Shown piece by piece: positions 1 through 41,804 of a stretch of 41,804 bases of DNA. The stretch is from a virus. The DNA is taken from positions 1 to 41,804 of IMG/VR virus record IMGVR_UViG_3300046816_000149. One strand, written 5' to 3'. Numbering within the stretch: the first letter of the stretch is position 1; the number at the start of each line of letters is the position of its first letter. The translations under genes were made by a program, and so were the position numbers. Under the pieces are notes generated by a model. That model was not told the DNA's origin and searched no databases. It was given only the letters and a program-made list of their open reading frames with translations.

Positions 1-144
1 ACGGCGACCATGGTGGCGAGGTATTCGTCGGGCGTGGGTTCCAAACCGATCTGCCGGTCAATGCGCCGGGCGCCGCACGAGCATTGACGCGGTGTAGCGT
101 CGCGGTTCGTCCACGTAGCAACGCCGCCCTCTGCATGCCGCTTG
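1..144. repeat. Direct terminal repeat, left copy
   Basis: The first 144 bases recur at 41661..41804 with two mismatches, at positions 44 and 45 (AA here, GG at 41704-41705). The repeat lies inside a methyltransferase gene that reads through it on the minus strand, and both mismatches are silent in that frame. The simplest reading is an assembly overlap of a circular or circularly permuted genome of about 41660 bp, with the mismatches reflecting variation between genomes in the population. A true short terminal redundancy is the alternative. Confidence 0.95.
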
Positions 145-365
145 TAGTCGCTACGATCTGGCCTAGGCACGACATGGCTGCACGCCGCATCCCCGCCGTC
201 CCATAGCGCGGTGCCGTAATCGCGCAAATTCCAATACGGAGGACTGGTGACACAGCACTGCACGCTCTCGGCGGGCAGGGTTGCGAGCACGTCGCGGCAG
301 TCGCCGGCGAGCAGTTGGATCACGTCGGGATCATCTCCAAACGAACGATTGCAGGCGCCTGTCAT
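1..365 (-). CDS. DNA methyltransferase (SPPY type), N-terminal part; gene continues at 41804
   Basis: This is the N-terminal part of a beta-class DNA methyltransferase whose C-terminal part is at 40859..41804. Joined through the 144-bp repeat it gives about 388 residues. Motif IV reads TSPPYW at residues 40-45, a form common in N4-cytosine and some N6-adenine enzymes. It is preceded by QLLAGDCRDVL, typical of phage enzymes of this family. A CSCG knuckle precedes LGLEPTPDEY, and the sequence then runs into MVAVFREVRRVLR at the other end of the window. The start is uncertain. ATG at 365 has no clear ribosome site, ATG at 383 is possible, and GTG at 323 has a GGAG about 11 bases upstream and would begin at VIQLLAGD. 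It is the first gene of the late leftward block. Confidence 0.85.
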   Translation of the reverse strand, partial: MTGACNRSFGDDPDVIQLLAGDCRDVLATLPAESVQCCVTSPPYWNLRDYGTALWDGGDAACSHVVPRPDRSDYKRHAEGGVATWTNRDATPRQCSCGARRIDRQIGLEPTPDEYLATMVA

Positions 366-383
366 TCTGTAACGTGTTAGCAT

Positions 384-484
384 CGCTTGTCAGCGCATCG
401 AGGACACGTCAGACATGCAACAAACGCGCTTCTCATTCCCCCTGTTTGTCCGCATATTGCTGACACCGAACAGGAGACAGACAG
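384..484. promoter_or_regulatory. Divergent intergenic region between methyltransferase and small plus-strand operon
   Basis: This gap separates the leftward methyltransferase and late genes from the rightward 485-1038 operon, so it should hold at least one promoter in each direction. It is less GC-rich than its surroundings. A TTGTCA at 387-392 could be a plus-strand -35 element, but I see no convincing -10. The AGGAG at its right end serves the gene at 485. No strong palindrome was found. The promoter role is inferred from gene arrangement only. Confidence 0.35.
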
Positions 485-637
485 ATGCTTTCCCACCACT
501 TCTTCAACGGCCACACGATCTGGTTCAACCCGCACATGAGTGTCTGGTGCGTAAAGCCCGGCTACTGCACGCACTGCGTCAAAGAGACCGCAACATTTGC
601 AACCTGCGACGCAGCGCATGCTGCGATCGGAGCCTGA
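485..637 (+). CDS. Small unknown protein, 50 aa
   Basis: This 50-codon gene opens the short rightward operon. It has a good ribosome site (AGGAG, then 9 bases to ATG). The product contains a CTHC pair and a further Cys (TCDAAH), with many His and aromatic residues near the N-terminus, which could bind a metal. I recognise no family. The next gene starts 3 bases after its stop, so the two are probably co-translated. It is called real because of the ribosome site and the tight packing with the following genes. A longer open frame over the same bases (415..747) lacks such a site. Confidence 0.55.
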   Translation: MLSHHFFNGHTIWFNPHMSVWCVKPGYCTHCVKETATFATCDAAHAAIGA

Positions 638-640
638 GCC

Positions 641-817
641 ATGAAACAGTTCCGCATCTTCCGCAACCACTTCCTCTGCGATGCCTGCCCCAACGAATGG
701 AGCGACGAGGCGATGGTTGTTGCGGCTTCCTACTGCCCAGCTTGTGACGCTAAATGCGAACCCTACGACAGCACCGCGCTGCTCGACGATGTAACCGTGA
801 CCGAGGAGGCTGAATGA
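641..817 (+). CDS. Small zinc-ribbon-like protein, 58 aa
   Basis: The 58-residue product has two Cys pairs, CDAC at residues 13-16 and CPAC at 32-35, plus a third Cys at 39. This is the pattern of a minimal zinc ribbon. The C-terminus is acidic (TEEAE). Small treble-clef or zinc-ribbon proteins are common in phages and often bind nucleic acid or protein, but no function can be assigned. The gene follows the 50-aa gene after 3 bases, and its stop overlaps the start of the HTH gene (ATGA at 814-817), which implies translational coupling. Confidence 0.65.
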   Translation: MKQFRIFRNHFLCDACPNEWSDEAMVVAASYCPACDAKCEPYDSTALLDDVTVTEEAE

Positions 818-1038
818 CCGGTGCTGAGTTCACCGAGGCGCTTGCTTCGATCGGCTGGTCCCGACGACATCTGGCGTATCTGCTGGAGTGCGATCTGAAG
901 CTGGCGCTGCGCTGGGAACAGGAGGCTGCGCCGATCCCGCCGAGCATTGCGAAGTGGTTGGAGAGGCTTGCGCAGTTTCACATGAAACAACCGCCGCCGG
1001 ATGATTGGCGCGTGCGTTATTCGGTTGGCAGCGACTGA
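814..1038 (+). CDS. Helix-turn-helix DNA-binding protein, 74 aa
   Basis: This is a small Cro/C1-type helix-turn-helix protein. Residues 8-45 read as an HTH: an LASIGWSRRHLAYLL helix pair followed by a recognition segment ending in RWEQ, then IPPSIAKWLERL. It resembles one-domain regulators found in alphaproteobacterial phages and prophages. The ribosome site GAGGAGG lies just before the ATG, and the start overlaps the previous stop by 4 bases. It is the last gene of the 485-1038 operon, and its 3' end overlaps the convergent TerS-like gene by 22 bases. It may control the divergent region at 384-484, but its target is unknown. Confidence 0.7.
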   Translation: MTGAEFTEALASIGWSRRHLAYLLECDLKLALRWEQEAAPIPPSIAKWLERLAQFHMKQPPPDDWRVRYSVGSD

Positions 1039-1379
1039 TCGAGCAGATTGGTTTCATCCTGCGGCGCAGGCTCAACCTTGCCCTCGATGAGTTGCTGCGA
1101 TGTAGCGCGTGCAGCTTCGAGGTGGAGGAGGAAGATGTTTCCGCCGATCTGGGCGGTGAGATCAGTTGATGACAGATCGGGCAGCGTCTTGCGCAGCAGG
1201 CCGAGAGCGGCACGAACTTGCGTATCGGTCATCTCGAAAGGGCCTTTGGGATTGTGACCGTTACCTCCAGCGGGGTCGGCCAAACCCAAAGCGAATGCGT
1301 TCAATCGTTTACAAAGCTGTGTTGTCTGGATGGCTGAACGTGAGCGCGCATCCTGCATTGGGTTCAGTCGTGCGGACAT
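1017..1379 (-). CDS. Putative small terminase subunit-like protein
   Basis: This 120-residue protein has a C-terminal half (MTDTQVRAALGLLRKTLPDL and following) that resembles a compact helical domain found in phage proteins often annotated as small terminase subunit. The N-terminus is basic and could bind DNA. TerS recognises the packaging site and hands DNA to TerL. It is the last gene of the early leftward operon, directly after the NusG-like gene, which it overlaps by 16 bases. On the circular map the next leftward genes are the late block with TerL. The assignment is by motif memory only, and a plain conserved hypothetical is the alternative. ATG at 1358 is a second possible start, but it has no ribosome site. 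Confidence 0.5.
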   Translation of the reverse strand: MSARLNPMQDARSRSAIQTTQLCKRLNAFALGLADPAGGNGHNPKGPFEMTDTQVRAALGLLRKTLPDLSSTDLTAQIGGNIFLLHLEAARATSQQLIEGKVEPAPQDETNLLDQSLPTE

Positions 1380-1936
1380 TCTCGTCGTTCCAGGCTGGCA
1401 ATTGGCATGAACACTTCGCGGATATGGCCGAACATCATCAGTCCAATACGTGCTGTATCGCCATGAACGCCGATGACAGCGCCGACCATACCGCAGGCAG
1501 CCCCTTTGCTGACCACCACAGCCTCGCCCACGGCGATGAGCGACCCGTCTGGGGCACAGGTAGCACGAACCGCCTCGGACGCCTGTAGCGCGCTAATTAT
1601 GCCCCTAGCGACGATGTGCGGTTTCAGCCCTGCCATGAGCAGCCTGGAGATGCCGAGCGTCGAGCGGATTGGCGCCCAGTGCGAGCCAGGGATCACGAAC
1701 ACGTAGCCGGACCAGAGCGGGACGCTGACGCGGTGACGCATTGAGGCCACGACGCGATCGCGGCGGAAGGCGATGGTCATTGGCAGGTAGGCCGTGAAGC
1801 CCTGACGCACCAGGTTCGCTAATGCCCATCGCTCGGCCTGGGGATGAGTTTGGCATACGGCCCAACGGCTACCGCACGCGGCGATGCTGTCGCGGTTGTG
1901 TTCGTCTAGCGCCACTGCAACCGCCGCGTCAAGCAT
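1364..1936 (-). CDS. NusG/RfaH-like transcription factor
   Basis: The 190-residue product has the two-domain build of NusG-family elongation factors. An NGN-like domain covers about residues 23-120 (RWAVCQTHPQAERWAL, then PLWSGYVFV, the conserved strand of the family). A KOW-like domain covers about 136-185 (VGEAVVV, then CGMVGAVIGV). NusG and RfaH bind the clamp helices of RNA polymerase and suppress pausing or Rho termination. The gene is the last but one of the early operon, just before the TerS-like gene and the late block, which is the place of Q in lambdoid phages. A late antitermination role is inferred. The start is uncertain. ATG 1936 overlaps the upstream stop by 8 bases, and ATG 1963 is an alternative. 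Confidence 0.85.
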   Translation of the reverse strand: MLDAAVAVALDEHNRDSIAACGSRWAVCQTHPQAERWALANLVRQGFTAYLPMTIAFRRDRVVASMRHRVSVPLWSGYVFVIPGSHWAPIRSTLGISRLLMAGLKPHIVARGIISALQASEAVRATCAPDGSLIAVGEAVVVSKGAACGMVGAVIGVHGDTARIGLMMFGHIREVFMPIASLERRECPHD

Positions 1937-2201
1937 GGCGTTGGAACTCGCCGCACCAGGCATCGGCGTAGGTTCGCGGGAACATTGCCCAGTTCCTGGT
2001 TTCGGTGACCTCTGCGTCGGTGCCATCGGGCCATTTCACGTTGTGGGCGACGGACAGCATGTGGGCGACGGCGATGATGGCCTCGCCGGCGAACAGCGTG
2101 GCCTGATTGGCGGCGGTTGGCGCATGGCGCCGGCACTCTCCGATCTCGCCCAGGTCGGCCCGCGGTTTCCAGTAGCGGCACATGCTGCACTCGTCGGTCA
2201 T
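1929..2201 (-). CDS. Small Cys-rich protein, 90 aa
   Basis: The product has CSMC (residues 5-8), then GECRRHAP near residue 24 and DAWCGEF close to the C-terminus. These Cys and His positions suggest a zinc site. The pattern CxxC...GECRRHAP...WCGE is familiar from small uncharacterised phage and prophage proteins, but no function is known to me. Its ATG overlaps the stop of the membrane protein gene by one base (TGATG at 2199-2203). An in-frame upstream extension to 2300 would overlap that gene and is rejected. Confidence 0.75.
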   Translation of the reverse strand: MTDECSMCRYWKPRADLGEIGECRRHAPTAANQATLFAGEAIIAVAHMLSVAHNVKWPDGTDAEVTETRNWAMFPRTYADAWCGEFQRHA

Positions 2202-2359
2202 CAGTGCAGCAGCGGGGTGGCGGAGCGGAACAGCTCGGCGGCGATCCAGAAGGCGATGGCGGCCCAGCCGAGATGCGGGCGAGACAGGGCGACGGGCCAT
2301 GCCGATGCGGCGAGCACGGCGCAGACGAAGGCGAACACGAGCAGGATGAGGCTGATCAT
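2201..2359 (-). CDS. Small two-helix membrane protein, 52 aa
   Basis: This 52-residue protein is almost entirely hydrophobic, with one segment at residues 2-24 (ISLILLVFAFVCAVLAA) and another around 30-43 (LGWAAIAFWIAA), separated by a short loop. It could be a small inner-membrane protein. A holin role cannot be excluded, but nothing in the neighbourhood supports lysis because it lies in the early operon. Its ATG overlaps the stop of the replication initiator gene (2359-2361) by one base, and its own stop overlaps the next start, so translation is coupled on both sides. Confidence 0.6.
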   Translation of the reverse strand: MISLILLVFAFVCAVLAASAWPVALSRPHLGWAAIAFWIAAELFRSATPLLH

Positions 2360-3264
2360 CAGGCGGTCCTCCCGAATTGCTGCGCCATGGACGCAGCCTG
2401 GATCTGCTCGCGGGTGAGGTAAGCGGCTTTGGGACGTGGCAGCGGATCGCACAGCGCCATCTGCTCCTCGCGGCTGAGCACGGCGGCTCTGGGCGGGTAG
2501 GCTTTCATGCGCAGGGCGTGGCGCATCTCGGCGAACGCGGCGAGCGCCCGTGCCGGGTCTACCGGCGCATCGAGCGGGTCGGCCTCGGCCTTGGGCAGCG
2601 CGTCATCCGGCGACGGGTCGTCGAGGAACGCATCGGACGAGCGGCCGGGGATCGTGAGCGCCTGGGAGCCGCCGCCACCGGGAGTTGCACCGAGCACGGG
2701 CGCCTTGGGTGGGGCTGCTGGCGGAGCGGCAGCGGGCTTGCTTGCCTTTTCTCCGGAATCTGAATCCTTCGCTGGCTTGCCTCGCGCGCGCTCGCGCGTC
2801 TTAGGGTCTTCTTCTTGGGTACTAAAAGGGTCGGCGGAACTGAGTTCCGGGGTTTGGGAACTGAGTTCCGGGGTCAGTGACGCAGAGTTCCGGGGTATGG
2901 GCGGAACTGTGTTCCGGGGTAGACCGGCACCATTTGCCGGGGCGGAACTATGAGCCGGGGCGGATGTGAGAGCCGGGGAGGAACTGAGTTCCGCACCTAT
3001 AGGTTGTCTCAGAATGTGATAATGGGTCAGCTTGCCGGGTGTCGCATCCACCCGGATCAGCCCTAAGGACACCAGTTCCGGGATCAGTTTCCGGATGTGC
3101 CGCTCGGTCATCCGGGTGAACTTCGCCAGCCTCGGCTGCCCCGTGTAGAAGTGCCCAGTGCAGTTCGCCTGGTCCGCCATGTAGGCCAGGAGCAGCAGTT
3201 GCCCCGAGGTGAGCTTGAGCTTCACGCCCATCTCAAAGGCCCACGCAAATGCCGGTGCGCTCAT
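2359..3264 (-). CDS. Winged-helix replication initiator-like protein
   Basis: The 301-residue product begins with a winged-helix domain (about residues 15-90: LTSGQLLLLAYMAD, then TERHIRKLIPELVSLGLI), of the HTH_36 or phage-O type. A long low-complexity Pro/Ala/Ser linker follows (about 95-210), then a C-terminal segment that may contact a helicase loader or helicase. Proteins of this build start phage or plasmid replication. The linker-coding DNA holds a cluster of iteron-like palindromes (2836-2992), as the lambda O gene contains the lambda origin. The ATG has a GGAGG 9 bases upstream and overlaps the DnaA-like stop by 4 bases. The pairing with a DnaA-like gene supports a replication role. 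Confidence 0.75.
   Translation of the reverse strand: MSAPAFAWAFEMGVKLKLTSGQLLLLAYMADQANCTGHFYTGQPRLAKFTRMTERHIRKLIPELVSLGLIRVDATPGKLTHYHILRQPIGAELSSSPALTSAPAHSSAPANGAGLPRNTVPPIPRNSASLTPELSSQTPELSSADPFSTQEEDPKTRERARGKPAKDSDSGEKASKPAAAPPAAPPKAPVLGATPGGGGSQALTIPGRSSDAFLDDPSPDDALPKAEADPLDAPVDPARALAAFAEMRHALRMKAYPPRAAVLSREEQMALCDPLPRPKAAYLTREQIQAASMAQQFGRTA
2836..2992. repeat. Iteron-like repeat cluster, candidate replication origin
   Basis: Several copies of a unit close to GGAACTGAGTTCCGGGGT lie within 157 bases. Copies with both palindrome arms (GGAAC-N3-GTTCC) begin at 2836, 2857, 2903 and 2980. Half-conserved copies begin near 2879, 2944 and 2962. Start-to-start spacing is 18-24 bases apart from one gap of 41, where a CCGGC/GCCGG inverted repeat (2924-2940) sits. 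The repeats lie in the linker region of the replication initiator gene. They are read in two different frames there (TPELSS in copies 2836 and 2857, PRN in copies 2879 and 2903), so the DNA rather than the peptide is conserved. Less GC-rich stretches flank the cluster at about 2800-2832 and 2995-3025. Confidence 0.75.
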
Positions 3265-3536
3265 GCCGCAGCCCTCCGCAGATCCTCGACCACCGCCGCG
3301 AACGCCGGGTCGCCCGCCATCAAGGCGTCAACCCGCTTAACCGCCTGCATCACGGTCGTATGGTCACGGTTGCCGAATGCCCGCCCGATCGCCGGGAACG
3401 AGGCCGGCGTGGAATGGCGGCACAGCCACATCGCCACCTGGCGCGGCCGCGCCGACGCCTGCCGGGCGGATACCAGGTCGAGCGCCGTCGCCCCCATGCG
3501 GGAGGCCACGAGCTTCTGAATGTCATGGATCGTCAT
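3261..3536 (-). CDS. DnaA domain IV-like DNA-binding protein
   Basis: This 91-residue protein corresponds to the C-terminal DNA-binding domain of DnaA alone. It has the basic loop and helix ARPRQVAMWLCRHST (residues 29-43) and the DnaA signature GRAFGNRDHTTVMQAVKRV (51-69), with the D-H-T-T box contacts at 58-61. In full DnaA this domain binds DnaA boxes. The AAA+ ATPase and helicase-loading domains are absent, so the protein cannot itself open an origin. It could occupy host or phage DnaA boxes or act as a regulator. ATG 3536 is chosen because AAGGGG lies 8 bases upstream and the domain starts there. It overlaps the initiator gene by 4 bases. The 161-bp gap before it is structured. Confidence 0.9.
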   Translation of the reverse strand: MTIHDIQKLVASRMGATALDLVSARQASARPRQVAMWLCRHSTPASFPAIGRAFGNRDHTTVMQAVKRVDALMAGDPAFAAVVEDLRRAAA

Positions 3537-3697
3537 GGACAAGCCCCTTGCGTTACGACTCGGGGCATGCGAAATGGGGTTTGCACCTTCCCATTCGCGG
3601 CCGCCCCGGCCGTTGGTTACAGTTTCAGCGGCCCTCGTGCTTCCAACACGGGGGCCGTCGTCGTTTGTAGCCTGAAACGGGGAGAGCCGAAAGGCGT
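3537..3697 (-). promoter_or_regulatory. Structured leader upstream of DnaA-like gene
   Basis: This is the only sizeable gap in the leftward operon, whose other genes mostly overlap. Read on the minus strand it has an outer stem GTTTCAG/CTGAAAC (3672-3678 with 3622-3628). That encloses an 11-bp stem with one mismatch, CGGCCC-C-CGTG / CACG-A-GGGCCG, with a 7-base loop centred near 3643. A second hairpin pairs 3590-3598 with 3569-3578 (one bulged A). No T-run follows, so a simple terminator is unlikely. A GANTC site (GACTC, 3557-3561) lies just before the ribosome site. An attenuator, RNA-based control element, small RNA or internal promoter are all possible. Confidence 0.5.
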
Positions 3698-3943
3698 TCA
3701 TTGCATGAACTCCCCCGGTATCCGCCCGGTCTTTGCCGTCTCGATCAGCTTCGCCGCGATGGTCTCGGCAATGGCGACGCGCAGGGGGACGTTATCCTCC
3801 TCCAAAAGCAGTACCTGAGCCAGCACAAAGCCGGTCTCGATCACCGCCTGAAACCAACCGCAGTCCGCTGCATCCAGAGCTACGCCGATCAGCTTCGGCA
3901 ACTCCGACTCATGGTTCCAGCCTTCGGGATAGCGGTCGGTCAT
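3698..3943 (-). CDS. Unknown protein, 81 aa
   Basis: This 81-residue protein has no domain I recognise. The sequence is predicted to be mostly helical, with an acidic stretch (LLEEDN) and a hydrophobic run (VIETGFVLAQVLLL) that looks like a buried helix rather than a membrane segment. ATG 3943 overlaps the stop of the upstream gene by 4 bases (ATGA), which favours this start over the longer frame from 3970. A structured 161-bp gap follows before the DnaA-like gene, so this gene may end a translational sub-block. Confidence 0.6.
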   Translation of the reverse strand: MTDRYPEGWNHESELPKLIGVALDAADCGWFQAVIETGFVLAQVLLLEEDNVPLRVAIAETIAAKLIETAKTGRIPGEFMQ

Positions 3944-4386
3944 GCGGCACCGCGCCGCCCGCCATGCCATGCCCGCAGCGCGTCAGCGTGCCGCAGCAAC
4001 GCCATGCCACCACGCCGCATGCGCATCTCATTGTATTCAACGTCGTCGTCGTCCATCAGATCGCGCAGGATGTAGACCGGCTCCTCACCCTGCGGCACGC
4101 GGCGCGGATAGCGCTTCTGCAACGTGTCGGAGAAGAAGTCAGCCTGCCCGCTGTCCAACTCGTCCTGCACCTTGGCATTCGGGTCGTGCCGCTTGCGCAA
4201 TTCCTGCCGCGCCATCTGGCGGACTTCGAGGTGGCAGCCGGCGTAGCCGAGGTAATGCAGCGACGGCTTGAACTCGATGGCGCACATAACGTGCGTGGCA
4301 ATCCACGCCGGGCTGAGTGTCGGCACGTCGCCCTGTTCCTCGATCACCCGCCGGGTTTCGGCGTACAGTTGTTCCTCTGCTGTCAT
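3940..4386 (-). CDS. Unknown protein, 148 aa
   Basis: This is a soluble, charged 148-residue protein. The N-terminal part (EEQLYAETRRVIEEQG, then LSPAWIATHVMCAIE) is helical and reminiscent of uncharacterised proteins in alphaproteobacterial phages. The centre has RQMARQELRKRHD, and the C-terminus is acidic then basic (MDDDDVEYNEMRMRR). No catalytic motif is visible. ATG 4386 overlaps the upstream stop (ATGA at 4383-4386). It lies in the early operon between a conserved phage protein and the 81-aa protein, and nothing in the context defines its job. Confidence 0.65.
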   Translation of the reverse strand: MTAEEQLYAETRRVIEEQGDVPTLSPAWIATHVMCAIEFKPSLHYLGYAGCHLEVRQMARQELRKRHDPNAKVQDELDSGQADFFSDTLQKRYPRRVPQGEEPVYILRDLMDDDDVEYNEMRMRRGGMALLRHADALRAWHGGRRGAA

Positions 4387-4985
4387 TTGCCGATCCTCCC
4401 CAGCCAATCGCGCACCGATGGCGCGAGGTTCTTTGTCGTTGTCTGCATGTGGTCGAGCATGGTGCCGACCAGTTCATTCGGGTCAGCGCTCAGCAGTCCT
4501 TCGCGCTCGAAATCCAGCAGCCGGCCCCACAGCCACAGCGCGCGCTTGTCCACCTGCGTTTGCTTAGGCTCGCTGTGCGCAGCAATGATGCCGGCGGTTG
4601 TTGCCCCAGGCTGCCGTACAGCTTCGTCGAACTCATCGTCTGGTATGTCGGCGAGCTTCTGCCAGTCGGACGACTGCTGCTTGGAAATACCCAGATCGGC
4701 GAGTGTTTCGGTGGTAGGATCATCCGACCGCCGATGTTCTCCCCCTTGCTCACGCCCATTCATGCGAGCGCCGGTTGCCATGCCTTGCTCGCGCTTTAGC
4801 TGCGCCGCTTTACGCTCTGCACGCAGCCTAATCTCGCACGCCTGGCGCTCCGCCTCTACGTTCTTCGCCTGCCGTGCATAGACCTCTATTGCGCGGGCCT
4901 TGTCACGAATGTCTTTGACCTCATCAACGGAATACGCGGCAGTGATCGCGCTGCACATCGCGTCATAGCGGACCATCTCGTTCAT
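4383..4985 (-). CDS. Conserved phage protein, 200 aa, unknown function
   Basis: The N-terminal half (VDEVKDIRDKARAIEVYARQA, then EIRLRAERKAAQLKR) resembles a protein family common in phages and mobile elements. In that family a helical charged region is followed by a T-LADLGI-S segment that resembles a ParB/KorB-like helix-turn-helix, here TLADLGISKQQSSDWQKLA at about residues 94-112. DNA binding is therefore plausible, but no function has been established that I know of. ATG 4985 overlaps the nuclease gene stop by 4 bases. An in-frame extension upstream to 5525 would lie inside the nuclease and GcrA-like genes and is rejected. Confidence 0.75.
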   Translation of the reverse strand: MNEMVRYDAMCSAITAAYSVDEVKDIRDKARAIEVYARQAKNVEAERQACEIRLRAERKAAQLKREQGMATGARMNGREQGGEHRRSDDPTTETLADLGISKQQSSDWQKLADIPDDEFDEAVRQPGATTAGIIAAHSEPKQTQVDKRALWLWGRLLDFEREGLLSADPNELVGTMLDHMQTTTKNLAPSVRDWLGRIGK

Positions 4986-5398
4986 GCCGCCACCCGCGCC
5001 CGCAAATGCACCGCCGCCTCCAACAGCGACGCCTCGACCTCGGCCACGCTGCGGCACAGACAGACAGCCGCCCCGGCATAGATCAGCCGCCGCTGCATCT
5101 CCCGCTGCGCCGCGGACACCACGCCGCGCTTCGCCTTGAGTTCGATGAACACGGCCCGGCCGCGGTGCACCACGCACAGATCCGGGACACCGGCACGCAC
5201 GCCGAGCCCCTTCATGCGCGCCGCCTCGCGGGCATGCCGCTTGCCACCGTTCGGAATGGCGAACGCCACCGCGTCGGCCGGCAGCGCCACGTCGAGGAAC
5301 GCCATCGTCGCCTTCTGCAGGTCGTCCTCTAGGTGCTGCCGCGGCGCTACGTCCGGCAGCATCATCTCGCCAACGAACATGCCGCCCGGCACCCTCAT
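4982..5398 (-). CDS. VRR-NUC domain nuclease
   Basis: The 138-residue product is a single VRR-NUC domain, a PD-(D/E)XK-type nuclease fold seen in phage proteins and in eukaryotic FAN1. Visible motifs are E24 (EDDLQKA), GVPD at 70-73, IELK with E86 and K88, and Q98 in SAAQRE. These give the metal-binding D73, E86 and K88 set. Such phage enzymes cleave branched or flapped DNA, for example Holliday junctions. The partner may be the RecT-like annealing protein in the rightward operon, for which no exonuclease is seen. ATG 5398 has GGAG 8 bases upstream and overlaps the GcrA-like stop by 4 bases. Confidence 0.88.
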   Translation of the reverse strand: MRVPGGMFVGEMMLPDVAPRQHLEDDLQKATMAFLDVALPADAVAFAIPNGGKRHAREAARMKGLGVRAGVPDLCVVHRGRAVFIELKAKRGVVSAAQREMQRRLIYAGAAVCLCRSVAEVEASLLEAAVHLRARVAA

Positions 5399-5802
5399 GC
5401 CACGCGCTCCGCACGCAGGCCGTAGACGCGCCGGTAGTGCGGCTCGCACCACGACGTGCCAGGCCGCACACAGCCTCCGCAGTACAGCCAGGGCGGCCCC
5501 GAGCCGTTGAGCCATTTGCACTCACCCGCCGGCGGCGGCGCAGGAGGCGGCGGCGGCACGGGCATAGGCGCCACCACCGGCTTGCGCTTGCGCACCACGG
5601 GCGCCGGCTTGAGCTTCAGCACCTGGCCCGGCCGGCAGCCGCCGCCGTAGTTGTTGCCCTGCAGCCGGATGCCGAGGCGCCGGCATTTGCCGATGATCTG
5701 GTTTTTGGTGAGATCCATGGCCGCGCCGATCGCCGAGCCGGACAGCCCCTCGGCCACCAGCCGCCGCAGCATCGCCGTCCGCGCCTCGGGCCACGGGCTC
5801 AT
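5395..5802 (-). CDS. GcrA-family cell cycle regulator-like protein
   Basis: The 135-residue protein matches both ends of GcrA. The N-terminal DNA-binding domain (residues 4-45) has W, then LVAEGLSGSAIGAAM and LTKNQIIGKCRRLGI, matching the T-x-N-x-x-I-G-K-x-x-R-L-G signature. A Pro/Lys-rich linker (60-92) follows. The C-terminal sigma70-interacting type domain (95-127) has CKW, YCG, WCEPH and a final Tyr. Caulobacter GcrA binds sigma70 RNA polymerase and activates promoters carrying methylated GANTC. The Cys pattern here is C95, C108, C111 and C119. The start at 5802 overlaps the upstream TAA (TAATG). The family is an alphaproteobacterial hallmark and supports that host. Mimicry or replacement of the host protein is inferred. 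Confidence 0.88.
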   Translation of the reverse strand: MSPWPEARTAMLRRLVAEGLSGSAIGAAMDLTKNQIIGKCRRLGIRLQGNNYGGGCRPGQVLKLKPAPVVRKRKPVVAPMPVPPPPPAPPPAGECKWLNGSGPPWLYCGGCVRPGTSWCEPHYRRVYGLRAERVA

Positions 5803-6206
5803 TACGCGTTTGCCCGTTTCACTATCCCGGCAATGCCGGCCTTTGTCATGCCACCGCCCAGAACTCGCGCTATCATCTTCATTGGCGCACCAATCCCCCG
5901 CATACGTCGAACAAGCCACATTTCCTGCGCTGTCACGCGCGAGTGCGGCTGGTGCGGCGGCAGTCCCAACTCTCGGCCGCATATCGGACAATCAATCACA
6001 CGGCGCTCGCCAGGACGGCCAAGGAGGCGCGGCAACATCTCGCCTGTATCAATCAGCTTCTGGGCCTCCTTGCGAATAGTGACCACTGACCGCCCGACAT
6101 GCTCGGCCACCGCGCGATAGCCGCCGGCCCGAGCGGGGCCAAGCAGTTCGGCACGGATCGCCGCGCGCTCCGCATCGGTCACCGCACAGCGAGGGCCACC
6201 TCTCAT
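5802..6206 (-). CDS. DNA-binding protein with zinc knuckle, 134 aa
   Basis: The protein seems to have three parts. An N-terminal helix-turn-helix-like segment (VTDAERAAIRAEL, then YRAVAEHVGRSVVTIRKEAQKL, about residues 10-50) is followed by a CPICGREL knuckle near residue 72. A second helical segment (TAQEMWLVRRM, then MIARVLGGGMTKAGIAGIVKRA) looks like another HTH. It is probably a transcription regulator or DNA-associated factor, and I cannot name a family. ATG 6206 is chosen because GGAGG lies 5 bases upstream. ATG 6221 is in frame but lacks such a site. It is the second gene of the early leftward operon. Confidence 0.65.
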   Translation of the reverse strand: MRGGPRCAVTDAERAAIRAELLGPARAGGYRAVAEHVGRSVVTIRKEAQKLIDTGEMLPRLLGRPGERRVIDCPICGRELGLPPHQPHSRVTAQEMWLVRRMRGIGAPMKMIARVLGGGMTKAGIAGIVKRANA

Positions 6207-6264
6207 GGCGACCTCCGCCAACTCGCCGCCCGCTTCACCTCCGCCGCCGTCCAGGGACGGGCGG

Positions 6265-6468
6265 TCACGGATTAGCCGGCGCGCCGGGCTTCGTGCGTTC
6301 GAGGTGTTCGATCGTCAGCCCTGGCTTGAGGGCTGCGACGCGATGCCAATACCTGGCCGGAATCCCGCGCTTGTACCACGACTTCACTGTCTCCGGCTTC
6401 AGCCCGAGCACGCTCGCAAGTGTGTTACGGCCCCCAATCTTGTTGAGGATAGCGCCGTGTCGGGTCAT
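6265..6468 (-). CDS. Cro-like helix-turn-helix protein, 67 aa
   Basis: This small protein has one HTH (residues 9-33: KIGGRNTLASVLGLKPETVKSWYKRG), followed by IPARYWHRVAAL, the layout of Cro/YdaS-like phage regulators. It is the first gene leftward from the switch and faces the XRE-type repressor gene at 6566, as cro faces cI. It is probably the lytic-side repressor. ATG 6468 is favoured over the TTG at 6522 because the domain begins there, although only a weak AGG precedes it. A leaderless or weakly initiated transcript is possible. Confidence 0.7.
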   Translation of the reverse strand: MTRHGAILNKIGGRNTLASVLGLKPETVKSWYKRGIPARYWHRVAALKPGLTIEHLERTKPGAPANP

Positions 6469-6565
6469 GCCTATATGATGCGGGGCGTCAGGTAGGGGCG
6501 TCAAGCCCCTTTGGTACCACAATGCTGCAAAGGGTTATGGACAAGGGGGGACAAAATGCCCCCTT
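6469..6565. promoter_or_regulatory. Switch region between Cro-like and repressor genes
   Basis: This divergent region contains two palindromes. One is AGGGGC-N5-GCCCCT at 6494-6510, which recurs exactly in its arms at 7010-7026 beyond the repressor gene. The other is AAGGGGG-N9-CCCCCTT at 6543-6565, ending right at the first possible repressor start. On the plus strand TTGGTA (6511-6516) with TTATGG 18 bases on could be the repressor promoter. On the minus strand TTGACG (6504 to 6499) overlaps the first palindrome and could be a -35 for the early operon. Operator function is inferred from position and symmetry. Confidence 0.5.
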
Positions 6566-6988
6566 ATGTGCAGTAAGATGATGATCGATCCACAGGTAGA
6601 GACTCAGCTACAGCTTCTCGGCACCCGCCTGAAATGGGCGCGGGAACTGATCGAACCCAATCGTGCGGAGTTCTGCCGCTCGATCGGCGTGGATGTCTCA
6701 ACGATCAGGAATATCGAGAACGGCTCACGGGGGCCTTCCGTGCCCCTGCTTATGCATATTTGCCATTGTTTGCGTATATCCCCCGAGTACCTGCTGCGCG
6801 GAGAACTTCGCGGAGTAGATGGGGAACTGGCGGCCCGGCTGACAGCGCGTCATCCCGAGCTAGCGACTCCGCCCGAGCTAGCGACTCCGCCCGAGCTAGC
6901 CCGCAGCAAACCTTACAGGGCCGCGTCATTGTACAGCGCTCGTCCCGCCAGGACACCAGAGAATGTTTCGTCCCAAGAGGGGCATTAG
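6566..6988 (+). CDS. XRE-family repressor-like protein (CI analogue)
   Basis: The 140-residue protein has an XRE-type helix-turn-helix at about residues 17-70: LGTRLKWARELIEPNRAEF, then IGVDVSTIRNIENGSRGPSV and LLMHICHCLRISPEYLL. The C-terminal part is short and Pro/Ala-rich, with tandem PELATP units coded by an 18-bp DNA repeat. No LexA/S24 autopeptidase domain is present, so an SOS-cleaved CI is unlikely. It lies between the Cro-like gene and the rightward operon and is probably the master repressor. The start is uncertain among ATG 6566, 6578 and 6581. None has a good ribosome site, so a leaderless mRNA, as for lambda cI, is possible. Confidence 0.75.
   Translation: MCSKMMIDPQVETQLQLLGTRLKWARELIEPNRAEFCRSIGVDVSTIRNIENGSRGPSVPLLMHICHCLRISPEYLLRGELRGVDGELAARLTARHPELATPPELATPPELARSKPYRAASLYSARPARTPENVSSQEGH
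6854..6900 (+). repeat. 18-bp tandem repeat, 2.6 copies
   Basis: The unit CCCGAGCTAGCGACTCCG occurs at 6854-6871 and 6872-6889, followed by an 11-base partial copy to 6900. It lies in frame in the repressor gene and codes for repeated PELATP. The copies are identical, which suggests recent slippage. Each full unit contains a GACTC (GANTC) site. A change in copy number would lengthen or shorten the repressor tail without a frameshift. Confidence 0.9.
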
Positions 6989-7009
6989 GCACCATTAGTT
7001 CTTGACGCG

Positions 7010-7026
7010 AGGGGCGCAAAGCCCCT
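7010..7026. promoter_or_regulatory. Palindrome, candidate repressor operator
   Basis: AGGGGC, five bases, GCCCCT. The arms are identical to those of the palindrome at 6494-6510 on the other side of the repressor gene. Two equal palindromes flanking a repressor gene, one per divergent operon, is the arrangement expected of OL/OR-type operators. The lack of a following T-run argues against a terminator. A half-site AGGGGC also lies at 6978-6983. Confidence 0.45.
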
Positions 7027-7031
7027 AAAAG

Positions 7032-7058
7032 GGGATCGCACATTCGATTGGCGATCCC
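7032..7058. repeat. Perfect inverted repeat, 8-bp arms
   Basis: GGGATCGC (7032-7039) and GCGATCCC (7051-7058) are separated by 11 bases. It lies six bases after the AGGGGC palindrome. It could be a protein-binding site or an RNA hairpin in a repressor transcript. No T-run follows on the plus strand. Confidence 0.55.
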
Positions 7059-7362
7059 ATGCAACGCAAACAAATCGACATAGCCGAGCGCGCGTGTCGG
7101 CACGATAATCACCTCCCTAGCGTCTTCGACCTGCCCACGATCGGCGGCAGTGACCCGCGCCCGGTGACCGGCGCCTGCGACGCAGGGCATCATAATTCTG
7201 TCACCCTAAATTACCGTTGGGCAAGCGGGTTGCTGCGTGATTTCGCCGTGAATCGCGCCGTCGCAACTGTCATAAATTGCCAACCCGTGACTGTAACATC
7301 AGCAACGACCGGTAACCCATTAACGGTGCGCCGTAAGTCGTACGTTCCGGGAGTGGTGTAAA

Positions 7363-7581
7363 ATGCTCGACGCCCTGTGCCGCGACATCCGCGGCTATCG
7401 CCTACGTGACATGCTCGGCGCCATTGAGGAGTGGCAGCACGCCACCGGCAGCGAGCGCGACTTCTGGCGCCGCACAGCGCTGAACCGCATCGCCGAGTTC
7501 CGCCGGCTGCATTTGCTGCCGGAAAGAGCGGCGTTCGAGGCGTCGGTGCGCCGCAACCACCAGCATCGGAGGGCCGCATGA
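7363..7581 (+). CDS. Unknown protein, 72 aa
   Basis: This is the first gene of the rightward operon. The 72-residue product is helical and rich in Arg and Trp (GAIEEWQHATGSERDFWRR, then LNRIAEFRRLHLL). It has no recognised domain, and the C-terminus is basic (RRNHQHRRAA). GGGAG lies about 9 bases before the ATG, a good ribosome site. The next gene starts inside its stop (ATGA at 7578-7581), so translation is coupled. Confidence 0.65.
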   Translation: MLDALCRDIRGYRLRDMLGAIEEWQHATGSERDFWRRTALNRIAEFRRLHLLPERAAFEASVRRNHQHRRAA

Positions 7582-7811
7582 TCGACGCCGTAAGGATCGT
7601 CGCCGAGATCCGTGCCGAGGAGCTGCTGACGCATCTCCAGGCGGCCGTGAATGGTGACAGCCACTGGCGCTACCGGGCGTCCACGCTGCTCCGCAGCATC
7701 GCTGACCTCGAACTGCCAGAGCGTGTCACCGAGGCAATGCACGCCATCGACACACGCAAGCGCATGGCCGAGTGCATGGCCGATATCGCATTGGACGACT
7801 GCAGTGGCTGA
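7578..7811 (+). CDS. Unknown protein, 77 aa
   Basis: The 77-residue product is helical and acidic (AVRIVAEIRAEELLTHLQAAV at the N-terminus, an acidic C-terminus with ECMADIALDD). No domain is recognised. The start at 7578 overlaps the preceding stop by 4 bases and is preferred over a longer frame from 7431 that would lie inside the previous gene. Its 3' end overlaps the GTG start of the Gp157-like gene by 8 bases. It belongs to the recombination part of the rightward operon by position only. Confidence 0.65.
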   Translation: MIDAVRIVAEIRAEELLTHLQAAVNGDSHWRYRASTLLRSIADLELPERVTEAMHAIDTRKRMAECMADIALDDCSG

Positions 7812-8325
7812 CATTTCCCCCTACCGCCTCGAAGAGGCCATGTCCGTGTTGATGCAGGTCCGCCAGCGTCTGCTGGAGGAGGCCGGACCGGAACTAGACG
7901 ACGACCAGCAACTTCTGGCCGACATGCTCGACGCCGAGGGTGGCGACGCCATGCAGGTGCTGGAACGCCTGGTCGATGCCTCGCTGGAGGCAGATGCCAT
8001 GGCTGACGCTGCCAAGGCCCGCAAGGCCGACATGGCCGAGCGACAGGCCCGATTCGAGCGACGTCGCGACACGCTGCGCTCGATCGCCAAGTCGGCGCTG
8101 GAGGCGTTGAACCTCAAGAAGCTGGAGACCGCGACATGGACGGCATCGCTGCGGCCGAACCCGCCGCCACTGGCCATCTTTGTGGATAGGCTACCGGCCG
8201 ACTGGTTCCGCATCACCCGCGAACCAATGAAGGGGGAAATCCGCAAAGCGCTGGCGGCAGGTCAGGAAATCGAAGGCGCCGAGTTCGGTAACGCCGATGT
8301 CGGCATCACAATCCGCACGAGGTAA
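7804..8325 (+). CDS. Gp157-family phage protein
   Basis: The 173-residue protein matches the Siphovirus Gp157 family layout. An N-terminal ISPYRLEEA is followed by a long charged coiled-coil-like region (about residues 20-115). The conserved C-terminal block has LKKLETATWTASLRPNPPP, then LPADWF, GEIRKAL, EGAEF and ITIR. The family is often found next to single-strand annealing proteins and SSBs, and a member in Streptococcus thermophilus phage was linked to phage resistance. Its molecular role is unclear. GTG 7804 starts directly at VADISPYRL, the usual family N-terminus. ATG 7840 is an alternative. The RecT-like gene follows after 3 bases. Confidence 0.85.
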   Translation: MADISPYRLEEAMSVLMQVRQRLLEEAGPELDDDQQLLADMLDAEGGDAMQVLERLVDASLEADAMADAAKARKADMAERQARFERRRDTLRSIAKSALEALNLKKLETATWTASLRPNPPPLAIFVDRLPADWFRITREPMKGEIRKALAAGQEIEGAEFGNADVGITIRTR

Positions 8326-8328
8326 TCT

Positions 8329-9270
8329 ATGAACGCCCTCACCACCACCGGCCAGCATGCGCTGCGTCCACAGAACTTCGGCGAGCTTATGGAGTTCGCC
8401 AAGATGGCCGCGCGCTCATCAATGGTGCCACGGGACTATATCGGCAAGCCCGAGAACATCCTTATTGCAATCCAAATGGGCAGCGAAATCGGGCTCTCGC
8501 CAATGCAGAGCCTGCAGAACATCTCGGTTATCAACGGACGGCCGACGCTGTGGGGCGATGCGATGCTTGGGCTGTGCCGGCAAAGTCCGGTCTGCAAGGA
8601 TGTGGTGGAGCGGTTCGAGGGCGAAGGTAAGGAGTTGACCGCGATATGCGTTGCAAAGCGCGTCGGGTCCGAACCAATAGAGGTGCGATTCAGCATGGAC
8701 GATGCCGATCGCGCTGGACTGGCGAGCAAGCCGGGCACATGGCAGCAATATCCCAAGCGTATGCTGCAGATGCGAGCGCGGGGCTTTGCGCTACGCGACG
8801 CCTTCCCTGACGTGCTGCGTGGCATGATCTCCACCGAGGAGGCGCAGGACATCCCAGAGGATAAGTTCAAAGGCCAGACTATCGAGGCAGACAGGCCCGA
8901 CGCCCGCGACGCAATGAACGCGGACATCCCGCTGAAGGCCGCCGCTGCCGCCACACCGCGCGGTGCCCGCATCGCCGAGCGTGCCCCTGCCTACGAGGCG
9001 TCACCGAAGCCCGAGCGCACCGACGACCAGTGGCGGGCATGGCTGGACAAGCTCGCCGCCGCCTGCAGCACGCTCTACAGCCGCAGTGACGTGGCCGACC
9101 TGGGCGGCAAGGCGACGGTGGGCGACGCCCTGGCCACCGGCCCGCAATGGGTGCAGGCAGAGATCAGCAAGATCCTGGCAGAGAACTACGCGCGCTTCCC
9201 CGAGGAAGATCAGCCAGAGGAACCCGACCCCGACCTCGAGATCGTCGGCGAGAAATACGCCGCCGGGTGA
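8329..9270 (+). CDS. RecT-like single-strand annealing protein
   Basis: The first 190 residues resemble phage RecT-family annealing proteins: NFGELMEFAKMAARSS, IAIQMGSEIGLSPMQSLQ, VINGRPTLWGDAMLGL, then a K-R-M-x-Q-M-R-A-R block and DVLRGM. RecT binds single-stranded DNA and promotes strand annealing in recombination and replication repair. The C-terminal third (about 190-313) is variable, with an acidic tail (PEEPDPDLE). The ATG has GAGG about 8 bases upstream. No RecE- or lambda-exo-type nuclease lies next to it. The VRR-NUC protein of the leftward operon is the only recombination-type nuclease seen. Confidence 0.82.
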   Translation: MNALTTTGQHALRPQNFGELMEFAKMAARSSMVPRDYIGKPENILIAIQMGSEIGLSPMQSLQNISVINGRPTLWGDAMLGLCRQSPVCKDVVERFEGEGKELTAICVAKRVGSEPIEVRFSMDDADRAGLASKPGTWQQYPKRMLQMRARGFALRDAFPDVLRGMISTEEAQDIPEDKFKGQTIEADRPDARDAMNADIPLKAAAAATPRGARIAERAPAYEASPKPERTDDQWRAWLDKLAAACSTLYSRSDVADLGGKATVGDALATGPQWVQAEISKILAENYARFPEEDQPEEPDPDLEIVGEKYAAG

Positions 9271-9275
9271 AGGCT

Positions 9276-9458
9276 ATGACGATGCAGCGTAAATCCTTTC
9301 AGTTCACTGTGCATGGCGACCAGCAGACTGGCGTGATCTACGTCACCCGCTCGTTCACCGACGAGGCGCAGGCGTTGACCCAGGCGACCAAGATCGCCGC
9401 CCGTCGCTCCGGTGATCCATCTCCGATATTCGTCCGCATCGTGCCTCCGGTGCGGTAG
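9276..9458 (+). CDS. Unknown protein, 60 aa
   Basis: The 60-residue product is probably a small alpha/beta protein (KSFQFTVHGDQQTGVIYVTRS, then a helix DEAQALTQATKIAA and a last strand IFVRIVPPV). No family is recognised. AAGG lies just before the ATG, and the gene follows the RecT-like gene after 5 bases. Its stop overlaps the GTG start of the C5 methyltransferase (TAGTG at 9456-9460). Confidence 0.65.
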   Translation: MTMQRKSFQFTVHGDQQTGVIYVTRSFTDEAQALTQATKIAARRSGDPSPIFVRIVPPVR

Positions 9459-10393
9459 TGCTCCGCGTCCTCGACCTGTTCAGCGGCATCGGCGCCTTCA
9501 GCCTCGGCCTGGAGCGGGCCGGCATGCGGACAGTCGCGTTCTGCGAAATTGAGCCTTTCGCCCGCCGCGTGCTCGCAAGGCACTGGCCGGATGTCCATAT
9601 CTTCGGCGACGTGCGCGAGTTGTCCGCGCAGCATCTTTCCGAGAAAGGGCTGGGCGTTGACCTCATCTGCGGCGGCTTCCCCTGCCAGGACATCAGCGTT
9701 GCCGGACGAGGCGCCGGCATCGGCGGAGCGCGCAGCGGACTGTGGTCAGAGTTCGCCCGGCTCATTGGCGAGATACGACCCCGCTACGCGATCGTGGAGA
9801 ACGTCTCAGCTTTGCTTGGACGGGGACTTGGAGACGTTCTCGGAGACCTGGCCGCGCTCGGGTATGATGCAGAGTGGCACTGCATTCCCGCTGCGGCCGT
9901 TGGCGCACCGCACATCAGAGACCGCATCTGGATTGTGGCCTACGCCGGACACGGGCATGACCCCGAATGGTCACGGCAAAAGGGGAGGCAAGCCGGGGAA
10001 CGGTCGCCAGAGTGGCGCAAGCCTCGATGCGATGGCGAGGCACGGCATGTGGACAACGCCGCGAGCGAACGATGCGAAGCAATCAGCATGGTGCAGCGGA
10101 GCGAACGGCACGCGCATCCTGACGCTCACCGGACAGGTTCGGAAATGGCCGACGCCCACGGCGGTGACCAACACCGGCGGCGCGGCCCTATGCAAGTGGG
10201 GTGGGTCAGGCGCTCGTGCGAAGCTGCGCTCCATGGTGACGGAGCAGGAGTTCAATGGAGCGTTGAACCCGACGTGGGTCGAGTGGCTCATGGGGTTGCC
10301 TCTCGGGTGGACCGACTTAGGTGCCTCGGCAACTCGCTCGTCCCGCAGATACCCGAGTTGATCGGCCGTGCGATCCTGGCAAATACAGATTGA
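9458..10393 (+). CDS. C5-cytosine DNA methyltransferase
   Basis: The 311-residue enzyme has the Dcm-type motifs in order: I (DLFSGIGAFSLG, residues 6-17), IV with catalytic Cys76 (GGFPCQDIS), VI (ENV, 114-116), VIII (RDRIWIV) and IX-X (RLRCLGNSLVPQ) near the C-terminus. It transfers methyl from AdoMet to cytosine C5. The target-recognition region (about 160-270) is His/Arg-rich and the specificity is unknown. No restriction enzyme is near, so it probably protects phage DNA. GTG 9458 overlaps the previous TAG. A second open frame of 270 codons (9549..10361, +1) covers most of the gene and also looks protein-like. Confidence 0.9.
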   Translation: MLRVLDLFSGIGAFSLGLERAGMRTVAFCEIEPFARRVLARHWPDVHIFGDVRELSAQHLSEKGLGVDLICGGFPCQDISVAGRGAGIGGARSGLWSEFARLIGEIRPRYAIVENVSALLGRGLGDVLGDLAALGYDAEWHCIPAAAVGAPHIRDRIWIVAYAGHGHDPEWSRQKGRQAGERSPEWRKPRCDGEARHVDNAASERCEAISMVQRSERHAHPDAHRTGSEMADAHGGDQHRRRGPMQVGWVRRSCEAALHGDGAGVQWSVEPDVGRVAHGVASRVDRLRCLGNSLVPQIPELIGRAILANTD

Positions 10394-10415
10394 TAAAGTG
10401 TGCGTAAACGCTGGT

Positions 10416-10535
10416 ATGAGGAAGTTGGCGACAATGAAAATCGCGATGAAAAGCCTCTGCCGCAGCGGGTTTCTGATGGCCGCCGAGGCTGAAATCATGT
10501 GCCAGAGCGTGCAGCGATCTGCTTACCGCGCGTGA
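10416..10535 (+). CDS. Possible small protein, 39 aa
   Basis: This short frame is weakly supported. It fills the gap between the two methyltransferases and its stop overlaps the ATG of the next gene (TGATG at 10533-10537), the same coupling used elsewhere in this operon. The product (MRKLATMKIAMKSLCRSGFL and so on) has no recognised domain. The ATG at 10416 lacks a ribosome site, and ATG 10434 or 10449 could be used instead. It may simply be a translated leader for the adenine methyltransferase. Confidence 0.3.
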   Translation: MRKLATMKIAMKSLCRSGFLMAAEAEIMCQSVQRSAYRA

Positions 10536-11203
10536 TGGATGAGTGCCACAATTTGATCGTCCAGGGTGACTCTCTTGATCTGATTCAAGCGTTTACCGGC
10601 CAGCCAGACCTGATCGTGACCGATCCTCCTTATGCTTTTGGCAACCAGGGAACGGACGAGCACGAGATGTCAGCGACGGTCGCGGTTGTACTTCGCGAGG
10701 CCGCGATAAAGCTCCGCAAGGGTCGGTGGATGCTGGTCATGTGCGCGTCTAGTTGGCGCAGCACGTCCTACATGGTGGAGGCGGTTCGCGGAGTCGTTCA
10801 GCCAGTCCGCATCGCGACATGGTGCAAACCGACAGCGCGAACCAAGGCCAGAACAGCGGGATGGCTCTGGGCGAGCGTGAACGTTGTCGCCTTCAAAAAG
10901 GGTAAGGCAGACGAGTCAGAACCGATCAATCTGCTTGACCACATCACTGCCCTGCCAGTGACGAACGGACGCCGCGCCGAGCTTCCCGCCAATGTAGCAG
11001 ATTGGCTGGTGGCCCCCTACTCGGTGAAGGGTGGTTTGCTACTTGATCCGTTTGCCGGATCAGGAGCCATCGTTGCCGCCGGCATGCGAGCCGGCATGAA
11101 CGCTGTCGGGTTCGAGAAAAATCCGCCGGCTAATACGTGGGGAGAAGCGATGTTGACCACGCCGCCGCCAGACCTTTTTGAACTCTCCGAGGCGCGGCCA
11201 TGA
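10535..11203 (+). CDS. N6-adenine type DNA methyltransferase (DPPY)
   Basis: The 222-residue beta-class methyltransferase has motif IV VTDPPYAFGN at about residues 25-34 and motif I DPFAGSGAIVAAGM near 180, the order of the CcrM/HinfI class. DPPY indicates an exocyclic amino group target, most often adenine N6. The C-terminal RAMA-type DNA-binding domain of CcrM is absent, so GANTC specificity cannot be assumed. ATG 10535 is chosen because the domain starts there (ECHNLIVQGDSLDLI) and it overlaps a preceding stop. A frame from 10499 is longer but unsupported. The next gene overlaps its stop by 4 bases. Confidence 0.88.
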   Translation: MDECHNLIVQGDSLDLIQAFTGQPDLIVTDPPYAFGNQGTDEHEMSATVAVVLREAAIKLRKGRWMLVMCASSWRSTSYMVEAVRGVVQPVRIATWCKPTARTKARTAGWLWASVNVVAFKKGKADESEPINLLDHITALPVTNGRRAELPANVADWLVAPYSVKGGLLLDPFAGSGAIVAAGMRAGMNAVGFEKNPPANTWGEAMLTTPPPDLFELSEARP

Positions 11204-11370
11204 CCCTTCGGATGCCGATGCCAGCCCCGGTCTGCCGTCTGTGCATGGGGCCTAATCCTAAGTGGCGGCAACTCGCCCACGGTCTCTACGATGCGATCTG
11301 CGACCAATGCTACGGAAAATCCGCAAAAACGGCAGATGAAAACGCCGCTGATCCCGCGCGTGCAGATTGA
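11200..11370 (+). CDS. Small zinc-ribbon-like protein, 56 aa
   Basis: The product has CRLC (residues 12-15) and CDQC (34-37), a classical four-Cys zinc-ribbon spacing, followed by a charged Ala/Asp-rich tail. It is the first of four consecutive tiny Cys-rich genes. Its ATG overlaps the methyltransferase stop (ATGA at 11200-11203). No function can be assigned. Such proteins may bind DNA, RNA or a host enzyme. Confidence 0.65.
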   Translation: MTLRMPMPAPVCRLCMGPNPKWRQLAHGLYDAICDQCYGKSAKTADENAADPARAD

Positions 11371-11387
11371 TAGAGGTGGCCGAGTCG

Positions 11388-11663
11388 ATGAAACACACCT
11401 GCCCAGTCTGCGGTGATCCATCACCGTTCGTGCTTTGGATCGAGGCCGAACCGCCGCCGACCTGTCCGGACGATCCGGCATGGCCGCGGCGTTCCCTGCA
11501 CAGCATTTGCGACCGGCAACTGCGCAAGGCACGGCAGGCCGCGGAACTGCGCCGGCTGACCCCGGATGCGTTCGACCCCAACGGTGTCATGGTGCCAGGT
11601 CAAAGTGCTCGCGCGTGGCGCGCCTACATCCAGGCGCACCCTGATCGTAGCGTCGCCGCATGA
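11388..11663 (+). CDS. Cys-containing small protein, 91 aa
   Basis: The 91-residue product starts MKHTCPVCGDPSPFVLW, with a CPVC knuckle and two further Cys (PPTCPDD, SICDRQ), so one metal site is likely. The rest is basic and helical (LRKARQAAELRR). AGAGGTGG lies about 10 bases before ATG 11388. A TTG at 11367 is an alternative start. The next gene overlaps its stop by 4 bases. The family is not recognised. Confidence 0.6.
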   Translation: MKHTCPVCGDPSPFVLWIEAEPPPTCPDDPAWPRRSLHSICDRQLRKARQAAELRRLTPDAFDPNGVMVPGQSARAWRAYIQAHPDRSVAA

Positions 11664-11902
11664 CCACGATGCCACATCCACTGACCGACTATGCCGATCG
11701 ATGGGCAGTTGACGGCGACTGTATCCGGTGTCGGCGATGTCAGCGCACGCAACAGATTTCTTGGATGCTCCACGATTTCCAGCATAGGTCGGGGTGCCGA
11801 AACTCGGCCGCTGATGAGCGCAACCCATGGCTCACCTTGTCGAGCCTGATCACGGCAGTCGCGATCCAGTCGCCGTCAACTTCCCATCGCAGGAGTGGCT
11901 AA
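11660..11902 (+). CDS. Cys/His-rich small protein, 80 aa
   Basis: The product has CIRCRRC (residues 21-27), a His (MLHDFQH) and a further Cys (SGCRN), compatible with one zinc site. The C-terminal 25 residues are hydrophobic and Ser-rich (LTLSSLITAVAI) without obvious structure. The start overlaps the preceding stop (ATGA), and its TAA overlaps the next ATG (TAATG at 11900-11904). Function unknown. Confidence 0.55.
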   Translation: MTTMPHPLTDYADRWAVDGDCIRCRRCQRTQQISWMLHDFQHRSGCRNSAADERNPWLTLSSLITAVAIQSPSTSHRRSG

Positions 11903-12108
11903 TGCCCGATGAAATCGAATTCGATTGTGCCGACTGCGGCCAGCACGTCGTTGCGTGGGGGTTTTATGGCACGGCCGAGCCGGGCAAGCGATGCGCCAAC
12001 TGCGATTGGATACGCGACCACGTAGCACCAGAGCATCATGCGGCGATACGCGAGCGGCTAGGCGTCCCGCTCGCCGCGAAAATCACAGGGTGGCCATATG
12101 GAAGTTGA
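11902..12108 (+). CDS. Small zinc-ribbon-like protein, 68 aa
   Basis: The product has CADC (residues 8-11) and CANCDW (about 31-36), again a four-Cys ribbon, followed by a helical segment (DHVAPEHHAAIRERLG). AGGAG lies 7 bases before ATG 11902, which supports this start over a longer frame from 11827. It is the fourth Cys-pair protein in a row in this operon. Function unknown. Confidence 0.65.
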   Translation: MPDEIEFDCADCGQHVVAWGFYGTAEPGKRCANCDWIRDHVAPEHHAAIRERLGVPLAAKITGWPYGS

Positions 12109-12343
12109 GGTAGCGGAGCACATCAGCATGCTGGCCGCGCCGATCTTCGCAGCCTTGCTGAGCCATGGGAGCGTGTCCGACCTGGAGAACCCGGAGTGGC
12201 AAAGGAAGGCGCGTGCGGCGGCGATCCGGCAGGCATGCCGGCTGTGGGAAGACACCATCGACGCGCCGCCGGTCCGCGCCATGCACTCCCGCCATGCCCG
12301 CCTGGAACGCCGGGTCCAGGCTCTTGAGACAGGGAAAGTGTGA
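12098..12343 (+). CDS. Unknown helical protein, 81 aa
   Basis: The 81-residue product is helical. It has a hydrophobic N-terminal run (HISMLAAPIFAALLS) and a central segment with Trp (EWQRKARAAAIRQACRLW), and ends in a heptad-like LERRVQALETGKV that could form a short coiled coil. No family is recognised. It overlaps the preceding gene by 11 bases, and its TGA overlaps the next ATG (TGATG). Confidence 0.6.
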   Translation: MEVEVAEHISMLAAPIFAALLSHGSVSDLENPEWQRKARAAAIRQACRLWEDTIDAPPVRAMHSRHARLERRVQALETGKV

Positions 12344-12516
12344 TGGGTTGGCTATTCCTCTTGGTCGTCCTGGTCTGTGTTTTCCCGGCATTCATGATCG
12401 GCGCCATGGCGATCGGCTTGGGGGCGCTCTATTGGCTGCTCCCCATCGCCGCAGCGGTCGCCGTCGCGTGGATGGTCAGAGATGCGTGGAACACCCACCG
12501 CGCCTATCGTCACTGA
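12343..12516 (+). CDS. Small membrane protein, 57 aa
   Basis: The 57-residue product has two adjacent hydrophobic segments (about residues 3-24 and 26-44) and a short basic C-terminus (RDAWNTHRAYRH). This is the size and shape of a small class II holin or another inner-membrane protein. It is the last gene of the rightward early operon, which does not favour a holin. Its 3' end overlaps the convergent last late gene by 7 bases, leaving no room for a terminator between the two operons. Confidence 0.55.
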   Translation: MGWLFLLVVLVCVFPAFMIGAMAIGLGALYWLLPIAAAVAVAWMVRDAWNTHRAYRH

Positions 12517-14501
12517 CCGGTTAGCCCGGCAATATCCCCCAACAGACCCGCCGTCCGAGGCAGCATTGCCGGCGGTCCCGCTCCTTGTGCTGCGGCAAAC
12601 CGCGTCGCCAGCGGGCTGGTCATCACACGGGCGCCCCCAGCCCCGATCACGGGCGGGATAACGGCAGCCCCGATGGCCTTGCCATACTCGCCCTTGCCGG
12701 CATGCTCGGCAATATTGCGGATGTACTCCATCCAACCCAACTGCTCGGCCGTCCCCGAGGTGTTCAGGTGCCGCTCGGTGGCGCGCAGCCGCCCTGCCAC
12801 GGTGGACAGATCTTCCAACTGCTGCTGCACCGATGGATCGTTGTAGAGCGCGCCATAACCGCCCGGCTGGTTCTGCCGCATGCGGTTCATGTTCGACAGG
12901 AACGTGCCCGTGCTGGTGTCGTCATACTGGGTCGCCGCCGAGGGCTTCGCGGTTGCCGCCTGCCGCAACTTGAACGCGGCCGTCGTATCCGCGGCGCCCG
13001 GCAGTTGGTCGCGCACCGCCTGCATGGTGGTATCGCCACCGTTCAGTATGTTGTTGGTCGCCTGCTCCGGCGTGACCGTCTCCTGCAGCGGGTTGTTGCT
13101 CTTGACGATCTTGTTCAGCGTGTTCTCGATGAAGGCGTGGCCCTTGGTGGTGACGGCGTTAGCGGCATCGAACGCACCACCCTGACCGTTCTGCACCGCG
13201 GTCGTGCGCATGCCATCGGCCAGGCCGCCATACATGCGCCGCATCGCCTGATCGCCGAGAGACCCGACGATCTCCGGCGTGCCCATGGCATCGCCGATGC
13301 GCTGCTTGATCGCCTGCGCCTGCTCCCATGTCAGCGTGCCGCCAGGACCCACGTCAGCGTTGAGAGCATCGAGCCACTTCTTCGCCTGCGCCGAGGCGAA
13401 CGCCCGCTGTGTCTCTGGCAAGCTGGCCAGGTTCGGCGGCGATGCGGCATCCTCCAGCGCGGCACGGTAAGGAGCGGCATCGACAGTGGTCCCGGCCATG
13501 CGCTGATTGACCGGCGTCCATGCCGCGTTCTGTTGGGCGGGAAACGTGTTATTGCGCCAGTCGCGAGCGGCAGCCTGTAGATGCTCGCCGGTCGTCTGGG
13601 CCGTGGCACCCAACCCGGCCGGGTCCAACTGGCTCGCTGTGCGTTCCACCGAATTGCCGAACTGATCGACCGTCCGCTGCTGCACAGGGCGCATGACAGA
13701 TGACGCAAACGGCACCCTCGACAGCGCCGCCTCGGCGGATTGCCCAGCCTCACCTCCCGCCACCGTGCCAACCAGGGTCGGGTCCACGCGCGAGCGCACG
13801 AAGGCATCATAGATCGGGCTCATATTGCCGGTGGCGGCATTGGTGGCCTTGGCGCCGAGGTTGAAGCCGACATCCGCGCCCTTGGCCCCCAGCACGTTGA
13901 ACCCCAGGTCCACTGTCGGCTTGAGCCACCAGGGCACCAGGTCGGACTCCGATGCCTTCTTGCCGGCCACCGCCCCGGTGCCGCCCTGCAGTAACAGGCG
14001 CGTGGCATTGGCGATCGTCGGCGCCATCGAGGTCGCACCCGTGACGGCGCCACCGGCACCGCCGGCTAAGGCAGCGCTGGCCCCCTGGGTGAACGTCGAG
14101 ATGTTCTTTTCAGTGTCGGTTTCAGGCGTGGGCAACCCGGCAGCATCGAGCAGCTTCCCGCGCAAGGTGGACGGCGCTGCGGTCGGAATACCGATAGCCC
14201 GCTGGAACGCCCGCACCGGCCATGTGGCCACGTCGAGGGCCGCGATCGGCAGGCTGGTGCCACCCGTAAGTACGTCGCGCGTAGCCAGGCCGGCACCCCG
14301 CGCGCCAGCGTCATACAACTGCTTGCCAGCCACCGACCAACTGCTGTTGAGCAGCGGCGGCGCCGCCGGGGGAGCAATCGGTAGGCTGTCGTCCGATGGC
14401 TGTTGCTCTGCGGCGTGCGAGCGCTGCTGTTCGGCAAGTGACGGCCGGGCCGGGGTGGCGTCAGCCGGCAGCAGCGGTAGATCGTCCGTTTCTACTGCCA
14501 T
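12510..14501 (-). CDS. Internal virion / DNA ejection protein, 663 aa
   Basis: This is the last gene of the late block. The 663-residue protein has a disordered Pro/Ala-rich N-terminus (1-55). Ala/Gly-rich helical regions follow, including a glycine-rich amphipathic stretch (about 130-175), and then a long charged helical body. No enzyme motif is visible. Large Ala/Gln/Gly-rich proteins encoded after the tail genes in podoviruses are usually ejected with the DNA and help build a channel across the envelope, as T7 gp14-gp16 do. That role is inferred from position, size and composition. It overlaps the 841-aa gene by 10 bases. Confidence 0.65.
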   Translation of the reverse strand: MAVETDDLPLLPADATPARPSLAEQQRSHAAEQQPSDDSLPIAPPAAPPLLNSSWSVAGKQLYDAGARGAGLATRDVLTGGTSLPIAALDVATWPVRAFQRAIGIPTAAPSTLRGKLLDAAGLPTPETDTEKNISTFTQGASAALAGGAGGAVTGATSMAPTIANATRLLLQGGTGAVAGKKASESDLVPWWLKPTVDLGFNVLGAKGADVGFNLGAKATNAATGNMSPIYDAFVRSRVDPTLVGTVAGGEAGQSAEAALSRVPFASSVMRPVQQRTVDQFGNSVERTASQLDPAGLGATAQTTGEHLQAAARDWRNNTFPAQQNAAWTPVNQRMAGTTVDAAPYRAALEDAASPPNLASLPETQRAFASAQAKKWLDALNADVGPGGTLTWEQAQAIKQRIGDAMGTPEIVGSLGDQAMRRMYGGLADGMRTTAVQNGQGGAFDAANAVTTKGHAFIENTLNKIVKSNNPLQETVTPEQATNNILNGGDTTMQAVRDQLPGAADTTAAFKLRQAATAKPSAATQYDDTSTGTFLSNMNRMRQNQPGGYGALYNDPSVQQQLEDLSTVAGRLRATERHLNTSGTAEQLGWMEYIRNIAEHAGKGEYGKAIGAAVIPPVIGAGGARVMTSPLATRFAAAQGAGPPAMLPRTAGLLGDIAGLTGQ

Positions 14502-17017
14502 GGCCTGATTTCCAGCGTCTTGGTTGTCATGACGTTGCCACGCGAGTCACGCCGCGGTTGGCCGGGGTTCTTGGGATCAGGCACTGCCCAGGTCTTGTAG
14601 TAGGGCTTGCCAGGCGCCAGCGACTGCTCCCATTGCGCCTGCCCGCTGCCGGATGGCGCCCCGCTATACGACGGGATGATCGGCCCCAGTTCGCGGTCCA
14701 TGCGCTGCTGCACGCTCTCCTTGGGATCGTCGCTTTCAAGATTGTGCGCCGGCACCATCTTGCCCGGTGTCGTCTCGTCAGGAACCTTGCGGCTGAAATA
14801 GTTGCTCATCCAACTGTGCTCGTCGGCGATGCGGTTGTTCATGTTCATCAGCATCGCGACGGCTTTCTGCTGACCGGCCGGGGTCGAGAGCATGCTGGGC
14901 AACTGCGCCTTGAAGGCGTCCCATTCATACTCCCGCAGCGCGCCAAGGCCGGTCGGTTTCATCTCGGTCGAGATGTTCGAGACGAGACCATTAACCAGCC
15001 GCACCGCATCGGCTGATTTGTCGGTCAGGATGCCGGCGGTGTTGAACAACGGGGCCAGGTCAGGGTGTGCATCGAGCACGGAACCCAGTGCGCCGCCGCC
15101 CTTCGGTAAGTCCTGCAACACCGGCAGAAGCTGCGCCAATCCCATGTTCATCTGATGCGATTTCGCGGCCTGCGCGGACATCGGCTGCAGTGTGTTGGTC
15201 TGGGCATATTGCGCCGCCTGCTCCTGTAACTTCTGGTGCCAGGTCTGGCCGGCCTTCACTTTCTCCAGATCAATCGACTGCTGACCGCGTTGTGTCTCCA
15301 GCGCAGCCGCCGCCGCCCGCTGCTTCTCGGCTTCCTCGATCGCATCAACGCGCTTCATCTCCTCGTTGTAGTTTGTGGCCTGTATTTGGTTCGCCTTATC
15401 AACCGCGGCCTGTCGCAACTCCACTGATTTTGCCGCAGCGGCCGCCTGTGCATCGGTGACGGCCTTTGCGGCTGTGTTGTAGTCGGACAGAGACTTGTTG
15501 GGATCTCCGCCGAGACCCCTGTTTGCCAGATCAAGTTGCGTCTTCGCCTGATTCCGCGAGCTGATAAGCGCGTCGAGATTTGGCGGCGTCACCGTGTAGG
15601 TAGCGGGGTCTATGGTGATCGGATGCAGCGCCTGGTACTGCTCTGGAGTCATCCTACCGCCTGGCGTGACTGCGGGCGGTGTGGTCGTAGTCGTCTGCGG
15701 AACCACAGGCGCCGTAGTCGCCACCTGCGCGGGTGCCTGTGGCGCTGATTGCGCACCACCGGCCGCGAGCGTCGCGGCATTGGCCCCAGCACCCGTCATG
15801 CCGGCGATGATGGCATTCACGTCACCCGGCACCGCTGGGCCAGGCGGCCGAGGCGCACCCACGGTAGCCGTACCCGCTGGCCCCGCCACCGTCGCACCAC
15901 CGGCCGGCAGCGCATCGGCAGGCGTGCCCACAGGCGCCCTTGGAGCGGGCGCAGGCGGCGTTTGCACGGTTGGCGCTGCTGGTGGCGTGGCGGCCTGTGT
16001 GCCGCCCCCACGTCGCGCTGCGGCTATGGCGAGCCCCTTGTCCACGTCCTCCGGCTTGAGCCACGCCTTGCCGCTCTCGTGCGGCTGCTGGGCAATGAAG
16101 AACGCCCGCTGGATCTTCGGGTCGCTCAGGTCAACCTTGGCATCGGGATCAACCCCGGCCAGCTTGGCGATGTCGTTGGTGTAGCTGGTCAGCACTCCCT
16201 TGGGATCACCCTGCGGGATGCTAGGGTCACTGACCCAACGCCGCACCGCGCCACGGATGGTGTTTTCGCCATGCTGCGTCTGATAGGCCGTGAGGTTGTC
16301 GGACTGCGCCGCGATGCCAGTCGCCGCATCCGGGAACGCCGCGACATAGCGACCGCCGGATACCGGGACAGCGCCGATCGCACCGGCAGGAGCAGGAGCG
16401 CCAGGCGCCATCATCAGGTTGCCAGAGTTGTTGGCCTGCTGCCCGGCGGTCATAGAGGTGTCGCGCGCCAGTAGCGGCGCCGCGATGCTGCCGCCCGTGG
16501 CGATGTTGGTGCCGCCGCCAGCCGGCGTTGTCTGCGTGCCCAGCAGCGTGTTGGGGATGTTCGCGCCCTGCTGCATCCGCAGCAGCGGCAGCGCCTCCTT
16601 GAGCGCGGCAATCCGCATCTCCTGCTGCTTCTGCTGATACTCCTGCCGCGCTGCGAGGTTGGACGCGACGCCTTGCTCGTATCCCAACTGACCTTGTTCC
16701 GCGCCCTGGAACCCGGCGCCGAGCAGCGTGCCGAACGTACCGCCCTGCATGTGGCCCGAGGCGTTCAACAACCCCGTGCCGAAATGCCCAAGAGCTGCGA
16801 CACCCGCGGCTTCCCTTTCGGCCGGCGTCATCCCCTGCATCACCAGCGGCCCGGCCAGCTTCTCGCCCAGCTTCGACTGCCACGAGCGCTCGACCGGCGT
16901 ATTGTCCCGCGGCACGTCCTGCGGCTGGCCGAGTTGAAGCTGCTGCAATAGCGGCCCTAGCTGCGAAAGCAGATCGGTGGGCGGTGGTGTCAGGGGTGTG
17001 GTATCGTCTGCCATCAT
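14492..17017 (-). CDS. Internal virion protein with P5-like peptidoglycan hydrolase domain, 841 aa
   Basis: The 841-residue protein starts with helical Gln-rich sequence (about 10-150). Residues about 195-330 (NNSGNLMM, then AAFPDAATGIAAQSDNL, NTIRGAVRRWV and GVDPDAKVDLSDP) resemble the domain of phage structural protein P5-type hydrolases, which start N-x-G-N and contain F-P-x-x-x-x-G-I-A-A. A long Pro/Ala linker (about 340-460) follows, then coiled-coil sequence (QAAAAAKSVELRQAAVDKA and onward). A virion-borne wall-degrading activity for DNA entry is inferred, and catalytic residues could not be assigned. AGGA precedes the ATG by 6 bases. With the 663- and 375-aa proteins it probably forms the ejection apparatus. 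Confidence 0.65.
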   Translation of the reverse strand: MMADDTTPLTPPPTDLLSQLGPLLQQLQLGQPQDVPRDNTPVERSWQSKLGEKLAGPLVMQGMTPAEREAAGVAALGHFGTGLLNASGHMQGGTFGTLLGAGFQGAEQGQLGYEQGVASNLAARQEYQQKQQEMRIAALKEALPLLRMQQGANIPNTLLGTQTTPAGGGTNIATGGSIAAPLLARDTSMTAGQQANNSGNLMMAPGAPAPAGAIGAVPVSGGRYVAAFPDAATGIAAQSDNLTAYQTQHGENTIRGAVRRWVSDPSIPQGDPKGVLTSYTNDIAKLAGVDPDAKVDLSDPKIQRAFFIAQQPHESGKAWLKPEDVDKGLAIAAARRGGGTQAATPPAAPTVQTPPAPAPRAPVGTPADALPAGGATVAGPAGTATVGAPRPPGPAVPGDVNAIIAGMTGAGANAATLAAGGAQSAPQAPAQVATTAPVVPQTTTTTPPAVTPGGRMTPEQYQALHPITIDPATYTVTPPNLDALISSRNQAKTQLDLANRGLGGDPNKSLSDYNTAAKAVTDAQAAAAAKSVELRQAAVDKANQIQATNYNEEMKRVDAIEEAEKQRAAAAALETQRGQQSIDLEKVKAGQTWHQKLQEQAAQYAQTNTLQPMSAQAAKSHQMNMGLAQLLPVLQDLPKGGGALGSVLDAHPDLAPLFNTAGILTDKSADAVRLVNGLVSNISTEMKPTGLGALREYEWDAFKAQLPSMLSTPAGQQKAVAMLMNMNNRIADEHSWMSNYFSRKVPDETTPGKMVPAHNLESDDPKESVQQRMDRELGPIIPSYSGAPSGSGQAQWEQSLAPGKPYYKTWAVPDPKNPGQPRRDSRGNVMTTKTLEIRPWQ

Positions 17018-17023
17018 TGCGTC

Positions 17024-17440
17024 CTAGAAACCGAGCAGCCCGCGCGTGTTGGATTGCTGCACCGGCTGCGCGCGACCGCTCATGGCGCTGGTGAAATACT
17101 GATTGCGCCGCTCGGCCAACATCCGCACCAGCGCATCGAGCGATACCTGCGAGGTAGGCCGCCCGACGCCGCCGGACTGCGACTGGCCGGTGGTCGCGGG
17201 GGCCTGCGCCTGGCCCTGTCCTTGCTGGCGTTGCTGTGCATCCTTGGTCAGACCGCCGAGCGCGGTAGCGATCTTCGCAAAATCCTGACCGCTGCCCCAG
17301 CTCGGCATGTAGGGCGCCGAGCCGATCGGCAGGCTGTCGGGCAGCGTCGCCCCGGCAGGCAGCGAGAACCCTGCGCCGAAGTCAGGCGCTACGTTGCCGG
17401 CGCCGAAACCGATGTCCATGTCATCGAACAGGCCCGCCAT
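17024..17440 (-). CDS. Gln/Gly-rich virion-associated protein, 138 aa
   Basis: This 138-residue protein of low complexity has a Gly/Ala-rich start (GLFDDMDIGFGAGN), a central Gln-rich stretch (QQRQQGQGQAQAPATTGQSQ) and a C-terminal helix (LDALVRMLAERRNQYF). No domain is recognised. AGGAG lies 7 bases before the ATG. It sits between two large internal virion proteins, so a structural or ejection role is likely but unproven. Confidence 0.6.
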   Translation of the reverse strand: MAGLFDDMDIGFGAGNVAPDFGAGFSLPAGATLPDSLPIGSAPYMPSWGSGQDFAKIATALGGLTKDAQQRQQGQGQAQAPATTGQSQSGGVGRPTSQVSLDALVRMLAERRNQYFTSAMSGRAQPVQQSNTRGLLGF

Positions 17441-17449
17441 ACCTCGCTC

Positions 17450-18577
17450 CTACGCAAACATCGACGCGCCCTTAGCGGCGGTCCCGGCAATGGCAGAGAC
17501 GTAATCCAGCAGTCCGGGGTTCTTAGTCGCGGTCGTGGTGCCGCTGCCGCTGGTCATACTCGTCGTGCCGTAGGGCACCGCGCCGACCGAGGACAGCAGC
17601 AGATCGAGGTTCTGCACCGGCCAGTCCTGCTGCTCGTAGAACTGTCCCATGTTGGCGCCGAGCAGCGCCTGCTGCTGCTGTTGCTGCGACGATCCCGCCG
17701 CCTGCAACGCTCCCGCCTGCTGCTGCGTCAGTTGCGCATTGGCGGCAGCCTGCCCCGGCAGTTGCTGCGCCGCGGTCAGCCCGGCCTGCAGGTTGTTGGC
17801 GCCCAGCGTCCCGGCCTGCTGCTGTGCGGCGTTGTAGCCGCTCTGCCCCATGCCGGCGAGCAGCCCCGCCGCGCCATAGCCCTGCTGCGATGCCTGGTTG
17901 GCGAGGTTGTAGGCCGGCGTCAGCGCCTGTCCCCAGCCGCTGTTCAGCATATTCCCGACTTGCAGTTGCGTGCCCAGCGCGGTCTGTGCGTCGGCCACGC
18001 CCTCTTGCACACCCTGCCGCGAGCCGCCGAACGCACCGACGTTGTTGGCCTGCCCGGAAATACCCTGCTTGGCCAGTGCCAGTTGTTGTTGCCCGGCCTG
18101 CAGCATCGGGTTGATCACCTGCTGCGAGTAGGGCGACATCAGTTGCGTCGCGTTGCTGCCAACCTGCTGCGCCGTCGCCGGCGAGGCGTTGCCGAGATAG
18201 CCGCTCAACAGCCCCTGCGCCGGGTCCATGACGTTCTGCTGGTAGCCGCCATAGAGCGAACTCGTGTCAGCGCCAACCTGGCCGGCGGTGACCGGTGCGG
18301 CGCTGCCCAGCAGCCCGGTATAGGCATTGGCCGACGCCTGGAACGCCGGGTCTTGCATGCCCTGGAGGTTGCGCACGTCCTGATACGCCGTCTGCGTATC
18401 CTGCGGCACGTCGGCCACCATCTGCCCGCCGTAGGGCGTGTAGGGGCGCTGCGCGAGTTGCTGCGCCTGCCCGACCGCACCCTGTCCCGCGTCCTGCAGC
18501 CACTGCGGGATCTGCGTGACGTTCATGCCCTGGTTGTCGGATTTGGTGACGGTGTTGCCGCCCTTGCCGCCGCTCAT
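17450..18577 (-). CDS. Conserved Gln/Gly-rich virion protein, 375 aa
   Basis: The protein starts near IPQWLQDAGQ and RPYTPYGGQMVADV, continues with PYSQQVINPMLQAGQQQLALAK and NVGAFGGSRQGVQEG, and then turns very Gln/Ala-rich (about 190-320, with a run of six Gln). This pattern (W-x-x-D-A, R-P-Y-T-P-Y, G-A-F-G-G-S-R) is familiar from a podovirus virion protein family of unclear role, probably ejected or at the tail. ATG 18577 overlaps the upstream stop by 4 bases. An in-frame extension to 18679 is rejected because it would lie in the previous gene. Confidence 0.65.
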   Translation of the reverse strand: MSGGKGGNTVTKSDNQGMNVTQIPQWLQDAGQGAVGQAQQLAQRPYTPYGGQMVADVPQDTQTAYQDVRNLQGMQDPAFQASANAYTGLLGSAAPVTAGQVGADTSSLYGGYQQNVMDPAQGLLSGYLGNASPATAQQVGSNATQLMSPYSQQVINPMLQAGQQQLALAKQGISGQANNVGAFGGSRQGVQEGVADAQTALGTQLQVGNMLNSGWGQALTPAYNLANQASQQGYGAAGLLAGMGQSGYNAAQQQAGTLGANNLQAGLTAAQQLPGQAAANAQLTQQQAGALQAAGSSQQQQQQALLGANMGQFYEQQDWPVQNLDLLLSSVGAVPYGTTSMTSGSGTTTATKNPGLLDYVSAIAGTAAKGASMFA

Positions 18578-18939
18578 GACGCCAGATCCTTCACGAACGT
18601 GTACATGTGCTTGCGCCAGCCGGTCGGCGCGGCAACCCGGCCCCAACCCAAGCGGCCGGTGGCAGTAGCAACGGAACAACCCTGCTCACGCGCCCATGGC
18701 AAGATGTCGTCTTCCAGCGCGAGGCAATCCTTGAGGTCGCCGCTGATGAGCCAGAAATGCACAGCCTTCATACGCGGGAACTGATGGATCTCGGTGGTGA
18801 TTGTGCCGTCGCCTTTGGTCCAGAACTGAGCGCTGCCTTCCCGTACGCATCGCACCACATCCTGCACGGCGTGGGTGTTGCCCGCGTATTCCAGCGCCTT
18901 CTCGAGCCGCCGCAGTTTTTCCTCGGCGGTCAGGCTCAT
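18574..18939 (-). CDS. T7 gp13-like small virion-associated protein (GNAT-like)
   Basis: The 121-residue protein has a VREGSAQFWTKGDGTITTEIHQFPR segment, then VHFWLISGDLKDCLAL and a final GCSVATATGRLGWGRV followed by GW. This is the strand-helix order of small phage proteins related to T7 gp13 and distantly to GNAT acetyltransferases, used as internal or assembly proteins. No acetyl-CoA loop (Q/RxxGxG/A) is evident, so catalysis is unlikely. The gene is coupled on both sides by ATGA overlaps. The family call is from motif memory and tentative. Confidence 0.5.
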   Translation of the reverse strand: MSLTAEEKLRRLEKALEYAGNTHAVQDVVRCVREGSAQFWTKGDGTITTEIHQFPRMKAVHFWLISGDLKDCLALEDDILPWAREQGCSVATATGRLGWGRVAAPTGWRKHMYTFVKDLAS

Positions 18940-19157
18940 CGCGGCACCATCACGGTGACCACGGCGCCAGTGTCGTCCACCGACAAGCGGTATGTCGTGC
19001 CATTCGGCGAGACCATCCCAATGAACGGAAACGCAGTGCTGGAGCCGCCAGCGTCCAGCTTCTTGTTCAGGGCGTCAGCGATGGCCGCGAGCCGCTGCTC
19101 GATGTTGCCGGAGACAGGCGCGGTAAACGGGGCCGGCGGATGGTAGGGACGGGCCAT
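18936..19157 (-). CDS. Unknown small virion-region protein, 73 aa
   Basis: The 73-residue product has a Pro-rich start (RPYHPPAPFTAPV), a short helix (IEQRLAAIADALNKKL) and a C-terminal pair of strands (TTYRLSVDDTGAVVTVMV). It may be a small structural or assembly protein. Its ATG overlaps the stop of the 61-aa gene by one base (TGATG), and its stop overlaps the next start by 4 bases. Confidence 0.6.
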   Translation of the reverse strand: MARPYHPPAPFTAPVSGNIEQRLAAIADALNKKLDAGGSSTAFPFIGMVSPNGTTYRLSVDDTGAVVTVMVPR

Positions 19158-19342
19158 CAGATGCCCCAGTACCGGACGAAGCCGGCGAGATAGATGCGCA
19201 AGCCCAGCGGGTGGCGATAGAGCGACAGCGTGAAACCACGCCCACCCTCGTTGAACACGAACGCAATGTCAGCCCGCGGCATGAACTGGAACAGCGGCAG
19301 CCGGCACGTCACCAACTCGCCATCTATGAGCCAGCGTCGCAT
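19157..19342 (-). CDS. Unknown protein, 61 aa
   Basis: The 61-residue product looks like a small beta-rich protein (WLIDGELVTCRLPLF, then FVFNEGGRGFTLSLY). AAGGTG lies 8 bases before ATG 19342, which is chosen over an in-frame extension to 19441. It is the first late gene downstream of the homing-endonuclease-like insertion, so it may have lost its original coupling to the gene upstream (19959-21506). Confidence 0.55.
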   Translation of the reverse strand: MRRWLIDGELVTCRLPLFQFMPRADIAFVFNEGGRGFTLSLYRHPLGLRIYLAGFVRYWGI

Positions 19343-19440
19343 TAGCGTGCACCTTGCATCGGAATGGCGTATAAGCGGGACGCCGCTGGTGCTGATACAC
19401 CGCCGGCGCCCCTGACCACGGTCTTGCGCGGAAAGAACCA

Positions 19441-19977
19441 ATGGCTAGAAGCGAACATAGCATCGAAAAGCACCGCGCATACGCGCTGGCGTGGCGCGCT
19501 GCGAACCGCGAGAGGACCAACGCTAGCGCTCGGGCGCGGTACGCCTTGAGTCCTGAAAAGATAAATAAGGCCACGGCTGAGTGGCAAGCGAAGAACCCGG
19601 AGCGTCTCGCCTACAATGCACATAAAGGTGGGGCGAAGCGCAGGAACATCGCATTCTTGCTCACATTTAAGGAGTGGCTGGCGATCTGGTTCGATAGCGG
19701 TAAATGGGAGCAACGCGGACGCGGCAGCGACCAGTACTGCATGGCCCGTTACGGCGACGCAGGTCCATACGCGATAGGAAATGTCCGCATTTGCACGATC
19801 GCAGAAAACACGTCGGAGGCCCATCTGGGGAAGTTGCGCAGCGACATCACCCGCGAGAGGTTGTCTATATCCCATAGCGGTAAACCCAGAAAACCGCATA
19901 GCGCTGAAACGCGCAAACGGATGTCGATCGCCGCAAAGGCGCGCTGCGCCAGAGCTAGTCACCTGCGGCCACCTTGA
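19441..19977 (+). CDS. Free-standing homing endonuclease-like protein
   Basis: The 178-residue protein is encoded opposite to all surrounding late genes. The N-terminal half is rich in Arg and Ala helices (HRAYALAWRAANRER). The centre has AHKGGAKRRNI, LTFKEWLAIWFDSGKW, DQYCMARYGDAGPYAIGNVRI and ENTSEA, a pattern of small HNH-like phage homing endonucleases. The C-terminus has SGKPRKPHSAETRKRMS, which resembles a NUMOD3 DNA-binding motif. Such genes spread by cutting alleles that lack them. It has no clear ribosome site (GGAAAG 5-10 bases upstream) and no intron signs. It overlaps the end of the nozzle-like gene by 19 bases, tail to tail. Its GC is lower than its neighbours. Confidence 0.75.
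   Translation: MARSEHSIEKHRAYALAWRAANRERTNASARARYALSPEKINKATAEWQAKNPERLAYNAHKGGAKRRNIAFLLTFKEWLAIWFDSGKWEQRGRGSDQYCMARYGDAGPYAIGNVRICTIAENTSEAHLGKLRSDITRERLSISHSGKPRKPHSAETRKRMSIAAKARCARASHLRPP
19441..19977. mobile_element. Inserted homing-endonuclease element (approximate bounds)
   Basis: The insertion interrupts an otherwise unbroken minus-strand series of overlapping late genes between 19959 and 19342. True ends are unknown because no target duplication or terminal repeat is visible. The adjoining 3' part of the nozzle-like gene (about 20040-20290) is only about 48-57% GC by line counts against about 65% further upstream. This could mark flanking DNA brought in by gene conversion with the element. 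Confidence 0.5.
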
Positions 19978-21506
19978 CGCATCTCTAATCGAAGACGACC
20001 CAATGCAAAGGGACCGTCAACGAGTGCCTCAACGCGCATTCTGGTGCTTCGCCCCGACCACCTAACGTCTAGCAAACCCCCATGAACCGCTGTGAACAAT
20101 CCGGTGTCGAATTCTGAGGCTGCATCATTTGGCTGTTCGCGCGGGAAAAAACGGACACCTATTGCTTCATCGACAGTCGCGGTCACGTCCATTACTACCT
20201 GCTTACAGTGTACGCGACGATCACCCTCGGATATTACTATGTTCCCACTTTCCGCGTATACCTCTCCGTTTGGTGCCCTTGGCACGCCGTTCTCGCTGTA
20301 GCCGAACTCATGGAGGAAAAGTGACCCCCCAGCACCAAGCGGCCCACCCAAAATCGGATTGTCCATCGTCCCACTCGGGTCCGCAGCCGTTCGGGAACGG
20401 ACGCCGATCGTCCAGGGATGCGCCGGGTCGGCGTAGTTGAACGCAACGTATCGGTTGCATTCGAGACTATCTTCGTCACACCAGTCGATCCAGACCTCGC
20501 TGAACGACGGATTGGGCGAGGCGAATACGCGGCCCACATTCGTCCGGTTTACCAGCGAGAAAAACCAGTCTCCCACGGGGCATGGCAGTGCCTGAACATT
20601 CCCGTTGTATGTCCAGAACGTCTGCACACCGGGCCACATGACGAACGAGCCGATATTGACGACGGCGCGCGGCGAGATCGGCCCGCAGCCCGAGGCAATC
20701 TGCACGATGCCGTAAGCGTATGGCGCGCCCACGTAGGTCATCAGATGCACGTCGTTAGCGGTGAAGATGAGCACGCCGCTGCTGATCTTTACCGCGGTCA
20801 TCGTATAACTCTGCGTCTGCAGCAGCTTGCTGCCGGCGAGGTTGGTCACGTCCGGCACCCACACGTCGGGGTTTTCCTGGTCGCTCCACGCAATGTTGCG
20901 CGGATCGCCGCCGGCGCCGAGCAGCACGACGTGGCGCTGATCCGTGACGATCACGCCCTGGCACTCGGTGGGCGCGGTGGCGACCAGCACCGGCAGCACA
21001 GCCGGCGTCAGCGGCGTCCACCTATACAAATGCCCGTCCTGCGTCGGGACAATCAGCAGATCCTCGCCGAACGTGTCGAGGCTCCACTGGTCGCCCATGG
21101 AGGCCGCGATGTCGTGCGGGCCAACGTCAGCGGGATCGCGCGAGGTGCCGTAGGCGTTCTCGCCGTAGTCCGCCATGCCGTAGCCCACCAGCGCGCCGGG
21201 TGGATCGAGTGGCCCGACACCGGTGGGTGTGATGTCGTGCAGCTCCTGCAGGTCGAAGCGATACGCGTACAGCTTGGTATCGGTGCCGAACGCGGCCCAG
21301 CGAACTTTCGCGTTGTCGTGCCAGGTGAGCATATCGCGCGGCAGATCAGCGACGGCGGTGCCGGCGATCGCCACGTTGCCGCCGATCGGCTGAAGCTGCC
21401 CGCCGCGGAAACGGATGTTATTTGCGTCGTACCACACGTTGTGGCTCGCCTCGGGCGTGGCGTTGCGGACGATACCTGCGGGAGGAGCTTGCGCTACTCT
21501 TGGCAT
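19959..21506 (-). CDS. Tail nozzle / stabilisation-like structural protein, 515 aa
   Basis: This 515-residue beta-rich protein looks like a propeller. Motifs such as WYDANNIRFRGGQLQPIGG, FGTDTKLYAYRFD, DLLIVPTQDGHLYRW, IAWSDQENPDVW and EVWIDW occur at regular spacing. This resembles phage proteins annotated as packaged-DNA stabilisation protein or tail nozzle in podoviruses (P22 gp10 or T7 gp12 position). It would close the portal-adaptor channel and lead into the tail tip. The last 110 codons are coded in lower-GC DNA next to the homing endonuclease. The start overlaps the upstream stop by one base. Confidence 0.6.
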   Translation of the reverse strand: MPRVAQAPPAGIVRNATPEASHNVWYDANNIRFRGGQLQPIGGNVAIAGTAVADLPRDMLTWHDNAKVRWAAFGTDTKLYAYRFDLQELHDITPTGVGPLDPPGALVGYGMADYGENAYGTSRDPADVGPHDIAASMGDQWSLDTFGEDLLIVPTQDGHLYRWTPLTPAVLPVLVATAPTECQGVIVTDQRHVVLLGAGGDPRNIAWSDQENPDVWVPDVTNLAGSKLLQTQSYTMTAVKISSGVLIFTANDVHLMTYVGAPYAYGIVQIASGCGPISPRAVVNIGSFVMWPGVQTFWTYNGNVQALPCPVGDWFFSLVNRTNVGRVFASPNPSFSEVWIDWCDEDSLECNRYVAFNYADPAHPWTIGVRSRTAADPSGTMDNPILGGPLGAGGSLFLHEFGYSENGVPRAPNGEVYAESGNIVISEGDRRVHCKQVVMDVTATVDEAIGVRFFPREQPNDAASEFDTGLFTAVHGGLLDVRWSGRSTRMRVEALVDGPFALGRLRLEMRQGGRR

Positions 21507-22564
21507 CAGTGCATTCCACGAGCCGGCGCGGACAGCAGGCGCGGCGAGCGGGCCGGGGCGAGGATCGCCTTCAGCGCCGCCAGTTCCTCGCGGATCACCG
21601 CAAGCTCGTCACGACCCTCGATGGTCGGCGCCGCCTCGCCCACAGCGTGCGTCACGGCTTGTTGGCCCGCGTAGATGATCTTCGTCACCACGAGCACTGG
21701 CTGGAGCAGGCTGAACAGCCCACCGCCGCCGCCGAGGTTGACGGTGTGGCTATGCACCCCGTCGTAACCGATCTGATGGGTATGGTCGGCGATCGTGGTC
21801 GTGGTGTGCCCATGGGCGCCGTCGATGCTGATGCCGTGGTAATGCACTGCACTTTCGACGCCGAGTGAAACATTGTGCTGATGCGCGCCGTTGGTGGACG
21901 TGGCGGCATTGTTGCCCGCCCCAAATGGGCCGGTGCCGATATTTGTCGGACCCCCGGCATACATCCCGGCATAGGTGTGGCTGTGATCGCCCTGCACATC
22001 GGTCGTGCCGTAGTGCGTATGGTTGGCGGTCTCTGCCGTGGTGAGGCCGCTGTGGCTGTGGCTACCCTGCACATCGGTGGTGTGGTTGTGGCCGCCGGCA
22101 GCGCTTACATAGCCGTTGTGGCTGTGCCCGCCGGCAGCGGTGACGGAGAGCGCGTAGTTGGGCAGGTGCGTTTGCAGGATGGTATTCGACAACCAGCCGA
22201 GCTGCTGGGTGAATGTCAGCGTCAGCGTGGTGCCGTTGGGATCGGTGACGGTGCCGGGGCCGACCAGAGCGCGACCATTCAAGTTGGGGAGGCCGAATGT
22301 CGTCGAGCCATCGCCGGCATTCCAATATGTGCCGAGAACGGCGAACAACGCCGCGAAGGTCACACGCGATAGCAGCCGTCCATCACACGAGAGCCAGCCG
22401 GGCGGCGGCGTGGGTCCGGCGTAGTCGAGTATCGCGCCGATCGGAGTGCCCATCGAGACGATTTGGTCGAGCGTGCTGAAGTTCTCGTTGACAAGGGTAC
22501 CCCAAACATCGCGCGACGCGCCAACGGTCGGCAGGTTCAGGCCGAGGGCCGGCGTCGTGGCCAT
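21506..22564 (-). CDS. Tail collar-domain fibre protein with His-rich repeats
   Basis: The 352-residue protein has an N-terminal anchor (1-35) and a Phage Tail Collar domain at about 40-95 (PPPGWLSCDGRLLSR, then GDGSTTFGLPNLNGRALVG). A middle region at about 140-275 has ten H-x-H motifs (HSH, HNH, HTH, HQH, HYH and HGH types), often as GGHSH or DHTH. A C-terminal helix with ELAALKAIL (about 320-340) could trimerise. In T4 gp12 and related fibres H-x-H pairs from three chains bind metal along the fibre axis. It is probably a receptor-binding or accessory fibre. It is coupled to both neighbours (TAATG, TGATG). Confidence 0.85.
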   Translation of the reverse strand: MATTPALGLNLPTVGASRDVWGTLVNENFSTLDQIVSMGTPIGAILDYAGPTPPPGWLSCDGRLLSRVTFAALFAVLGTYWNAGDGSTTFGLPNLNGRALVGPGTVTDPNGTTLTLTFTQQLGWLSNTILQTHLPNYALSVTAAGGHSHNGYVSAAGGHNHTTDVQGSHSHSGLTTAETANHTHYGTTDVQGDHSHTYAGMYAGGPTNIGTGPFGAGNNAATSTNGAHQHNVSLGVESAVHYHGISIDGAHGHTTTTIADHTHQIGYDGVHSHTVNLGGGGGLFSLLQPVLVVTKIIYAGQQAVTHAVGEAAPTIEGRDELAVIREELAALKAILAPARSPRLLSAPARGMH

Positions 22565-22884
22565 TACTTCACGCCTGCCGGCGGATGGTTTGCGTCGTTG
22601 GTGACGCCGGTTGGGGTGTCCGACGAATCATCCGTCACTGCGACGAACCACGTCCCGCCTGGGTCTCTCGGTACCCTGATATGCCAGCCGCCGATCCCAG
22701 TCGTTCGGTTGAACCCCATCCGCATCACCCAGTCGCGATACGTCCCGTACGAAGTGCCGGTATGCGGGCGGTTCGTCTGTGGTGCGACCGGCGCCTGGAA
22801 CCCCCAGACGATGGAGTGGTCGCATGCGCGCCACTGAGGGTTACCGCTTGGCGTCGTGGTCATCTGTCCGGCGGTGCTAGCCAT
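22564..22884 (-). CDS. Unknown tail-region protein, 106 aa
   Basis: The 106-residue product is probably beta-rich (HSIVWGFQAPVAPQTNRP, then WHIRVPRDPGGTWFVAVTDDSS). No domain is recognised. It has one of the best ribosome sites in the window (AGGAGG, 6 bases before the ATG) although it also overlaps the upstream gene by 8 bases, so it may be made in larger amounts than its neighbours. Its position between fibre genes suggests a tail or fibre accessory protein. Confidence 0.65.
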   Translation of the reverse strand: MASTAGQMTTTPSGNPQWRACDHSIVWGFQAPVAPQTNRPHTGTSYGTYRDWVMRMGFNRTTGIGGWHIRVPRDPGGTWFVAVTDDSSDTPTGVTNDANHPPAGVK

Positions 22885-23074
22885 GGTTGGCCTCCTGTAC
22901 GTATGCCTCGCCGTTGCCGGGGCGTGGCGGCGCGTCGTGCTCCATGCACTGGCGCTGGATGGTGGCCATGATCTCGGCGACCATGCGGTAAGGCCCGGCG
23001 CTGAGTTGCTGCAGCACCACGTCCCACTGCTGCGCGGTGAGGGTGATGGCGATCTGGGTGGTGGGTTCAAGCAT
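22877..23074 (-). CDS. Unknown small protein, 65 aa
   Basis: The 65-residue product has one clear helix-strand core (QIAITLTAQQWDVVLQQLS, then MVAEIMATIQRQ). It resembles small uncharacterised phage proteins with an aITLTaqeW motif, for which I know no function. It lies between two fibre genes. A 33-base gap upstream is bridged by a 14-codon open frame (23111 to 23067) that overlaps the previous stop. That frame might relay ribosomes, because the 65-aa start itself lacks a good ribosome site. Confidence 0.6.
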   Translation of the reverse strand: MLEPTTQIAITLTAQQWDVVLQQLSAGPYRMVAEIMATIQRQCMEHDAPPRPGNGEAYVQEANHG

Positions 23075-23107
23075 GCGGAAACACCACGAGATAGGCGTGC
23101 AGCGCGT

Positions 23108-24004
23108 TCATGCTGCTGCCACGTAATCGACGGTGAAGTAGCTGCAGGTGATCGTGCTCGCCGTCGCTGTCGTTGCGTTCTGGCCGGTGACGGCCACGAC
23201 AATCGCCGCCGTGTCGCTGCGTGTCAGCGAAGTAACGCCGCCCGATACTATGTTTGAATTGGTGGACAGGATAAGCGAGAGGGTCTGGACGCCAGAGGCT
23301 GTTTTCATAATGTCGCTGTCGATCCGCCACGAGAGTTGCGCCGCTGCTGCGCCGGTAACGGTTCCGACAACACCACCGCCCCAGGTGAGCCGGACAGACT
23401 TGGAGTCCGTGCCGCCGACAAAACTGCCCCCGGCACGGACAAATAGCCGGTCGCCGACATTGACCAGGGTATTCGCAGGCACGCTATACGTTTGCAGCAC
23501 GTCGGCCGTGGTGTCGGCGCCGTTACCCACCACGGCCGTGGTCTGATAGAGCAGCCGATTGCCGGCACCGCGGTTGAGCACGAACTGCATGGTAGCCGCG
23601 CCGAGTGCCGTTGCAGGATCTCCCGCCAGCGTCAGCGGGCCGGCCATCGGCACCGTGCCGTCCAGCTTGAGATACCGGGTATCAGCGGTCGCCTGCTGCA
23701 TATAGCGCGTGTCACCGTTCACCCAGGCAGCGGACAGTCGTAAATAGGCGTTGGTATCGCTCGGCGCGTCGGGGATGTAGTGCGACGGATTGGCGGCGTT
23801 GTATGACGTGTAACCCTGCGCCAGCGACACGTCGCCACCCGCCAGTATGACCGCTCCAGTGCGGCCATTGAACGACTGCACGGTGCTGGGCGGCGGCCCG
23901 GCGACCGCCCACTTCACACCGTCCCAACGGTAGATAGCGCCGTTGGTACCGCCGGAAACCATCTGGCCGACAGTGGGCGAGCTCGGGAAGTCGAACATGG
24001 TCAC
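23108..24004 (-). CDS. Tail fibre-type structural protein, 298 aa
   Basis: The N-terminus ([31 protein letters not shown] split by short turns) and the [19 protein letters not shown] block at about 42-60 are typical of phage tail fibre or baseplate-associated proteins. [22 protein letters not shown] segment (about 105-128) is a common fibre trimerisation repeat. The C-terminal 140 residues are Ser/Thr/Gly-rich beta sequence and may be the host-contact part. The start is M1 (4-base overlap with the upstream stop) or M3. Confidence 0.7.
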
Positions 24005-25521
24005 ACCACCACGTTTTCAACGAACGGCCACGCCCAGGCCTCGATGGTCTTGGGGGCGCCGTTCCAGCCATTCGGATAGAGCACGGAGGGTGGGCCGCGC
24101 ATGACCAGGTTCCCGCCGACGCCGCTATTCACGCCGGGATTAGGGCCGCCCGGCCCGTGCCAAGCATAGGACACCTCCAGCGTCTCGCCTGAAACCAAGG
24201 CCTGCGTGACCGTCAACTGCACCGTCATGCCGACAATGGCCGGCGTCACGGTCAGTGCGGCAGCGCCGCGATAGACATTGAAGCCGTTCTGCGGCCAGAC
24301 CTTGATCCCGTCATCGGCGTTGCTTTGGAACGACATCACTGCGGCTGCGAAATCCGGCCCCGCCGGACGCACAAACGGCACGGTGATGACCTGACCCGAA
24401 ATGGTGATTGCCCCACCTGTCAACGGCCGCCACAACGGCGTCCACGGCACGCCCTTGTCCTGCACCAGCCAGCGGACATACCCCTCGATCTCGCCCCAGC
24501 GCGTCGTGCCGTAGTCGTATGTATGGATATTGTCGCCGCCGTTGAACTGCCACGGCCAGGACGGCCCCGTTGCATACACCCGACCCGAGTAGGGGCCGCC
24601 CATACCCGGCGCGTTGGTGCGCGCAAACGTCGCGGTGCCGTAGTTGGTATCCGGGTATATCGTTGCGGTAGTGATCGCCGCCGGCAGCCCGAGGTAGAAT
24701 ATCAGCGGCGTCGGGTTCAGGTTGAGTTTGTCGTACTCAACGATCATGTCGCGCAGATCGCGTTCCTTGCTCGCGCGCGTGTTGTCGAGCGCCGCGGCCT
24801 GGGTGTAGCCGACCGAGTTCCATGCGATGTTGCTGTATTGTGCAGTCGGCAGCCGGGCGCTGAACTGGCCCAGAACGACATTCTGATTAGCCCAGCTCTG
24901 GCCGTTGCAGTTCAGTGTCGTGCTGGCGACGGTCTGCGAGTTGTTGACGGTATAAGTGCCCGTGCCGCCGGTGCCGGTGCCGAACGCCGTTATGACCGTC
25001 GAGGCCGTCACACCAGCCCCGACGACCACCTGGCCGGTAGCGATGACGCCCGACGTAACGGCGCTCACGGTCAGCGTCGTCGTATCGATCGATCCTGTGA
25101 CGACCGCACCTGGCGCGAGCCCGCCGCCGGCCCCGCTATTCCACGTCGAGGCAGGATAGGCGAAATCAGCCTCGAGGATCGGCGGCAACACCTTAAGGCC
25201 ATCGCGCATACGGAGAAGCTGTTGAGCCAACCCGGCACATCGCCCGATTGCGATGACATCGCTCGGCGGATAGGTGGTTATGCCATCGACCGTGCCGACC
25301 GGGTTGATGCCCATACTGGTCGGGATCGGCCCCGGCTTCAGCCCGCCGGCGAGGCCCAGTGAGGTCGTGTGCATGGCCAGTGGCGCGCTGGCATTCAGCC
25401 CGAACAAAGCAAAGCTCGGGAAGGCGTTGCTGCGCCAGGACTGGCCATAGCTTAGATGCCCGTCGAGCGTTACCGGTGGGCGCAGATCGGGGGCCGTGCG
25501 GTGTGAGAGCACTGCGAACAT
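24001..25521 (-). CDS. SGNH-type esterase-like tail protein, 506 aa
   Basis: The protein resembles sialate O-acetylesterase or SGNH hydrolases found as phage tail deacetylases. [10 protein letters not shown] at about residues 23-32 gives block I with a putative nucleophile Ser28. [17 protein letters not shown] near residues 325-341 gives the D-x-x-H-type Asp and His. At about 130-207 lies a Thr/Val/Gly-rich beta insertion ([21 protein letters not shown]) of a type scattered through phage and environmental fibre proteins. The C-terminus is a beta domain. It probably removes acetyl or similar groups from a host surface polysaccharide. ATG 25521 overlaps the upstream stop by one base. Confidence 0.65.
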
Positions 25522-26279
25522 CAGAAGCGCAGCCTCAGATAGCCCGGCATGCCATTGGCACCGTTGGTGTTCCAACCACCGCCGCCGCCACCGCCACCGC
25601 TGCCGGGCTGACCGCCGCCGGCTGATGGCGTAGCGCCGCCATTGCCGCCCCTGCCGCCGGCGCCGAATATGCCGGCCGCGCCACCGCCACCGCTGCCGAA
25701 GCCTGTGCCGGTTGAGCCGCCGGCAAAGCCGCCTGGGCCGACGCCTGCGCCGTTCGTGCCGGACGCAGCATTAGTGCCGCCGGCGCCGCCGCCGCTGCCG
25801 CCGAGATACCAGACGGTATTCACGGCAGCATAAACGCCAGGACCGCCTTGCCCTGGCGGCCCGCCCTGACCGCCGGTGCCACCGACCGTGGCACTGACCG
25901 GGTAGTTGCCGATTGCGCCACCGTTCAGCACGAAGGTGAATGTCGCCCCGGCGAGTTGGGCGCCAACAATCGTCGTGATGCCACCCGCTGTCGCCAGCGC
26001 ACCGCCGGATATGCCGCCGACGCCGGCCGCGCCCACCGTGATGGTCAGCGCGGTACCTGGTATCAGCGCAATGGGATAGCCCGTCCAGTTGGCACCCGAA
26101 CCACCGCCGCCGCCGCCGGATGCCTGGGTGGCATTCTGGAACCCTGCGCCACCACCGCCGCCGGCACCGCAGCCATCGAGCAGCGCGCCGGTCACGTAGG
26201 GCGGCACGAGGAACGTGTAGGTGCCCGCCGCGATGAACTCGACGTAGCGAACCCCGGTCTGCGGATAGGCGATCGGCAT
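25521..26279 (-). CDS. Glycine-rich tail adhesin-like protein, 252 aa
   Basis: After an N-terminal beta region ([22 protein letters not shown]), the protein has many Gly-rich runs ([54 protein letters not shown]), as in phage tip adhesins built from polyglycine-II sandwiches (S16 gp38 type) and other glycine-rich tail proteins. The end YLRLRF is the usual C-terminus of such domains. It is probably a receptor-contact protein. AGGAG lies 10 bases before ATG 26279. Repetitive Gly codons make this region recombination-prone. Confidence 0.75.
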
Positions 26280-26283
26280 CGGA

Positions 26284-26859
26284 TCACCACTCCTTGCAGA
26301 CGTATTGCGCGCCCGTCGCATCGCCGATGAGCGACACCGAGGTGACCGAGGCGCCGTTGCTTTCGCTCTCGTAGTAGGCGCCGGGCGGCAGATACGTGCT
26401 GCTGTTCGCCGCTGGGTCGGCGCTGCCGCCAAGGTCGTTGAACCATAGGTTGGCCGTGGATTTGTTCTGCAACGACCAGCCGCGCCTTGACGTATTCGCC
26501 GCCATCAGTTGCTGCGCCTGGTTGCCAAGGGTGATCGCGCCGCTGCGGTCGGTTTTGGTGATGCCGAACATGAAATCCCCGCCCAGGCCCTGGTTGTTCG
26601 CTGTCACCCACTGCGTGGAGGTGCCGTCGTTGTAGCCGATGTAAAGTTGCAACCCGACTGAATCGAACCACAGCGCGCCGGGGAAGATCGTGGGCACGGT
26701 GTCGCTGATAGTGATAGATGCGCCGCCACCGCCGCCGGTGCCGACCGCCGCGTCAAGGATGTCGGCATTGGCGTTCCAGTGGTTTCCCCACTGGTCGTCG
26801 TCCGCGTCAAATGTCGGCTTGAACAAACCAAGCCGCGGCGTGGTCGTATAGTCGCTCAT
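26284..26859 (-). CDS. Tail/fibre structural protein, 191 aa
   Basis: The N-terminus (TTPRLGLFKPTFDADDDQWGNHWNANADILD, a familiar fibre-anchor pattern here named in parts) is followed by a Gly-rich linker and beta sequence (PTIFPGALWFDSVGLQLYIGY). The C-terminal part (LQNKSTANLWFNDLGG, then YLPPGAYYESE) looks like a beta-sandwich found in phage structural proteins. It probably attaches the glycine-rich protein or another fibre to the tail. ATG 26859 overlaps the upstream stop by 4 bases. Confidence 0.6.
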   Translation of the reverse strand: MSDYTTTPRLGLFKPTFDADDDQWGNHWNANADILDAAVGTGGGGGASITISDTVPTIFPGALWFDSVGLQLYIGYNDGTSTQWVTANNQGLGGDFMFGITKTDRSGAITLGNQAQQLMAANTSRRGWSLQNKSTANLWFNDLGGSADPAANSSTYLPPGAYYESESNGASVTSVSLIGDATGAQYVCKEW

Positions 26860-27086
26860 GCCGCCAACTCCAGCTGGTCGTTCGGCGGTGCGTTGGGCAG
26901 CGAGGTAAGCGTCCAGGTGCCGGTGGCGCACATCTGCGTCGGTTGCTGCCAGGTCCGCAGCAGCGTTGACGCCTCGGCGCCGAACGCCACCTGCGCGAGG
27001 CCGCCGACCTCTATTAAGCCCGGATCGTTCATCGAGTATGGGCCAGTGCCGTAGGGGCCGCGGCCATAGGGGCGGGGCGTTGGCAT
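26856..27086 (-). CDS. Unknown small tail-region protein, 76 aa
   Basis: The 76-residue product starts with a Gly/Pro/Tyr repeat (YGRGPYGTGPYS) followed by a short beta or helical part (VAFGAEASTLLRTWQQP). No domain is recognised. It is tightly placed between the large tail fibre gene (TGATG overlap) and the 191-aa structural gene (ATGA overlap), so a small tail component is likely. Confidence 0.6.
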   Translation of the reverse strand: MPTPRPYGRGPYGTGPYSMNDPGLIEVGGLAQVAFGAEASTLLRTWQQPTQMCATGTWTLTSLPNAPPNDQLELAA

Positions 27087-30000
27087 CAGGGTGCGATCAA
27101 GCCGAGCGCGGTCAGCGCCGCGTGGACAGCCGCCACGGTGACCGCCACGCCGGTCTGCTTGGCTACGGGCGTGGCACCGTAGAAGCCGAGTGCACCACCG
27201 CTTGGCTGCACCTTGAGTTGGTTATGCGCTGTCCATGTGAGGTTCAGCGTGAGGGACGAGCCGAAGAACGGCCCGCCGCGCGTGCGTGACTTGAAGGTCA
27301 CCGGATTGGTCGGCGGTGTTGCCTGCCAGCCGCGCGCCAACACTGCGCTGACACCAACTACGGTGCCGGACGGCGACGGCGATGCGGAAACCTGCACGAT
27401 GTTGCCATACTGGTCGGCGGCAATGTCGTTCTGGCTCCACTCGCTGCTTGACGAGGCGACAGTGATGGCGCCGGCAGCAGCCGTCATCTGCGAATAGTTG
27501 GCGTCGATCACCGCGCCGTTGGCGTCAGCCGTGACCGAGAGATAGCCCGCCTGCACCTCGGTGTTGCGGATTTTCACGCCTGGGCTGCGCCAGTAGAACC
27601 CGCCGCCTTCCGGCCCCATGCCGGTGGCCTGGAGTAGGTTTAGATCGAAACCGCCCGCAGCGCTGGGCGTCCGCGCGCCGTTGTTCTGCACCTGGATGAG
27701 ATAGCCAGCGTTACGGTCAACCGGCCACTGCGAGGCGTAGTCACCCATATTGACGAGGTTCCGCCAGCCCTCGCCGGGCACACCCTGATCGGCCAGCCGC
27801 AGGCACACATCGACCTCGGTGCCCGGCACGGCGTGGGTTTCGACGTGGGCGATCTGCAGGCCGACGTTGACCGACGCTGACGCCCCGGCGGCGATCATGT
27901 TGTCGATTTCGAGCCCGACGCACTGGTTGAAGTTGGTGGCGCCGGTATTGAGGCGGCCCGACATATTGCCGCCGAATACAGAACCGGCGGTAAGCGACGA
28001 GGTAGGCGCTGTGCCGCCGCAGTTGTAGCCGGCAGCCATCGCGAACACGCCGCCGACATAGTACATCTGCGTCGGGAATGGACGCCCATAGGCCCAGGTG
28101 GCAGTGCCATCCACAATGCTTGAGCCGCCGCCAGTGGGACCGCCAGACGCGGCGGATGAGCCTGCGACAATGCACTGGTAGACGTTCTGGAGGTTGCCGA
28201 AGGCAGGCGCTGCAAGACCGCCATTGGTCACCAGATCGCCCAGCACATAGGCATGGTTCGCTTGCCACGGCTGCGGGATGTAAGGCGCGCCGATTGTGTT
28301 GCTGGACGACCAGACGCCAGTCCGTGGTCCGCTATGGCCTGCGTCGTAGGTGTTGAGTTGCTGAAGATTGACGGCGCCGGCAGTCGCCTTGACCGAGTCC
28401 CTGCTGGTCAGCAGATTCAGTGGCCACGATCCGGCGTCGAGGGCGTAACCGAGCCAATTCGACTGGAATCGCAAGCCCATGTAGTTCGTGGCGGCGTCAT
28501 TCCACAATCCAGCACGAGCGACGTTGGTGCGGTTATTCTGGATCGGCCCGTTGAAGTTGATCCCGGCCGGGCTGTTGCTGTTTACCCGGATCGGATTGGC
28601 AGCCAGCCCGCCCAGCACGGTCAGTGCGTTGCCGATTGCTCCGGTGCCGTCGTCCTGCACGAAGATGATCGTGCCGTTGCCGCTTTGCAGATTGACCCCG
28701 CCGGTGCCCTTGCCCTTGACGTTCAGCCCGATGGCGGTGGCGGCCCCAGCCGGATTGATGTTCGGGTTACCGGCGCCGCCGCTGATCTGCACGTAGCTGG
28801 CGCTGGCTGTGCCGACCGTGATGCTGCCACCAGACGTCGTGGGGCCACCGGACGGCTGCAACGACAGCGCTGTCGCCGTGGTGTTCCAGGTGATGTTGAT
28901 GGTCAGGCCGGTGGCGCTCGAATCAACCGCCGCTGTGCCATAGGCCGTCAGCGCGATCGGATTGGCCGGCGGCGATGTCGTGGGACAGGTCGGCGGGATG
29001 ACCATTGCCACCGCCGTCGCGGGGCCGACGCCCACTGCGGTGATCCGCCAGAAGCCGCCGTAGGGATCGCTCGCGAACTGTCCGGTGACCCAGTTTACAC
29101 CGCCGGTTGTCACCGTGGCCGAGGCTCCGACGCTGCCCTTGGCGTCGATCGCCAGTCCCGTCGTGCCGGGCGTGAGGTACGTAGTGCCGAGGCGCAGCAT
29201 GCCGGCGCCGTCCAACGATGCGCCCTTGGTACGCCAGAACCCGCCGTCGTAGGCGTTGCCGGTCGCGGGGAACGTCGCGTGGTGCATATCCACGCCCCAG
29301 CGCGCCGGCATCGTGCCACCACCCTGGTCCTGGTAGACCTTGATGAGCGCCGCCGAGGCGTTGAACGCCCATTGGTGATACGGCGTGCCGAACGCATAGC
29401 CGTAGTCGCGCCAGCCTACGGCACCGGGAGGATTGGCGATCGTTGATACGCCATCCGCGTCTGGCGCCGCTGCCTGCACGGCATCGAACGAGAGTTGCAC
29501 GAAGTTGAGCATGCCCTTCGTGCGTGTGCTGCTGCCGGTGCGGCAGGCGATGTTGAACTCCGAGCCGGTGACTTCATAAAGATTGGTTGCGCCGCTATAG
29601 GCGATGACCACCGGATTGAAGCCGAAGGCGTGACCGTAGCAGCCGTTTGCGGTGAAGTCGGTCCCGCCGTCGTTGGCCTGCATCTCCATGGTGAAGCCGG
29701 CGCCGCCATAGAACCCATCGGTGTAGCCGGCCGCCTTGTTGCCGGTCCCGGCGTTGATGGTCATCACGCCCTGGATAGCGGCGCGGTTGCCGGTTGCTCC
29801 AGAGCCGCCCGTCAGGAAGTCGGCAGCGAGCATGGTAACGCCGCCGCCGTAGGGTGAATGAACGGTGTCGTATCCCTTGTTGCGGAACGAGACGACGCCG
29901 TAGTTCTGCGCGATTGGCAGCGTGCCGGTGATGCCGCCGACCTGCGCACCCATGGCGTAGACCCACCCTGGCGCGCTCGTCGTGGTCATGTCGAAGGCGT

Positions 30001-30691
30001 TGAGGTTGGCGCTTATGGCCGCACTGGACGTGAGCGGCGCACTCAATGTCCCGCCGCCGCCTGCCAGGGTCAGGGCGCCCAGCATCGTCCCGCCGGAGAG
30101 CGGCAGGAACCCCGGACCGCCGCCGCTGCCGCTATGGGCATCCACGTAGCTCTTGGTGGCCGCCTCGTTCAGCGCCAGTGGGTCTTGCGACAGCAGCAGC
30201 GGCCCGGTCAGCGCGCCCCCTGCGAGCGGCAAGTAGGCGCCCACGGATGCCGTCCCGCCCGCGCCGGTGGATGCCTGGACGCCGAGCGTGCCGGCGGAGA
30301 ACCGGGTGATATCGCCGGCCGACACCTGCAGCACCAGCGGCGTGGTGAAATCAGCCGTATCGACCAACTGGCCCCAGTACAGCCGATTGCCGCCACTCGG
30401 TGCGTCCCACAACTCGAAGAACCCGATCTGGCCCCACGACGAGAGTGCCTGCGGGAACTCGATGGACGCGGTGTTGGCCGCAATGTTGGACGGCCCGGCG
30501 ATCAGCGCGAAGGTGGCCGGCTGGCGCGCATAGCCGCCGCCCGAAGCCTCCAGCCCCCGCACCGTCTCGGACGGCACGGTTGAGGCGAGGCACAGCGACA
30601 CATACACCTGCGTCGGCGATGCGAATGGCGCGAAGCCCAGGCTGTGGCCTAGGAGGGCTTGTTCGAGGCCGATGGAAGCAGATCCGTCCAT
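27086..30691 (-). CDS. Large tail fibre/spike protein, 1201 aa
   Basis: This is the largest gene in the window. The N-terminal domain (about 1-120: ALLGHSLGFAPFASPTQVYVSL, GYARQPATFAL, WGQIGFFELWDAPSGG) resembles the virion-attachment domain of podovirus tail fibres. YLPLAGGALTGPLLLS and AATKSYVDA (about 150-185) are the usual fibre repeat, with a second variant soon after. The body is beta-rich Gly/Asn/Thr sequence, probably a beta-helix or fibre shaft. Two similar domains lie at about 510-614 and 1064-1170, each ending in QPSGG. It is the likely main receptor-binding protein. The start directly abuts the adaptor gene stop (TAG then ATG). Confidence 0.85.
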   Translation of the reverse strand: MDGSASIGLEQALLGHSLGFAPFASPTQVYVSLCLASTVPSETVRGLEASGGGYARQPATFALIAGPSNIAANTASIEFPQALSSWGQIGFFELWDAPSGGNRLYWGQLVDTADFTTPLVLQVSAGDITRFSAGTLGVQASTGAGGTASVGAYLPLAGGALTGPLLLSQDPLALNEAATKSYVDAHSGSGGGPGFLPLSGGTMLGALTLAGGGGTLSAPLTSSAAISANLNAFDMTTTSAPGWVYAMGAQVGGITGTLPIAQNYGVVSFRNKGYDTVHSPYGGGVTMLAADFLTGGSGATGNRAAIQGVMTINAGTGNKAAGYTDGFYGGAGFTMEMQANDGGTDFTANGCYGHAFGFNPVVIAYSGATNLYEVTGSEFNIACRTGSSTRTKGMLNFVQLSFDAVQAAAPDADGVSTIANPPGAVGWRDYGYAFGTPYHQWAFNASAALIKVYQDQGGGTMPARWGVDMHHATFPATGNAYDGGFWRTKGASLDGAGMLRLGTTYLTPGTTGLAIDAKGSVGASATVTTGGVNWVTGQFASDPYGGFWRITAVGVGPATAVAMVIPPTCPTTSPPANPIALTAYGTAAVDSSATGLTINITWNTTATALSLQPSGGPTTSGGSITVGTASASYVQISGGAGNPNINPAGAATAIGLNVKGKGTGGVNLQSGNGTIIFVQDDGTGAIGNALTVLGGLAANPIRVNSNSPAGINFNGPIQNNRTNVARAGLWNDAATNYMGLRFQSNWLGYALDAGSWPLNLLTSRDSVKATAGAVNLQQLNTYDAGHSGPRTGVWSSSNTIGAPYIPQPWQANHAYVLGDLVTNGGLAAPAFGNLQNVYQCIVAGSSAASGGPTGGGSSIVDGTATWAYGRPFPTQMYYVGGVFAMAAGYNCGGTAPTSSLTAGSVFGGNMSGRLNTGATNFNQCVGLEIDNMIAAGASASVNVGLQIAHVETHAVPGTEVDVCLRLADQGVPGEGWRNLVNMGDYASQWPVDRNAGYLIQVQNNGARTPSAAGGFDLNLLQATGMGPEGGGFYWRSPGVKIRNTEVQAGYLSVTADANGAVIDANYSQMTAAAGAITVASSSSEWSQNDIAADQYGNIVQVSASPSPSGTVVGVSAVLARGWQATPPTNPVTFKSRTRGGPFFGSSLTLNLTWTAHNQLKVQPSGGALGFYGATPVAKQTGVAVTVAAVHAALTALGLIAP

Positions 30692-31357
30692 CTAAAACAC
30701 CGTGGACAATTCGCTGCGGTACGGCGCGCCAGAATAGTCGCTCTGTTGCTTCCAGAGGTTGGCGCGCGTGGTTACTTGCTGCCACAACCCGTCCATTTGC
30801 TGTGCCCTGTCGTCGTCCAACTCGAATAGTGCTCCCTGACGGCAAACCCCATACAAATACACCGCGTATAGTTGCTCCAGGATCGGGTTGGTGTCCGCCG
30901 GCAGCAGCAGCGGCTTGGGGCGGGCGTAGTAGCCCATCATCACCTGCTGCGTGCGCCACGTCGGATCTGGCGGATCGGGGATCAGCGGGTGTGGCAGGAA
31001 CTCGATGCAGTCGTGGACGAGCCGATACGCTGTGCTGGGCGCACCGATGATGCTGGACGAGAGGCCCTGCCAGGCGTTGGGCTGCGCGCCTGTCCAATGC
31101 CCCGACCACTCATCCTTTAGCTCGAACAACTCGCCGCTGAAAGCATCGCGGATGCTCTCCATGGTGGCGAAGTCGGGCGGCAGGGAGATGTACGCGTTGT
31201 CGATCGGCTGGGTGGCCGTCACCACCATGCAGCGGGCGCGCAGCGTCTCGGCAATCTCGGTCTCGACCATCGTCACCCAGCCGGGGATGCGGTTGACGAT
31301 ATCCCGACGATTCAACCAGCCGACTACATCGTCAGTCAGGCCCTGGAGAGACGCCAC
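30692..31357 (-). CDS. Head-tail adaptor (gp11-like) protein
   Basis: The 221-residue protein has the pattern of podovirus adaptor proteins: a helical start (DDVVGWLNRRDIVNRIPGWV), ETEIAETLRARCM, ISLPPDFATMESIRD, a variable loop, then YYARPKPLLLPADTNPIL and YAVYLYGVCRQGALFELDDD. In T7 gp11-type adaptors this fold forms a ring below the portal and gates the DNA channel. GTG at 31357 is the start. Its stop touches the ATG of the tail fibre gene. Confidence 0.8.
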   Translation of the reverse strand: MASLQGLTDDVVGWLNRRDIVNRIPGWVTMVETEIAETLRARCMVVTATQPIDNAYISLPPDFATMESIRDAFSGELFELKDEWSGHWTGAQPNAWQGLSSSIIGAPSTAYRLVHDCIEFLPHPLIPDPPDPTWRTQQVMMGYYARPKPLLLPADTNPILEQLYAVYLYGVCRQGALFELDDDRAQQMDGLWQQVTTRANLWKQQSDYSGAPYRSELSTVF

Positions 31358-31360
31358 AGG

Positions 31361-31684
31361 CTAATCCCGACGCGGGTGCGGCGTTGGCGTGGGTGGCGGC
31401 GGCGGTGCGCCTTCGATCAGCACCGGCACCTGCTGGTCGGCGATGAGTTCCTGCCCGGCCTCGTAGGTGGCCGTGCCGGCTGCCATCGCCGCGGCGCGCA
31501 TCTCGGTGGCGTTGGTCGCCTCGGGATACAGCCGCACCAACAGCACCGGGTCGATGTCGTCGAACAGCACCGGCTTTGCCGCGGCCACCGGGGCCGCTAC
31601 AGGTGCCTTGCCCTGCATGCCGACGCCCGGTGTCGGCTGCTGGCGAGGCGCGTCACGGTGGTTCTCGTGGGTCGGAAGGGCCAT
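31361..31684 (-). CDS. Unknown protein, 107 aa, Pro/Ala-rich
   Basis: The 107-residue product has Pro/Ala-rich ends and a central helical part (VLLVRLYPEATNATEMRAAAMAAG). The C-terminus is a Pro run (APPPPPTPTPHP). No domain is recognised. AGGAG lies 6 bases before the ATG. It sits between the capsid-side genes and the adaptor, so it may be a capsid-associated or assembly protein. Confidence 0.6.
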   Translation of the reverse strand: MALPTHENHRDAPRQQPTPGVGMQGKAPVAAPVAAAKPVLFDDIDPVLLVRLYPEATNATEMRAAAMAAGTATYEAGQELIADQQVPVLIEGAPPPPPTPTPHPRRD

Positions 31685-31693
31685 GGGTATCTC

Positions 31694-32002
31694 CTAGAGT
31701 TTGGAGCCGTCGTCGCAGCGGAAAGCCCGCTGATCGCGTCCGTTCAACCACTCATTGAGCGCAGCCTCGTCCTTGGTGATCCCGAGGCGTTGCAGTTGCT
31801 GCCACACGACCATCGGGATGCGGGCGACGTGCACCGTGTCGCGCTTCATGAGCGGGTCGAAGCTGGACGCGATGCGCTTGGCGCTCTCGACGATGGGCCG
31901 GGTGTTCTGCGAGTGGACAAACGTGAGTTCGCCAGGGTCGCCGGCCTCGACCTCGGTGGCGCGCTGCGTCACCGGGTCATAGTTTTCGTAGATCAGTGGC
32001 AT
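31694..32002 (-). CDS. Conserved head-region protein, 102 aa
   Basis: The 102-residue product (PLIYENYDPVTQRATEVEAG, then HVARIPMVVWQQLQRLGITKDEAALNEWLN) resembles small conserved proteins encoded next to the capsid gene of podoviruses. In these, VHVARIPxxVWxxLxxxGI is a recurrent segment. Their role is not known to me. The start lies one base after the capsid stop, which suggests coupling since no ribosome site is clear. Confidence 0.65.
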   Translation of the reverse strand: MPLIYENYDPVTQRATEVEAGDPGELTFVHSQNTRPIVESAKRIASSFDPLMKRDTVHVARIPMVVWQQLQRLGITKDEAALNEWLNGRDQRAFRCDDGSKL

Positions 32003-32003
32003 G

Positions 32004-32987
32004 CTACTGATTGAGGTCAGCGATCCAGGCGTGTGCCTTCGGAGCCGTTGGCCTTATGCAACCTTCGTAGACCACGCCCCCTTGGGAATTATCTCCTGTT
32101 TGGGCATAACTCTGTTCGGTTATGTCACGACCTGACAACGGTGCCATTTCCACGTAGTCGGTGGACACCAGCAGGATGGTGTGGGGCGGCATGAAGCGAT
32201 CCGGGGCGAGTTGCAGGGCGCCGAAGTTGGTGCGGTAGACATCCACCGCACCCATGATCGTGACATCCTGGGATGAGGTTACGTTCTGGATATTCTGCGC
32301 CACGATCGGGTTGCCGGTGCCGCCCTGCGACAGCGTGGCGAAATACGCCTTGATGTTGCCCGACATGACGGCAAGCGTCGGCTTGCCGCCGGCCTGCCAG
32401 GCTTGCTGCATGGCGCTGTCGATCATAGCCAAGGTGAGATCCCGTGCCGTACCCGGTGTTCCGGCGTTCGAGCCGTCGCCCACCGGCATGACGCCGGCGC
32501 CGGCACCGCGTGAGCCGTTGACGCAGTAGCAGGGTAGTCCGGACATATGCCGTGGGTCGGTGATGGTGCGGACGAGTGGCGAGGTGACGGCCAGTTCGAG
32601 GTCGCGCTTCACCTCCATGCCGCGCAGCACAAGTTGGCGGTTGTACTCGTCCTCGCCGCCGGCCATGTCCACCGACCGCAGGGTGTTGGACACGGCCACT
32701 GTGCGCGCCAGGATCTGACAGACGTTGTTGAGCCGCACAGGCTTGAGCACCGGCTGCATGACGGCGGTGAAGCCTTCGGGCTGCGCGTTGTCGCCCGCCG
32801 CGTTCAACTCCTGGACTAGCCATTCGGTTAATACTTGGTTCGCTTCTACCCGAGAGCACGCCGATACCAGCGGCGTCTCGTCCGGATCTATCCGGTAAAT
32901 GATATCGGCGAGGTCTTCTTTGACGCCAACGGCAGCGGTTTCCAGATAAGTGCCCGCCGGGGTTGGGCCTTGTGCGCCTACGGCCAT
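32004..32987 (-). CDS. Major capsid protein (SU10-like, HK97 fold)
   Basis: The 327-residue protein matches SU10-type major capsid proteins. It has an N-terminal arm (VKEDLADIIYRIDPDETPLVSAC), a core with EWLVQELNAAGDN, LNNVCQILARTVAVSNTLRSV, EYNRQLVLRGMEVKRDLELAV, a Gly-rich loop, AMQQAWQAGGKPTLAVMSG, and a C-terminal strand set with DRFMPPHTILLVSTDYVEMAPL. This is the order of an HK97-fold shell protein. GGAG lies 9 bases before the ATG. A 228-bp gap upstream holds a candidate promoter, which fits high demand for this product. Confidence 0.88.
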   Translation of the reverse strand: MAVGAQGPTPAGTYLETAAVGVKEDLADIIYRIDPDETPLVSACSRVEANQVLTEWLVQELNAAGDNAQPEGFTAVMQPVLKPVRLNNVCQILARTVAVSNTLRSVDMAGGEDEYNRQLVLRGMEVKRDLELAVTSPLVRTITDPRHMSGLPCYCVNGSRGAGAGVMPVGDGSNAGTPGTARDLTLAMIDSAMQQAWQAGGKPTLAVMSGNIKAYFATLSQGGTGNPIVAQNIQNVTSSQDVTIMGAVDVYRTNFGALQLAPDRFMPPHTILLVSTDYVEMAPLSGRDITEQSYAQTGDNSQGGVVYEGCIRPTAPKAHAWIADLNQ

Positions 32988-33215
32988 GCCGCATCTCCAT
33001 TGCTTGGCTCACGCGCATTCGTTGGCGCGTTTGTTGCCGGTTGAACCGATGTGATTGGTTCGCAATGGGGTTGACGGCGGTCTGTCTGGGTTGGTGCTTG
33101 CGCACTCCCGGATGCCTGCGGTCATCCAAGCGACGGCACGGCTCGCTCTCCGGTTGGTGGCCTGGCCACTCCTTCGAGCAACGGTGTCTAGACTACTAGA
33201 CGACTCGCGTATTCG
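32988..33215 (-). promoter_or_regulatory. Capsid upstream region with candidate promoter and palindrome
   Basis: This is the longest gap in the late block. On the minus strand TTGACG (33219 to 33214, overlapping the scaffold stop) is followed after 18 bases by TAGTCT (33195 to 33190), a weak sigma70-like pair. A GANTC site (GAGTC, 33206 to 33202) lies in the spacer. The perfect inverted repeat GTCTAG-N4-CTAGAC (33186-33201) covers the -10 area and could be an operator. The rest of the gap is GC-rich, with GGAG 9 bases before the capsid ATG. All roles here are inferred. Confidence 0.4.
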
Positions 33216-34304
33216 TCAACGTGGCATCGCGCCGTTGCTGCCACGCCGGGCGGCGAGCAGAGCGGCGGCATTGCGCACGTTGGGCTTCTGGTCGAACGAC
33301 TGCTCCGCGACCTGGATGCGCTCGGTGGGTGCCGGCGGTGGTGCTGCACCACGCACCGGGGCTTGCAGGCGTGGCTGCGGCGCCGAGGTCTTGGCGCCTT
33401 CGACCCAACGGTCGAACATCGAGGCCTTCATCATCGCCTTGAGGTGATGGGGCGAGGTCAGCCCGCGCAACTCGTCCCGACTGAAACCACCTTTCGTCGT
33501 GGCCCATTCGACGATCTGCGCTTGCGCCTGCGCCCGCTCGGTGGGGTCGTTCCAGAACGGGAACTCCTTGGCCAGCGTCTCATTGGCCGCTGCCACCTGC
33601 TGCTCCATGGCGCGCTGGTAGGCTTGCTGCTGCAGAGCGGTGAGGTTGCCGAGGCGGCCCTGTTCCTCGCGCGCGGCCTCGAACGAGGCGAGTTCCTGTA
33701 GGTAGCGTTGCGGGTCGGTCTGCAGCAGCGCCGCATCGGGCCGTGCAGTGCCCTGAACGGTTTGCGCCAACCGCGCGAGTTCCGGCTGGATGTAGGGCAG
33801 GACTGTCGCCAGCGCTTCCTGCTGCGATTGCAGGGCGCGGCGTTGCTCGGCGAGTTCCTGGGTCTTGGCGGTGTAGTCCGCCGATTTCAGCACCGCCTCG
33901 CGCAGTTGCGCCGTGGTGTAGCGCTGCCCCTCGATCTCCACCGCCGTGCCGTCGATCGTCGGCGGCACAGCCGGTGCCGCACCTTCCGGCGGTGTTCCAC
34001 CAGGCACGCCCAGGGCGCGCTCCATGGCACTGAGGCCGGTGTCAGCCTTAGCGGGCGCTGCCAGTGCTTTCGGGGCTTCAGCCGGCTTCTGAGCGGCGGC
34101 AGCGGCATCGTTGGGCGATGGACGGCTTGCCGGTGGCGTGGACTCTGGTGCGGGTTGGCCTTGGCGCCGCTGCTGGTTAAGCAGCCGCCCCGCCTCGGAG
34201 ACGGAGATGGCAGGTTGCGACGACGGCGGCGGGCTGACGGACGGCGCGCTGTCGGACGACGTGCCTTCAGCCGGCCCGGCGGGTGCGGATGGTGAGTCGC
34301 TCAT
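33216..34304 (-). CDS. Scaffolding protein
   Basis: The 362-residue protein sits directly upstream of the capsid gene, the standard place for a scaffold. It is disordered and Pro/Ala/Ser-rich at the N-terminus (1-110), then has VEIEGQRYTTAQLREAVL, a long Gln/Ala/Glu-rich helical region (about 145-260), and a basic C-terminal tail (VRNAAALLAARR) that could bind capsid subunits. This composition is typical of podovirus scaffolds. It overlaps the 90-aa gene by 4 bases, and its TGA lies within the candidate -35 box of the capsid promoter. Confidence 0.8.
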   Translation of the reverse strand: MSDSPSAPAGPAEGTSSDSAPSVSPPPSSQPAISVSEAGRLLNQQRRQGQPAPESTPPASRPSPNDAAAAAQKPAEAPKALAAPAKADTGLSAMERALGVPGGTPPEGAAPAVPPTIDGTAVEIEGQRYTTAQLREAVLKSADYTAKTQELAEQRRALQSQQEALATVLPYIQPELARLAQTVQGTARPDAALLQTDPQRYLQELASFEAAREEQGRLGNLTALQQQAYQRAMEQQVAAANETLAKEFPFWNDPTERAQAQAQIVEWATTKGGFSRDELRGLTSPHHLKAMMKASMFDRWVEGAKTSAPQPRLQAPVRGAAPPPAPTERIQVAEQSFDQKPNVRNAAALLAARRGSNGAMPR

Positions 34305-34573
34305 TCAAACCTCTTGGCGTTCTGCGCATCGTCTCTGGCCGCGTCCACGTAATCCACCGCCGCCTCCAGCGCGCCGCGGAAGCGCATCATGGCCAGCACC
34401 ATCTGCCGGTTGGCCTCGCGCTGCATTGCGTCATCGAGGATCACCGACTTCTGCGTCGCGTCGCGGATCAGTTCGTCGATGGTGTCGTTGAAGATGCGGT
34501 CGGACAACAGCCGCTTGGCACCTTCAGCCGCCACGATCTGGTCGGTGGTCAGTTCAACCACCGGGGTTGGCAC
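34301..34573 (-). CDS. Conserved small head protein, 90 aa
   Basis: The 90-residue helical product (VELTTDQIVAAEGAKRLL, then FNDTIDELIRDATQKSVIL, RQMVLAMMRFRGAL) resembles small helical proteins found between portal and scaffold genes in podoviruses. No function is known to me, and a role in head assembly is inferred from position. It overlaps the portal gene by 20 bases and the scaffold gene by 4. Confidence 0.65.
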   Translation of the reverse strand: MPTPVVELTTDQIVAAEGAKRLLSDRIFNDTIDELIRDATQKSVILDDAMQREANRQMVLAMMRFRGALEAAVDYVDAARDDAQNAKRFE

Positions 34574-37232
34574 CTTGCGGTCCAGGGAGGCTTGGGCCGC
34601 CTGGCCCCATGAGCGGCGACATCGCAGCCCGCTGCGTCAGCATGCCGTACGCACTCGGTGGCCCCCTGCCGCCGATCAGCGCGCTCTTGATCGCGGCCTG
34701 TGTCGCCGGGTCCATCGGCGCCGGTCCCTGTGGTCGTGGCGCCTGTGGCGGCATCATTGGCGGTCGTGGGCCAGCGGGCGGCATCATCTGCGGCGCTGGT
34801 CCTTGCGGTTTGGGTGGCTGCGGCGGCTGTGCTCCCACGGCAGGCGGCTGCGGCGACAGCGGACCGGGCGTGCTGGTGAGCAGCCCAACGGCCGGCACCT
34901 TCGATTTCATCGCCGTCTGGAACTCATCGAACGACGGCGCGGGTGTGCCGAACTGTGCCGCTGCCACCCACGTCTTGGCCCACGCATCGAGTGCCGCCTT
35001 GTCGCGCTCGCGGTCGTCCTCCATGAGGATCTTCGCGCGGTCGGTCTGCTGCTTCGCCCGGTCGTCCTCGATATCGGCCGCGGTCTTGGATTGCTGCACC
35101 TGGGCGAGCAGCATGTCGGTATTCGGCTGCTGCGGTGCCGGCGGCGGCTGGAACCCAGGCGGCAGGGCCTTGAAGTAGCTGGACACGTCGGAGATGTTCA
35201 CCGTCTCCAGCATGCGGGTGAGTGTATTTCGATACTCAGGTACGCCGCACAGCGGGTTGTCCATCCCGCCCATCTGGATGATCTGCTCCTGCTTCTGGGC
35301 AATGGCGTTGAGCATCGCCAGCCGCTCGTGGGGCATCCCCTTCCCGCCCACGTTGACGCTGCATTCCCACATCGTACCCAATGCCCGCGGGTCGATGGCG
35401 ATCCACTGGCCGCGTATGCGCACCACGTTCGGCCGGTCCTGCTGGCGCGCCATCATGCGCAGGATGCCGCTGTAGAGCGGTGCCAGGCCTGTCTCGGCCA
35501 GTGTCCGCGCCACCATGTCGAGCCGGTCCTGGGCGGCACTGCTCTGCTGCGACACGGCAATGGGCGACGTACTTTGCAGCTCGTCCACCGTCAGCCCGGC
35601 CGACGCCTTGGTGATCCCCGTGCGGCTCTCGCGGATCGCCTCCAGCACGTCCATCACCGGCAGCGCCTCTTTGCCGGTGAACGGCTTCACGAGTTCGGCC
35701 ACCGCGCCCTGCTGGGCAACTCTTATGATAGATCCAATAGCTGTCTGCCGGACATCGGCAAGGTTGGCCTGTCCGATAACAACCGCTGTCCTTGGAAACA
35801 TCGCCTGCCCGAGGCTATCGAGCACCGCACGCATAACGCGGGATTCCACCCGCTGCAGGTCCATGACCATATCGGCCTGGCTGCTGCCAATGATCCGTCC
35901 CGGCTCACGATAGGGGGTGAAACAAGCCAGTGGAATCTCATCTACCCGCTCCCACTGCACCAGGCTGGTGGCATTGCCGAGCATATGCACATGGATCAAC
36001 TCGGCCCGATTGTCCCCGTCCGTGTCACATCTGATCCAGCCTTCGACATAGCGCACGATGGCCATGGAGCGATCGTTCGGCGGTGCCCCCTTGATGTTGT
36101 ACCCCTGCGCATAATCCCGCGCGATGATCTCGCGGCGCTGGTTCGGCCGCAGCATGGCGTCGCGGTGCGCCAGCACCTTGTCCTCCGGCAGCCCCATCTC
36201 GATCAGGCTGCTGGCCGTGACATCGCGCACATGGAACACCGCGCGGGCGTCCTCGACGGTGGCAGCGTCGGCGACTACCCAGACGCACTCCGCCGCCACC
36301 GCCTCGACCACCGGCCACGACTGCTGGGCCGACCGTGTGATCGTCGCCGACCAGTACTCCGCCGGCGCGCCCTGGCTGAGATACATCTGCCCATCCGGCG
36401 TCTTGGCCAGGGCTTGTTTCTCGCTATCGAGCATCGGTCGTCGCACAATGCGCTGCGCCTCGATGCCCGGCTCGGCCAGCAGCATCTGCAACTGCGGCAA
36501 CAGCAGTCCCTCGCACACCTCGGTTCGCACCTGTCGCCTGGCGCCCCAATACCAGCGCACCCAGCCGGCCTTGCGGGTCAGCGCATCGAGTAGCGCGTCG
36601 TGCAGCACCTGCCAGCCCTTGTTCGCCGTGAACAGCGCCCAGCGGCAGTAATCCGTCGCCTGCCGTGCCAGCGTGGTGGCCAGCTTGTCGTCGCCGGATA
36701 TCTCAGAGCTTATGGGTTCGAAGCTGACGGGATCTTCAACCGCTGTGAACAACCGCAACAGGCTGGGCAGCGTCTGGCGGATGGTATCTCTGACGACCGT
36801 GAGCACGATCTGGCTTCGGCCCGTCGCCTCGTCGCCGAACGGCCGGCCGGCGTAGTACTGGCTCGCGGTGATGCGCTCGCGGCTCAGGTAGTTGTCGTAG
36901 TTCTCGGCGATCTTGAAATAGTAGTGGGCAACGGCGGCGATCTCGCTGTCCGTCTTGCCGAGGCGCTCGAACACGATCTCCTGCTGCCATGCAGCGCCTT
37001 CCGGCTTGGTCGCAGGACGCAGCCCGGCCGCGTACTTCCGCAGCCCGGCCGGCAGTTGTTCGTCGCTATCATTGACCGGCGCATCCCCGTCCCGCTTCGG
37101 CGGCAGTAGATACGCCAGCACCTGCTCGGAGCCTAGCTGCATCCCCGCCGCGCGCATGCCCTGCGGCACCAGCCCAGGGATCTGCGGCATCGGTGGTGGG
37201 CCGCCCGGAGGCTGTGGCAACATGCCGCTCAT
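34554..37232 (-). CDS. Portal protein (P22-like), 892 aa
   Basis: The portal forms the dodecameric ring through which DNA is packaged and ejected. Segments such as AAVAHYYFKIAENYDNYLSR, GRSQIVLTVVRDTIRQTLPSL, WGARRQVRTEVCEG, IPLACFTPYREPG and SQADMVMDLQRVESRVMRAVL match large P22-type podovirus portals, including the barrel-forming helices. The C-terminal 200 residues are Pro/Gln/Gly-rich after a charged helix (DDRAKQQTDRAKILMEDD). At 892 residues it is longer than P22 gp1 (about 725) because of Pro-rich ends. ATG 37232 overlaps the TerL stop by 4 bases. An in-frame extension to 37499 lies in TerL and is rejected. Confidence 0.88.
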   Translation of the reverse strand: MSGMLPQPPGGPPPMPQIPGLVPQGMRAAGMQLGSEQVLAYLLPPKRDGDAPVNDSDEQLPAGLRKYAAGLRPATKPEGAAWQQEIVFERLGKTDSEIAAVAHYYFKIAENYDNYLSRERITASQYYAGRPFGDEATGRSQIVLTVVRDTIRQTLPSLLRLFTAVEDPVSFEPISSEISGDDKLATTLARQATDYCRWALFTANKGWQVLHDALLDALTRKAGWVRWYWGARRQVRTEVCEGLLLPQLQMLLAEPGIEAQRIVRRPMLDSEKQALAKTPDGQMYLSQGAPAEYWSATITRSAQQSWPVVEAVAAECVWVVADAATVEDARAVFHVRDVTASSLIEMGLPEDKVLAHRDAMLRPNQRREIIARDYAQGYNIKGAPPNDRSMAIVRYVEGWIRCDTDGDNRAELIHVHMLGNATSLVQWERVDEIPLACFTPYREPGRIIGSSQADMVMDLQRVESRVMRAVLDSLGQAMFPRTAVVIGQANLADVRQTAIGSIIRVAQQGAVAELVKPFTGKEALPVMDVLEAIRESRTGITKASAGLTVDELQSTSPIAVSQQSSAAQDRLDMVARTLAETGLAPLYSGILRMMARQQDRPNVVRIRGQWIAIDPRALGTMWECSVNVGGKGMPHERLAMLNAIAQKQEQIIQMGGMDNPLCGVPEYRNTLTRMLETVNISDVSSYFKALPPGFQPPPAPQQPNTDMLLAQVQQSKTAADIEDDRAKQQTDRAKILMEDDRERDKAALDAWAKTWVAAAQFGTPAPSFDEFQTAMKSKVPAVGLLTSTPGPLSPQPPAVGAQPPQPPKPQGPAPQMMPPAGPRPPMMPPQAPRPQGPAPMDPATQAAIKSALIGGRGPPSAYGMLTQRAAMSPLMGPGGPSLPGPQGANPGG

Positions 37233-38683
37233 ACGTAGTCTCCCGGTGCGAGGTCCATCCGCATGGCGCGGCTGTCGTGCAGGCCCGATGTCATGCCTGA
37301 TGCAATGCCCAGCCCCTGCTCGCAGAACGTCAGCGCTAACGCATCGAGGTGGTCGCAGCTTGGCAACCCGCGCGAGCGCATCGACTGCTTGCTCTCCACC
37401 TGCATCCGGCCATCGGACAGGAACGCATAGCGCGGCATCACCATGTCGTCGCGTAGCTGGTCGTGCAGCGGCAGCCGCACCGCCCGCGTTTCCAGCCACT
37501 CGCGCACCCGCACCAGCAACTCATCCCGCAGCCGCGCAAACCGCCCCGTCGTGCTGGCCGTCTCACCCACATTGACGCCCAGCACCGGAATATTCATCTC
37601 ATGCAGCCGATCCACCACACCCGCGCCGATGCCGATCACGTCGATGCAGATAAGCCCTGGCCTGGACGCACCGGCACCGTCGAACTCGGCCTTGATCGCA
37701 CCCGCCAACCCCATCGTGTCGGTCTGGTGCCAGGTGCGCGGCATCTCATAGACCACACTCCCGCGCCGTTTGATGAGCACGCTGGCATCGTTGCCGAAGC
37801 GCGCTACGTCAACGCCCCAGATGGCCGCCGCCGTCAGGTCCAGCGCCACATCGCGCACCATGGCGGCGTCCACCAACCCGGCCGGGATCAGCGTGTTATC
37901 GTCCTGCGCGGGAAACTCGCCGAGCACGCGCACGCGGTATGCGTTGCTGTCCTGGCCATACCGCTCGGCGATTTCCTCGGCGAAGCCCTTGGCCACGCGC
38001 GGGCTGTCCACCGACGACACCCGGATGCAATGCCAGCGATCCCGCTCCAGCACCTGCGTGCGCCAGAAGTAGCCGCTGGATCGCGTCGGGTTGCCGATGA
38101 GCAGAGTTATTGCGCCTGGGCTGCTCATGCTGCCACCAGCCGCCTCGAACACGCTCTCGGGTATGCCGCTTGCCTCATCGGCCACCAGCAGAACGTGCGT
38201 GGAGTGAATGCCCGCCATCGCCTCGGGTTGCTCCGGGCGCGACGTGCGTGCCGTGATGAAGCTCTCAGGATCGGCCTTGAGGCTGATGTGATCTGATGTC
38301 ACTGACCACAGGCTACGCCACGTTTCGGGCAGCACGCCGAACCATTTCTGGATCTCCGGCCAGAGGACATCGCTCAACTGCGGCGCGGTGGGCGCGGTGA
38401 CCGCTATCTTCATCGGCGCCCGCGTGTTGGCGAACCAGCAGCACACCCAGGCCGCGAGGCAGGACTTGCCCACACCGTGGCCGCTGCGGATGGACACCCG
38501 CGTATGGCCGCGTGCGAATGACCGCAACGCCTGGATCTGCCACTGATCCGGCTCGGTCCCCAGCACCTCGCGGACGAACGCGATGGGCGCGCGGGCATAC
38601 CTGGCAGTGGCCACGGCGAACGGGTTCTGCGCGCGTGATATCGCCTCGCCCCAGTTCGCCGGCATGTATTCCGTGTCGTTCAC
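37229..38683 (-). CDS. Terminase large subunit
   Basis: The 484-residue packaging motor has an N-terminal ATPase with Walker A SGHGVGKS (residues 67-74), Walker B VLLVADE (164-170) and a likely coupling motif in LLIGNPTRSSG. A C-terminal RNase H-fold nuclease starts at WGVDVARFGND, where the first catalytic Asp lies, with further acidic positions at LICIDVIGIG and the late CDHLDAL block. It translocates DNA into the prohead with ATP and cuts the concatemer. The start is GTG 38683, overlapping the upstream stop (GTGA). It is separated from the TerS-like gene by the methyltransferase and three other genes. Confidence 0.93.
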   Translation of the reverse strand: MNDTEYMPANWGEAISRAQNPFAVATARYARAPIAFVREVLGTEPDQWQIQALRSFARGHTRVSIRSGHGVGKSCLAAWVCCWFANTRAPMKIAVTAPTAPQLSDVLWPEIQKWFGVLPETWRSLWSVTSDHISLKADPESFITARTSRPEQPEAMAGIHSTHVLLVADEASGIPESVFEAAGGSMSSPGAITLLIGNPTRSSGYFWRTQVLERDRWHCIRVSSVDSPRVAKGFAEEIAERYGQDSNAYRVRVLGEFPAQDDNTLIPAGLVDAAMVRDVALDLTAAAIWGVDVARFGNDASVLIKRRGSVVYEMPRTWHQTDTMGLAGAIKAEFDGAGASRPGLICIDVIGIGAGVVDRLHEMNIPVLGVNVGETASTTGRFARLRDELLVRVREWLETRAVRLPLHDQLRDDMVMPRYAFLSDGRMQVESKQSMRSRGLPSCDHLDALALTFCEQGLGIASGMTSGLHDSRAMRMDLAPGDYV

Positions 38684-38937
38684 GTCCGACCCATCAGCGT
38701 CTGCAATGCCTGCAGCAGTTGCTGCTGATAAGCCGCCGGCAGCGTCCCCGTCACATCCTGCCCCGGTGACTGGTTGAGGTTGCCCACATCGGCGTTCGGC
38801 ATGGCATAGCCTGGATCAACAGGCGGCTGCGCAACCATGCCAGGGTCGGCACTGGCCACGCCGTGGCGTCGCGCCGCACCCAGCCGGTGGGTGAAGTCGT
38901 CCGTCACCGCCGGACCCAACAGTCCGCTATATGGCAT
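38680..38937 (-). CDS. Unknown protein upstream of TerL, 85 aa
   Basis: The 85-residue product is flexible and Pro/Gly-rich with a helical end (AAYQQQLLQALQTLMG). No domain is recognised. It could be a small packaging accessory protein given the 4-base overlap with TerL, but the sequence gives no direct evidence. It starts 9 bases after the stop of the membrane protein gene. Confidence 0.55.
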   Translation of the reverse strand: MPYSGLLGPAVTDDFTHRLGAARRHGVASADPGMVAQPPVDPGYAMPNADVGNLNQSPGQDVTGTLPAAYQQQLLQALQTLMGRT

Positions 38938-38946
38938 GTGTGTCGT

Positions 38947-39168
38947 TCATTGGCGCTGCGTCAGGCACGACTCGATTATGCGCTGAATCATCTCATTCCT
39001 GACGCTGGTGTTGTGCTGGAACACCCATGCCGCGACGCCAAGGAACGCGATGTTCATGATGATCAGAAGCAAAAATGCTGGCGGCAGAGCGCGGACGAGC
39101 CGCTCGCTCAACCGATCGATCAGGCCGTGGCGCCCGTTGCCGTTCGGTGGTGTTACGACATCGACCAT
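38947..39168 (-). CDS. Single-pass membrane protein, 73 aa
   Basis: The 73-residue product has a basic amphipathic stretch (LIDRLSERLVRALP), one transmembrane helix (FLLLIIMNIAFLGVAAWVF, about 32-50) and a polar C-terminus (SVRNEMIQRIIESCLTQ). Similar small proteins are common in alphaproteobacterial podoviruses near terminase genes. A holin or spanin-like lysis role is possible, and the Cys near the end could form a disulfide. No endolysin is adjacent. ATG 39168 overlaps the upstream gene by 16 bases. Confidence 0.6.
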   Translation of the reverse strand: MVDVVTPPNGNGRHGLIDRLSERLVRALPPAFLLLIIMNIAFLGVAAWVFQHNTSVRNEMIQRIIESCLTQRQ

Positions 39169-40862
39169 TTGCGATCGATGTATGTGTTGTCGTCGCTGTT
39201 CGCCTCGATCTGCCCGCGCAGCCACGCATGGGCATCCGCCGCGCCCTCAACGCCGAGCGTGGCCGCCAGCGCCAGCGCGCTCATGGTGTAGCTGGCATAG
39301 GTCAGGCTGGCGCCGGGGGGGATCACGTCGGGATCATCGAAGTCGGTAAACTCGGGCGGCTGCATCAGCACGTTGAGGCCCCAGACCGCCGGCCAGTCCG
39401 CCGCGTAGGGCGCGTCCTCGGTCTCGCGCAGCACGAGGGTATAGGGCGTCGTTTTGGCGCGCGCCCAGCCCGATTTTCCATCGGTGCGCGCGACGGTGTT
39501 GGCGAGTTTCCATTCGAGGATCGGTTGCCAGTCAGCGTGGCCGATCTGCACGACGTGGCCGAGCACCGCCGCCTCGTAGTCCTCCATCCACGGCGAATTG
39601 TAGGTGCTGGCCGGCAGCGTGGTAGTCGCTGGTGAACCCTGGGCATCTACCATGAAGTGGAAGCCCGCGTAAGGCACCTCGTTGAACGGCGCTGCGGTCG
39701 GATTGACGTATCGCGACAGCATCCAATCACGCTCCTGGTCCAGCCATTGCTGCCAGTATGCGCGTGGCTGCACCCAACCCGGCGCGTCGTCGGGCGTCAC
39801 CCGCGCGCACTGTGCCAGCACACGCAACGCCCAGGCGTGGGCACGCAATGCGAAACCGATGCAGTAGTTGCCGCGCTGCGACGGGACCGAGCACAGGACG
39901 TTGTAGGTGGCGGCGAACTGGAGTTCTTCGAGGTAGTACGGATCGCCGGTCAGCAGGAACGGCACGTAGGCCAGCGGCGGCTCATGCGCGGCATCGGGCT
40001 GGACGGGTGAGGCGCACGTCGGGATCGTCGCCGGGTAGTAAACCGTGGCATCGGGGTGCGTCGTGAAGTCATAGACCGCGCCGCCATCCTCGTTCCGGTA
40101 GTGCCACGGCATGGTGCCGCTTGCCTCGGCCTGGGCGAACAGCGAGCCGGGAGTGGCCTCGCCGCGCAGGTATTCCGCCTGGGCCTCGGTGACCAGGCCG
40201 ATCTCGTCACGCTCGCCGGTGGTGGGGCCGTAGGCGGTGAGGCCGGCCAAGCCCATCGGTGTATATACGCGATCCGGCGCCAACGGTCGTGTCGTGGCTA
40301 GCGCGGCATCGAAGGTCGGCAGCAGGCCGTCGAGTTGAAGCTGCGCGATGCTGCCGACGATCGGACGCGGCGCCGACTGCCAGCGCCAGCGGGAATACCA
40401 GTAGTGCTCCGGCACCTCGATGCGGGCCAGCACGACCTCGCCGCGCAGGACGGTCGCCGTGTAGGCGGTCATGTTGGCGGCAGTGGCGCCGACCGTCGTG
40501 TCGCCCAGTTCGAACACCACCTCGTCGCGCACGCTGTCGTCCGTGACGCAACTGTCGTCCATGTCACAGCGGAACATGACGCGGAACCCTGGCAAGTCCG
40601 GATGCGTGGCCAGCCGACAGCTTTGGATGAAGTGACCGCCGGGATCGTGGTAGTCCCCAAGGTCGGTGCCCTCGTCCTCGTGGAATGCGTAGATCGTGCC
40701 GTTGTAGTCGATCTCGACGGTGAGCCAGCCCGTCTCCACCGGCGGCGGCGTGGGGTCAGGCGGCTCGGGCGTGGTCTCCGGCTCCAGCGTGACGGTCGCG
40801 ATGATGTCCACGGGGGCGAACCCGTCCACCTTGAGCGTCGTGGTGATGGTCGCGTCAGTCAT
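39153..40862 (-). CDS. Large protein of unknown function, 569 aa, possible alpha-toroid domain
   Basis: The N-terminal 140 residues are beta-rich, with a Pro/Glu-rich linker (EPETTPEPPDPTPPP) and many acidic residues. The C-terminal 350 residues have helical segments spaced as in alpha/alpha-toroid enzymes: LLTGDPYYLEELQFAATYNVL, RAHAWALRVLAQCARV, WQQWLDQERDWML, and WMEDYEAAVLGHVVQIGHADW. A family with LTGDPYYLEELQFWA is found in phages and bacteria without assigned activity. A glycan lyase or hydrolase role is conceivable, but no catalytic set can be named. The gene overlaps the methyltransferase stop by 4 bases and is early in the late block. Confidence 0.6.
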   Translation of the reverse strand: MTDATITTTLKVDGFAPVDIIATVTLEPETTPEPPDPTPPPVETGWLTVEIDYNGTIYAFHEDEGTDLGDYHDPGGHFIQSCRLATHPDLPGFRVMFRCDMDDSCVTDDSVRDEVVFELGDTTVGATAANMTAYTATVLRGEVVLARIEVPEHYWYSRWRWQSAPRPIVGSIAQLQLDGLLPTFDAALATTRPLAPDRVYTPMGLAGLTAYGPTTGERDEIGLVTEAQAEYLRGEATPGSLFAQAEASGTMPWHYRNEDGGAVYDFTTHPDATVYYPATIPTCASPVQPDAAHEPPLAYVPFLLTGDPYYLEELQFAATYNVLCSVPSQRGNYCIGFALRAHAWALRVLAQCARVTPDDAPGWVQPRAYWQQWLDQERDWMLSRYVNPTAAPFNEVPYAGFHFMVDAQGSPATTTLPASTYNSPWMEDYEAAVLGHVVQIGHADWQPILEWKLANTVARTDGKSGWARAKTTPYTLVLRETEDAPYAADWPAVWGLNVLMQPPEFTDFDDPDVIPPGASLTYASYTMSALALAATLGVEGAADAHAWLRGQIEANSDDNTYIDRKWSMS

Positions 40863-41804
40863 TCGGCAGCATCCGCAAACAGGTCGGCCATGCGCTCGGT
40901 CTCCGGGTCTTCGGCAGGCGGGAACGCGGTGAACAGCGGCGCGTCGTCGCGGCAGCGCTGCATGGCCATGCGCGTATAGTCGGGGTTGAGTTCTATGCCG
41001 ATGGCGTCGCGTTGCAGGCGATCGGCGACCAACAGCGTGGTGCCGGCACCGGCGAAGGGGTCGAGGACCGTATCACCAAGGCGCGTGCCCGCCCGGATGC
41101 AGCGCTCGGCCAGGGCTGGTGGGTACGTGGCGAAGTGGGCTTGTGCATACGGATGCGTGGGCAGAGTCCAAACATTACGTAGGTTGCGGCCGGCTGGGTT
41201 GTAACTACGCGCCGCACCTGAAGGGTTCAGCAACGGCCGCGCAAGAGGGTCACCGAAAGCCTTGGGCTCATACCGTTCGACGCCATAGTGCTCAGGCGGC
41301 AATCCAGTGTGCGGCTCCCGCACCGCCTCGGCATCATAGAAATACCGTGCGCTGCGTGTCAGCAGGAACACGTGCTCATGGGCTGACGTTGGGCGATCGG
41401 TGCATGACTCGGGCATGGGGTTGGGCTTGTGCCAGATGATGTCGGAGCGCACCCACCAGCCGTCAGCCTGCAGCGCGAGCGCCAGGCGCGAGGGCATCAT
41501 CAGCAACTGCTTGGCAGCGAGGCCAGTGAACGCCTTGGGCGACGCTGTGGGCTTGCCAGCGTTGCCGTTGAAGCCGCTGCCCTGGTTGGCGTTGTACGAG
41601 TCACCGATGTTACACCAAACCGTGCCGTCCTTGCGCAGCACGCGGCGAACCTCCCTGAACACGGCGACCATGGTGGCGAGGTATTCGTCGGGCGTGGGTT
41701 CCAGGCCGATCTGCCGGTCAATGCGCCGGGCGCCGCACGAGCATTGACGCGGTGTAGCGTCGCGGTTCGTCCACGTAGCAACGCCGCCCTCTGCATGCCG
41801 CTTG
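40859..41804 (-). CDS. DNA methyltransferase (SPPY type), C-terminal part; gene continues at position 1
   Basis: This is the larger part of the junction-spanning enzyme. The frame stays open from 41671 back to the window end and joins the frame at 144 and below. Motif I DPFAGAGTTLLVADRL and GIELNPDYTRMAM are near the C-terminus, and SPPYW lies on the other end. This is the IV-before-I order of beta-class amino methyltransferases. The middle has VWCNIGDSYN, WVRSDIIWHKPNPMPES and EHVFLLTRSARYFYDAEAV, the usual phage-enzyme blocks that likely help target recognition. The target is unknown and no restriction gene is near. Its stop overlaps the 569-aa gene by 4 bases. Confidence 0.9.
   Translation of the reverse strand, partial: KRHAEGGVATWTNRDATPRQCSCGARRIDRQIGLEPTPDEYLATMVAVFREVRRVLRKDGTVWCNIGDSYNANQGSGFNGNAGKPTASPKAFTGLAAKQLLMMPSRLALALQADGWWVRSDIIWHKPNPMPESCTDRPTSAHEHVFLLTRSARYFYDAEAVREPHTGLPPEHYGVERYEPKAFGDPLARPLLNPSGAARSYNPAGRNLRNVWTLPTHPYAQAHFATYPPALAERCIRAGTRLGDTVLDPFAGAGTTLLVADRLQRDAIGIELNPDYTRMAMQRCRDDAPLFTAFPPAEDPETERMADLFADAAE
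41661..41804. repeat. Direct terminal repeat, right copy
   Basis: This matches 1..144 at 142 of 144 positions. The two differences (GG at 41704-41705 against AA at 44-45) change Leu TTG to CTG and Gly GGT to GGC in the methyltransferase frame, so both are silent. The unique genome length is therefore 41660 bp if this is an assembly overlap. Confidence 0.95.

Follow-up and report, generated by a model that had tools for sequence, protein, structure and literature searches.

Genome and early operon

The DNA analysed here, referred to as the window, comprises all 41,804 nucleotides of IMG/VR record IMGVR_UViG_3300046816_000149, which is a complete phage genome of 41,660 bp with a 144-bp terminal repeat. 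Its portal and capsid proteins are of the SU10 type and its host is probably an alphaproteobacterium; portal and GcrA scans across 84,980 species genomes revealed no prophage relative in a host.

The features of the early region are listed in Table 1. In phage lambda the order of the pR operon is cro-cII-O-P-...-Q, and the leftward operon of the window follows a similar plan, with a cro-like gene, a helix-turn-helix (HTH) gene, a gene for a GcrA homologue, a nuclease gene, several small genes, a gene encoding a solo DnaA domain IV (DnaA-IV), an O-like initiator gene with internal iterons and, later, an RfaH-like gene. The two layouts thus share a repressor/cro pair, an activator slot, an O-like initiator containing its own iterons and a subsequent late antitermination-type gene, but the window has GcrA in the place of CII (after cro and before the replication genes), DnaA-IV ahead of O, and an RfaH/NusG-like protein, found in 14 of 30 relatives, instead of Q. 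The Cro/YdaS-like gene is divergent from the CI-like repressor and has its ATG at 6468 in a frame that is open to 6522. As the initial annotation proposed, the GcrA and DnaA-IV genes lie on the same strand within one leftward operon, and 4-nt ATGA overlaps connect the GcrA gene with the VRR-NUC gene and the DnaA-IV gene with the O-like gene. An NCBIfam search with the HTH protein preceding GcrA gave no match; by eye, its C-terminal half looks like the GcrA HTH. An Rfam search with the leader hairpin was likewise without a match.

Table 1. Early-region features of the window, from right to left, with the matches on which their descriptions are based
Feature	Position	Strand	Evidence
CI-like repressor, divergent from operon	6566..6988	+	HTH_3 1.3e-7
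Cro/YdaS-like helix-turn-helix protein, first gene of operon	6265..6468	-	PF15943 YdaS E=1e-5; P22_Cro 0.04; phrog_8008 2e-10
HTH protein, no family assigned	5802..6204	-	HTH_38 E=0.003, under cut-off
GcrA-family protein: HTH DNA-binding domain and C-terminal sigma-interaction-type motif	5395..5802	-	PF07750 1.8e-11; alignment with 15 phage GcrA; model matches 5yiu/7ye1 (weak E)
VRR-NUC nuclease	4958..5398	-	PF08774 1e-5; phrog_824 4e-32
Phage protein, function unassigned	4383..4961	-	phrog_33995 1e-10
Protein without profile matches (Pfam, PHROG)	3940..4386	-	
Protein without profile matches (Pfam, PHROG)	3698..3943	-	
Conserved non-coding leader, covarying hairpin at 3579-3666	3537..3697	-	
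Solo DnaA domain IV protein, 91 aa	3261..3536	-	PF08299 1e-21; TM 0.94 vs 1j1v
O-like replication initiator (HTH_36), ATGA overlap with DnaA-IV	2359..3264	-	PF13730 5e-7; phrog_391 replication initiation O-like 2e-8
Six iteron-like repeats within initiator gene	2828..2996	n/a	
RfaH/NusG-like protein, candidate antiterminator	1364..2026	-	TIGR01955 8e-17; PF02357

The GcrA-family and DnaA domain IV proteins

The initial annotation recognised both signature ends of GcrA in one product of the operon and only the box-binding domain of DnaA in another, and profile searches place both above cut-off, far beyond chance. The 135-residue GcrA-family protein scores 45.1 bits against a Pfam gathering cut-off of 26.9, matches C. 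crescentus GcrA (5yiu) with a phmmer E-value of 6.6e-4, and gives a weak match (E=0.5) to full-length GcrA (7ye1) that reaches the C-terminal CKW..CGG..C..H motif. All seven columns invariant among 16 phage GcrA proteins are kept (W4, G19, G38, R42, C95, C108, C119), and the sigma-interaction-type motif C-W/F-G-C-C-H at the C-terminus is complete (C95, W97, G100, C108, C119, H122). The best structural matches of the predicted model are 5yiu and 7ye1, both with weak E-values; it superposes on 5yiu at 1.1 A with a TM of 0.81 on the target and a Foldseek E of just 0.075. The score against the NCBIfam equivalog NF050816 is 23.7 bits, under the cut-off of 280, and judged by its sequence the protein is a member of the family, not an orthologue of the host cell-cycle GcrA. 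The suggestion that it could work with host sigma70 is supported; as a family member it would be expected to bind methylated GANTC and domain 2 of sigma70. A tblastn search with this protein against 50,697 phage records returned no relative.

The 91-residue protein scores 77.1 bits (cut-off 31.5) over positions 1-69 of the 69 in the PF08299 profile, and matches E. coli DnaA domain IV (1j1v) with a phmmer E-value of 7e-14. The AlphaFold model (pLDDT 95) agrees, with an rmsd of 1.0 A to the same structure, and the coordinates and motif GRAFGNRDHTTVMQAVKRV cited in the annotation are exact. Nothing beyond domain IV is present; the AAA+ domain and domain I are absent, the reading frame being too short and the upstream DNA being a conserved non-coding leader. 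Of the DnaA-box contact residues, P423, D433, H434 and T435 of the major groove are retained in the alignment, whereas Q26 (M in the relative L004) stands opposite the minor-groove arginine R399, in a loop that is two residues shorter and where gap placement is uncertain. Against the DnaA equivalog TIGR00362 the protein scores 85.8 bits, short of the cut-off of 343.9 and over positions 347-435 of 437 only, yet this brings it nearer to true DnaA than to PRK06030, a curated family of small proteins, whose models NF004686-8 give 23.8, 22.6 and 20.2 bits against unreached cut-offs of 148, 181 and 136.

Both proteins belong to kinds that are already known. Phage GcrA homologues have been described in the phiCbK-like Caulobacter phages (gp222; Gill et al. 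2012, PMC3556154), in Agrobacterium phage Atu_ph08 (gp5; PMC6630229) and in phiLM21-like prophages of S. meliloti (PMC12429752). The window protein resembles these in being phage-borne with an N-terminal HTH and a C-terminal Cys/His motif, but whereas the phiCbK-like phages are of 200+ kb, it is encoded in a small lambda-like early operon, right after the cro-like and HTH genes. The sole characterised solo DnaA domain IV protein is Caulobacter GafY/HdaB (CCNA_01111), which was taken for a replication regulator before it was shown to be a sigma70-dependent activator of a phage-like element, activating the Caulobacter GTA through RpoD domains 3-4 (PMC9632790, PMC11150451). The likeness is by domain and not by direct sequence alignment: the window protein too is homologous to DnaA domain IV only, and GafY is tied to phage-like gene expression. 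GafY, however, has a partner, GafZ, in a gafYZ operon, whereas the DnaA-IV gene of the window is followed by the O-like initiator and no GafZ-like neighbour was recognised by Pfam or PHROG profiles. GafA also uses a DnaA-type HTH in transcription activation of a phage-derived cluster (PMC6363796, PMC9638019), and in R. capsulatus its DnaA-like N-terminal domain is required for activation (PMC9638019), but this domain is fused to a sigma-like C-terminal half and the window protein stands alone.

DnaA boxes, GANTC sites and iterons

There is no strict (consensus) DnaA box in the whole window and only two one-mismatch sites against 2.8 expected; DnaA boxes were accordingly rejected as the phage origin sites. 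Across about 50 phage DnaA-IV loci a strict box lies near the gene in four, where shuffles predict 0.24, but the excess is not significant relative to control DNA of GcrA phages (p=0.10). The initiator gene carries its own iterons, as in the lambda-type replication module, and these six repeats are probably the phage origin; the initiator genes of three relatives hold different repeat families.

GANTC sites are depleted about threefold in the genome (39 versus 134 expected), a depletion shared by the loci of other phages with DnaA-IV or GcrA, and promoter-like intergenic DNA holds hardly any. The GAGTC located 21 nt ahead of the DnaA-IV start is not conserved among relatives, and a GANTC pair at 38969/38985 falls within a short possible reading frame. 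The proposal that GcrA drives phage promoters through such sites therefore gains no positive support and was set aside. A methyltransferase encoded across the genome joint was considered as a phage CcrM that would complete the circuit. It is not CcrM: it contains an SPPY motif, and the portion lacking the N-terminus, on which the score was taken, reaches 94 where the CcrM cut-off is 830.

Distribution and roles of the two genes

We examined co-occurrence in two sets (30 and 42, 72 in all) of alphaproteobacterial-type phage contigs picked regardless of either gene. GcrA is present in 11 and DnaA-IV in 17 of the 72, and both are in one (0/30 and 1/42) against 2.5 expected. The reverse tests agree, with GcrA in 4 of 20 DnaA-IV phages (p=0.73 against 11/72) and DnaA-IV in 12 of 48 GcrA phages (p=1.0 against 17/72). 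The two are independent accessory genes, gained and lost separately, and because each comes and goes alone in related viruses they resemble two regulators acquired one at a time rather than a dedicated device for cell-cycle takeover. Solo DnaA domain IV is common by itself (15/42 in one unselected set), usually in an early-type operon, with a 4-nt overlap with the next gene in 23 of 41 loci; cultured phages that carry it include Bradyrhizobium ppBjS10J-1 and Rhizobium RHph_N28_2. In the closest relatives it stands directly before an initiator of the HTH_36 or DUF1376 type, whether GcrA is present or not. A viral-contig search with a reduced alignment yielded no loci beyond those already found.

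Since both proteins have described relatives (phiCbK-like GcrA and GafY/HdaB), we read them as regulators that work by way of the host's sigma70 RNA polymerase. With moderate confidence, we favour a lambda-pR-like early operon in which GcrA and DnaA-IV are accessory transcription regulators working with sigma70, sharing an operon because such phages keep accessory regulators there and not as parts of a single device for the cell cycle. Both would bind DNA and act via the host sigma70 polymerase, GcrA helping sigma70 at methylated GANTC promoters, and DnaA-IV, in the manner of GafY, contacting sigma70 to switch on phage or selected host genes and perhaps also aiding the adjacent initiator. Points in favour are the independence of the genes, the retention of both functional ends of GcrA and of most box contacts in DnaA-IV, the rarity of boxes, and the GafY/GafA precedent. 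Points against are that DnaA-IV is closer to true DnaA than to PRK06030, without an extension past domain IV or a recognised GafZ-like neighbour, that initiator adjacency fits a replication role equally well, and that the few GANTC sites show no clear placement at promoters.

The main alternative for DnaA-IV is a helper role at the neighbouring phage origin, where it might aid the O-like initiator or recruit host DnaA or helicase. This is a tentative possibility to which the gene order lends weight, as DnaA-IV immediately precedes the initiator and overlaps it by ATGA in the window and in the loci L032, L033 and L307, is separated from it by one small gene in L308, and neighbours it in 8 of the 42 loci taken together; the probable origin within the initiator gene and the strict DnaA box just downstream in L004 and L067 also fit. 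However, the window has no consensus box, the iterons differ wholly between phages in which DnaA-IV is conserved, the relatives G024, G031 and G038 have an O-like initiator without DnaA-IV, and the parts of DnaA that load helicase are missing from the solo domain. We consider it unlikely that DnaA-IV is instead a competitor of host DnaA, occupying boxes at oriC and at DnaA-regulated promoters so that host initiation stops and replication proteins are freed for the phage. The fold and major-groove contacts are kept without an AAA+ domain, and because the phage itself lacks DnaA boxes, binding would fall on host DNA; the change at R399 in the shortened loop, with its uncertain gap placement, tells against this. 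According to the summary in PMC9632790, overexpressing Caulobacter HdaB/GafY changes DNA content and prevents cells from dividing, but this phenotype has since been reinterpreted as GTA activation (PMC9632790).

The initial annotation went further and joined GcrA and DnaA-IV in a possible single module for takeover of the host cell cycle, which now appears very improbable. Both genes do share an operon in the window, in the relatives G003, G004 and G065 (as neighbours in the latter two) and in Synechococcus phage Ssp-JY42 (PP438432.1), where they are about 4 kb apart and annotated 'putative GcrA cell cycle regulator' and 'chromosomal replication initiator DnaA' (C-terminal); Ssp-JY42 is only distant kin, with another gene order and a DnaB-type helicase gene. 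The pair is nonetheless not above chance in the unselected sets, and several PF07750 matches near DnaA-IV are the HTH alone, the C-terminal domain being absent.

Returning to the regulator reading, one might tentatively extend it: solo DnaA domain IV could be a widespread, unrecognised class of early regulators of alphaproteobacterial phages, which in the infected cell would retune sigma70 transcription or the traffic at host DnaA boxes; GcrA would be an optional partner sensing the methylation state of the DNA. In the early operon, phages repeatedly hold stripped-down pieces of host cell-cycle and replication machinery, each a single gene that is freely exchanged, and solo DnaA domain IV is frequent enough among them to merit a functional test. 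The phage protein would help to decide whether regulating replication or activating transcription of a phage-like element was the ancestral role. The DNAs singled out as candidate DnaA-IV targets are TTATCCACA, the 3537-3697 leader and the 2828-2996 iterons.

Identity and co-occurrence of GcrA and DnaA domain IV

The GcrA-like protein and the solo DnaA domain IV protein (DnaA-IV) lie at exactly the positions reported in the initial annotation, and profile searches place both above the Pfam cut-offs of their families; these parts of the window are members of known families. Sequence comparison shows that the GcrA N-terminus carries a helix-turn-helix (HTH) as in C. crescentus GcrA (5yiu), with a C-W-G-C-C-H motif at the C-terminus. 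The predicted fold of DnaA-IV (pLDDT 95) is that of E. coli DnaA domain IV (TM 0.94, 1.0 Å), and its reading frame leaves no space for any further DnaA domain.

The proposal that the two form one cell-cycle interference module fared differently when related phages, selected by structural genes only, were surveyed. Among 30 near-complete relatives retrieved by portal or capsid protein, five have GcrA above cut-off (13 at E≤0.001), two have DnaA-IV and none has both; among 42 contigs of at least 25 kb retrieved with Bradyrhizobium and Rhizobium phage terminases, the numbers are six, 15 and one. The single joint occurrence compares with a stratified expectation of 2.5, although both sets are small and include some fragmentary contigs, and the statistics ignore kinship. 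GcrA in 4/20 DnaA-IV phages and DnaA-IV in 12/48 GcrA phages are likewise background rates, and several PF07750 matches near DnaA-IV are HTH only. There being no excess over chance, the pair is not a conserved module. The counts show that an early gene for a solo DnaA domain IV is common in these phages, independently of whether they carry GcrA. The annotation of Synechococcus phage Ssp-JY42 already shows the GcrA and DnaA combination seen in the window.

Features of the window phage and of other phage loci (L-numbers) used in comparison
Record	Positions	Feature	Detail
Window	1-144, 41661-41804	Direct repeat	144 bp, two mismatches
Window	1364-2026(-)	RfaH/NusG-like gene	In 14/30 relatives
Window	2828-2996	Six iteron-like repeats	Within initiator gene
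Window	3261-3536(-)	DnaA-IV, 91 aa	Bac_DnaA_C, 77 bits (cut-off 31.5), full length
Window	3537-3697(-)	Leader, 161 bp	Conserved, non-coding, directly 5′ of DnaA-IV start
Window	3579-3666(-)	Leader hairpin	Loop YTGGAA, then CTGnAACTGTAACCAACGGCC
Window	5395-5802(-)	GcrA, 135 aa	Pfam GcrA, 45 bits (cut-off 26.9)
Window	5802-6204(-)	GcrA-like HTH unit	No C-terminal domain; recurrent in these early operons
L027	1027-2202(-)	GcrA-like HTH unit	As preceding; fused to HNH-type protein
L006	2241-2975(+)	HTH_38 fused to DnaA domain IV	
Window	6854-6900	18-bp tandem repeat	Perfect, in CI-like gene
Window	9458-10393(+)	C5 cytosine methyltransferase	~81-85% DNA identity to cyanophage records, short stretches
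L307	2059-2207	Iterons	Within initiator gene
L033	7720-7856	Iterons	Within initiator gene
L032	5023-5158	Iterons	Within initiator gene

Genome and early operon

Because its ends share a direct repeat, the record is a complete, circularly closed phage genome of 41,660 bp, with SU10-type portal and capsid proteins and an SPPY-motif DNA methyltransferase gene running over the joint. The early operon reads leftward from a divergent CI/Cro-like pair through an HTH protein, GcrA, a VRR-NUC nuclease, three function-unassigned proteins, the leader, DnaA-IV and an O-like initiator, with ATGA overlaps joining GcrA to the nuclease gene and DnaA-IV to the initiator gene. Farther on, near the operon's end, lies the RfaH/NusG-like gene, a putative late antiterminator that may act at the leader hairpin. 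From the operon across the joint and as far as the structural genes at 12510, the genes lie mostly on one strand, so this may be a single long leftward unit. The likeness to lambda lies in gene order and origin placement.

Possible roles of the two proteins

Caulobacter GafY (CCNA_01111, formerly HdaB), described as a homologue of DnaA domain IV, activates the GTA cluster by binding promoters and RpoD domains 3-4, and its earlier replication effect has since been reinterpreted (PMC9632790, PMC11150451); R. capsulatus GafA uses a DnaA-like HTH similarly (PMC9638019, PMC6363796), and GcrA has been known in phages since 2012 (PMC3556154). GafY is the best precedent for the mechanism of DnaA-IV. 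On these precedents we favour a reading in which GcrA and DnaA-IV would be two sigma70-linked transcription regulators within a lambda-like early operon, GcrA taking the cII position. We see no sign that GcrA drives the phage's own promoters, as initially suggested; GANTC is depleted in the window (39 observed versus 134 expected), as in other such phages.

Alternatively, DnaA-IV could aid replication at the phage origin: throughout the window's family its gene lies just 5′ of the replication initiator, whichever the initiator type, yet an O-like initiator also occurs in phages that lack DnaA-IV. It could instead compete with host DnaA; the window contains no strict DnaA box, and the equivalents of H434, D433 and R407 are almost invariant among 56 distinct phage DnaA-IV domains. 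Aligned with 1j1v, the window protein retains P423, D433, H434 and T435. Its DNA specificity may be altered, because minor-groove R399 aligns with Q26, the loop is two residues shorter and one arginine, R25, is left nearby. The set of DnaA-box contact residues follows the 1J1V structure and PMC9638019.

Leader hairpin and iterons

The leader hairpin is also found in L002, L004, L003, L308, L307 and L013 (two copies), weakly in L511 and L512, and occurs also without DnaA-IV downstream. Stem pairs 2-4 covary, both sides changing between phages, and pairing of its own arms, which were hand-picked, exceeds that in all 20,000 permutations; Rfam gave no match for the hairpin. Like the window phage, three relatives carry iterons inside their initiator genes, each of its own, different family.
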